A program made the translations under genes and the position numbers. The notes beneath the pieces are model-generated. The model searched no databases and was not told the DNA's origin. It saw only the letters and a list, made by a program, of their open reading frames with translations. Below are positions 1 to 41,524 of a stretch of 41,524 nt of DNA, piece after piece. Numbering within the stretch: position 1 is the stretch's first letter; each line of letters opens with the position of its first letter. Origin of the DNA: Hyphomicrobiales bacterium. Its GTDB lineage: Bacteria; Pseudomonadota; Alphaproteobacteria; Rhizobiales; Beijerinckiaceae. The stretch is from positions 1 through 41,524 of the forward strand of contig JAIXSR010000024.1 in the NCBI GenBank assembly GCA_027484605.1, given 5' to 3'.

Positions 1-822
<822 letters not shown>

Positions 823-860
823 TTACTCCTGGATTGTTGTAACGGGGTGGTCCGAAGCCC

Positions 861-1178
861 TCAGGCAGCCTTCTTGGAGGCCGAGCCGGTTTCGATCACG
901 CCCATGATGTCGGATTCCTTCATGATGAGGAGATCCTGGCCATCGATCTTCACTTCCGTGCCCGACCACTTGCCGAACAGGATGCGGTCACCGACCTTCA
1001 CGTCGAGCGGGATGAGCTTGCCATCCTCGCCGCGGGCGCCGGCACCCACCGCGACCACTTCGCCTTCCTGGGGCTTTTCCTTGGCGGTGTCCGGAATGAT
1101 GATCCCGCCCTTCGTCTTTTCTTCGCTGTCGATGCGCTTCACGACGACACGGTCATGCAGGGGACGAAACTTCGTCAT
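861..1178 (-). CDS. groES: Co-chaperonin GroES
   Basis: A 105-aa GroES, the heptameric cap of the GroEL folding chamber in the cytoplasm. The N-terminal motif [12 protein letters not shown], the mobile loop around residues 20-33 ([15 protein letters not shown]) and the C-terminal segment [21 protein letters not shown] are all present. The length is slightly above the usual 95-97 aa because of a short polar C-terminal tail ([10 protein letters not shown]). Translation starts at ATG 1176-1178 behind a GAGAGGAA ribosome site. It is the first gene of groESL, preceded by a leader of about 120 nt that begins inside a CIRCE operator. Confidence 0.98.
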
Positions 1179-1275
1179 GGTTTCCTCTCAGGGTTTCAAC
1201 TCGGGGGCTGGTCCGGCTTGCGCGGGGCGGCGGAACCTGTTCCGTCCGTCCGGCTGCCGGGTTCAGCCCGGATCC

Positions 1276-1302
1276 TTAGCACTCGCTTCTGTTGAGTGCT
1301 AA
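1276..1302 (-). promoter_or_regulatory. CIRCE operator (HrcA binding site)
   Basis: Perfect inverted repeat TTAGCACTC, 9-nt spacer (1285-1293), GAGTGCTAA. This is the exact CIRCE consensus bound by the HrcA repressor. It overlaps the expected groESL transcription start, so HrcA binding would block initiation or early elongation. No hrcA gene is in the window. Confidence 0.97.
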
Positions 1303-1306
1303 CGCG

Positions 1307-1335
1307 ATATGGGATCGACGAAAGGCGGAGTCAAG
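1307..1335 (-). promoter_or_regulatory. groESL promoter, sigma32-like and sigma70-compatible
   Basis: On the minus strand CTTGAC (1330-1335) is followed 16 nt later by CCCATAT (1307-1313). The -35 CTTGAC and -10 CCCATAT both resemble alphaproteobacterial RpoH promoters. The same bases also read as TTGACT, 17 nt, CATATC for the housekeeping sigma factor. The predicted start point, about 1300, lies in the CIRCE element, which supports dual heat-shock control. Confidence 0.7.
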
Positions 1336-1343
1336 TCCCGATA

Positions 1344-2231
1344 TCACGGCCCGGGCGCGATGGGAGGTGCCCCGGCCGGCTTTTGTTCGCGCATGGCTAA
1401 CGCGGTGCCGGCCACGATCAGCGCGGTTCCCGCAAGCGTGGCGAGGCCGGGAATCTCGCCGAAGACGAGGAATCCGAGCCCGGCGGCATAGATCAGCGCG
1501 GAATATTCGGCCACGGCCAGTTTCGAGGCCTCGGCCCGCTTGAAGGCCATGCCCATCAGCAGATGCCCGGCCACGCCCATCAGGGCGATGACCGCATAGA
1601 TCAGCAGGTCCTGCCCGTCCGGCTTGACCCAGACCGCCGCGGCCGGCGCGGCCATCAGCACGGCCGGCACGATATGCTGGAAGGTGACGATGGTGATCAG
1701 CGCATCCTGCTGGGCGCGCTGGCGCAGGAGAGTGAGCGAGAGTGCATAGGTGACAGCCGAACCGATGGCGGCGAGAACGCCGGGCAGCGGCAGGTTCCGG
1801 CCGCCGGCGCCCTGGCCCAGGACCATGACGACCATGCCACCGAAGCCGATGGCGAGGCCGACCAGCAGGCGCGGCACCAGCTTCTCCTTCAGAAGCAGGA
1901 TGCCGAAGGCCGTCAGGAAGAGCGGCGAGAGGAAGGAGAAGGCGATGGTCTCGGCCAGGGGCAGCGTCTGCAGCGCGTAGAAGAAGCTCGTCGCCGTGGC
2001 GAGGCCGATCACCCCGCGCAGGAGGTTGGCCTTCACGGCCTCGCGGGTCGGGCGGCCGGGGCGCATCCAGAGCCAGAGGCTGCCGGCCACGACAAGGCCG
2101 AAGGCAAAGCGCAGGAAGACGAGCTGCACCGTGGGATAGCGCGCGCCGACGATCTTGATCAGCGCGTCCATCGCGCTGAGCACGCCGATGGCAAGGATGG
2201 CGAGCGCCATCGGCGGCAGACGGGCGATCAT
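1344..2231 (-). CDS. EamA/DMT-family transporter
   Basis: A 295-aa inner-membrane protein of the drug/metabolite transporter superfamily with two EamA repeats and about ten hydrophobic helices (for example residues 8-25, 36-55, 73-93, 98-116 and 124-142, mirrored in the second half). The start ATG at 2229-2231 overlaps the stop of the TauE/SafE gene by 4 nt (ATGA), so the two are probably co-translated. The substrate cannot be read from sequence; EamA proteins export amino acids, nucleobases or other metabolites. It ends just outside the groESL promoter. Confidence 0.88.
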   Translation of the reverse strand: MIARLPPMALAILAIGVLSAMDALIKIVGARYPTVQLVFLRFAFGLVVAGSLWLWMRPGRPTREAVKANLLRGVIGLATATSFFYALQTLPLAETIAFSFLSPLFLTAFGILLLKEKLVPRLLVGLAIGFGGMVVMVLGQGAGGRNLPLPGVLAAIGSAVTYALSLTLLRQRAQQDALITIVTFQHIVPAVLMAAPAAAVWVKPDGQDLLIYAVIALMGVAGHLLMGMAFKRAEASKLAVAEYSALIYAAGLGFLVFGEIPGLATLAGTALIVAGTALAMREQKPAGAPPIAPGP

Positions 2232-3001
2232 GGCCAGAGCGCCTTCAGCGAAACGAAGACGAGCCGCGCCCCGCCGAGCACGAGCAGGATGTTGGTGACG
2301 AGCAGGATCGTCTCGCGGGAGAGGCGGTCATGCAGGCGGATGCCGAGCATCACCGCGAGCGGGATGACCGGCACGAGCAGCAGGGCGGCCGCGGCGGTTT
2401 CCGGACGCGCTGCCATCAGCAGGCCATAGGGGCCGAGCTTGATCAGGTTGCCGATGGTGAAGATCGCGGTGTTGGTGCCGACGAAGAGGCGTTTGTCGAG
2501 GCCGCGGCGGACGAGATAGATCGCAATCGGCGGGCCGCCGGCATGGGCGATGAAGGTGGTGAAGCCGGAGGTCGCGCCCGCCAGCAGGCCGAGGCCGAGA
2601 TGCGGCGGCTTGCCCGTGGTGACCTTGCCGGCCTGCCGCTTCCAGAACCATTGGCCCGCGAAGACGAGGCTGATCGCACCGATCAGCAGGCCGACCAGCC
2701 GTGGATCCACGGCCTCGAAGAGCCACCAGCCGAGGCCCAGCCCGACGATCAGCCCCGGGACGAGCAGGCGGAGATCGGGCTTCGACCAGCTCGACGGCCC
2801 GAAGGCGCGCAGGGTGAACATGTCCATCACCACGACCAGCGGCGCGACGATGATGGCTGCGCCGATCGGATCGATGAAGAAGGAGAGCATCGGCACGCCG
2901 AGCGAGGCGGCGCCGCCACCGAAAGCGCCCTTGGAGAAGGCGATCATGGCGATGGTGCCGAGCCCGACGATCCAGAAGACCGGATCGGGCGCAAAGCGCA
3001 T
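2228..3001 (-). CDS. TauE/SafE-family membrane transporter (probable anion or sulfite exporter)
   Basis: A 257-aa polytopic membrane protein of the TauE/SafE family, which exports sulfite, sulfoacetate or related organic anions across the inner membrane. The first helix holds IVGLGTIAMIAFSKGAFGGG and later helices show the family's glycine-rich pattern (GLLAGATSGFTTFIAHAGGP). The start is placed at ATG 2999-3001 (MRFAPDPVFW), which has AGGAAGG upstream and gives the family's usual length. A longer frame back to 3160 would add a low-complexity basic N-terminus and run into the divergent gene. It is translationally coupled to the downstream EamA transporter. Confidence 0.87.
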   Translation of the reverse strand: MRFAPDPVFWIVGLGTIAMIAFSKGAFGGGAASLGVPMLSFFIDPIGAAIIVAPLVVVMDMFTLRAFGPSSWSKPDLRLLVPGLIVGLGLGWWLFEAVDPRLVGLLIGAISLVFAGQWFWKRQAGKVTTGKPPHLGLGLLAGATSGFTTFIAHAGGPPIAIYLVRRGLDKRLFVGTNTAIFTIGNLIKLGPYGLLMAARPETAAAALLLVPVIPLAVMLGIRLHDRLSRETILLVTNILLVLGGARLVFVSLKALWP

Positions 3002-3158
3002 CACGCCTTCCTGGAGAAGCGCGAGAAAGGTCACGGGGGGAGCCAGTCCGGAAACGAGAGTTGCCTCCTTTCTAGGCGCATGCGGTTGGACTGGCAACCG
3101 CGGTGGACGGAGGCGGCGACGGGCTTGCCATTTCCGGCGCAACGGAGAGATTGGCGGC

Positions 3159-4574
3159 ATGGGGATGTCCGCCGCCTTTGTCCTGTCCGCGCTTGTGCAG
3201 TTCCTGCTCGGGCTCGTCGTCGCCTGGCTGCTCGGCCCCGCCGAATTCGGTGCCTATGCGCTGGCCGTGGCCGCCGGAATCCTGCTGCAGACGCTGTGTT
3301 TCGAATGGCTCCGTCTCGGCGCCACCCGGTTCTTCCACGCGGCGGCCACGCGGCTGCGGCGGCGGCTCGTCAGCGCCTTCCTGGCCTCGGCGTTGCTGGC
3401 CGGCCTGCTGGCGGTGCTGGCCTGGCCGCTGCTGCCGGCACCGCTGCCGGGGGGCAGGCTCCTCCTGCTCGCCCTCGTGCCCGGGCTGGCGCTGGCGGCC
3501 GGTTTCCTCGACCTTGTCGCCGCGATGCTGCGCGCGCGGTTCCGCGAGGCGGATTACGCGCGGGTCCTGCTGGTGCGGAACGCGCTCGGCATCACGCTCG
3601 TGCCCCTGGCGGCCGGCCTGACCGGCAAGGCCGAGGCTGCGGCCCTCGCGCTTTTCGCCAGCCTCGTGGCGGCCGCCCTCGCGGCGTGGCGGCTCGAAAC
3701 CGCGGGGCCCGATCCGGTGCCGGAGGGCGGGGAGGCGGAGATGCCGTCGCTCGGCGCGCTGGCCGGCTATTCCGGCCCGGTCGTGGCGACCAACCTGCTC
3801 TATCTCGCGCTGTTCTTCGCACTCCGGAGCTGGGCCGCGCTGACCGGCGGTCTGGCGCTGGCGGGGCAGGTCAGCCTCGCGCTCGATTTCGTGCTGAAGC
3901 TCTTCACGACCTTCGGTTCCGCGCTCGATCTCTGGCTCTTCCAGCGGGCCGTGCAGGCTGCGCGCGACGAGGGCCCGGAAGCCGGGCAGGCGCAGCTCCA
4001 TCGCAATCAGGAGCTGGTCCTGTCGATCCTGCTCGCCATGGCGCTCGGGCTCCTGCTGGTGATCGAGGCGCTGGACGTGCTGCTCGTCCGGCCGGATTTC
4101 CGGGGCCTGTTCGCCCATGCGGTGATGCTGCTCACGCCCGGCATCTTCCTCTACGCGCTGATCCAGTATGCCGTGCATCCCTATGCGCAGCTGGCGCAGC
4201 GGACGCGCAGCCTGCCGATCACGGCGCTCGCGGTCCTCGCCTGTGCGGGGGCGGGCGGGGCCGTGCTGGTCTGGCTGCCGCCGGGTCTTGCGGGGATCGG
4301 ACTGGTGCTGGCCGCGGCGATGGCGGCGGGGTTGCTGCTGCTCGCGGCCCGGAGTCCGGGCTACCAGGCACCGTCACCGCGCTTCCTCGGCAAGCTGACT
4401 GTGGCGATCCTCGCCATGGTGCTGCCGGTTGCGCTTGTCCGTCAGTGGGATAGCGGGCTTCTGGCGGCACTGGCCGCCATCGCGCTCGGGGCGGCCGGCT
4501 TCGCGCTGGCCGCCTGGCTGCTGGATCTTGCCGGCCTGCGGCAGATCCGCCTGCCGCGTCGCGCCGTCAGTTGA
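3159..4574 (+). CDS. Oligosaccharide flippase-like membrane protein (MOP/Wzx type)
   Basis: A 471-aa polytopic inner-membrane protein with at least twelve hydrophobic helices. The N-terminal pattern (SALVQFLLGLVVAWLLGPAEFGAYALAVA) is typical of polysaccharide biosynthesis and Wzx-type lipid-linked oligosaccharide flippases in the MOP superfamily. The start is ATG 3159, with GGAG 12-15 nt upstream; a second in-frame ATG at 3165 is possible. No glycosyltransferases are nearby, so its saccharide substrate is unknown. The stop overlaps the 3' end of the convergent cheZ by 8 nt. Confidence 0.8.
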   Translation: MGMSAAFVLSALVQFLLGLVVAWLLGPAEFGAYALAVAAGILLQTLCFEWLRLGATRFFHAAATRLRRRLVSAFLASALLAGLLAVLAWPLLPAPLPGGRLLLLALVPGLALAAGFLDLVAAMLRARFREADYARVLLVRNALGITLVPLAAGLTGKAEAAALALFASLVAAALAAWRLETAGPDPVPEGGEAEMPSLGALAGYSGPVVATNLLYLALFFALRSWAALTGGLALAGQVSLALDFVLKLFTTFGSALDLWLFQRAVQAARDEGPEAGQAQLHRNQELVLSILLAMALGLLLVIEALDVLLVRPDFRGLFAHAVMLLTPGIFLYALIQYAVHPYAQLAQRTRSLPITALAVLACAGAGGAVLVWLPPGLAGIGLVLAAAMAAGLLLLAARSPGYQAPSPRFLGKLTVAILAMVLPVALVRQWDSGLLAALAAIALGAAGFALAAWLLDLAGLRQIRLPRRAVS

Positions 4575-5358
4575 ACAGGGCGTCGATCGCGCTCTGGTCG
4601 ACATGGTCCTCCGAATTGACCGGAACCGGGCCGGTGAGGAGCGCGGCGGAACCTTCGGTCGCGCGCTCTTCCTCCTTGACCTGGATTTCCGCCTCGATCA
4701 GGTCATGCAGGGCCTGCAGCCCGCCCCAGGCATCGATCATCCGGTGGATGCGGCTCTCGATGAAATTCAGCGTATCGACGACGCGGCTGACGCGCTGGCC
4801 GCTCAGGTCCTGGAAGTTGCAGGCCATGTAGATCGTGGTGATGCGGTCGGCGATGTCGGCGGCGAGCGCCTTGGCATTGTCGAGCGTGGTCTCGCTCTGG
4901 ATCGCGCCGGCAATGGTCTCGATATTCTCGGCAGCGGCCAGGATGTCGTTGGTCGCCTGCTCGGTCTGGCTCACCACTGTGGTGAGTTCGAGCGCCGCGA
5001 TGTCGACGCCGCCGATATTGCTGCCGACCTTGATCGCGGCCAGTTCCTTCTTGGTGCCGCGGATGGCCTCGTCGATCTCGCCGATATCGGCCCGGAGATT
5101 GGTGACGCTCTTCAGTTCCGAGCGGTAATTGTCACTGAGGTTCTCGATGATGCCGCGCAGCGGCGCCACGAGCGTGCGCAGGGCCCGCAATTCCTCGAGG
5201 ATCGGCCCGGAAATGGCCTCCCCCTGCGGCGCGACAGCCATCGGTTCGGCCGGGGCCAGCTCGATCGCCTCCGGCATCACGAAGGAGGGCGCGGGGATCT
5301 TGATGGCCGGCCGGGGGGTGCCGCCTTCGATACGGAAACGCCGTGCGCTGTCGCTCAT
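4567..5358 (-). CDS. cheZ: CheZ-type CheY-P phosphatase
   Basis: A 263-aa cytoplasmic protein that would dephosphorylate the chemotaxis regulator CheY-P. The middle is a long helical region (about 55-215). The signature NFQDLSGQR at 181-189 matches the E. coli CheZ active-site segment DFQDLTGQ, and it keeps the catalytic Asp (D184) and Gln (Q188). The C-terminus DQSAIDALFN resembles the short acidic helix with which CheZ binds CheY. The N-terminal 50 residues are Pro/Ala-rich. Start ATG 5356-5358. No other chemotaxis gene is adjacent; fliG is 18 kb away. Its 3' end overlaps the flippase gene by 8 nt, tail to tail. Confidence 0.88.
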   Translation of the reverse strand: MSDSARRFRIEGGTPRPAIKIPAPSFVMPEAIELAPAEPMAVAPQGEAISGPILEELRALRTLVAPLRGIIENLSDNYRSELKSVTNLRADIGEIDEAIRGTKKELAAIKVGSNIGGVDIAALELTTVVSQTEQATNDILAAAENIETIAGAIQSETTLDNAKALAADIADRITTIYMACNFQDLSGQRVSRVVDTLNFIESRIHRMIDAWGGLQALHDLIEAEIQVKEEERATEGSAALLTGPVPVNSEDHVDQSAIDALFN

Positions 5359-5661
5359 GGGGATTTTGCCTTCTGCATAACTCGACGCGATCTTTTGCTG
5401 GACAAGTTAAACTTAGGTTCATGGGTTCACTATTCTCTGGAAATAATTCATTAATCATAAACGTGATGTGAAATTGCATGGTTGTCTTAGAATAAAAAAT
5501 TAACCCTAAAAACGATGGTTTACAAAAAACTCGCGGTTTACTTTCCGTTATCCAAGAACTTTAGCCAAACGGTTGCGCACTTGCGCGAAATCTGGGGGCA
5601 GACCGCAGGATATGCCGGTCCGGAGAGCCAGAAAGGATCTCCGTGGTTGCGAGGATGAATC
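5359..5661. other. AT-rich divergent intergenic region, cheZ / L,D-transpeptidase
   Basis: About 300 bp without a gene between divergent starts. Roughly 5400-5560 is much more AT-rich than the surroundings and holds TTAACC-type half sites (for example around 5502). I see no full CtrA box, convincing -35/-10 pair or hairpin. It presumably carries the promoters of both flanking genes. Confidence 0.6.
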
Positions 5662-6483
5662 ATGATGAATTCGAGATTGCGCAATGCCGCTGCCTCCCGG
5701 GCCCGGGCTGCAGGCGCGCCCCTGGCCCTGACGCTTGTTCCGGTTCTCGCGCTGGCTGCGGCCCTGCCGGCCCAGGCCGATCCCTATCGCGGGGGCGGCA
5801 ATCTCGGCGGCGGCTTCATCGAGTTCATGATGACCGGCGCCGCCCCGGGCCCGCGCCATGGTGGCGCGATCTACAATGTGCCGCCGCAGCCGGGCTATAC
5901 CCGCCCCGTCCCGGCCCGGCCTGCCCAGCAGCATGCGCTGGCCAATCCCTATCTCGAGGATGATCCGCTGCTCCAGCCCGGCCTTGCCCCGCGCGGTCCG
6001 CGCCGCGACCGGGCGCCTGCCCCGATCGAGCCGGGCTTCAGCCCGCGCTACGAGAAGCAGGAAGTCTCCTATCCGGGCAATCATGCACCCGGCACGATCG
6101 TGATCGATACGCCCAACAAGTTCCTCTATCTCGTGCAGGGGAACGGGCGCGCTCTCCGCTACGGCATCGGCGTCGGCCGGCCCGGCTTCGAATGGGCGGG
6201 CATGAAGACCGTCTCGATGAAGCGGGAATGGCCGGACTGGCGCCCGCCGGCGCAGATGCTCAAGCGCCGCCCGGACCTGCCGCGCCACATGGCGGGCGGG
6301 CCGGAAAATCCGCTCGGCGCGCGCGCCCTGTATCTCGGCTCCTCGCTCTACCGCATCCATGGCACGAACGAACCGGAGACAATCGGCCGGGCTGTCTCGT
6401 CCGGCTGCATCCGGATGCGGAACGAGGATGTGATCGACCTCTATGGCCGCGTCCGCGTGGGCACCAGGGTCGTCGTGATCTGA
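5662..6483 (+). CDS. L,D-transpeptidase (YkuD domain), exported
   Basis: A 273-aa periplasmic enzyme expected to form 3-3 cross-links in peptidoglycan or to attach proteins to it. A signal peptide spans residues 1-39 (cleavage after AQA). A Pro/Gly-rich linker follows to about 135, then the YkuD domain from about 143 to the C-terminus. The catalytic motif is H233-G-T-N followed by S247-G-C249-I-R-M, where C249 is the nucleophile. The SxGC form replaces the common SHGC. The start is the first of two ATGs (5662), with GAGG about 10 nt upstream. A strong bidirectional terminator follows. Confidence 0.93.
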   Translation: MMNSRLRNAAASRARAAGAPLALTLVPVLALAAALPAQADPYRGGGNLGGGFIEFMMTGAAPGPRHGGAIYNVPPQPGYTRPVPARPAQQHALANPYLEDDPLLQPGLAPRGPRRDRAPAPIEPGFSPRYEKQEVSYPGNHAPGTIVIDTPNKFLYLVQGNGRALRYGIGVGRPGFEWAGMKTVSMKREWPDWRPPAQMLKRRPDLPRHMAGGPENPLGARALYLGSSLYRIHGTNEPETIGRAVSSGCIRMRNEDVIDLYGRVRVGTRVVVI

Positions 6484-6515
6484 GACCGGCCGGCCCTTTC
6501 GCCTGTGCTCCAGCA

Positions 6516-6543
6516 AAAAGGGCCCCGGAAACGGGGCCCTTTT
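6516..6543. terminator. Bidirectional intrinsic terminator
   Basis: Perfect 12-bp stem AAAAGGGCCCCG / CGGGGCCCTTTT with a GAAA loop (6528-6531). T-runs occur on both strands. It lies between the convergent L,D-transpeptidase and DUF2076 genes and can stop both. Confidence 0.93.
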
Positions 6544-6574
6544 CCTGTTTGAAGCGCTTCAACGCGCGGCGCGA

Positions 6575-7306
6575 TCAGACGTCGTAGCTGTCGCCGCCGC
6601 CATCATCGAAGCCGAAATCGCCGCCATCGTCATAGCCGGCATTCTCGTACCCGGCCTGCTGCGGGGCCGATTCCGAACCCTGCTGCCCGGCCTGGGCACT
6701 GGCCGGGGTCTGCCCGCCAAGCAGGTTCTGTGCCGGGTTGGCCGCTGCCTGGGCGCCGCCGCTGCCGAAGGCGCTCGACAGGATGTTGCCGAGCACCATG
6801 CCGCCGGCCACGCCGGCTGCCGCGGCTGCCGCCGTTCCGAGGAAGCCCATGCCCTGCCGTTGCGGCTGGGCACCGGCCTGCTGGCCCCAGGGGCCGGCCG
6901 CCGGCGGGGGGGCGGGTTGCTGGTTCTGCTGGCCGCCCCAGGGGGTCGGCGCCGCCGCCATTTCGCGGTTGCGCTGGCCATAGGCCGGTTCGGGCGCCGC
7001 AGGCTGGCGCTGGGCCCCGCCGCCGAACAGGCCGGACAGGAAGCCGCCGGACTGGGCGGGCGGTGCGGCCTGGGCCTGCTGCTGGAGGCGGGTGGTCTCG
7101 GCCTGAAGCTGCTCGATCTGCTGCTGCTGGTTCAGGAGGGCCTGTTCCTGCACATAGATCGACTGCGCCATCGCATAGGGCGCATAGGGCTGCTGGCGAA
7201 GAAGGTCGGCGATGTAGCGTTCCACTTCGGGATCGCGCGGCTGGTTCGCGACATTGCGAAGGCGCTCGAAGATCCCGTCGATGACGGCACGCTCTTGCGG
7301 ATTCAT
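6575..7306 (-). CDS. DUF2076 domain-containing protein
   Basis: A 243-aa protein whose N-terminus (MNPQERAVIDGIFERLRNV, through the Gln-rich segment near residues 50-75) matches the DUF2076 family, whose function is not established. The start is followed by a helical, likely coiled-coil stretch rich in Gln. Next come a Pro/Gly/Gln-rich middle, a glycine/alanine hydrophobic segment (about 150-175, AAAAAAGVAGGMVLGNIL) that may insert in a membrane, and an acidic Gly/Asp-rich tail (DDGGDFGFDDGGGDS). Start ATG 7304-7306 with AGGGAG upstream. It has its own transcription unit between the bidirectional terminator and the Nudix gene. Confidence 0.85.
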   Translation of the reverse strand: MNPQERAVIDGIFERLRNVANQPRDPEVERYIADLLRQQPYAPYAMAQSIYVQEQALLNQQQQIEQLQAETTRLQQQAQAAPPAQSGGFLSGLFGGGAQRQPAAPEPAYGQRNREMAAAPTPWGGQQNQQPAPPPAAGPWGQQAGAQPQRQGMGFLGTAAAAAAGVAGGMVLGNILSSAFGSGGAQAAANPAQNLLGGQTPASAQAGQQGSESAPQQAGYENAGYDDGGDFGFDDGGGDSYDV

Positions 7307-7444
7307 CAGAATGCTCCCTGGCTCGGTTGTCTCTCCCTGACAACACGACTCAGAAGATAGAGACGCATTTTGACAAATTTCAGGGGGTGACCGGAAATTT
7401 TCATGTCACGGCCTGCCGCACCATGCGCTGGCGCACAATCCGGA

Positions 7445-8014
7445 TCAGGCGCCAAGCCGCAAAAGGCGCCGGAACGCGCGGGGCGAGACCTCGGCGAGGG
7501 CATCCAGCGGAAACCAGCGTGCGGCCGCCACCTCGTCGAGCTGGGCGGCCAGCATCGCATGCGGATCGGCGACGAACAGGAATTGCAGGTCATGATGGAC
7601 ATGCGGACGCTCGCCGCGCGAGGCCTTGCCCGGCACATCATGGCTGTCGATCACGAAGGGCAGGTCCTCCCCGCCATGCCAGGGGTGAAGGGCCAGCGCG
7701 GCGAGGCCGGTTTCCTCCTCCGCCTCGCGGCGGGCCGAATGCCAGAAGCGAGCCGCCGGTTCGTAATGGCCGCCGGGCTGCAGCCAGCGCTTCAGCGTCA
7801 GGTGGTCGATCAGCAAGGTCGAGGCCAGATCCGGTGAAACGATCAGGGCGCTGGTGGTCAGGTGGCCGGGATAGGTCTCGCGGCTTTCAAGCGGATGCCG
7901 CTCGGCCAGTTGCCAGCGCAGCAGGGAGAGATGCTCGCCAGGCTCCGCGATTCCGGCCAGATAGGTGCCGATGGTCGCGTCAAGCGCGTCGAGGAATCCG
8001 GGTTGTTCCTGCAT
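7445..8014 (-). CDS. Nudix hydrolase
   Basis: A 189-aa Nudix-fold pyrophosphohydrolase; the substrate (nucleoside diphosphate derivative or other) cannot be told. The Nudix box runs from GGHYEP to RREAEEETGL and keeps the metal-binding REAEEE core. The first conserved Glu of the box is replaced by Ala in this copy (GHYEPAA instead of GxxxxxE). The start is set at ATG 8012-8014 (MQEQPGFLDALD), because upstream in-frame sequence is low-complexity and AAGG precedes this ATG. It lies immediately downstream of the pilin flp1 terminator on the same strand. Confidence 0.88.
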   Translation of the reverse strand: MQEQPGFLDALDATIGTYLAGIAEPGEHLSLLRWQLAERHPLESRETYPGHLTTSALIVSPDLASTLLIDHLTLKRWLQPGGHYEPAARFWHSARREAEEETGLAALALHPWHGGEDLPFVIDSHDVPGKASRGERPHVHHDLQFLFVADPHAMLAAQLDEVAAARWFPLDALAEVSPRAFRRLLRLGA

Positions 8015-8120
8015 GGCCGGCCTTGCTCCGCATCGGGCTCCGAATGGATCCGGCCTGAGATAGGCGGCGGCAAGGCGGAAGTCACGCCCGGGGGCGGCGA
8101 TCCGGCGGGGTCCGGACAAC

Positions 8121-8144
8121 AAAAAAGCGGCCTCCGGGGCCGCT
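8121..8144 (-). terminator. Terminator of flp1
   Basis: Stem AGCGGCC / GGCCGCT (8126-8132 and 8138-8144) with a 5-nt loop, followed on the minus strand by six T (8126 down to 8121). It lies 27 nt after the flp1 stop. Confidence 0.88.
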
Positions 8145-8170
8145 CTTCCGTAACCGATGATGGGCGACGC

Positions 8171-8344
8171 TTACTTGGTCTTGGTCTTCAGCGTGTTGCC
8201 GATGTTGGTGAAGGCCGTCTTCAGGTCACCACCGAAGGTGCCGAGGGCCGTGATGATCGCCGCAGCCATGAGGGCGGCAATGAGGCTGTATTCGATGGCC
8301 GTGGCACCGGATTCATCGGCGGCGAAACGCTTGAAAATCGACAT
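8171..8344 (-). CDS. flp: Flp-type IVb pilin, copy 1
   Basis: A 57-aa prepilin of the Flp/Fap family, the major subunit of Tad adhesion pili. The leader MSIFKRFAADESG ends at the G/A cleavage site recognised by a CpaA/TadV prepilin peptidase. The mature protein begins ATAIEYSLIAALMAAAIITAL, with the family's Glu5-Tyr6 pair and a single hydrophobic helix. It differs from the other two copies in the leader (KRFAAD versus NRFVKD) and near the end (KTKTK versus KTNTK). Start ATG 8342-8344 behind GGAG. It has its own promoter, structured leader and terminator. No secretion ATPase or platform gene is in the window. Confidence 0.95.
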   Translation of the reverse strand: MSIFKRFAADESGATAIEYSLIAALMAAAIITALGTFGGDLKTAFTNIGNTLKTKTK

Positions 8345-8372
8345 TGTCTTGCTCCAGTTCTTGTTTTGACGC

Positions 8373-8392
8373 CCCAGCTGTTTCACAGCGGG
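8373..8392 (-). promoter_or_regulatory. Leader hairpin of flp1
   Basis: In the 5' leader the arms CCC-GCTGT and ACAGC-(T)-GGG pair around a GAA loop with one bulged base. The same position ahead of flp2 carries a hairpin of the same shape with two compensatory pair changes (see 8826-8845). It lies 28 nt before the start codon. A second conserved small hairpin (TCTTCC...GGAAGA) lies just upstream. Role unknown; mRNA stability or translational control is an inference. Confidence 0.6.
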
Positions 8393-8416
8393 TTTCTTCC
8401 GCTCCAAGGAAGATGC

Positions 8417-8445
8417 AGTATAACTAGCAGTAGAGTTCTCTGAAA
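8417..8445 (-). promoter_or_regulatory. Candidate flp1 promoter
   Basis: TTTCAG (8440-8445), 17 nt, TATACT (8417-8422) on the minus strand. The block from here to the start codon is conserved ahead of flp2. Predicted leader about 65 nt. Confidence 0.45.
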
Positions 8446-8573
8446 TTCTTAACGGGATCATTGAAAGCGATCCTCGCACCGGGCTTCGGGCAACAGGGTT
8501 TCCCGTTTCTAAAAAAATTGATGTGCCGGGTTTCAGTTAATCTGGCGTCTGAAGCCAGGGATAGCCAAAACGG

Positions 8574-8600
8574 AAAAAGGCAGGGCTGAGCCCTGCCTTT
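8574..8600 (-). terminator. Terminator of flp2
   Basis: Perfect 11-bp stem AAAGGCAGGGC / GCCCTGCCTTT with a 3-nt loop (8587-8589) and five T on the minus strand. The stem is identical to the flp3 terminator at 9026-9053, which shows that gene and terminator were duplicated together. Confidence 0.92.
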
Positions 8601-8625
8601 CCGAACCGGTCTGAACCGGGATGAC

Positions 8626-8799
8626 TTACTTGGTGTTGGTCTTCAGCGTGTTGCCGATGTTGGTGAAGGCGGTCTTCAGGTCGCCGCCGAACGTGCCGAG
8701 GGCGGTGATGATCGCAGCGGCCATCAGGGCGGCGATGAGGCTGTACTCGATCGCGGTGGCGCCGGACTCATCCTTCACGAAACGATTGAAAATCGACAT
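8626..8799 (-). CDS. flp: Flp-type IVb pilin, copy 2
   Basis: A 57-aa Flp prepilin read directly from the sequence; it is short enough to be missed by length filters. Start ATG 8797-8799 (ATGTCGATTTTCAATCG) with GGAG upstream, stop TAA 8626-8628. The leader MSIFNRFVKDESG precedes ATAIEYSLIAAL, so the processing site and Glu5 are intact. The protein is identical to copy 3, while its promoter and leader match copy 1. It is therefore a mosaic, probably produced by duplication and gene conversion. Expected role is a pilus subunit of the Tad system. Confidence 0.93.
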   Translation of the reverse strand: MSIFNRFVKDESGATAIEYSLIAALMAAAIITALGTFGGDLKTAFTNIGNTLKTNTK

Positions 8800-8825
8800 T
8801 GTCTTGCTCCATTTTTGTTTGACGC

Positions 8826-8845
8826 CCCTTCTGCCTCGCAGAGGG
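8826..8845 (-). promoter_or_regulatory. Leader hairpin of flp2, covarying with flp1
   Basis: Arms CCC-TCTGC and GCAGA-(A)-GGG around a GAG loop, 26 nt before the start codon. Compared with flp1, the first inner pair changes from G-C to T-A and the fifth from T-A to C-G; both changes keep pairing. The bulge position and the CCC/GGG base are the same. Confidence 0.6.
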
Positions 8846-8869
8846 TGTCTTCCGCTCCAAGGAAGATGC

Positions 8870-8898
8870 GGTATTTCTAACCGTCAAATTCTCCGAAA
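8870..8898 (-). promoter_or_regulatory. Candidate flp2 promoter
   Basis: TTTCGG (8893-8898), 17 nt, AATACC (8870-8875) on the minus strand, aligned base for base with the flp1 promoter candidate. The -10 is poor, so confidence is low. Confidence 0.35.
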
Positions 8899-8967
8899 TT
8901 CTTAATTGCTTCGAAGAAAGACGTCCCGATGGCTGTCTCTTGCCAAAAGGGTTTCCCCTTTCTGAAG

Positions 8968-9001
8968 AAAAAGCTGGATTCTCGCATGAAGAGAATCCAG
9001 C
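8968..9001 (-). terminator. Second terminator downstream of flp3
   Basis: Perfect 11-bp stem GCTGGATTCTC / GAGAATCCAGC (8973-8983 and 8991-9001) with a 7-nt loop, followed on the minus strand by a T-run (8972-8968). It lies behind the 9026-9053 terminator, giving tandem stops after flp3. Confidence 0.82.
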
Positions 9002-9025
9002 CTTGTGCAGGCCGTACATGAAAAC

Positions 9026-9053
9026 GAAAAAGGCAGGGCCAAGCCCTGCCTTT
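9026..9053 (-). terminator. First terminator of flp3
   Basis: Perfect 11-bp stem AAAGGCAGGGC / GCCCTGCCTTT, 3-nt loop and a T-run on the minus strand, 25 nt after the flp3 stop. Stem identical to the flp2 terminator. Confidence 0.92.
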
Positions 9054-9077
9054 CGAAACCGGTTGAACCGGAAGACC

Positions 9078-9251
9078 TTACTTGGTGTTGGTCTTCAGCG
9101 TGTTGCCGATGTTGGTGAAGGCGGTCTTCAGGTCGCCGCCGAAAGTGCCGAGGGCGGTGATGATCGCGGCGGCCATCAGGGCGGCGATGAGGCTGTACTC
9201 GATCGCGGTGGCGCCGGACTCGTCCTTCACGAAACGGTTGAAAATCGACAT
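9078..9251 (-). CDS. flp: Flp-type IVb pilin, copy 3
   Basis: A 57-aa Flp prepilin with the same sequence as copy 2 (leader MSIFNRFVKDESG, mature start ATAIEYSLIAAL). The start is ATG 9249-9251 behind AAGGAG at a good distance; the longer frame to 9329 lacks a ribosome site and would bury the prepilin leader. Its upstream region is unrelated to that of copies 1 and 2, so it is probably expressed differently. It ends at two successive intrinsic terminators. Confidence 0.95.
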   Translation of the reverse strand: MSIFNRFVKDESGATAIEYSLIAALMAAAIITALGTFGGDLKTAFTNIGNTLKTNTK

Positions 9252-9775
9252 GGTGTGCTCCTTACTCTGTTGCTCCAGGTCTCTGATCGCCTGCTCTTTC
9301 CGAACCAGTGCGTCTGAACCGAGGCCCAATCTAGCGATCGATTCTTTCGTCTGGGTTAACTCGTCTCTAGATTTCGATCTGTAATCGTGACCGCCTCTGA
9401 TATAATTAAAAATCTTAAAATCAAGCGAATACTCAATACCGACTCCCCAATAGGTTGGTTAATTCGAGATAAAAGAATTTCAATACTTAAGGTTTGAGGC
9501 GGAACAATTTTCTTCATTTGGCAATTTGTGCGGCTTATCGGGATGAATAGGCTTGATTCTATTCTCCGGGGTCGGTCCGGTTCTTCGCAGCGGCCCGGGC
9601 GCGCTGCCCTCAGCCGTGATGCAATGCGGGGTTCCGGGCCGAAAGAATTCTGTCGAATTTGATCGAAGGCCTGTCCGGCATGCCGGTGACGGGCAGGAAT
9701 TTACCGAACATTCACCCTGTTGCGGCAGGATGACCAGACGATCGGCGGGAGGTTTGTCCGCGCCGACCTTGCGGG
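9252..9775. other. Divergent intergenic region between flp3 and the CpaC-N-like gene
   Basis: 524 bp without a credible gene. The part from about 9360 to 9520 is AT-rich and probably holds the flp3 promoter and regulator sites. It includes TTAACC at 9354-9359 on the complementary strand, preceded 7 nt away by CTAG, which is a degenerate CtrA-like box. The part from 9560 to 9775 is GC-rich and precedes the plus-strand gene. The open frames here have atypical composition, no ribosome sites and no recognisable domain. Confidence 0.55.
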
Positions 9776-10297
9776 ATGACAATGATGTTCGGTGTGGTTC
9801 GTTCGTTGCGTAGACCGGTGCAGGCCCTGGCTGTGCTGATGCCGTTGCTTGTTCCGGGCTGGACGGGCAGCGCGCTGGCTCAGGCGGAGCAGCCCGCCGT
9901 CGAGACGATCAGCGTCATGATGGATCAGGCCAAGCTGGTGAAGTTGCCCGGTGGCGCCGATACGATCGTCATCGGCAATCCGGCGATTGCGGATGTCACG
10001 GTCCAGAAGAACGGTGTTCTCGTGCTCACGGGCCGTTCTGCCGGACGCACCAATTTCATCGCGCTCAATGCTGCGGGCAGCATCATTTCCGAATCCATGG
10101 TCACCGTGACCATTCCGATGGCGGGGCGCGTGCTGGTGCAGCGCGGGCTCGAGCCGACCAGCTATGATTGTGCACCGCTCTGCCTGCCGAGCGTCACGCT
10201 GGGCGACGAGGACAAGCATTTCAGCCGGTCGCTCGACCAGGCGCAGCGCCGGGACAGCCGGGCCAACCAGTCCGCGACGGCGCCGGGCCGGCGTTGA
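9776..10297 (+). CDS. Stand-alone pilus assembly N-terminal domain protein (CpaC/RcpA N-domain-like)
   Basis: A 173-aa exported protein with a signal peptide (cleavage near ALAQA, residue about 35). After it comes the roughly 75-aa N-terminal domain found in Tad secretins (ETISVMMDQAKLVKLPGGADTIVIGNPAIADVTV...GVLVLTGRSAGRTNFIALN). The secretin domain itself is missing. Two Cys sit near the end of the fold (YDCAPLCLP) and could form a disulphide. The tail is polar and disordered. The start is taken as ATG 9776; ATG 9782 is also possible. It lies in the pilin island, so a periplasmic accessory role in Tad pilus assembly is inferred. Confidence 0.8.
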   Translation: MTMMFGVVRSLRRPVQALAVLMPLLVPGWTGSALAQAEQPAVETISVMMDQAKLVKLPGGADTIVIGNPAIADVTVQKNGVLVLTGRSAGRTNFIALNAAGSIISESMVTVTIPMAGRVLVQRGLEPTSYDCAPLCLPSVTLGDEDKHFSRSLDQAQRRDSRANQSATAPGRR

Positions 10298-10374
10298 GGC
10301 GTCCAGGTGATCTACGGAATCGCGCGCGACGCGCCCGTGCGAGGGGAAGGCCGGTTGCGGGCGCCCGCCAAGGG

Positions 10375-10389
10375 TTAACCGAACCCTAA
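10375..10389. promoter_or_regulatory. Degenerate CtrA-like box upstream of the TadE gene
   Basis: TTAA, 7 nt, CTAA on the plus strand; on the complement TTAG, 7 nt, TTAACC. One mismatch from the CtrA consensus TTAA-N7-TTAAC. It lies about 120 bp upstream of the TadE-like gene. Tad pilus genes are CtrA targets in Caulobacter, but this site is only suggestive. Confidence 0.35.
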
Positions 10390-10506
10390 GGCCCCTGGTC
10401 GAATTTGCGGAAAAAGTCGAAACAGAACAGCAATTTCTCTTGTGTATACCGGAAGCAGGATGATCCGGGCCCCAGGGTTCCGGCAGACCAGTTTCGGGAG
10501 TTGCGC

Positions 10507-11082
10507 ATGTCCGTTTCCAAGGCCGATCGAGCGGAACCGTCGGGTTCGCTGCTGAGCCGCCTCCTGCGGCGCTTCCGGCGGGATCGCCGCGGGGCGACTG
10601 CCGTCGAATTCGCGATGATCGCGCCGATGTTCTTTGGCTCGCTCTTCGCCATCATGGAGACCGGGACGCTCTATCTCCGCGTCACCGCACTCGAAACCGG
10701 GGTCGAGGAAGCCAAGCGCGTGACCCTGACCGGCCAGGTCGCCAATGCGGGAGGCGGGCCGGCCCAGCTCGACAAGTTCAAGGTCGCTTTCTGCGAAAAG
10801 ATCAGCTGGCTGATCAGCTGCGACGAAGTGAAATTCGACGTGCGCGCCTTCACCGTCTTCGGTGATGCAGCGATGCCGAACCCGATCAAGAACGGCGTAT
10901 TCGACCCGTCCAACCTGAAATTCGAGCCGGGCAAGCCCTGCCAGATCGTGGTCATCCGCGCCTATTACGAGGTGTCGTCGATCACGGCGATGATCCGGAA
11001 TGATGTTTCGCAATTGTCGAACGGCAAGGTTCTCCTCGTGGGATCGGCCGCCTTCAAGAACGAACCCTACGGCGCGTGCTGA
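10507..11082 (+). CDS. TadE-like pseudopilin
   Basis: A 191-aa minor pseudopilin of the Tad system. The basic N-terminus RRFRRDRRG is followed by the processing site and helix ATAVEFAMIAPMFFGSLFAIMETG, with Glu5-Phe6 as in TadE/TadF. The remainder is a periplasmic domain with four Cys. Start ATG 10507 with GGGAG upstream; the frame is open further upstream, but that extension lacks pilin features. It is followed after 12 nt by a second pseudopilin gene, so the two are co-transcribed. Confidence 0.9.
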   Translation: MSVSKADRAEPSGSLLSRLLRRFRRDRRGATAVEFAMIAPMFFGSLFAIMETGTLYLRVTALETGVEEAKRVTLTGQVANAGGGPAQLDKFKVAFCEKISWLISCDEVKFDVRAFTVFGDAAMPNPIKNGVFDPSNLKFEPGKPCQIVVIRAYYEVSSITAMIRNDVSQLSNGKVLLVGSAAFKNEPYGAC

Positions 11083-11094
11083 GGAGTGACGAGA

Positions 11095-11769
11095 ATGACC
11101 CTGTCCCTGGTTCGCCGCAGCCGCCTGCTCGCCCGTCATTCCCGCCTGCGCAGCCGCGCGCTGCTGCGCCGGTTCCGCCTCTCCGAAAGCGGGGTGGCCG
11201 CCGTCGAGTTCGCCCTCATGATTCCGGTCATGATCACGGTCTGGGTCGGCATGGTCGTCTCGACCGACGCGCTCAATGCCGAGAAGAAGGTGACCCTCCT
11301 GGCCCGCACCCTCGCGGACATGACCACGCAGATGGTGGCTGTCAGCCAGGCCGACATGGACAGCATCTTCAAGGCGACCGAGTCGGTCATCTGGCCGCAT
11401 CCCTCGACCGGCCTCGGCATGCGTGTCGTCGCCATCGACATTGACGGTGCCGGCAAGGCCTTCGTCGACTGGTCGGTTGTCCCGACCGACAGCTCGATCA
11501 AGGGCTCCTACACGACCATCGCGCGCTGCACCGAGTTCAAGACCCTTCCGACCGGGCTCAAGATCCCGCGGACCTATATCGTGCTGGGCGAGGTCGAGAT
11601 GAACTACTCCGCCTCGGTGGCGACGCAGATCGTCAACGAGCTGTTCGGCGGCGCCTTTTCGGGCGGCAAGGTGAAGATGGGCGACCATCTCTACATGCGC
11701 CCGCGCCAGGCCAACAAGGTGCAGTTCAACCCGCCGCCGGCCGGGAATTGCCCGGGCTATACGAGCTGA
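11095..11769 (+). CDS. TadE/TadG-like pseudopilin
   Basis: A 224-aa membrane-anchored pseudopilin. After an Arg-rich N-terminus the motif SESG/VAAVEFALMIPVMITVWVGMVV marks the prepilin-type processing site and N-terminal helix. The rest is extracytoplasmic and ends in a Pro-rich stretch with a Cys. The start is ATG 11095, 8 nt behind GAGGAG; an upstream GTG (11086) would add three residues. It forms an operon with the TadE-like gene upstream. Because the von Willebrand domain of full-length TadG is absent, TadE-like is the safer family name. Confidence 0.87.
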   Translation: MTLSLVRRSRLLARHSRLRSRALLRRFRLSESGVAAVEFALMIPVMITVWVGMVVSTDALNAEKKVTLLARTLADMTTQMVAVSQADMDSIFKATESVIWPHPSTGLGMRVVAIDIDGAGKAFVDWSVVPTDSSIKGSYTTIARCTEFKTLPTGLKIPRTYIVLGEVEMNYSASVATQIVNELFGGAFSGGKVKMGDHLYMRPRQANKVQFNPPPAGNCPGYTS

Positions 11770-11848
11770 CCGACCGCCCGACTTGACGGCATGGCCGCGG
11801 CCCGGCACACCGGGTCGCCGCCTTCCATCCCCGCAGATCGGAGCCCCC

Positions 11849-12847
11849 ATGACCGCCAGCCCGCCGATGCAGCTCGTGCTGCCCCCGGAGGACAGGGCGA
11901 AACGGCTCGATCGCTGCCTGGCGGATCATTTCCCGGATTTCTCGCGCGTGCGCCTGCAGGGCCTGATTGCCGATGGCCAGGTCCAGATCGACGGTGTCGT
12001 CGAGACTAGTGCCGCCCGCAAGCTGCGCGGCGGCGAGGCGGTCACGCTCCGGTTGCCGGCCCCGGAACCGGCGGGGCCAGGCCCGGAAACGCTGCCGCTC
12101 GAGATCCTGCACGAGGATGCCGACCTGATCGTCGTCAACAAGGCGGCGGGCATGGTCGTGCATCCCTCGAACGGCCATGAGGGCGGCACGCTGGTCAATG
12201 CCCTGCTCGCCCATTGCGGCGACAGCCTCTCCGGCATCAATGGCGTGCTGCGGCCGGGCATCGTCCACCGGCTCGACAAGGATACATCCGGCATTCTCGT
12301 CGTGGCCAAGCATGACCGGGCGCATCGCCATCTCGCCGCGCAATTTGCCGATCACGGCCGGACCGGCGCCCTCGAACGGCGCTACCAGGCGCTGGTCTGG
12401 GGCCGGCTGCCGCGCCAGAGCGGCACGATCGAGGCCGGGATCGCCCGGTCGACGGCCAATCGCGAGCGGATGGTCGTCTCCCAGGCGGAGCGCGCCCGCT
12501 TCGCCATCACCCATTATGCAGTCAGCGAGACCTATCCCCCCGGGGAGGGGGCGCTGGCGAGCCTGATCCGGTGCACCCTGGAGACCGGGCGTACCCACCA
12601 GATCCGTGTGCATCTGGCCCATATCGGCCATCCCCTGCTGGGCGATTCGCTTTATGGCAGCGGGTTCCGCACCCGCATAGGCCGCCTGCCCGACGAGGCC
12701 CAGCTGGCCCTCGCCGCGCTCGACCGGCAGGCCCTCCATGCCGAATGGCTGGCCTTCGAGCACCCGCGCACGCGCGAGGTCATGACCTTCGAGGCTGCTC
12801 CGCCGGCGGATTTCGAATGCTTGAGGGCAGCGCTCGCCAAACTGTGA
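11849..12847 (+). CDS. RluA-family 23S rRNA pseudouridine synthase (RluD-like)
   Basis: A 332-aa enzyme that isomerises uridine to pseudouridine in rRNA. An S4 RNA-binding domain occupies about residues 15-75 (KRLDRCLADHFPDFSRVRLQ), and the catalytic domain follows from about 82. The signature GIVHRLDKDTSG (137-148) contains the catalytic D143. RTHQIRVHLAHIGHPLLGD is also typical. Start ATG 11849 with GGAG upstream. In alphaproteobacteria this gene commonly precedes rpoH, as here (113-nt gap). RluD-like specificity for helix 69 of 23S rRNA is likely by domain layout but not proven. Confidence 0.92.
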   Translation: MTASPPMQLVLPPEDRAKRLDRCLADHFPDFSRVRLQGLIADGQVQIDGVVETSAARKLRGGEAVTLRLPAPEPAGPGPETLPLEILHEDADLIVVNKAAGMVVHPSNGHEGGTLVNALLAHCGDSLSGINGVLRPGIVHRLDKDTSGILVVAKHDRAHRHLAAQFADHGRTGALERRYQALVWGRLPRQSGTIEAGIARSTANRERMVVSQAERARFAITHYAVSETYPPGEGALASLIRCTLETGRTHQIRVHLAHIGHPLLGDSLYGSGFRTRIGRLPDEAQLALAALDRQALHAEWLAFEHPRTREVMTFEAAPPADFECLRAALAKL

Positions 12848-12897
12848 TGATTGCCGCTTTTTCGCCATGGATTCGATGTGGTATAAGCGCCAACAGC

Positions 12898-12947
12898 GTC
12901 GATGGGTGTTTCACCGCGACGGACGAGCCTGCCGCGTTCGGGGGCTC
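12898..12947 (+). promoter_or_regulatory. Structured rpoH leader
   Basis: Two adjacent hairpins lie upstream of rpoH: GTCG..GGTG / CACC..CGAC (12898-12920) and GAGCC..CCG / CGG..GGCTC (12925-12947). The second ends 3 nt before the strong AAAGGAGG ribosome site. A TATAAG at 12882-12887 is a possible -10, but no good -35 is visible. Whether this leader acts as a thermosensor is speculation. Confidence 0.4.
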
Positions 12948-12960
12948 AAAGGAGGTTAGG

Positions 12961-13842
12961 ATGTCAACTGCCACGATGCCCATGCTGTCGGGCGAGGGGG
13001 GACTTTCCAGGTACCTGGCGGAGATTCGCCGGTTTCCGGTTCTTGCCCCCGACGAAGAATTCATGCTCGCCAAGCGCTACCAGCAATACGAGGATCCGCA
13101 GGCGGCCCACCGTCTTGTCACGTCGCATCTGCGCCTCGTGGCCAAGATCGCGATGGGCTATCGCGGCTACGGCCTGCCGGTGGGCGATGTCGTCTCCGAA
13201 GGCAATATCGGCCTGATGCAGGCTGTGAAGCGCTTCGATCCCGACAAGGGCTTCCGCCTTGCCACCTATGCGATCTGGTGGATCAAGGCCTCGATCCAGG
13301 AATACATCCTGCGGTCGTGGAGCCTCGTCAAGATGGGCACCACCGCCAACCAGAAGAAGCTTTTCTTCAACCTGCGCAAGGCGAAGGGCAAGATCTCCGC
13401 ACTCGAGGAGGGCGATCTTCGCCCCGAACAGGTCAAGGCGATCGCCACCAAGCTCGGTGTCGAGGAGCACGAGGTTGTCGAGATGAACCGCCGTCTGGGC
13501 GGTGATTCCTCGCTCAACGTGATGATGCGCGACGACGGCACCGCCGAATGGCAGGACATGCTCGTCGACGATACGGACAATCAGGAAGCGATCCTGACCC
13601 GGACCGAAGAGGCGGCCAACCGCCATGAGGCCCTGGGCAAGGCGCTGGCCCTGCTCAACCCGCGCGAGCGGCGGATCTTCGAGGCCCGCCGCCTGGCGGA
13701 AGACCCGCTGACGCTGGAAGAGCTGTCCGAGGAATTCGGCGTCTCGCGCGAGCGGGTCCGCCAGATCGAGGCGCGCGCCTTCGAGAAGGTGCAGGGGGCG
13801 GTCCGCCGCAACCTCGCCGAGATCGAGTCGCAGGCGGCCTGA
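12961..13842 (+). CDS. rpoH: Heat-shock sigma factor RpoH (sigma32)
   Basis: A 293-aa sigma-70 family factor directing RNA polymerase to heat-shock promoters such as that of groESL. Regions 2 (about 50-122, including GDVVSEGNIGLMQAVKRF and TYAIWWIKASIQEYILRSW), 3 and 4 are intact. The RpoH box QKKLFFNLRKAKG at 131-143 distinguishes it from other sigma factors. The region 4 helix-turn-helix near the C-terminus reads LEELSEEFGVSRERVRQIE. Start ATG 12961 directly behind AAAGGAGGT. It is followed by a strong terminator. Many Hyphomicrobiales have two rpoH genes; which paralogue this is cannot be decided here. Confidence 0.96.
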   Translation: MSTATMPMLSGEGGLSRYLAEIRRFPVLAPDEEFMLAKRYQQYEDPQAAHRLVTSHLRLVAKIAMGYRGYGLPVGDVVSEGNIGLMQAVKRFDPDKGFRLATYAIWWIKASIQEYILRSWSLVKMGTTANQKKLFFNLRKAKGKISALEEGDLRPEQVKAIATKLGVEEHEVVEMNRRLGGDSSLNVMMRDDGTAEWQDMLVDDTDNQEAILTRTEEAANRHEALGKALALLNPRERRIFEARRLAEDPLTLEELSEEFGVSRERVRQIEARAFEKVQGAVRRNLAEIESQAA

Positions 13843-13862
13843 CGCCGGCGAGACGCACTATG

Positions 13863-13890
13863 AAAGGGCGCCGGAAGGCGCCCTTTTTTT
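13863..13890 (+). terminator. rpoH terminator
   Basis: Perfect 10-bp stem AAAGGGCGCC / GGCGCCCTTT with a GGAA loop, followed by a run of T to 13890. It lies 20 nt after the rpoH stop and may also serve the convergent gene. Confidence 0.95.
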
Positions 13891-13912
13891 GTCCGGATGG
13901 CGCCGGGGGGCC

Positions 13913-15088
13913 TTACTGCCGCCAGTCCCGCAAGGCATCGGCGATGGCCTTCTCGCCGCCCGGCGATTTCTCGACAAGGACCGCCCCGCGACGGCCATTC
14001 TCGAGGCGGAACTCGAACACCATCCATTTCTGCGTGCGCAGCAAGGAGAGGTTGCGGCTGACCGCGGCCTCGGCCTTGTCGAGGCCGATCATGAAGACAT
14101 TGGCCTGGATCGGCACGACGATGCCGGCCAGCACGCCACCGACCTGATCCTCCCGCTCGCGCCATTCCACCGCGCTCATCTCGAACACGTTGCCGAGGCC
14201 GTTGCGGCCGTCGAAGATCACCATCACCGTATGCGAGGCATTCAGCGCGGCGTCGGTGTTGCGGGCGATGGAAAAGTCGATCGAGAGGGTCGAGCCGGCG
14301 AACTCGATCAGCGCGCGCAGGCTCTTCTGGCCGCCGATGGCATTGTCCGGCAGATAGGACCAGGCCACCCGTCCCTCGAACTGGTTGGGCAAGCCCGGGG
14401 CCGGTTCCAGCACCATGAAGGCCCGGCCGGCGGCCGGGGCCGCGACAACGCCGTTGGCCGCCGGCGGCGTGGCGGGCGGGCTTGCCACCTGTCCTTGTGC
14501 CGGCTGGGCTGGGCCAGGCGTCGGTGCCGGGGCCGGCGGGGTCTGCGCGGGGGCCGGCTGGCTTTCCGCGCCGGCGAGGCGGCCCTCGGTCTTGGCAGGG
14601 TCGGAGCCGGTTTCCGCCGGCGCGGTGACGACCGGCGGGCCGGCAGGCATAACCGGCTTGCTGTTCCGCGTCAGGGCCAGGAGGCCCATGGCCAGCATCG
14701 CGACGATGCCGATGCCGACAAAGACCGAGAGCTTCTTCCGGGCCGGGCGGGGGGCCTGATCGCGGTTCGGCAAGCGCGGCCGCAGGACCGGCTCGATGAC
14801 CGGATCGGCCGGCGGTGGCGTGGCCGGCTCGTCCTCGGGAACCGGCAGTGGCGCTTCGGGTTCATGCGGCGCGGGCGGAGCGGCGTGTTCGGCCTCGATC
14901 CGGGTGATCACCGCCTCGAGCGTCTCGAGCTGGGCGCTGATCTCCGCCTCGGGGAGAGGCGGATCGAAACCCTGCAACTGGCGCTGGAGCGCATCCCGTG
15001 CCCGACCGTAGATCGAGGCGCGGGCCGCCGCATCCGGCTGACCCAGGCTCGCGATCGCGCGGTTGAGGAGGGAATAGTAGTCCACCAT
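13913..15088 (-). CDS. Conserved hypothetical membrane-anchored protein next to purA
   Basis: A 391-aa protein with no domain I can name. Its layout is: a cytoplasmic N-terminal domain of about 70 residues (MVDYYSLLNRAIASLGQPDAAARASIYGRARDALQRQL...), a Pro/Glu-rich linker (70-115), one transmembrane helix at about 120-140, a long Pro/Ala-rich linker (to about 220) and a folded periplasmic domain of about 170 residues. The N-terminal domain resembles a short helical module seen in other alphaproteobacterial membrane proteins. It starts 6 nt after the purA stop, so it is co-transcribed with purA. A functional link to purine synthesis is not implied. Confidence 0.8.
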   Translation of the reverse strand: MVDYYSLLNRAIASLGQPDAAARASIYGRARDALQRQLQGFDPPLPEAEISAQLETLEAVITRIEAEHAAPPAPHEPEAPLPVPEDEPATPPPADPVIEPVLRPRLPNRDQAPRPARKKLSVFVGIGIVAMLAMGLLALTRNSKPVMPAGPPVVTAPAETGSDPAKTEGRLAGAESQPAPAQTPPAPAPTPGPAQPAQGQVASPPATPPAANGVVAAPAAGRAFMVLEPAPGLPNQFEGRVAWSYLPDNAIGGQKSLRALIEFAGSTLSIDFSIARNTDAALNASHTVMVIFDGRNGLGNVFEMSAVEWREREDQVGGVLAGIVVPIQANVFMIGLDKAEAAVSRNLSLLRTQKWMVFEFRLENGRRGAVLVEKSPGGEKAIADALRDWRQ

Positions 15089-15094
15089 GCCGGC

Positions 15095-16387
15095 TCAGGC
15101 CTCGAAGGGGTTCTTGACGAGGATCGTGTCATCCCGCTCCGGGCTGGTCGAGAGCAGGGCGACCGGCGCACCGATCAATTCCTCGATCCGCCGGACATAT
15201 TTGATCGCCTCGGCCGGCAATTGCGCCCAGGACCGGGCACCGGCGGTGGAATCCGCCCAGCCGGGGATGGTCTCGTAGATCGGTTCGAGCCGCTTCTGCG
15301 CCGATTCGCTGGCCGGGAGGAAGTCGATGACCTCGCCATCGAGCCGGTAGCCCGTGCAGACCTTGATCTCCGAGAAGCCGTCGAGAATGTCGAGCTTGGT
15401 CAGGGCGATCCCGTTGATGCCGGAAGTCTTGATCGTCTGGCGGACGAGCACGGCATCGAACCAGCCGCAGCGCCGGGCGCGCCCGGTGACCGTGCCGAAT
15501 TCGCGGCCGCGCTCGCCGATCAGGCGGCCGGTCTCGTCGAACAATTCGGACGGGAAGGGGCCTTCGCCGACGCGGGTCGTATAGGCCTTCACGATGCCGA
15601 GGACATAGCCGATCGCGCCCGGGCCGAGGCCGGAGCCGGTCGAGGCCTGGCCGGCCACCGTGTTGGAGGAGGTGACATAGGGATAGGTGCCGTGGTCGAC
15701 ATCCAGCAGCGCGCCCTGGGCGCCCTCGAACAGGATGCGCTTGCCGTCGCGGCGGGCCTGGTCGAGCGTTTCCCAGGCGCGGTCCATGAAGGGCAGGATG
15801 CGCGGGGCAATCGCGATCAGCAGCGCGAGCAGGGCTGCGGCATCGACTTCCTCGAGGCCCATGCCACGGCGGAGCGCATTGTGATGGGCGAGCAGGCGGT
15901 CGATCTTCGGCGCCAGGGCTTCCGGCTCGGCAAGGTCACGCACGCGGATGGCACGGCGGCCGACCTTGTCCTCGTAGGCCGGGCCGATGCCGCGCTTGGT
16001 CGTGCCGATCTTCGTGCCGGCATTGCCGCTCTCGCGGAAAGCGTCCAGCTCGCGGTGGAGCGGCAGGATCAGCGTGGCATTGTCGGCGATGCGCAATTCG
16101 GCCGGGGTGACCTTCACGCCCTGGCTGCCGAGCCGGTCGATCTCGTCACACAGGGCGGAGGGATCGACCACGACGCCGTTGCCGATGACCGAGAGCTTCC
16201 CGCCGCGCACGATGCCCGAGGGCAGCAGGCTGAGCTTGTAGGTGACGCCATCGATGACCAGCGTATGGCCGGCATTGTGGCCGCCCTGGTAGCGGACAAC
16301 GATATCGGCCTGCTCCGACAGCCAGTCGACGATCTTGCCCTTGCCCTCGTCGCCCCATTGGGCGCCGACTACGACCACATTGGCCAT
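15095..16387 (-). CDS. purA: Adenylosuccinate synthetase
   Basis: A 430-aa cytoplasmic enzyme that makes adenylosuccinate from IMP and aspartate with GTP hydrolysis, the first committed step to AMP. The GTP-binding loop [11 protein letters not shown] (8-18) and the motifs [23 protein letters not shown] and [23 protein letters not shown] are present. The start is ATG 16385-16387 (MANVVVVG), giving the family length; an upstream in-frame extension adds a non-conserved stretch. It forms an operon with the downstream hypothetical membrane protein. Confidence 0.98.
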
Positions 16388-16438
16388 GTGAAACCATCCC
16401 GGTTCTGGGGTCGCGACCACCATCGCGGAACCCGCCGT

Positions 16439-16493
16439 TAAAGGTTTCCGATAACCAATGCCCTGCCCGGGGTAAAGCCACCCCGGAACCTTT
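16439..16493. repeat. Nested inverted repeat between purA and the DUF4139 gene
   Basis: An inner perfect 7-bp stem CCGGGGT / ACCCCGG (16467-16473 and 16480-16486) is enclosed by an outer stem AAAGGTT / AACCTTT (16439-16445 and 16487-16493). There is no clear T-run. It could weakly terminate the DUF4139 transcript or fold in the purA leader. A minor CCCC-GCTA-GGGG plus T5 overlaps the DUF4139 stop codon at 16531-16547. Confidence 0.45.
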
Positions 16494-16538
16494 TCCGTCC
16501 ATTGTCGTATTTAGGCCAGCCCGGGCCGGGAAAAACCC

Positions 16539-18215
16539 CTAGCGGGGAAGCGGAACCGGGCGGATCTCGCGGGCAGCCGGCCAGCGCAGCCGGTAGGCCG
16601 TGACAAGCGCGCGTTCCTCCTGCGGCTTCAGGGCGAGCGACCAGCCGACCACGCCGCGCCGGTCATCGGGCGCCTCGAGATCGGGCTTTGTCATCTCCGG
16701 CAGGCGCTCGACCAGGATGGCCTGATCCTCGCTGACGGGCACGCGGTCCTCGATCAGGATCTCGACCGGGAAGGCATGAAGGTTCTTCACCGTCGTCCGG
16801 AACTGGCTGTCCTCGGTCCGGGTCGAACCGAGCAGGCCCGGCTCGCGCGCCTGGCGGCTGACCGGCACCCGCCGGACGGTCACGCGGTCATCGGCGCCAA
16901 AGCCGAGGCGGGCCTGGTCGCCCGGGGCGACCAGCGGTACGCGGCCCTTGCCGACAAAGGCACCGTCGCGCGTCAGCAGCACCTCGCCCGGCAGGATCGG
17001 CGCCTCGCCGGCAGCCTTGAAGCTGACATCGAGATAGGCGGTCGGGTCCAGCACCGGCGCGCTGCGCAGGGCCAGCTTGATCTCCGGCCTGTCCGCGCCC
17101 AGCCGGACCGAGCGCTCGCCCGCGCCGGAGGGCAAGGTCACGGTGCCGGGAAGGCGGAATTCGGTCTGGTAGCCGCCCGTTTCCATCCGGGCCTGCGCCT
17201 CCTCGGCAGCGATGCGGCGGTCGCTGTCCGGTGCTTCCTTGCGGGCGGCCTCCATGCGCAGCTGGCCGGCAACCATCGCCTCCGGCGCGGGGGCGGCGCT
17301 CATCGGCATCGGGGCCGAACGGGGGACGGGCCGTTCCCAGAAGGCGATCTTCTCGCCGCGCAGGTCAGGCGCCTGCGTGCCGCGCCGGACCATGACGGTC
17401 GACAGCGTGACGCGCGCCTGGGCCCAATCCTCGCCGGTCTGCTGGCGGATCATGGCGCGGCGCACCCATTCGAATTGCGGCTGCCCGGATTGCGTGGAGA
17501 GCCGGGCATCATAGACCGGCCGCCAGCCGGCAGCGTTGACGCGATAGGTCAGCGTCAGCTTCGCCCGGAGCGGGGCGGCAGCCTGGACGGCGATCATCGC
17601 CACACGGGCCATCTCGCGCTGCGGCGCAACCCTGCCCGGGCCCTGTTCGAGCGCGGCCATCTCCGCCTCGACCTTCTCGAGGGAATCGCGCAGGCCACGC
17701 ATCTCCTCGTTCACTGCCTGCAGCCCCTTGCCGACAAGGTCCCAGGCCTTCAGCCACTGGTCAGGGTCGAGCGGTTTTCCCTGGCTGCCCTCGCCGGCAC
17801 CGGCGCGCTGGATCATCTGCTTCTTGCCCTCGGCGGCATCGATCCGGTCCTGGAGGCGGTCCCGTTCCCTGCGCAAGGCGGCGAGCTTCTGCTGCATGTC
17901 CGGCCTGCCGGCAGCATCGGTGGCGGCGCGGCTGGCCAGATCGACATTGCCGATCACGAGCCTGTCGCTGCCCTCGCCCTCGACACGCAGCGAGGCGGGA
18001 TCGATCGTGGCGGGGAGATCGTCGATGCGCAGTTCATGCTCGCCGGCAGGGATGTCGATCTCCAGCGCGCGCTTCACGGTGGCGGCGTCGGGATAGACCG
18101 TCACTTCCTGCAGCCGGGAGGGCGCGTCGATCGTGGCGGCCAGGGCAGCGGAAGCGATCAAGGCGGCCGGGGCGATGCCGGCCATCAGCAGGGCCAGGCG
18201 GGGAAACGGGGTCAT
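16539..18215 (-). CDS. DUF4139 (MuiA-like) family protein, exported
   Basis: A 558-aa protein with a signal peptide (1-26, cleavage after ALA). It has an N-terminal DUF4140 segment (about 33-130: VTVYPDAATVKRALEIDIPAGEHELRID), a coiled-coil region (about 105-195, rich in Lys/Glu/Arg) and a C-terminal DUF4139 beta-rich region (from about 210). The family is often labelled mucoidy inhibitor MuiA after one report, but its biochemical role is unknown. Start ATG 18213-18215 with GGAG upstream. It stands alone between purA and the glutamine amidotransferase. Confidence 0.85.
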   Translation of the reverse strand: MTPFPRLALLMAGIAPAALIASAALAATIDAPSRLQEVTVYPDAATVKRALEIDIPAGEHELRIDDLPATIDPASLRVEGEGSDRLVIGNVDLASRAATDAAGRPDMQQKLAALRRERDRLQDRIDAAEGKKQMIQRAGAGEGSQGKPLDPDQWLKAWDLVGKGLQAVNEEMRGLRDSLEKVEAEMAALEQGPGRVAPQREMARVAMIAVQAAAPLRAKLTLTYRVNAAGWRPVYDARLSTQSGQPQFEWVRRAMIRQQTGEDWAQARVTLSTVMVRRGTQAPDLRGEKIAFWERPVPRSAPMPMSAAPAPEAMVAGQLRMEAARKEAPDSDRRIAAEEAQARMETGGYQTEFRLPGTVTLPSGAGERSVRLGADRPEIKLALRSAPVLDPTAYLDVSFKAAGEAPILPGEVLLTRDGAFVGKGRVPLVAPGDQARLGFGADDRVTVRRVPVSRQAREPGLLGSTRTEDSQFRTTVKNLHAFPVEILIEDRVPVSEDQAILVERLPEMTKPDLEAPDDRRGVVGWSLALKPQEERALVTAYRLRWPAAREIRPVPLPR

Positions 18216-18294
18216 TCGGGCGATCTCCGGAGGGGCAGGGAGTCCGGATCATCGGGCCGGTCGCGGCGAAGTTGAGGCCGCTCCCGGGCCGAAA

Positions 18295-19158
18295 TCAGGC
18301 CGCTTCCCGCGCATAGGCGAAAGGCTTCACGCGTGATTCGATGAAGTTGCGCAATTCCGTGACACGGAGATGCGGGTCGGTGACATCCGGGCCGAGGCCA
18401 TGGCGCCAGCAGAGATCGCGCGCCGCCGGCTGTCCGGCGAGCCGCCGCAATTCCGCGACATAGGTCGATTTGGCGGCCTCGCCGGGGAAGAAGCCTTCCT
18501 CGATCAGGGTGGCCATGCGGCGGTCGATCAGGAAGGCCAGGTCGGCCAACGTGTATTCCGGGTGGTATTGCACGCCCCAGAACGTGCCGCCGTCGAAGCG
18601 GAATTCCGCTGCCTGTACCGGCGAGACGGCATTCGAGGCGAGGATCACGGCACCGGGCGGCGGCACGGCCACCTCGTCGAGATGCGAGCAGGGCGCGTCG
18701 AAAACATCCGGCCGGCCATCGAGCAGCGGATGGGCCTGCCCGGCTGCGTTCCGGGTGATCTTGCGGGCGAAGCCGACCTCGCGGCCGCGCGGGTTGCGCC
18801 GGACATCGCCGCCTGCCGCCACCGCCGCGACCTGCAGGCCCCAGCAGGAGCCGAAGAAAGGGATGCCGGCGCGGTAGATGGCCCGGGCCGCCTCGACCTG
18901 GCGCAAAGCTTCCGGCGCCCGTTGCCAGAGATGCAGCGCCGAACCGGTGATGATCGCTGCGTCGTAATCGGCGAAACCCGTGCCTGCCGGCAGGGCGGCA
19001 TCAGCATCGGCGGCGTGGAGGATGTCGTAGCGCGCATCGCCGGCCAGGCCGACCATGACATTGCCGTAACCCTCGGCCGGCGTGACGCCCTGGCCCGCGC
19101 GGTAACCCTCGCGAACCTCACGGGTATTGCCTTCGATGATCAGGAAGCGCAGAGACAT
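18295..19158 (-). CDS. Class I glutamine amidotransferase (GMP synthase-like)
   Basis: A 287-aa protein with a class I glutamine amidotransferase fold. The catalytic nucleophile is C105 in FFGSCWGLQ; the His-Glu pair is H199 and E201 in GVQYHPEY. The stand-alone domain resembles the GuaA amidotransferase half and gamma-glutamyl hydrolase-like proteins, with a C-terminal extension of about 70 residues. The acceptor reaction is unknown, since no synthetase partner is adjacent. Start ATG 19156-19158. Divergent from the EamA transporter gene, 74 bp away. Confidence 0.88.
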   Translation of the reverse strand: MSLRFLIIEGNTREVREGYRAGQGVTPAEGYGNVMVGLAGDARYDILHAADADAALPAGTGFADYDAAIITGSALHLWQRAPEALRQVEAARAIYRAGIPFFGSCWGLQVAAVAAGGDVRRNPRGREVGFARKITRNAAGQAHPLLDGRPDVFDAPCSHLDEVAVPPPGAVILASNAVSPVQAAEFRFDGGTFWGVQYHPEYTLADLAFLIDRRMATLIEEGFFPGEAAKSTYVAELRRLAGQPAARDLCWRHGLGPDVTDPHLRVTELRNFIESRVKPFAYAREAA

Positions 19159-19232
19159 TCACAACTCTCCATCATGCCGCCTCCCCGGATACATCCGCCC
19201 GGGCCGGCGCGCAATCAGGCGGATCTCCGGAC

Positions 19233-20129
19233 GTGCCCGCGCGCAAGCTCTATTCGAATGCCTATCTGCTGCTCGCCCTGACCATGCTGTTCTGGGGCGG
19301 CAATGCCATCGCGGCCCGGCTGGCGGTGGGCGAGATCTCGCCCATGGTGCTGACCGCCGGGCGCTGGTTCGTCGTCGTCATCTTCATCGCGCTGTTCCTG
19401 CGCAAGGAAGTGCGGGAAGTGCTGCCGGTGCTCAAGGAGCGCTGGCTTTTCGCGCTGCTCATGGGGATGTTCGGCTATACGTTCTTCAACGCGATGATGT
19501 ATGTGGCCGGCCATTACACCAGCGCGGTCAATATCACGCTGCTTCAGGGTGCCATCCCGATCTTCACGCTGATCGGCGCCTTCTTCGCCTATGGCACGGC
19601 GGTGCGCGGGGTCCAGATCATCGGCATCATCGTGACGATGATGGGCGTGGCGCTGACGGCGAGCGGCGGTTCGCTCGAACGTCTTGCCGCCCTGGCGATC
19701 AATTTCGGCGACGTGCTGATGGTCGCGGCCTGCGCGCTCTATGCCGGCTATACGGTGGCGCTGAAGAAACGGCCGGCCATTTCGGGCCTGGCCTTCTTCT
19801 CGGGCATGGCCTTCGCGGCCGCCTTGGTCTCGATCCCGTTCCTTGCGGCGGAAATCGCCATGGGCAAGGCGGTCTGGCCCGGGGCGAAGGGCCTTGCCAT
19901 CCTGACCTATGTGGCGATCGGGCCGAGCTTCCTCGCGCAGGTCTTCTTCATGCGGGCGGTCGAGCTGATCGGGCCCGGCCGGGCAGGGCTCTTCGCCAAT
20001 CTCGTGCCGGTGATCGGGGCCGTGCTGGCGGTGCTGATCCTCAACGAGCCCTTCGGCTGGCACCATGCCGTGTCGATGGTGCTGGTTCTCGGCGGAATCG
20101 CCATTGCCGAGCGCGGGCGCAACGGGTGA
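19233..20129 (+). CDS. EamA/DMT-family transporter
   Basis: A 298-aa inner-membrane transporter with two EamA repeats and about ten helices. The first helix reads AYLLLALTMLFWGGNAIAARLAVGEISP, and the second repeat ends with LVPVIGAVLAVLILNEPFGWHH. It most likely starts at GTG 19233, because the first ATG would remove part of helix 1. Substrate unknown. It is unrelated in sequence detail to the EamA gene at 1344-2231. It is convergent with serA across a hairpin- and repeat-rich spacer. Confidence 0.88.
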   Translation: MPARKLYSNAYLLLALTMLFWGGNAIAARLAVGEISPMVLTAGRWFVVVIFIALFLRKEVREVLPVLKERWLFALLMGMFGYTFFNAMMYVAGHYTSAVNITLLQGAIPIFTLIGAFFAYGTAVRGVQIIGIIVTMMGVALTASGGSLERLAALAINFGDVLMVAACALYAGYTVALKKRPAISGLAFFSGMAFAAALVSIPFLAAEIAMGKAVWPGAKGLAILTYVAIGPSFLAQVFFMRAVELIGPGRAGLFANLVPVIGAVLAVLILNEPFGWHHAVSMVLVLGGIAIAERGRNG

Positions 20130-20144
20130 CCGCGTTTGCTTCCT

Positions 20145-20169
20145 CCCGAATGGCGCATGGCCATTCGGG
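20145..20169. terminator. Inverted repeat downstream of the EamA gene
   Basis: Perfect 10-bp stem CCCGAATGGC / GCCATTCGGG with a 5-nt loop, 15 nt past the EamA stop. There is no T-run, so it may terminate or stabilise the transcript. Confidence 0.55.
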
Positions 20170-20192
20170 ATGGTTCCCTCGCAACGCCGCCA

Positions 20193-20220
20193 GAGCGAAT
20201 GCTCGGCGTCGCATTCGCTC
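20193..20220. terminator. Second inverted repeat in the convergent spacer
   Basis: Perfect 10-bp stem GAGCGAATGC / GCATTCGCTC (20193-20202 and 20211-20220) with an 8-nt loop and no T-run. Together with 20145-20169 it separates the convergent EamA and serA transcripts. Confidence 0.5.
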
Positions 20221-20238
20221 CTAGAGGGCGCTTCTCTT

Positions 20239-20292
20239 CCTGACCCGAGCGCCAATCCTGACCCGAGCGCCAATCCTGACCCGAGCGCCAAG
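20239..20292. repeat. Three tandem copies of an 18-bp unit
   Basis: CCTGACCCGAGCGCCAAT is repeated three times in direct orientation (20239-20256, 20257-20274, 20275-20292). The last base of the third copy differs. It lies 21 bp past the end of serA and codes for nothing recognisable. Copy number is likely to vary by slippage. Confidence 0.9.
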
Positions 20293-20312
20293 TCTCAGCA
20301 AAATCCGAGCCT

Positions 20313-21905
20313 TCAGAACTTCAGCCGCCGCGCGCGCTTCACATGCGGGATGGCCTGGATGGCGTTGAGCACGTCATCCGGGATCGCCTCGTCCACGGCC
20401 ACGAAGCAGATCGCGTCGCCGCCCGGCTTGTCACGGCCGAGATTGAAGGTCGCGATGTTGATGCCCTTCTCGCCGAGCAGCGAGCCGAAGCGGCCGATGA
20501 AGCCGGGCTTGTCGTCGTTGCGGACATAGAGCATGTGCGGCGCGAATTCGGCATCCATCTGGATCTCGCGGATCTCGATGATGCGCGGCTTGCCATCCTG
20601 GTAGACCGTGCCGGCGGCATGGCGCGGCATGTCCTCGGCGAGGACCTCGATATAGATCCGGCTCTCGTAGTCACCTTCCGCCGAGCGCTTCACCTCGTCG
20701 ACCGAGATGCCCTTTTCCTTGGCGGTCATCGGGGCATTGACCATGTTGATCTCCGGCAGGAAGGGCCGGAGCACGCCGGTAATGGCGGCGGCCGTGATCG
20801 GCCGGACATTGAGGGTGCCGACCTCGCCCTCGTAGCGGATGCGGATCGCCTTGACGGGCGCTTCGGTCAGCTGGCCGAGGAACGAGCCGAGCTTCTCGCC
20901 GAGCGCGACGAAGGGCTTCAGCTTCGGGGCTTCCTCCGCCGTGATCGACGGGAAATTGACCGCGTTGCTGATCGCGCCGTTGAGCAGGTAATCGGCCATC
21001 TGCTCGGCCACCTGCAGGGCCACATTTTCCTGCGCCTCGTTGGTCGAGGCGCCGAGATGCGGCGTGCAGATCACGTTGTCGAGGCCGAAAAGCGGGTTGG
21101 ATTCCGCCGGCTCGACCGAGAAGACGTCGAAGGCGGCGCCGGCGACATGGCCGGATTTCAGGGCGGCGGCGAGGGCTTCCTCGTCCACCAGCCCGCCACG
21201 GGCGCAGTTGATGATGCGCACGCCCTTCTTGGTTTTCGCGAGGGCCTCGGCCGAGAGGATGTTCTTCGTCTGCTCGGTCATCGGCACATGGAGCGTGATG
21301 ACATCGGCGCGGGCGAGCAGCATGTCGAGCTCGACCTTCTCGACGCCCATCTGCACGGCGCGGTCGGCCGAGAGATAGGGATCATAGGCGATGACCTTCA
21401 TGCCGATGCCGATCGCCTTGCGGGCGACGATGGAGCCGATATTGCCGGCGCCGATCAGGCCGAGCGTCTTGGCTTCCAGCTCCACGCCCATGAAGCGGTT
21501 CTTTTCCCACTTGCCACCCTGCGTGGAGACATCCGCCGCCGGGATCTGGCGGGCGAGAGCGAACATCAGCGCGATCGCGTGTTCGGCCGTGGTGATCGAA
21601 TTGCCGAAGGGCGTGTTCATCACGATGATGCCCTTGGCCGTCGCGGCGGGGATGTCGACATTGTCGACGCCGATGCCGGCGCGGCCGATCACCTTCAGGT
21701 TCGGCGCGCTTTCGAGCAGCTTGGCCGTGACCTTGGTGGCCGAGCGGATGGCGAGGCCGTCATACTCGCCGATCACGGCGGCGAGCTTGTCCTTGTCCTT
21801 GCCGAGGCTGGTATCGAAGGTCACGTCGATGCCGCGATCCTTGAAGATCTGGACGGCGGCGGGGGAGAGGGCGTCGGAAATCAGGACGCGGGGTTTCTTG
21901 GTCAT
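20313..21905 (-). CDS. serA: D-3-phosphoglycerate dehydrogenase
   Basis: A 530-aa NAD-dependent enzyme that oxidises 3-phosphoglycerate, the first step of serine synthesis. The NAD fold shows GLIGAGNIGSIVA (about 149-161). Expected catalytic residues are R236 (INCARGGLVDE), E265 (DVFSVEP) and H283 (TPHLGAST). After the catalytic core an extra allosteric domain (about 320-450) and a C-terminal ACT domain (about 455-530, MLYVRNDDKPGFIGRFGSLLGEKGINIATF) make it the long type I form. Start ATG 21903-21905 behind AGGAG; the longer open frame has a low-complexity N-terminus. It follows serC on the same strand. Confidence 0.97.
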   Translation of the reverse strand: MTKKPRVLISDALSPAAVQIFKDRGIDVTFDTSLGKDKDKLAAVIGEYDGLAIRSATKVTAKLLESAPNLKVIGRAGIGVDNVDIPAATAKGIIVMNTPFGNSITTAEHAIALMFALARQIPAADVSTQGGKWEKNRFMGVELEAKTLGLIGAGNIGSIVARKAIGIGMKVIAYDPYLSADRAVQMGVEKVELDMLLARADVITLHVPMTEQTKNILSAEALAKTKKGVRIINCARGGLVDEEALAAALKSGHVAGAAFDVFSVEPAESNPLFGLDNVICTPHLGASTNEAQENVALQVAEQMADYLLNGAISNAVNFPSITAEEAPKLKPFVALGEKLGSFLGQLTEAPVKAIRIRYEGEVGTLNVRPITAAAITGVLRPFLPEINMVNAPMTAKEKGISVDEVKRSAEGDYESRIYIEVLAEDMPRHAAGTVYQDGKPRIIEIREIQMDAEFAPHMLYVRNDDKPGFIGRFGSLLGEKGINIATFNLGRDKPGGDAICFVAVDEAIPDDVLNAIQAIPHVKRARRLKF

Positions 21906-21990
21906 GGCATGGCTCCTGCGGAGGGGCAGCGGGAATGGGGGCAGCGGGAATATCGGCGGTGGGGAACGGGCATCCGGCATCCGGCAGCCG

Positions 21991-22020
21991 GGCAACGGGG
22001 TCTGGAGACGGCCCGTTGCC
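21991..22020 (-). terminator. Hairpin between serC and serA
   Basis: Stem GGCAACGGG / CCCGTTGCC with a 12-nt loop, flanked by further complementary CCGGCAT / ATGCCGG segments (about 21972-22027). It follows the serC stop on the minus strand and has no T-run. It may partly terminate or process the serC-serA transcript. Confidence 0.5.
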
Positions 22021-22055
22021 GAATGCCGGTTGCCGGCGCGACCGGAGGCCGCGTC

Positions 22056-23216
<1,161 letters not shown>

Positions 23217-23239
23217 CTGTGATCTCCATCCTTCCAGAT

Positions 23240-23268
23240 GGGTGTCTCCCGTTGGGGGGAGATGACCC
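23240..23268 (-). promoter_or_regulatory. serC leader hairpin (candidate cis-regulatory RNA)
   Basis: On the minus strand GGGT-CA-TCTCCC pairs with GGGAGA-C-ACCC around a CCCAAC loop, a 10-bp interrupted stem. It begins at or next to the predicted transcription start. Its 5' arm ATCTCC could instead pair with GGAGAT at the serC ribosome site (23219-23224), so two exclusive folds are possible. Alphaproteobacteria are known to carry a conserved RNA element, the serC motif, at this position; whether this matches its consensus I cannot check. Confidence 0.55.
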
Positions 23269-23275
23269 GCGTCGA

Positions 23276-23304
23276 GGGGTATGTGGTTTGCCCCGGCGCG
23301 TCAA
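23276..23304 (-). promoter_or_regulatory. Candidate serC promoter
   Basis: TTGACG (23299-23304), 17 nt, TACCCC (23276-23281) on the minus strand. The -35 is strong and the -10 poor. It lies between the fliG stop and the serC leader hairpin. Confidence 0.5.
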
Positions 23305-23336
23305 GGAGAGTTTGGGGGGAGGCGGTCTCGTGGAGC

Positions 23337-24398
23337 TCAGTAGATCAGCTCGTCCTCGGAGCGGTTCTTGCCGATGGTGATCTCGCCCTTGGCTGCCAGT
23401 TCCTTGGCGAGCATGACGATCTTCGTCTGCGCCGTCTCGACCTCCTTGAGGCGGATCGGGCCAAGGCCGGCCATCTGGTCGTCGAAATTCTTGGCGGCGC
23501 GGGTCGACATCTGGGTGATGAAGAACTTCTTCACCGAAGGCGTGGCGCCCTTGAGGGCCATGGCCAGCTGGTCCCGGTCGGAGAAGCGGATCAGGGTCTG
23601 GGTCGAGGCCGGATCGAGCTTCGTCAGGTCCTCGAAGGTGAACATCAGCGAGCGGATCTTGTTGGCTGCCTCGCGGTGCCGCTCCTCGAGCAGGCCCATG
23701 AAGGTCATCTCGGTCTGCCGGTCGAAGGAATTGAAGATCTCGGCGATCAGTTCGTGATTGTCGCGCCGGTTGGCCTGATGCAGGTTCGAGATGAATTCCG
23801 TGCGCAGCGTGTCCTCGATCTGGTTGAGGATCGCCTTCTGCACCGGCTCCATCGTGATCATCCGGTTGATCGCCTCGAGCGCCAGTTCCTGTGGCAGCAG
23901 CGAGAGCACCCGGGCCGCATGTTCCGGGTGGATCTTGGACAAAATGATCGCGATGGTCTGCGGATACTCGCCCTTCAGCCAGTTGGCGAGGATGTTTTCC
24001 TGCACATTGCCGAGCTTCTGCCACATGTTTCGGCCGGCAGGACCCCGGATATCCTCCATCAGCACGGAAACACGGTCCCGCGGGAGGATCTTGTTCAGGA
24101 GCGCCTCGGTGCGGTCGAAATCGCCGGTGACCGCGCCGCCCTGCGACATGAGCGAGAGGAATTCCGCGACAAGGGCCTCGACAGCCTCGGCCGTGACCGA
24201 TCCCAGGCGTGACATGGCGCGCGAGACGATGCGGACCTCTTCCTCGTCGAGGGCCGTCCAGATCTCGGCGCCATAGCGTTCGCCGAGAACCAGCAGGATG
24301 ATGGCAGCCTTTTCCGGTCCGGAAAGAAAGCGAGTCAAATCGCTTCCCGGGCGCGGAACTGCCTCTCGATCGGTGCGCACGGCACTTTCAGGGTTCAC
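23337..24398 (-). CDS. fliG: Flagellar motor switch protein FliG
   Basis: A 353-aa component of the cytoplasmic C-ring that transmits torque from the stators and interacts with FliF and FliM. FliG N, middle and C domains are in order. The EHPQ motif of the middle domain appears as GEYPQTIA (143-150). The C-domain helix with charged residues follows (about 285-345, RDQLAMALKGATPSVKKFF...IRLKEVETAQTKIVMLAKEL). It starts at GTG 24396-24398 with GGGGA upstream. No other flagellar gene is adjacent, which is unusual, since fliG normally sits with fliF or fliN. Confidence 0.93.
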   Translation of the reverse strand: MNPESAVRTDREAVPRPGSDLTRFLSGPEKAAIILLVLGERYGAEIWTALDEEEVRIVSRAMSRLGSVTAEAVEALVAEFLSLMSQGGAVTGDFDRTEALLNKILPRDRVSVLMEDIRGPAGRNMWQKLGNVQENILANWLKGEYPQTIAIILSKIHPEHAARVLSLLPQELALEAINRMITMEPVQKAILNQIEDTLRTEFISNLHQANRRDNHELIAEIFNSFDRQTEMTFMGLLEERHREAANKIRSLMFTFEDLTKLDPASTQTLIRFSDRDQLAMALKGATPSVKKFFITQMSTRAAKNFDDQMAGLGPIRLKEVETAQTKIVMLAKELAAKGEITIGKNRSEDELIY

Positions 24399-24591
24399 TC
24401 TCGGCTTCCCCTATCCGCCCCCGCAGCTTCCTGGCGATCGATACCAGGCGCCGCGAATCTTTAACCCACATTAACTTTTAGGAGAATTGCGCGGCAGGTC
24501 AAAACCTCAAGGTCCGAAACAATTGAGGAAAACAATATTCTTTTGTGCGGCGCGCCTGTTCTGGCCTTGTGACGGTTATACGCCAGACAGC

Positions 24592-24617
24592 AAAAAGGGC
24601 GCAGTTTCCTGCGCCCT
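24592..24617 (-). terminator. Terminator of the outer-membrane protein gene
   Basis: Perfect 9-bp stem AGGGCGCAG / CTGCGCCCT with a 4-nt loop; on the minus strand it ends in TTTTT (24596-24592). It lies 26 nt after the stop of the beta-barrel gene. Confidence 0.93.
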
Positions 24618-24643
24618 GACTTCAACTGAACTGAAGTAAATAA

Positions 24644-25486
24644 TTAGTATTTTCGAACCAACGGGCCGGGCGCGAAGACCGGTGCCGCATCTGCAAAGAT
24701 GTAGCGCATGCCGAACTTGATATCGTGCGAGCTGAGATCCTTGATCCGGGCATTGTAGGTCGTGCAGACGCCGGCGCAGTTGATGGTCGCGGTGTTGACC
24801 GTGCCCATGTTCAGGTAGCGATAACCGACTTCTGCTTTGAGATTCGTGCTCAGATCATAGCCAAGACCGGCATGGAGGGCCCAGGCGAATCGCGTGTCGG
24901 TCTTGCTCGGTGCCGAGCCGGTGCCGCCGGCAAAGGCCGCATAGCCGACATCGCGGACATCGTTGGTGAAGATTGTGGCGAAGCCGACGCCGGCGCCGAT
25001 GAACGGCGTGATTCGGTGCCAGGTTCCGAGATCGACATAGCCGTTGAGCAGGCCGACCACGGCGCTGACCTTGCCGGTCGTCACGTTGATGCCGTCATCG
25101 CCGGTGCCGACGGTGCCGCGCGTGTCGAGTTCGGTGATGCGGAATTTGGCCGCGCTGCGATATTCGAGGGTCGCATCGGCGCGGAGCCAGGAATTGAAGG
25201 CATAGCCGGCGCCCACACCGATGAAGGCGGAATTGCCGAGGCTCGAGGAGAGGGTTTGGAAATTCGCCCCGCCCGGCGCGTTGAACACGCCGCCATTGTC
25301 GTAGTTGCTCACGCCGATATCGCCGCGGAGATAGAAACCACCGCCCGCGTCGAGCGGAGCTGCAGGCGCCATCATCGGCGGCGGCGGCGGTGCGGAGAGC
25401 ATGTCTGCTGCGGAGGCCGGCAGGGCCTGGATTCCGGCAACGAGAGCCGCCAGTTGAGCAGTGCGGAGCCAGGTCGAGCGACGCAT
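24644..25486 (-). CDS. Omp25/Omp31-type outer membrane beta-barrel protein
   Basis: A 280-aa exported protein with a signal peptide (1-26, cleavage after ASA), a short Pro-rich linker (APPPPPMMAPAAP) and an eight-stranded porin-like barrel. Alternating strands include FYLRGDIGVSNYD, GVGAGYAFNSWLRADATLEYR, ALHAGLGYDLSTNLKAEVGYRYLNMG and the terminal IKFGMRYIFA. Rhizobia and Brucella use such proteins as abundant envelope proteins. The start is ATG 25484-25486 behind AAGGGAA; the longer open frame lacks a signal peptide at its N-terminus. A perfect CtrA-type box lies 73 bp upstream. Confidence 0.88.
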   Translation of the reverse strand: MRRSTWLRTAQLAALVAGIQALPASAADMLSAPPPPPMMAPAAPLDAGGGFYLRGDIGVSNYDNGGVFNAPGGANFQTLSSSLGNSAFIGVGAGYAFNSWLRADATLEYRSAAKFRITELDTRGTVGTGDDGINVTTGKVSAVVGLLNGYVDLGTWHRITPFIGAGVGFATIFTNDVRDVGYAAFAGGTGSAPSKTDTRFAWALHAGLGYDLSTNLKAEVGYRYLNMGTVNTATINCAGVCTTYNARIKDLSSHDIKFGMRYIFADAAPVFAPGPLVRKY

Positions 25487-25558
25487 GTGTTTTCCCTTCA
25501 AGCCTATCGTGCGGCATCGCGGCCGCCAGATTCGAATGAGGGAAGCATCGCAGAGCTT

Positions 25559-25577
25559 GGTTAAGAGCGACTTAACC
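25559..25577. promoter_or_regulatory. CtrA-type binding box upstream of the outer-membrane protein gene
   Basis: GGTTAA, 7 nt (25565-25571), TTAACC. Both half sites match the CtrA consensus TTAA-N7-TTAAC and the site is a perfect inverted repeat. It lies in the upstream region of the minus-strand barrel gene at a promoter-like distance (73 bp from the ATG). CtrA is the essential cell-cycle regulator of alphaproteobacteria. Confidence 0.65.
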
Positions 25578-25634
25578 TTAAAAATTATCCCTAACTGCCT
25601 GTAAACTGCCAAGCCCGTGAATTGTTATGGCCAT

Positions 25635-25666
25635 GAAATACCTTGGCCGTGAAATACCTTGGCCGT
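25635..25666. repeat. Two tandem copies of a 16-bp unit
   Basis: GAAATACCTTGGCCGT occurs twice in direct succession (25635-25650, 25651-25666) in the spacer between glmM and the barrel gene. Likely a slippage duplication with no evident role. Confidence 0.9.
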
Positions 25667-25698
25667 CCCATGGCGGGCCGGCTGCCCGGCAGAGGTTT

Positions 25699-27039
25699 TC
25701 AGGCTGCCCTGGAAATCACGTCGATGACGTCGTCGACGACTTTCTCGACGAGATCACGGTCATCGCCTTCCGCCATGACCCGAATCACCGGCTCGGTGCC
25801 CGAGGGCCGGATGACCAGCCGGCCGGCGGCGCCGAGCTGCTCGCGCAGCAGGTCGATGGCGCGGTTCACCGCCTGGTCCTGCAGGGGCTGGCCGCCGCGG
25901 GTCTTCACGTTCTTCAGGATCTGCGGCAGCGCCTCGAAGCGGTGGCAGATCTCGCTCACCGGGCGGTTCTCGCGGCGGACAACGGCCAGAACCTGAAGGG
26001 CGGCGATCAACCCGTCACCCGTGGTCGAATAATCCGAGAGGATGATGTGCCCGCTCTGCTCGCCGCCGACATTGAAGCCATGCTCGCGCATATGCTCGAG
26101 GACATAGCGATCGCCGACGGCCGTGCGGGCCAGCGACAGGCCGAGGCCGGCGAGATGGCGCTCGAGGCCGAGATTGGACATGATCGTCGCCACGATGCCG
26201 GGCTTGGCGAGGCGTCCGTCCTGGTGCCAGCTTTCTGCGATCACGGCCATCAGCTGGTCACCGTCGACCATGTGGCCCTTCTCGTCGATGATCATGACGC
26301 GGTCGGCATCGCCGTCGAGCGCGATGCCTATATCGGCACGCATCTCGCGAACCTTCTGCTGGAGGGCGTGCGGTGCAGTCGAGCCGACATCGCGGTTGAT
26401 GTTGAAGCCGTCCGGTTCGGCGCCGATCGCGATCACCTCGGCGCCCAGTTCCCAAAGGGCTTCGGGGGCGACGCGGTAGCCGGCCCCGTTGGCACAGTCG
26501 ACCACGATGCGCATGCCGTCGAGATCGAGCGCGCGCGGCAGGGTGCGCTTGGCGAATTCGATATAGCGGGCATGAACGCCCTCGAGCCGGCGGGCACGGC
26601 CGATATCGCGCGCACCCGAGAGGCGGATGGTGGCGGAGGGGTCGATCAGGCGTTCGATTTCCGCTTCGATCTCGTCGGAGAGCTTGTAGCCATCCGGGCC
26701 GAACAGCTTGATGCCGTTATCCTCGAAGGGGTTGTGCGAGGCCGAGATCATGACACCGAGATCGGCGCGCATCGAGCGCGAGAGCATGGCGATGGCCGGG
26801 GTCGGCATCGGGCCGAGCAGGAGCACATCCATCCCGACCGAGAGGAAGCCGGCGGTCAGCGCATTCTCGATCATGTAGCCGGACAGGCGCGTATCCTTGC
26901 CGATCACCACGCGGTGGCGATGCTCGCCGCGATGGAACACCATTCCGGCGGCCTGCCCGACGCGAAGGGCCAGTTCCGGCGTGATCTTGACGTTGGCGCG
27001 CCCGCGAATGCCGTCCGTGCCGAAAAACTTCCTGCTCAT
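25699..27039 (-). CDS. glmM: Phosphoglucosamine mutase
   Basis: A 446-aa cytoplasmic enzyme that interconverts glucosamine-6-phosphate and glucosamine-1-phosphate for peptidoglycan and LPS precursors. The N-terminus [16 protein letters not shown] is the family hallmark. The phosphorylated serine is S101 in [14 protein letters not shown], the metal-binding loop is DGDADR, and the phosphate-binding loop is [13 protein letters not shown] near the end. The start is ATG 27037-27039; a longer frame to 27096 adds non-conserved residues. It follows ftsH, the conserved order in alphaproteobacteria. Confidence 0.97.
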
Positions 27040-27112
27040 GTGAAAACACCCCTGACCAAGCCGGCTAGGGGTGCCCGAAATGCCTGTCAAAGGCAAGCCT
27101 GACCCCTTCCGG

Positions 27113-27180
27113 GGGTTAACAGCTTATCGCGGCACCGCCGAAGCCCAAGCCCGCCGATAACGGCGGGCCGGGTTAACAGC

Positions 27181-27185
<5 letters not shown>
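27113..27185. repeat. Echo of the ftsH 3' end
   Basis: GGGTTAACAGCTTATC occurs at 27170-27185, covering the ftsH stop, and again at 27113-27128. Each copy is followed about 15 nt later by CAAGCCCGCC (27201-27210 and 27146-27155). It looks like an imperfect 57-bp tandem duplication of the gene end. The repeated stretch is outside coding sequence. Confidence 0.75.
27149..27168 (-). terminator. Hairpin downstream of ftsH
   Basis: Perfect 7-bp stem GCCCGCC / GGCGGGC with a 6-nt loop, 12 nt past the ftsH stop. There is no T-run, so read-through into glmM is likely. Confidence 0.5.
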
Positions 27186-29106
<1,921 letters not shown>

Positions 29107-29163
29107 CTCTGACACTTCTCACGGTGACGGTGCTGCCAGCCCAGCCGGAAGACCTCACATGGA

Positions 29164-29192
29164 TATTTAGGGATGCAGGACACGCTTGCCAA
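29164..29192 (-). promoter_or_regulatory. Candidate ftsH promoter
   Basis: TTGGCA (29187-29192), 17 nt, TAAATA (29164-29169) on the minus strand, with a predicted leader of about 50 nt. The -35 can also be read as CTTGGC, so RpoH recognition is conceivable. Confidence 0.55.
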
Positions 29193-29213
29193 GCGCTCGC
29201 GGTAAAACGTCAC

Positions 29214-29228
29214 GTTTTGTGAACGGGC
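29214..29228. promoter_or_regulatory. Operator-like palindrome between tilS and ftsH
   Basis: AAAACGT, one base, ACGTTTT: a perfect 7-bp palindrome centred 32 bp upstream of the predicted ftsH -35. A regulator binding site or a short terminator for tilS is possible; no factor can be named. Confidence 0.4.
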
Positions 29229-29233
29229 AGGGC

Positions 29234-30322
29234 TCAGCTGCCCCGCCCCTGGGCGCTGCGGGAATTCTCGCGCTGGGTGCGTCGCGGCGGGGCTGTCCGG
29301 ACCTCGAGGAACCCGCCGCCATGGGCAATCACCGTCCAGGCCAGGGTCTGGCGGAAGGGTCGCTGGTCCCGGATGGCCATGCGCAGGTTCTTGAGCAGGC
29401 GCTCCAGCTTGGCGAGCGAGATCTGCGTTTCCTGCGGTGCCTCGCCGCCGATGGCCAGCATGGATCTCTTCAGCATCCGCAAGGCCATCTCGAAAGGTTC
29501 GGTGAAGAAGGGCTCGGCCTTCAGGCGGATGGCGCCGCCATCGGGCGCGCGGCGGACCATGACGCTGTCGAGCGTGCGCCGTGCAATCTGCTCCATCGCG
29601 TCTTCGGTCCTGCGGGCCCGGGCCGCCAGGGTGCCGAGGCGTTCGGGGGTCAGGCCCTCATCGGCCAGGATCGGCATGAGGGCGCGGAACCGCGTGCGGG
29701 CAAAGCGGGTATCCTCGTTGGTCGGATCCTTCGAGAAGACCCAGTGATTCTGCTCGCAGGTGACGATCAGCCGGCTCTTGGCCACCTCGAGGAAGGGCCG
29801 GACATGGCGGATGGCGCCCCGCGCAACATTCGGGCGCATGGCGCCGAGCCCGCCAAGGCCGGTGCCGGAGGCCATCCGCATCAGCACGGTCTCGGCCTGG
29901 TCATCCAGCGTATGGGCGGTGAAAAGATGGGTCGCCTCGATGGCGCGGGCATGCCCGACAAGAAGCGCGTAGCGGCCCTTCCGCGCGGCTTCCTGGCTGG
30001 TGCCGGGGCCGGGGGCATCGGTCCAGGGCAGGGTGCAATGGGCGATCTTGAGGTCCTTGCAGAATTCCGCGACGAACCGGGCTTCCTCGGCGGATTCGGG
30101 CCGGAGCCGGTGATCGACGGTCGCCACGGCGATCGGGGGCAGGTAGGCCCGGGCGGCGACTGCGAGTCCCAGCAGGGCCATGGAATCCGGCCCGCCGGAT
30201 ACGGCCAGCAGGATGCCGTTGCACTCATCGCTCCCGAGGACGCTCCTGAACAGGGCCAGCGCCTCCTCCGGAGTCAGCGGAAGCTGGTCGATCGGATTGC
30301 CTTCGAGATCATCCTCTAGCAT
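29234..30322 (-). CDS. tilS: tRNA(Ile)-lysidine synthetase
   Basis: A 362-aa enzyme that attaches lysine to C34 of the CAU anticodon of tRNA-Ile2, so that it reads AUA. The N-type ATP pyrophosphatase loop SGGPDS is at 42-47, followed by VATVDHRLRPES and HTLDDQAETVLMR. The C-terminal domain is shorter and more variable than in E. coli, as in other alphaproteobacteria. The ATG (30320-30322) overlaps the cpoB stop by 7 nt (ATGCTAG), indicating translational coupling. It precedes ftsH, from which a promoter-containing spacer separates it. Confidence 0.95.
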   Translation of the reverse strand: MLEDDLEGNPIDQLPLTPEEALALFRSVLGSDECNGILLAVSGGPDSMALLGLAVAARAYLPPIAVATVDHRLRPESAEEARFVAEFCKDLKIAHCTLPWTDAPGPGTSQEAARKGRYALLVGHARAIEATHLFTAHTLDDQAETVLMRMASGTGLGGLGAMRPNVARGAIRHVRPFLEVAKSRLIVTCEQNHWVFSKDPTNEDTRFARTRFRALMPILADEGLTPERLGTLAARARRTEDAMEQIARRTLDSVMVRRAPDGGAIRLKAEPFFTEPFEMALRMLKRSMLAIGGEAPQETQISLAKLERLLKNLRMAIRDQRPFRQTLAWTVIAHGGGFLEVRTAPPRRTQRENSRSAQGRGS

Positions 30323-31248
30323 TGCGCGCGTGCCTTTTCCCGTTCGACGGCCGCACGGATGGGTTGTGCGGTGTTGGGATATTTGGCCGTAACCTTGTTA
30401 AAAATCCCGCAAGCCTCGGCGGTGGCGCCGAGACCGCGCAGGGAAATTCCCAGTTTCAGCATGGCTTCCGGCGCCCGCGGGGCATTGGCATGCTTGCTCG
30501 TCACGTTGAGGAACTGCTCGGCGGCCTCGCGGTAGCGGGTGCGGCGGAGGTAGCTCTCGCCCAGCCAGAAGGTGGCTTCCGGCACGCGGCGGTCCTTGCC
30601 ATAGGTGCGCAGGAAGTCGCGGAATGCCCCTTCGGCCAGTTCATAATCACCGCGATCCACGAGCGATTTCGCGAAGGCGAAATCCGAGGCGGCATCACCG
30701 CGCGCCGCGGGAACCGGTGCCGCTCCCGGCGGGCGGCGCTGGCCCGTCACATCGAGCGGCGCGCCGAGATCATCGTTCTGGGCTGCCGTGGCGCCCGGCG
30801 GCAAGGCGCCGGCTGGCAGATTGGCGCCCGGCAGGGGCACGCCCGGCGCCGTTGCGACCCCGCCGCTCTGGCCGAGCGGCCGCGGCGCGCCCGGTGCGGT
30901 GGTGGTCGTGCCGGGATCGAAGGCATCCGAGCGCCGCTGCGGTGTGACGGGCGCCGGTGCAGCCGGCGGCGTCGCGGGCGGGCGGGCGGCGCCGCTGCCC
31001 GGCCGGCCGGATTCCAGATCGCGGAAGCGCGTATCGGCATCGGTCTGGAAGCGCTTGAGCTGGTCCTCGAGGCGGCGGAGCTGGAACCGCATTTCCTCGA
31101 CCTGCCCGTTGAGCCGCCGGTTCTCGTTCTCGAGCCGGTCCAGCCGGAGCACGAGATCGGCTGCATCCTGCGCGTGCAGGCTGCCCGGCAGGGCCAGGGG
31201 AACCAGTGCAAGGACCAGAACCGGCAGGAGACGCATCATTCCAAGCAT
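30316..31248 (-). CDS. cpoB: Cell division coordinator CpoB (YbgF)
   Basis: A 310-aa periplasmic protein that works with the Tol-Pal machine and PBP1B to coordinate septal peptidoglycan synthesis with outer-membrane constriction. It has a signal peptide (1-26, cleavage after LHA), a trimerising coiled coil (about 30-80, LVLRLDRLENENRRLNGQVEEM), a long Pro/Ala/Gly-rich linker (80-180) and a C-terminal TPR domain (about 185-305, FAFAKSLVDRGDYELAEGAF). Start ATG 31246-31248. It sits between pal and tilS; a 52-nt gap separates it from pal. Confidence 0.94.
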   Translation of the reverse strand: MLGMMRLLPVLVLALVPLALPGSLHAQDAADLVLRLDRLENENRRLNGQVEEMRFQLRRLEDQLKRFQTDADTRFRDLESGRPGSGAARPPATPPAAPAPVTPQRRSDAFDPGTTTTAPGAPRPLGQSGGVATAPGVPLPGANLPAGALPPGATAAQNDDLGAPLDVTGQRRPPGAAPVPAARGDAASDFAFAKSLVDRGDYELAEGAFRDFLRTYGKDRRVPEATFWLGESYLRRTRYREAAEQFLNVTSKHANAPRAPEAMLKLGISLRGLGATAEACGIFNKVTAKYPNTAQPIRAAVEREKARAQC

Positions 31249-31300
31249 GAGGTTACCTTAGCCCAGGATTCGTCGTCCCGACAGGGTGATGCGCGGCCGA

Positions 31301-31798
31301 TCAGCTGCCGGCGCCACCGAGCACGGTGACGGCGCGCCGGTTCTGCGACCAGCAGGAAATGTCGTTGCAGACGGCCACCGGGCGTTCCTTGCCATAGGAC
31401 ACGGTGCGGATACGGTTGGCACCGACGCCGCGGGCGATCAGGTAATTCTTGGCGGATTCGGCCCGGCGGGCGCCCAGCGCGAAATTGTATTCGCGGGTGC
31501 CGCGCTCGTCGGCATGGCCCTCGATGGTGAAGGAATAGCGCGGATAGCGCGCCAGCCACTGCGCCTGCTTGTCGAGCGTGGCCTGGCCGGTGGTGTTGAT
31601 TTCCGAGGAATCGGAGTCGAAGAAGACCCGGTCGCCGACATTGACCACGAAATCCTGGATCGAGCCCGGCGTCTGCGGGCCACCCTGGCCGAGGGCATCG
31701 GCCTCATTCGGCTTGGACGCGCAGGCGCCCAGCGTCAGAGCAACGACAAAAGCCGCGGCGAAACGAGCACCGCGCGACATCAAAAACCCGGGTTCCAT
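31301..31798 (-). CDS. pal: Peptidoglycan-associated lipoprotein Pal
   Basis: A 165-aa outer-membrane lipoprotein that binds peptidoglycan and TolB. The lipobox LTLGAC puts the lipidated Cys at about residue 26. An OmpA-like domain covers about 60-160, with the signature IEGHADERGTREYNFALGARRAESAKNYL. I chose ATG 31796-31798 (MEPGFLMSRG), because AAGGAG lies 8 nt upstream; an internal ATG at 31780 would give a shorter signal peptide. Its usual neighbour tolB is displaced: the VUT transporter and queC lie between them. Confidence 0.95.
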   Translation of the reverse strand: MEPGFLMSRGARFAAAFVVALTLGACASKPNEADALGQGGPQTPGSIQDFVVNVGDRVFFDSDSSEINTTGQATLDKQAQWLARYPRYSFTIEGHADERGTREYNFALGARRAESAKNYLIARGVGANRIRTVSYGKERPVAVCNDISCWSQNRRAVTVLGGAGS

Positions 31799-31964
31799 AC
31801 CCAAAACTCCTTCAATGGGCCTGCCGCCCCTCGAAAGCAGATAAATTCCGCTGGATTAACGAAAGCTTCCGTAAAGCCTGTTTCGACGCTCTTTGACCGT
31901 CGCGACATGGCGACTTTGCGGCGAATGGTGAACGAATTCTTGTTGTTTGCGGATTTTCGGCGGG

Positions 31965-32531
31965 TCAGGCGGGTTCGAGGCCGATCCGGCGGTCCCGTTC
32001 TCGCAGCCAGTGCAGCAGAGGCAGGGCCGCGACCACCATCAACGCCTTGCCGAGAACCTGGCCCTCCAGATATTTCAGGCTGCCGAAGGCGAGCCAGAGA
32101 AAGACGAGGCTGTCGATCAGCAGTCCGATGCCGCTGCTGGCCAAGGCTGCCAGCACAAGACCGCGTTTCTGCAGCGGCGTGAAGACGGCGAGATCGGCGA
32201 GTTCGGACAGGAGAAAGGCCGCCACGGAGGCGACCACGAGCGCGGGCGGCGAGAAAGCCGCCGAGAGCAGGCCGCCCGCGAGGATCGCGCCGATCGCCCA
32301 GCTGACGCCGAGCCGGCGCTGGACGAGATCGCGCAGGACAAGCGCCACGCCGATCATCAGCACGCCGCTCGGCGCGGTAATCCCCGGCGAAACCGGTACG
32401 AGGCAGGGGCCGTTCGGCACGCAGAATGTGCCGACATTCTGGATCAGGTAATTGGCCAGCGGCACGCATGCCGCGAAAGCAACGAGGAAAAGCGCGCCTT
32501 CACGCAGGCGTCGGGAATGGAGGTCGGTCAT
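31965..32531 (-). CDS. VUT/QueT-like queuosine precursor transporter (YhhQ family)
   Basis: A 188-aa inner-membrane protein with about six helices, belonging to the vitamin-uptake-transporter family. In E. coli the homologue YhhQ imports the queuosine precursors preQ0 and preQ1. Characteristic segments are CVPLANYLIQN near the N-terminus, GVALVLRDLVQRRLG and ASSGIGLLIDSLVFLWLAF. The start is ATG 32529-32531 (MTDLHSRRL); the longer open frame overlaps queC. Its position directly after queC on the same strand supports the substrate. Both lie inside the tol-pal block. Confidence 0.88.
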   Translation of the reverse strand: MTDLHSRRLREGALFLVAFAACVPLANYLIQNVGTFCVPNGPCLVPVSPGITAPSGVLMIGVALVLRDLVQRRLGVSWAIGAILAGGLLSAAFSPPALVVASVAAFLLSELADLAVFTPLQKRGLVLAALASSGIGLLIDSLVFLWLAFGSLKYLEGQVLGKALMVVAALPLLHWLRERDRRIGLEPA

Positions 32532-32539
32532 GGAAAACT

Positions 32540-32577
32540 CGCTTTGGCCCCTTGGGCTTTGAGGGATCAGCCACCCT
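32540..32577 (-). promoter_or_regulatory. Possible pseudoknot ahead of the queuosine transporter gene
   Basis: On the minus strand AGGG-TGGCTGAT-CCCT forms a small hairpin whose loop bases GGCT can pair with AGCC just downstream, giving an H-type pseudoknot. preQ1-I riboswitches have this topology and precede such transporters, but the conserved bases and A-rich tail are not met. Very tentative. Confidence 0.2.
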
Positions 32578-32586
32578 GTTTCGACT

Positions 32587-33297
32587 TCAACGCCCCGCCG
32601 CGTAACGCGCATAACCATTCGCACGCAGATCACAGGCCGGGCATTGGCCGCAGCCATAGCCCCAGTCGTGGCGCGTGTCACGCAGCCCCAGGTAGCAGGA
32701 ATGGCTTTCATCGCGGATCAGTGCGACCAGGGGTTTCCCGCCCAGCTTCTCCGCGAGATGCCAGGTCTCGGCCTTGTCGATCCACATCAGCGGGGTATGC
32801 AGCACGAAGCGGCGCTCCATGCCGAGATTGAGCGCGACCTGCAGCGCCTTGATCGTGTCATCCCTGCAATCGGGATAGCCGGAGTAATCGGTCTCGCAGA
32901 CCCCCGTCACGAGATGGCGGATGCCCCGGCGATAGGCGAGGGCGGCCGCGAAGGTGAGGAAAAGCAGGTTCCGGCCGGGCACGAATGTGTTCGGCAGGCC
33001 CTCCGCACCCATGGTGATCTCGACATCACGGGTGAGCGCCGTCTGCGAGAGGGTGCCGAGGGTCGGGACGGCGAGGGTATGGTCCTCGCCGAGGCGCGTG
33101 GCCCAGGCCGGGTTCAGGCCGGCCATGCCCTGCCGCAGCGCACCGCGGCAGGTCAGCTCGACGGCATGCCGCTGGCCATAATCGAAGCCGAGCGTCTCGA
33201 CCTGGGCGAAGCGCTCCAGTGCCCAGGCGAGGCAGGTGGCGGAATCCTGCCCGCCCGAAAACAGGACGAGCGCGGAATCCGCGGAAGGGGCGGTCAT
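32587..33297 (-). CDS. queC: 7-cyano-7-deazaguanine synthase
   Basis: A 236-aa ATP-dependent enzyme that converts 7-carboxy-7-deazaguanine to preQ0 for queuosine tRNA modification. The pyrophosphatase loop SGGQDS is at 14-19. The structural zinc is held by C201 (SCYLG) and C216, C219, C222 (GCGQCPAC). [21 protein letters not shown] is also typical. Start ATG 33295-33297, 12 nt after the tolB stop, so it is likely in the tol transcript. queC next to tol-pal genes is also seen in Pseudomonas, but there it lies downstream of ybgF. Confidence 0.97.
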
Positions 33298-33309
33298 GCG
33301 GGCCTTGCC

Positions 33310-34659
33310 TCAGCGGGTCGAGAGCAGCGGCGACCAGGCCGGATCGGAGGCGAAGGCCGGAGTCGGGATCGGCACGTCGATCCGGCCGTTCACATCGACC
33401 ATATGCAGTTTCGGGCCGCCGCCGCCATCGCGGAAGAACATGATGTAGCGGCTGTTCGGCGCCCAGGTCGGGCCCTCGTTATGGTAGCCCTCGGTGAGGA
33501 TCCGCTCGCCCGAGCCATCCGGCTTCATGACGCCGATGGCGAAGCTGTTGGCCTTCTGGCGGGTGAAGGCGATGAAATCACCCTTGGGCGACCAGACCGG
33601 CGTCGAATAACGGCCGTCGCCGAAGGAAATCCGGCGCGCGCCCGAGCCATCGGCGCCCATGATATAGATCTGCTGGCCGCCGCCGCGATCGCTTTCGAAG
33701 GCGATCTGGCTGCCATCCGGCGAGAAGGAGGGCGAGGTGTCGATCGCGCCGCCCGAGGTGAGCGGGCGGACGCTGCCCGAGCCGAGATCGGCCAGAGCGA
33801 GGTTGGTATTGCCGCCATTCTCGACGCTCATCACCACCTGCGTGCCATTCGGCGCGAAACGGGGCGCGAAGCTGGTCGTGTTGGCGGAGCCGACCACGGC
33901 GCGCCGGCCGGACCCGAGATCGAGCACCTGCACATTGGCGCGGCCGTTTTCCTCCAGCGACATGAAGGCGACCCGGTCGCCGCGCGGGCTGAAGCGCGGC
34001 GTGATCAGCAATTCCGAGCCGGAAGACAGCGCGCGGAAATTCGCGCCGTCCTGGTCGATGATGGCGAGGCGCTTGCGGCGCTTTTCCTTCGGGCCGGTCT
34101 CGTCGACGAAGATGATGCGCGTATCGAAGAAGCCGGTCTCGCCGGTCATGCGCTCGAACACGGCATCGGAAGCGAGATGGGCGAGGCGGCGCCAGTTCGC
34201 GGGATCGATGGCATGTTTCTGCCCGATCACCTGCTTGCTCGCCGTCGTGTCCCAGAGGCGGTATTCGATGGCGAGCCGGGCCCCGTCCCGCACCACGCGG
34301 CCGGTGACGATGGCCTGCGCGCCGGCCTGCTGCCAGGCGGCGAAATTCGGCACCTGGTCGAAGCCGAGATTGCGCTCGGGGTGGCGTGCCTTGTCAATCG
34401 GCTCGAACACGCCGGAGCGCTTGAGATTGGCCGCCATGATCTCCGCCAGCTGCACGCCCTGCGCGTCGCCGGAGAAATCGACAATGGCGATGGGCATCGG
34501 CTTGAAGTTGCGCGGGTTGAGGTCGATGCAGAGTTCCCCGGCCCGGCATCCGCGATCCTGCGCGCGGAGCTCGCCGCTGAGATAGAGCGGCGCCGCCAGG
34601 GCCGCGATCAGGCCGAGGGCGAAGAGAACGGGGCGGAACAGCTGGAAGGGACGGTTCAT
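33310..34659 (-). CDS. tolB: Tol-Pal system protein TolB
   Basis: A 449-aa periplasmic protein that binds Pal and links it to the inner-membrane TolQRA motor. It has a signal peptide (1-33, cleavage after LRA), a TolB N-terminal domain (about 45-170) and a six-bladed propeller (about 195-440) with WD40-like repeats such as ITPRFSPRGDRVAFMS, FAPRFAPNGTQVVMS and TSPSFSPDGSQIAFESDRGG. Start ATG 34657-34659. It lies 31 nt after tolA and is followed by queC instead of pal. Confidence 0.97.
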   Translation of the reverse strand: MNRPFQLFRPVLFALGLIAALAAPLYLSGELRAQDRGCRAGELCIDLNPRNFKPMPIAIVDFSGDAQGVQLAEIMAANLKRSGVFEPIDKARHPERNLGFDQVPNFAAWQQAGAQAIVTGRVVRDGARLAIEYRLWDTTASKQVIGQKHAIDPANWRRLAHLASDAVFERMTGETGFFDTRIIFVDETGPKEKRRKRLAIIDQDGANFRALSSGSELLITPRFSPRGDRVAFMSLEENGRANVQVLDLGSGRRAVVGSANTTSFAPRFAPNGTQVVMSVENGGNTNLALADLGSGSVRPLTSGGAIDTSPSFSPDGSQIAFESDRGGGQQIYIMGADGSGARRISFGDGRYSTPVWSPKGDFIAFTRQKANSFAIGVMKPDGSGERILTEGYHNEGPTWAPNSRYIMFFRDGGGGPKLHMVDVNGRIDVPIPTPAFASDPAWSPLLSTR

Positions 34660-34690
34660 GGCGTCGGTCTCGCGGGGCTGGCGAACGGGC

Positions 34691-35878
34691 TCATTGCATT
34701 TCCGAAGTGTCGATATTCAACCGGACGTTCTTCCAGTCTTCGTAGGTATCCATGAAGCGGGCCGGGATGCGGTAGGGCTGGCAATTGCGCAAAGCCCGCA
34801 TCGAGGCCTCGGCGAAGGGGACGAAATTCGGCTCGCCGGAGCGGTTGGCCACCTGGACCTGGCTGACGATGGCGCCATCACGGCCGAGGGTGAAGGTGAT
34901 CTGCGGGCCGGTCTTCGGCGCCGAGCCGGAATAATTGATGCAGCGATTCATCTGCTCCGTGAGGATCCCGATGAGCTGCGACCGGTCCGAAGGCGAGAGC
35001 TTCGATCCCGTGGCCTGGGCCGTGCCGGCGGTCGAGCGGGTGCTCACGGCCGCACCGGTCGAGCCGGTGGAGGAGGGCGCCTCGCGGGAGGCGAGCAGGC
35101 GATTGCGGATCGCATCGTTGAGCTTCTGCTCCTCGGCCGCCTCGCGGCGTGCCTTTTCCTCGCGCGCCTTCTTCTCGGCTTCGGCCTTGCGGCGCTCCTC
35201 TGCCTTCTTCTGTTCCTCGGCCTTCTTCAGGTCTTCGGCCTTCTTCAGGTCTTCGGCCTTCTTGAGATCCTCGGCGCGCTTCTGCGCCTCGGCTTCGGCC
35301 TTGAGCTTCTCGTCCAGCTTGCGCTTGGCCTCGGCCGCCGCTTTCGCCTCCTCGAGCCTGCGCTGCTCATCGATCTTCTTGCGGCGCAGGAGTTCGGCCT
35401 TCTCGTCCTCCTCGTCATCCTCCTCCGCCTTGACAGGCGGAGTCGGCACGGGCGGGGCGACGCGGAGTTCGGGCGGGCGGGTCGGCGGGATGATCGCCGC
35501 GAGTTGCGGCGGCTGGGGCTGCGGCTCGGGTTTCGACTCGACCTGCTGCGGTTCGGAACGGCTCGGCGGGGCCGGAACGTCCCGTTTCGCCTGGCCGGGA
35601 TCCTTGTCTTCCTTGGTCTCGGCGACCCGGTCGATCCTGCGCTCGGGCGTTTTGGCGACGACCTTCGATTCCTTGTCGCCGCGCATCATCTCGCTGAATT
35701 GCTGGTCGCTCACGACATCGACCGCGACGGCCTCCTGCGCCGGCGTGAAGGGCTTGGCATTGCTGAAGGAATAGAGCCCGAGGCCAAGCACGAGGGCATG
35801 GCCCAGGGCCGAGACAAGGGTGCCCGGCTCACGCCAGGAGATTGCCCCCCTCAGATTGTCGACCAGCGCCTTCGGCAC
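34691..35878 (-). CDS. tolA: Cell envelope integrity protein TolA
   Basis: A 395-aa bitopic inner-membrane protein that spans the periplasm to contact TolB and Pal. There is one transmembrane helix near residues 19-37, a Pro-rich linker (95-150), a long Lys/Glu/Ala coiled coil (about 150-262) and a C-terminal TolA domain (about 295-380) with the paired Cys of NRCINYSG and RNCQPYRIP. Within the coil three near-identical hexads KKAEDL (201-219) come from 18-bp DNA repeats. The start is at 35878. It is translated 15 nt after tolR. Confidence 0.93.
   Translation of the reverse strand: MPKALVDNLRGAISWREPGTLVSALGHALVLGLGLYSFSNAKPFTPAQEAVAVDVVSDQQFSEMMRGDKESKVVAKTPERRIDRVAETKEDKDPGQAKRDVPAPPSRSEPQQVESKPEPQPQPPQLAAIIPPTRPPELRVAPPVPTPPVKAEEDDEEDEKAELLRRKKIDEQRRLEEAKAAAEAKRKLDEKLKAEAEAQKRAEDLKKAEDLKKAEDLKKAEEQKKAEERRKAEAEKKAREEKARREAAEEQKLNDAIRNRLLASREAPSSTGSTGAAVSTRSTAGTAQATGSKLSPSDRSQLIGILTEQMNRCINYSGSAPKTGPQITFTLGRDGAIVSQVQVANRSGEPNFVPFAEASMRALRNCQPYRIPARFMDTYEDWKNVRLNIDTSEMQ
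35223..35276 (-). repeat. 18-bp tandem repeats inside tolA
   Basis: TTCTTCAGGTCTTCGGCC occurs twice exactly (35223-35240, 35241-35258) and a third time with four differences (35259-35276). It encodes the repeated hexad of the TolA coiled coil. Copy number changes would keep the frame and alter helix length. Confidence 0.9.
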
Positions 35879-35893
35879 CGTGCCAGACCTCCG

Positions 35894-36340
35894 TTACTTC
35901 GTTTCGGCCGGTGCGTTGACCAGCCCGATCTTTGTATAGCCGGCGCGCTGGAGCGCGCCCATCACCTCGCCGACGCGGCCGTAATTCACCTGCGCGGCAC
36001 CGCGGACATAGATCCGCTCGTCATAGCCCTGTTTGGCAATGGCGCCGATCTCGGCCGCCAGCGTCTCGATGCGGATTTCCTTGTCCTGCAGGAAGATGCG
36101 GCCGCGCTCGTCGATCGTGACCGAGATCGGCTTCTGATCGATATTGAGCTGCGAGGCACCGGTCTTCGGCAGGTCAACCGGAACGCCGGTGGTCAGCAGC
36201 GGTGCGGCGACCATGAAGATCACCAGCAGCACGAGCATGACGTCGATGAAGGGGATCATGTTGAGATCCGCCATCGGCGCCGCGCGCCTGGACCGCCGCC
36301 TCTTCCCGCCGCCTCCGCCTGCATTCATCGCCATGGCCAT
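35894..36340 (-). CDS. tolR: Tol-Pal proton-channel subunit TolR (ExbD family)
   Basis: A 148-aa bitopic inner-membrane protein that with TolQ forms the proton-driven motor of the Tol system. It has a basic Gly-rich N-terminus, then the transmembrane helix (about 29-50, MIPFIDVMLVLLVIFMVAAPL) with the conserved proton-relay aspartate D33, and a periplasmic domain. Start ATG 36338-36340 behind AAGGAGG at ideal spacing; an internal ATG would remove two residues. It lies 12 nt after tolQ and 15 nt before tolA in one operon. Confidence 0.96.
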   Translation of the reverse strand: MAMAMNAGGGGGKRRRSRRAAPMADLNMIPFIDVMLVLLVIFMVAAPLLTTGVPVDLPKTGASQLNIDQKPISVTIDERGRIFLQDKEIRIETLAAEIGAIAKQGYDERIYVRGAAQVNYGRVGEVMGALQRAGYTKIGLVNAPAETK

Positions 36341-36352
36341 GGCCGGGCCTCC

Positions 36353-37069
36353 TTACGCCGCGCCGCGCGCGGCCGGCTGGCCGGCGCGCTCGTCGATCTG
36401 GCGCGAGAGGATGGCGGAGAATTCATCGGCGAAGCTCTCGAGGCGGCCCTGCGTGCGGGACACGTCCTTGACGAACTTGTTGTAGAAAATATTGGCCGGA
36501 ATGGCGGCAACCAGCGCGATCGCCGTGGCGAAGAGCGCCTCGGCAATGCCCGGCGCGACAACGGCCAGCGAGGTGTTCTTCGAGGCCGCGATCGAGCGGA
36601 AGGTCGTCATGATGCCGAAAACCGTGCCGAACAGGCCGATATAGGGGCCGACCGAGGCGATGGTGGCCAGCACCAGCAGCTTGGATTCGAGCCGTTCCAC
36701 TTCGCGCGAGATCGAGACATCGAGCACCTTGTCGATGCGGGTCTGCAGGCTGGCGAAACCGCGGCCCGACCCTTCGAAGGTGCGGCGCCATTCGCCCATC
36801 GCCGCCACGAACAGGGCGGCGAAACCGTCTGTCGTCTTCTGGTGGAGCGAGCGATAGAGTTCGTCAAGGCTCTGGCCCGACCAGAACGTATCCTCGAACT
36901 CGTTCATCCGGGCCTTCATCGCCCGCAGCATCATCGCCTTGTTGATGATGATCGCCCAGGACCAGATCGACGCCGCCATCAGCCCGAGCATGACCAGTTT
37001 CACGATGAAATGGGCATGCAGGAACAGGGCAATCAGCGAGAGATCGGGGGTGGCATCGGCACCTGGCAT
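36353..37069 (-). CDS. tolQ: Tol-Pal proton-channel subunit TolQ
   Basis: A 238-aa inner-membrane protein of the MotA/TolQ/ExbB family with three helices: about 10-35 (LSLIALFLHAHFIVKLVMLGLMAASIW), 140-165 (LVLATIASVGPYIGLFGTVFGIM) and 175-200 (LAVVAPGIAEALFATAIALVAAIPANIFY). The conserved GLFGTVFGIM and GIAEALFATAIAL segments line the proton path. The start is ATG 37067-37069 (MPGADATPD) with AAGGAA upstream; longer in-frame sequence is non-conserved. First gene of the tolQRA run; a 168-nt spacer separates it from ybgC. Confidence 0.97.
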   Translation of the reverse strand: MPGADATPDLSLIALFLHAHFIVKLVMLGLMAASIWSWAIIINKAMMLRAMKARMNEFEDTFWSGQSLDELYRSLHQKTTDGFAALFVAAMGEWRRTFEGSGRGFASLQTRIDKVLDVSISREVERLESKLLVLATIASVGPYIGLFGTVFGIMTTFRSIAASKNTSLAVVAPGIAEALFATAIALVAAIPANIFYNKFVKDVSRTQGRLESFADEFSAILSRQIDERAGQPAARGAA

Positions 37070-37217
37070 GACAATTCCTTCTTTCCGGCGCCCGGGCGGG
37101 CTCCGACAGGGACAGAACGCGGCTCTTGACCCCGTTTTGCGACCAAACTGAGGCGCAGCACGGGAAAAGCCGCGGCCCGGACCGCGCATGGGCCGCCGGG
37201 TCTATCCATGGTCCTTT

Positions 37218-37225
37218 ATGGTTAA
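37218..37225 (-). promoter_or_regulatory. CtrA half-site between ybgC and tolQ
   Basis: TTAACCAT on the minus strand, the 8-mer half-site form reported for CtrA, in the 168-bp spacer upstream of tolQ and preceded by an AT-rich TATACC. A single short motif; weak evidence. Confidence 0.3.
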
Positions 37226-37237
37226 CCTTTGGTATAT

Positions 37238-37639
37238 TCAGAGCTTGTGCAATGCAACAAGCTGCGTCCGGAGAAGGGGATCGAGCCGTTTCGGACGTCC
37301 CTTCGCCAGGAAGGCGATGGTCACGCCGGCCTCGGCGAGGCAGATGCCCTCGCGGAGCAGGCGCTGATGCATGCGCAGGCTGGCGCCGCCGATTTCGGTG
37401 ATCCGCGTTTCCACCGTGACCTGGTCATCCATCCGCGCGGGCTGATGGTAATCGATCGAGAGATGCCGGACAACGAAGGCGAAGGGCCCGCCCTCGGCCT
37501 CGAACAGGACGCGCTGGTCGATGCCGGCCTCGCGCAGGGCCTCGGTGCGGCCGCGCTCGAAGAAATGCAGGTAGCGGGCGTGGTAGACGAAGCCGGAGAA
37601 ATCCGTGTCCTCGTAGTAGATGCGGAGGGGAAGTTCCAT
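37238..37639 (-). CDS. ybgC: Tol-Pal associated acyl-CoA thioesterase YbgC
   Basis: A 133-aa hot-dog-fold thioesterase that hydrolyses acyl-CoA or acyl-ACP and is almost always the first gene of tol operons. The active-site segment YYEDTDFSGFVYHARYLHFFERGR is intact, with D13 as the catalytic Asp and H20 nearby. Start ATG 37637-37639 with GAGAGG upstream. It is divergent from the PhnD-like gene (100 bp between starts). The longer spacer to tolQ suggests that tolQ has an additional promoter. Confidence 0.95.
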   Translation of the reverse strand: MELPLRIYYEDTDFSGFVYHARYLHFFERGRTEALREAGIDQRVLFEAEGGPFAFVVRHLSIDYHQPARMDDQVTVETRITEIGGASLRMHQRLLREGICLAEAGVTIAFLAKGRPKRLDPLLRTQLVALHKL

Positions 37640-37739
37640 CGCAACGCCTCTCGACCTTTCGATCTTCCATTCACTGTCGGCGTTCTGTCACCAAGTCGTG
37701 CCATGCATCGCCTGCAGGATCCAGACAGAGGAAGCCGCC

Positions 37740-38657
37740 ATGAACCGAGCGATCTCACGCCGTGCCACGTTGATGGGTCTCGCGCTTGCGCCCGTTCCCG
37801 TCAAGGCTCAGTCCGACTGGCGCAACCAGTTCAAGGAATTGCGTGTGGGCGTTTCCTCGGCGGAAAACGAAGCCGGCGCCCTTTCGCGCTGGGAGCCGGT
37901 TGCCAAGTATCTGACGGAGCAACTCGGCCTTCCGACGCGGACCTATCGCGTCGCCGATTATGCCGGCCTTGTCGAGGCCATGCGCGGCGACCAGATCGAG
38001 TTTTCCCGCTTCGGTCCGGCGGTCTATTCCCTCGGCCGGCGCATCATGGGCGACAAGCTGAAGCCGATCTTCCGCGACATCGATAACAATGGTGCCGAAG
38101 GATATTATTCCGTTGTCATCGTGCGGGCTGACAGCCCCCTCCAATCGCTCGCCGATCTCAAGGGGAAGCCATTCCTCTTCGCCGACCCGAATTCCACGTC
38201 AGGCTATGCGTTCCCGCAATATTTCATGAAGAAGCAGGGCTTCGACCCGGCAACGCATTTCTCGGCGACAGCCTTCTCCGGCAGCCACGAAAACTCGGTG
38301 ATCGGCGTGGTCAAGGGCCAGTATGATGCGGCGGCCACCTACTGGTCGAATGCCGAAAGCGGCATGGTCCAGCGGCTGGAAGGGCGCGGCATGATCGCGA
38401 AGGGGGCTACCCGGATCATCTGGACGTCGCCGCTCATCCCGAACAGCCCGTTCTGCGTTCGCGCGAACCTCCCGGTCGGGCTCCAGAACGCGGTGCGTGA
38501 CGCGATGGTCGGCATGAAGGACCGGGCGCCGGATGTCTTCAAGGCGCTCACCGATGGCAAGGTCCTCGGCTTTGCCCCCGCCAGGCACGAGGATTATCTC
38601 GATGTTGTCGCGGTGATCGAGGACCTGGATCGCGAGCGCAAGAAGCGCGGGAGCTGA
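37740..38657 (+). CDS. PhnD-like phosphonate/phosphite-type ABC substrate-binding protein
   Basis: A 305-aa periplasmic binding protein with a twin-arginine-like signal (AISRRATLMGLALAPVPVKA, cleavage about residue 23). The fold matches PhnD/PtxB proteins: LRVGVSSAENEAGALSRWEPVAKYL, then SADS-type middle motifs such as FADPNSTSGYAFP and SHENSVIGVVKGQYDAAATYW. Start ATG 37740 behind AGAGGAAG. There is no permease or ATPase gene beside it, so it is an orphan. The ligand could be a phosphonate, phosphite or another small anion. Confidence 0.88.
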   Translation: MNRAISRRATLMGLALAPVPVKAQSDWRNQFKELRVGVSSAENEAGALSRWEPVAKYLTEQLGLPTRTYRVADYAGLVEAMRGDQIEFSRFGPAVYSLGRRIMGDKLKPIFRDIDNNGAEGYYSVVIVRADSPLQSLADLKGKPFLFADPNSTSGYAFPQYFMKKQGFDPATHFSATAFSGSHENSVIGVVKGQYDAAATYWSNAESGMVQRLEGRGMIAKGATRIIWTSPLIPNSPFCVRANLPVGLQNAVRDAMVGMKDRAPDVFKALTDGKVLGFAPARHEDYLDVVAVIEDLDRERKKRGS

Positions 38658-38697
38658 AAATCCTCCCGGATCCCGGTGCGCCGCTGCGGGGCGCCGT

Positions 38698-39600
38698 TCA
38701 TGCCTCGCCCAGTTCGATCAGCACGATTTCCGGTGCGACGCCCACCCGCACCGGCGCGATGCTGCAACCGAGCCCGCCGGAGACGAGGAGGTGCCGGCCC
38801 TCCTCGACGATATGGCCATAGGCGAAGCGGTCACCGAAGCGGGACGGCACCACAGGCCGCCAGCCGAAGAGGTTGACCTGGCCGCCATGGGTATGGCCTG
38901 ACAGCGTGAGGCTGACGCGGTCCGGCACTTCCGGGAAGATATCCGGCTCATGCGCCATCAGCAGGACCGGGTCGTCATTCGTGCAGGCGGCTAGGGTGGC
39001 GGGCAGGTCTGCGAGGCTCTGCCAGCGGTTCCGGCGCGCCGTCGGCAAGGCGAGCTGGTCGCCGAGGCCGGCCAGCCAGAAGCCCTTTTCGCCCTGGCGG
39101 ATATGCACCGCCTCGTTATGGAGCACGCGGATGCCCGCTTCCTCGAGCGCGCGGCGCGTATAGGGCATGCCGGTGCGGCTGCGCTGGACTTCCCGGTCAT
39201 CCCACCAATCGTGATTGCCGAGCACGGCATGCACGCCAAGCGGCGCGGAGAGCCCGCCGAGCGCCGGCGCCCAGGCACTGGCCGGGACGGTGTCGAGCCG
39301 GAACTTGCGCATGCCGGTCACGAAATCCCCGAGGAGGAGGACCAGATCGGGCCGGAGCGCATTGGCATCGGCGACGATGCTGCGCAGGCGCTCCGGGCTC
39401 ATCCAGGGTTCGACGACATGGATATCCGAGAGGGCGACGATCCTGAGTGCTTGGCCCTGCGGCCATTGGCGCGGCGCCAGCCGGTAGCGGGCGATGCGCG
39501 GCCGCTGCAGCGGGCCGTAGCCGAAGGCATAGGCCGCGCCGGCTGTCAGGCTGACCAGGCTCGCGCCGAGGAATTTCAGGAGCGTTCGACGGGAGAGCAT
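38698..39600 (-). CDS. Tat-exported metallophosphoesterase (YkuE-like)
   Basis: A 300-aa calcineurin-type phosphoesterase. The N-terminus MLSRRTLLKFLGASLVSLTAG is a twin-arginine signal or anchor, placing it in or on the periplasmic side. Metal-binding motifs are all present: SDIH (58-61), GDFVTG (91-96), GNHDWW (128-133), a His in LLMAHEPDIF and SGHTHGGQ. Substrate unknown; YkuE-type members are thought to act on phospholipid-like substrates. The start is ATG 39598-39600, chosen because the Tat motif begins there; the longer frame overlaps ruvB. Confidence 0.88.
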   Translation of the reverse strand: MLSRRTLLKFLGASLVSLTAGAAYAFGYGPLQRPRIARYRLAPRQWPQGQALRIVALSDIHVVEPWMSPERLRSIVADANALRPDLVLLLGDFVTGMRKFRLDTVPASAWAPALGGLSAPLGVHAVLGNHDWWDDREVQRSRTGMPYTRRALEEAGIRVLHNEAVHIRQGEKGFWLAGLGDQLALPTARRNRWQSLADLPATLAACTNDDPVLLMAHEPDIFPEVPDRVSLTLSGHTHGGQVNLFGWRPVVPSRFGDRFAYGHIVEEGRHLLVSGGLGCSIAPVRVGVAPEIVLIELGEA

Positions 39601-39643
39601 GGACGAGGACTTCTGGAGGCAGGGCCGGCCCTTTGGCCGGTTT

Positions 39644-40681
39644 TCACTCTTCTTCCCCGGCAAAGAGGTTGAATTGTGACGCTTCCCGCGCCGGCGGGTT
39701 CATCCCGAGATGGCGGAACGCGGCATCGGTCAGCAGGCGGCCACGCGGGGTGCGCTGCAGGAAGCCCTGCTGGAGGAGATAGGGCTCGATGATGTCCTCG
39801 ATGGCATCGCGCGGCTCGGACAGCGCGGCCGCCATGGTCTCGATGCCGACCGGTCCGCCGGAGAACTTCTCGGCGATGGTGGTGAGGTAGCGCCGGTCCA
39901 TCAGGTCAAGCCCGATGGAATCGACATCCAGCATGGTCAGCGCCTTGTCGGCGATGGCGCGCGTCACCCGGTCGGCGCCCTCGACGATGGCAACATCGCG
40001 CACGCGGCGGAGCAGGCGGCCGGCAATGCGCGGCGTGCCGCGCGCGCGGCGGGCGATCTCGTTCGCGCCATCCTCGCTCATGCCGATGCCGAGCACGCGC
40101 GCGCCGCGCGTCACGATCAGTTCCAGTTCCTGCACCGTGTAGAAATTCAGCCGGATCGGGATGCCGAAGCGATCGCGCAGGGGCGTGGTCAGCAGGCCGG
40201 CGCGGGTGGTGGCGCCGACAAGGGTGAATTTCGGCAGGTCGATCTTCACCGAGCGCGCGGCCGGGCCCTCGCCGATGATCAGGTCGAGCTGGTAATCCTC
40301 CATGGCGGGGTAGAGGATTTCCTCGACCGCCGGGTTGAGGCGGTGGATCTCGTCGATGAAGAGCACATCGCGCTCGTCGAGATTGGTCAGCTGCGCGGCG
40401 AGATCGCCGGCCTTGGCGATGACGGGGCCGGAAGTCGAGCGGAAATTCACGCCGAGTTCACGCGCGACGATCTGCGCCAGCGTCGTCTTGCCAAGGCCCG
40501 GCGGGCCGACGAAGAGCACATGGTCCAAAGCCTCGCCGCGCGCCTTGGCCGACTGGATGAAGACCTTGAGGTTTTCCTGCGCCTGCTGCTGGCCGATGAA
40601 TTCACCGAGGGCGAGCGGGCGGATCGACTGATCCACATCATCGCCGCGTTTTTCGGGGTTGAGGAGGCCGGGGCGGGTCAT
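39644..40681 (-). CDS. ruvB: Holliday junction branch-migration ATPase RuvB
   Basis: A 345-aa hexameric AAA+ motor that with RuvA drives branch migration of Holliday junctions. Walker A GPPGLGKT is at 59-66, Walker B reads [10 protein letters not shown], sensor 1 lies in GATTRAGLL, and the arginine finger is in PLRDRFG. The C-terminal winged helix is complete ([23 protein letters not shown]). Start ATG 40679-40681, overlapping the orf160 stop by 4 nt (ATGA). Its first 68 bp are repeated at 41224-41291. ruvA and ruvC are not upstream as expected; instead a foreign orf and a GNAT gene precede it. Confidence 0.98.
40614..40681 (-). repeat. Direct repeat, downstream copy (5' end of intact ruvB)
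   Basis: 68 bp covering the start codon and codons 1-23 of ruvB. It matches 41224-41291 with a single difference (position 40649 versus 41259), a synonymous AAA/AAG change in codon 11. Identity stops exactly at the A of the ATG. Confidence 0.95.
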
Positions 40682-41160
40682 GGGGTGGGCTCTTCTGAGT
40701 CGATGTCATCATGCCAAAACGCAATGCTCCAGTGTATTAGATATGCGTTCAGGCAGGCAACTGGAGTAATGAGCAAAATTATGCTGCCAAAAATATTCAA
40801 ATGTTCATTAGAATTAGTAATAGGTGTGTCATAATGAAATTTGATATAAATTATAAAACAATATACAATAGTAAATATCCAAGTTATAACAAACGAAAAC
40901 GCCCATTTTCCTCGGAAAAATTTGTTCAGTATTGAGAAAAAAATTCCAGATAACAAGCCGGGAATGCTAAAAAAGTATAAACTATAGATCAAAATTTGAC
41001 CTATAGCGTTAGCGGAAGGCGTTATTCTCCAGTTGTCAAGATAAGAAATGATGATGGTTCCAAAAACCGTGCATAGGATAGGTGTAAAAACTGCTGACAA
41101 AATTCCACCTGTGAAGGCGCAGCTCCCGTAACTGAAGCGATTGAGTTTCCAAGCACTCAC
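40678..41160 (-). CDS. orf160: unrecognised four-helix membrane protein, low GC, foreign
   Basis: A 160-aa protein I cannot assign to any family. It has four hydrophobic segments (about 12-40, 53-79, 84-107 and 119-148) with short loops, a positively charged N-terminus and an acidic tail ([10 protein letters not shown]). The GC content of 40681-41160 is about 37% by hand count (as low as 20% in 40801-40860), against well over 60% around it, and AT-ending codons dominate. It starts at GTG 41158-41160, 8 nt after AAGGAA, overlapping the preceding stop (GTGA). Its own stop overlaps the ruvB ATG. It is complete, and the intact frame in such AT-rich DNA suggests it is expressed. Immunity, phage exclusion or transport roles are all unproven. 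Confidence 0.75.
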
Positions 41161-41223
41161 TTCGCCAGTTCCTTGAGCCTTTGCCGAGTGAGCATGTGCA
41201 ATCCGGCAAGCTCGTAGATCGCC
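40682..41223. mobile_element. 542-bp foreign insert flanked by a 68-bp ruvB duplication
   Basis: The segment between the two ruvB 5' copies. It carries orf160 and 20 codons of an unrelated upstream frame. There are no transposase, terminal inverted repeats or IS signatures. The arrangement matches what has been described for restriction-modification genes as insertion with long target duplication. A single crossover with incoming DNA carrying orf160-ruvB would give the same structure. Confidence 0.6.
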
Positions 41224-41291
41224 AGCGGGCGGATCGACTGATCCACATCATCGCCGCGCTTTTCGGGGTTGAGGAGGCCGGGGCGGGTCAT
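41157..41291 (-). pseudogene. Truncated ruvB 5' end fused to foreign sequence (44 codons)
   Basis: ATG 41289-41291 begins the ruvB N-terminus through residue 24 (ending SIRPLA). The frame then continues for 20 unrelated residues, [20 protein letters not shown], to TGA 41157-41159. The start overlaps the GNAT stop (ATGA) and the stop overlaps the orf160 start (GTGA). It cannot encode a working RuvB. It may now act as a short coupling reading frame that carries ribosomes from the GNAT gene to orf160. Confidence 0.85.
41224..41291 (-). repeat. Direct repeat, upstream copy (ruvB remnant)
   Basis: 68 bp matching 40614-40681 with one mismatch. It is preceded directly by the GNAT gene, so this is probably the ancestral position of the ruvB start codon. 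Confidence 0.95.
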
Positions 41292-41524
41292 AGCGTCTTC
41301 TCGAGGTCGATCAGGTCGCGGATGGGCAGGCCATCCGCATCCACCAGCGGGATGGAGGGCTTTTCCCGGCGGATCTCCGCCACGGCATCGCGATGCAGCG
41401 CGGCGAGGTGGTAACCGCGTTTCTGGAAGAAGCGCAAGGCGCCGAGATTGTTGTTGGTCGTGGCGAGGATCATGCGCGCGGCGCCGGCCCGCCGGGCCTC
41501 GCGCTCGGCGGCATCCATCAGGGC
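41288..41524 (-). CDS. GNAT-family N-acetyltransferase, C-terminal part (cut by window edge)
   Basis: The last 78 residues of a GCN5-related acetyltransferase. The helix ALMDAAEREARRAGAARMILATT and the motif NNNLGALRFFQKRGYHLAALHRDAV are the typical acetyl-CoA fold and the N-x-x-A-x-x-F-Y/F region. The N-terminus lies beyond base 41524. Its TGA (41288-41290) overlaps the ATG of the ruvB remnant, so before the insertion it was probably translationally coupled to ruvB. Substrate unknown. Confidence 0.88.
   Translation of the reverse strand, partial: ALMDAAEREARRAGAARMILATTNNNLGALRFFQKRGYHLAALHRDAVAEIRREKPSIPLVDADGLPIRDLIDLEKTL

What the first reader, a model, noticed from the sequence alone, without database searches (positions are those of the whole stretch)
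40614..41291. Foreign insert at the ruvB start codon with a 68-bp target duplication that rebuilds ruvB
The first 68 bp of ruvB occur twice, 610 bp apart, with one synonymous difference. Between them lies a 542-bp segment of about 37% GC. The repeat ends exactly at the ruvB ATG. The intact ruvB lies downstream and the remnant lies next to the GNAT gene. This fits insertion with long target duplication, known for restriction-modification genes but not, to my knowledge, for a small membrane-protein gene at ruvB. It would let a gene enter an essential operon without breaking it.
Basis: partly seen in the sequence, partly recalled or inferred. Interest (0 to 1): 0.78.

Follow-up and report, generated by a model that had tools for sequence, protein, structure and literature searches.

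The report
Gene stacked between ruvA and ruvB
A small foreign membrane-protein gene was added in front of a DNA-repair gene by recombination that copied the repair gene's first 68 bases and left a scar joining pieces of two repair genes; similar scars in related bacteria suggest that genes are repeatedly added at this spot without breaking the operon.

Summary
The first 68 bp of ruvB occur twice, 610 bp apart, with one synonymous difference and a 542-bp, 39% GC segment between them. Of 16 same-genus relatives (Rhabdaerophilum), three carry this GNAT joined directly to ruvB, one (G013) carries the same kind of insert, and 12 have other slot contents. It therefore looks like an allele ruvA'-orf160-ruvB added behind the resident ruvA-GNAT-ruvB, leaving a 'ruvB head | ruvA tail' scar. 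The two orf160 alleles are near-saturated at synonymous sites (dS 2.3; flanking genes 0.28-0.34), so the two inserts were probably gained separately. Comparable scars separate stacked genes in six Bradyrhizobium genomes. The ruvA-ruvB interval is 90 bp or longer in 112 of 157 loci. Best mechanism: additive recombination of slot alleles, with an illegitimate joint at the scar. The exact route, the donor and the function of orf160 are unknown.

The parts
39644..40681 (-). ruvB, intact, 345 aa; its ATG overlaps the stop of orf160 (ATGA)
40614..40681 (-). first 68 nt of intact ruvB (repeat copy 2)
40678..41160 (-). orf160: 160-aa AT-rich (37% GC) protein, about 4 hydrophobic segments by a simple hydropathy count; GTG start overlaps the stop of the chimeric ORF (GTGA)
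41157..41193 (-). degenerate ruvA 3' tail including its stop codon (37 nt, 78% identical to the resident ruvA end)
41157..41291 (-). 44-codon chimeric ORF (ruvB head fused in frame to ruvA tail); scar and possible translational relay
41224..41291 (-). copy of the first 68 nt of ruvB (repeat copy 1, remnant), overlapping the GNAT stop (ATGA)
41288..41524 (-). 3' part of the resident GNAT acetyltransferase gene; the rest and ruvA lie on contig C6 (L037)
41406..41524 (.). 119-bp contig-end overlap with contig C6

Best explanation
The ruvA-ruvB interval is a cargo slot. A donor allele of the form ruvA'-orf160-ruvB entered a cell whose slot was ruvA-GNAT-ruvB. It was added rather than swapped: one side joined by homology inside the start of ruvB, the other by an illegitimate joint between the resident ruvB (about nt 68) and the donor ruvA 3' end. 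The result is ruvA-GNAT-[ruvB head | ruvA tail]-orf160-ruvB. ruvB stays whole and every junction keeps an NTGA stop/start overlap, so translational coupling could continue through the 44-codon chimera. Recombination between the two ruvB heads could remove orf160 exactly. Shown: duplication, ruvA tail, overlaps, uninterrupted relatives, comparable scars in another genus. Inferred: donor, route of DNA entry, joining chemistry, coupling, excision.
For: (1) Empty sites: G002, G012, G015 have GNAT joined directly to ruvB. (2) ruvA tail: of 88 TGA-ending 39-mers in the window locus, the true ruvA end scores 30.5/39 mean identity to 157 ruvA tails, the insert tail 26.0, the next 18.6; in G013 30.4, 24.5, next 17.9 of 114. 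Own ruvA tail slid over the slot: 28/36 there, next 20/36. (3) Both ruvB heads in the window share C24; the other four genomes compared have T, so the duplicated head looks resident. (4) Separate gains: orf160 dS 2.28 against ruvB 0.28, ruvA 0.34, GNAT 0.31; the copy matches ruvB to nt 68 in the window and nt 93 in G013; carriers are not sisters in a ruvC+A+B tree (88/98 for G000+G002). (5) Recurrence: ruvB-head copies in 4 of 112 slots of >=90 bp at E<=1e-3 (all <=1e-5), 0 of 112 in reversed slots. (6) Two ruvB heads 464-1282 bp apart in 6 of 265 Bradyrhizobium-genus genomes; the backwards pattern gave 0; G604 reads ruvA-memb-[ruvB'|ruvA']-deaminase-like-[ruvB''|ruvA'']-memb-ruvB. (7) In B. 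valentinum (L101) the inner ruvA tail ends ELSK*(TAG)ACTG, like the ruvA of L108, while the resident ruvA ends ELAK*(TGA).
Against: No simple ruvA-orf160-ruvB donor allele was found: relatives only in G000 and G013, 2 of 397 family genomes. The empty scans of genome contigs, viral contigs and plasmids are weak negatives, because one search also missed the G013 homologue, whose contig is in that collection (L072). Joint chemistry is poorly supported: of 10 scars given to the splitting script, 5 were placed sensibly, with 0 nt (G013), 1 nt (G649, G651), 2 nt (G604) and 4 nt (G605) of microhomology; for the window and 4 others the split was misplaced. No chance expectation was computed. The LSK/LAK point is not a clean marker: among 13 other slots with the deaminase-like gene, 6 have LSK and 7 LAK ruvA ends, and the first inner tail of G419 ends LAK. 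Window and G013 ruvA tails share GGCAAAGGCT, which could mean one event. Five other Rhabdaerophilum slots with two genes (G001, G005, G007, G009, G015) show no scar at E<=1e-3. Several Bradyrhizobium scars may descend from one event.
Confidence: 0.65

Rival explanations
1. Tandem duplication first: ruvA 3'-GNAT-ruvB 5' duplicated within one genome by a joint between ruvB and ruvA, then one GNAT copy was replaced by orf160 through ordinary allelic recombination.
For: Gives the same final structure; three of 16 relatives (G001, G007, G015) do hold two GNAT genes in the slot; allele swapping is suggested by the many cargo types.
Against: Needs two steps; the two GNATs of a slot differ strongly (in G015 36% and 80% identity to the G013 GNAT) and those slots show no scar at E<=1e-3; in B. 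valentinum the inner ruvA tail is of another type than the resident one.
Confidence: 0.25
2. Circle integration: a circle of ruvA tail-orf160-ruvB head integrated by one crossover in the ruvB head; the direct repeats are the crossover homology and the insert can leave the same way.
For: Predicts direct repeats of exactly the ruvB head on both sides; both heads look resident; an ectopic 139-bp piece in G626, the end of the deaminase-like gene plus the ruvB head, stops at ruvB nt 64, close to the sensibly placed Bradyrhizobium scar splits at nt 60-65.
Against: No free circle or carrier was seen or searched for; a linear route explains the same data.
Confidence: 0.15
3. One old insertion in the common ancestor of G000 and G013, lost in G002, G012 and G015 by recombination between the repeats, with gene conversion of the ruvB heads and very fast evolution or later replacement of orf160.
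For: Both inserts follow GNAT and carry related orf160 genes and a similar ruvA tail (43 of 63 nt); the repeats make loss easy.
Against: orf160 dS 2.28 against about 0.3 in flanks; different copy ends (nt 68 and 93); carriers not sisters, with moderate support.
Confidence: 0.2
4. Insertion by a transposon-like or site-specific element with a long target duplication.
For: Direct repeats flank the insert.
Against: No transposase-like ORF recognised in the insert; duplication lengths differ (68 and 93 nt); the insert carries a ruvA tail.
Confidence: 0.03
5. Assembly artefact at the repeat near the contig end.
For: The contig ends about 230 bp from the repeat.
Against: G013 shows the same architecture inside an 897-kb contig; five Bradyrhizobium contigs of 7.1-9.5 Mb show comparable scars.
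Confidence: 0.03

Closest known systems
Insertion with long target duplication (Nobusato et al. 2000, H. pylori; known here only through passages of PMC1643837 and PMC4978471)
   Same: A gene flanked by long direct repeats, with an uninterrupted relative
   Different: Described there mainly for restriction-modification genes; here the insert carries the 3' end of the upstream gene of the same operon, which points to stacking of alleles
Homology-facilitated illegitimate recombination (start of the abstract of PMC3240628 in a search listing; passages of PMC6819513; original papers not held)
   Same: One homologous end and one illegitimate joint, described in PMC6819513 as mostly at 3-12 nt of GC-rich identity
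   Different: Here the donor module seems to carry operon sequence at both ends and the product duplicates the ruvB head; donor not identified and joints mostly below 3 nt or unresolved
T6SS effector-immunity arrays of Vibrio cholerae (PMC5361080, passages)
   Same: Successive horizontally gained modules stack at a conserved anchor; that paper proposes homology-facilitated illegitimate recombination as a possible route
   Different: Displaced immunity genes are kept there; here unrelated small genes sit inside a DNA-repair operon with ruvB|ruvA scars
Small variable segments flanked by direct repeats (PMC2884548, passages)
   Same: That paper reports some 10% of variable segments flanked by direct repeats and explains variability by deletion between them
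   Different: No ruv locus is mentioned there; here the repeat is the head of the next gene, joined to the tail of the previous one
Integron gene-cassette arrays (recalled)
   Same: Small genes added at a fixed place, separated by short repeated sequences
   Different: No integrase recognised and no attC sought; the separators are pieces of the flanking coding genes

Membership tests
Insertion with long target duplication | Uninterrupted site in relatives | tested here: met
   G002, G012, G015
Insertion with long target duplication | Long direct repeat of target DNA on both sides | tested here: met
   68 bp, 1 mismatch
Insertion with long target duplication | Inserted DNA unrelated to the target operon (my reading of the family) | tested here: not met
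   Insert carries a ruvA 3' tail of the same operon
Homology-facilitated illegitimate recombination | Homologous anchor on one side | tested here: inconclusive
   Both ruvB heads look resident; donor sequence unknown
Homology-facilitated illegitimate recombination | Joint at 3-12 nt GC-rich identity on the other side | tested here: inconclusive
   Of 10 scars, 5 placed: 0, 1, 1, 2 and 4 nt; 5 misplaced, the window's among them
Transposon or insertion sequence | Transposase or terminal inverted repeats | tested here: not met
   No Pfam family reached its cut-off for orf160 or the chimera; of six inverted-repeat pairs in 39500-41524 none has arms at the insert borders, though three (I1, I2, I5) have arms outside it on both sides
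Integron cassette array | Integron integrase and attC sites | not tested
   No dedicated search was made

The most novel reading that the evidence does not exclude
The ruvA-ruvB slot of Hyphomicrobiales works as a cassette array without a recombinase: units of ruvA tail-cargo-ruvB head move between strains, possibly as circles, join at preferred breakpoints, are added behind existing cargo with translational coupling kept, and can leave exactly through the duplicated ruvB head.
Probability: 0.2. Interest if true: 0.8.

Novelty: new variant of a known kind. Interest (0 to 1): 0.6.

Why it matters
It offers a readable record of how a gene enters a conserved operon without breaking it: the scars show cargo arriving with pieces of both flanking genes, so stacking of slot alleles can be told from simple insertion. 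If general, it gives a route for turnover of small accessory genes in core operons that needs no mobile element, and it can be tested by looking for 'next-gene head | previous-gene tail' scars elsewhere. In nine searches of an open-access library I saw no title or abstract start about cargo turnover or such scars between ruvA and ruvB; four of them named ruv genes together with insertion or gene-order terms, the others were about mechanisms. Only listings were examined, so this is a weak negative.

Tried and rejected
Orf160 function: best Pfam E 0.045, below cut-off; PADLOC none; AlphaFold model weak (mean pLDDT 58, pTM 0.46), so no fold search was made; profile comparison with eight other groups of slot membrane proteins gave at most 1.1% probability. 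An SOS link was not supported: GTTCN7GTTC within 300 bp upstream of ruvC in 0 of 88 loci. That only ruvA-ruvB varies is too strong: gaps of >=150 bp occur in 28 of 74 ruvC-ruvA and 48 of 74 ruvA-ruvB intervals of the same loci. One search listed ruvA tails against a stretch off by one base; one search repeats it correctly. In one search, 24 of 181 loci gave no slot (23 without a ruvB hit, 1 without a ruvA hit) and were dropped. The survey sets come from two collections and were screened only for identical sequence (0 identical). Many weak matches were judged chance; ruvA-tail hits at E<=1e-3 are 5 real against 2 reversed, so a ruvA-tail hit alone is weak evidence and the case for it rests. In one search five of ten scars were split at implausible places, and for the window the script put the joint at nt 95 (80 of 95 matching) instead of nt 68. 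The Bradyrhizobium pattern sees only heads within 3 mismatches, so 6 of 265 is a lower bound; the place list was cut, and six of the seven two-hit genomes were searched again.

Full report
What is there. On the minus strand the order is ruvC-ruvA-GNAT-[44-codon chimera]-orf160-ruvB. ruvC, ruvA and the GNAT start lie on contig C6, which overlaps the window's end by 119 identical bases. The first 68 nt of ruvB are present twice with one synonymous change. Scanning 484,131 bp of the same genome for direct repeats of this kind gave only this pair and a set of tandem Flp-pilin paralogues.

Empty sites and a second insert. A DNA search of 41 genomes put the window in a genus with 16 other held species. 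Two contigs of matching length are named Rhabdaerophilum sp. SD176 and R. calidifontis, hence the genus name; the window's own record is not named. Of the 16 relatives, G002, G012 and G015 have this GNAT gene joined directly to ruvB, G013 has the insert, and 12 have other slot contents (in G016 ruvA was not found on the same contig piece). G013 has GNAT, a ruvB head matching to nt 93 with one mismatch, and a homologue of orf160 at about 42% identity before ruvB. orf160 relatives were found in 2 of 17 genus genomes at a significant score (a third match in G013 is marginal, E 0.007) and 2 of 397 family genomes, counting the window's own.

The insert carries a ruvA tail. After the ruvB head the reading frame continues into ...[11 protein letters not shown] in the window and ...SALVWQRLKEQAK* in G013, like the RuvA C-terminus ...LIRQGLKELAK*. 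BLAST against the resident ruvA gives E 3.6e-5 and 3.7e-5. Scoring every TGA-ending 39-mer in each locus against 157 ruvA ends ranks the true ruvA end first and the insert tail second (window 30.5, 26.0, next 18.6; G013 30.4, 24.5, next 17.9). The orf160 start overlaps this stop (GTGA; ATGA in G013), as a first cargo ORF overlaps the real ruvA stop in 51 of 89 slots of 300 bp or more. The insert thus has the anatomy of a slot allele: ruvA end, cargo, ruvB.

Separate gains. Synonymous divergence of orf160 between the two genomes is near saturation (dS 2.28; four-fold sites 8 of 22 identical), while ruvB, ruvA and GNAT give 0.28, 0.34 and 0.31. Both ruvB heads of the window have C24 where G013 (both copies), G002, G012 and G015 have T. 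The copies end at different places, and the carriers are not sisters in a ruvC+A+B tree, with moderate support. A shared 10-nt stretch in the two ruvA tails and possible gene conversion keep a single old event open.

The slot and its scars elsewhere. In 157 loci the ruvA-ruvB interval is 26 bp or less in 42 and 90 bp or more in 112. Cargo includes GNATs, deaminase-like genes and several families of small membrane proteins (labels other than GNAT are recalled). ruvB-head copies occur in 4 of 112 slots, none in reversed slots: the window, G013, Bradyrhizobium valentinum (L101) and B. guangdongense (L108, weakest, E 1e-5). A pattern scan of 265 Bradyrhizobium-genus genomes found 7 with two heads, 6 of them 464-1282 bp apart. 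The five fetched for inspection (G419, G604, G605, G649, G651) show stacked genes separated by ruvB head | ruvA tail scars; L101 shows the same and L108 a ruvB head only. One scar in G604 is an in-frame 33-codon chimera, MNTPTRIVTPERRSDDVGDTAL-LVRLGLKELAK, the same kind as the window's 44-codon ORF. These scars fall into at least two joint types and are not all independent. Five Rhabdaerophilum slots with two genes show no scar, so stacking does not always leave one, or it erodes.

How it most likely works. The simplest account is addition of a donor slot allele: homologous joining in the ruvB start and an illegitimate joint between resident ruvB and donor ruvA end. Evidence on the joint itself is thin: of ten scars examined, five were placed sensibly, with 0, 1, 1, 2 and 4 nt of microhomology, and no chance expectation was computed. 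Homology-facilitated illegitimate recombination as described in PMC6819513 (passage) would fit, but so would a circle closing at the same joint or tandem duplication followed by replacement, the last helped by the two-GNAT slots of G001, G007 and G015. The Vibrio T6SS arrays (PMC5361080, passages) are the closest described parallel in process.

What remains unknown. The donor, the route of entry, whether the chimera is translated, and what orf160 does. The slot gene of G003 gave only a sub-threshold HEPN match, so a defence role for AT-rich cargo is speculation.

Noticed in passing
window 8170-9261: Three tandem Flp-type pilin genes (label recalled) give the only other direct-repeat pair of this size in the 484 kb scanned; ordinary paralogues.
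   Followed up: yes
L311 (G626 C1, about 7756921), 2324-2462: A 139-bp exact copy of the end of the deaminase-like gene plus the first 64 nt of ruvB lies 6.7 Mb along the contig from the ruv locus, ending near the sensibly placed Bradyrhizobium scar splits.
   Followed up: partly
L074, L075 and other Rhabdaerophilum loci, ruvC-ruvA gap: An ORF of about 126 aa, perhaps exported (read only in L075), fills a 370-400 bp gap between ruvC and ruvA in several species; the gap is 3 bp in the window genome, G013 and G002.
   Followed up: partly
L076 4444-5010 (G003): AT-rich (36% GC) 189-aa gene alone in the ruvA-ruvB slot, with a sub-threshold HEPN match (E 0.002).
   Followed up: partly
L080, L082: ruvA-tail copies beside REP-like repeats in the slot, a duplication without a recognised new gene.
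   Followed up: no
window 41524: The contig ends inside the GNAT gene about 230 bp from the repeat, with a 119-bp exact overlap to contig C6.
   Followed up: yes
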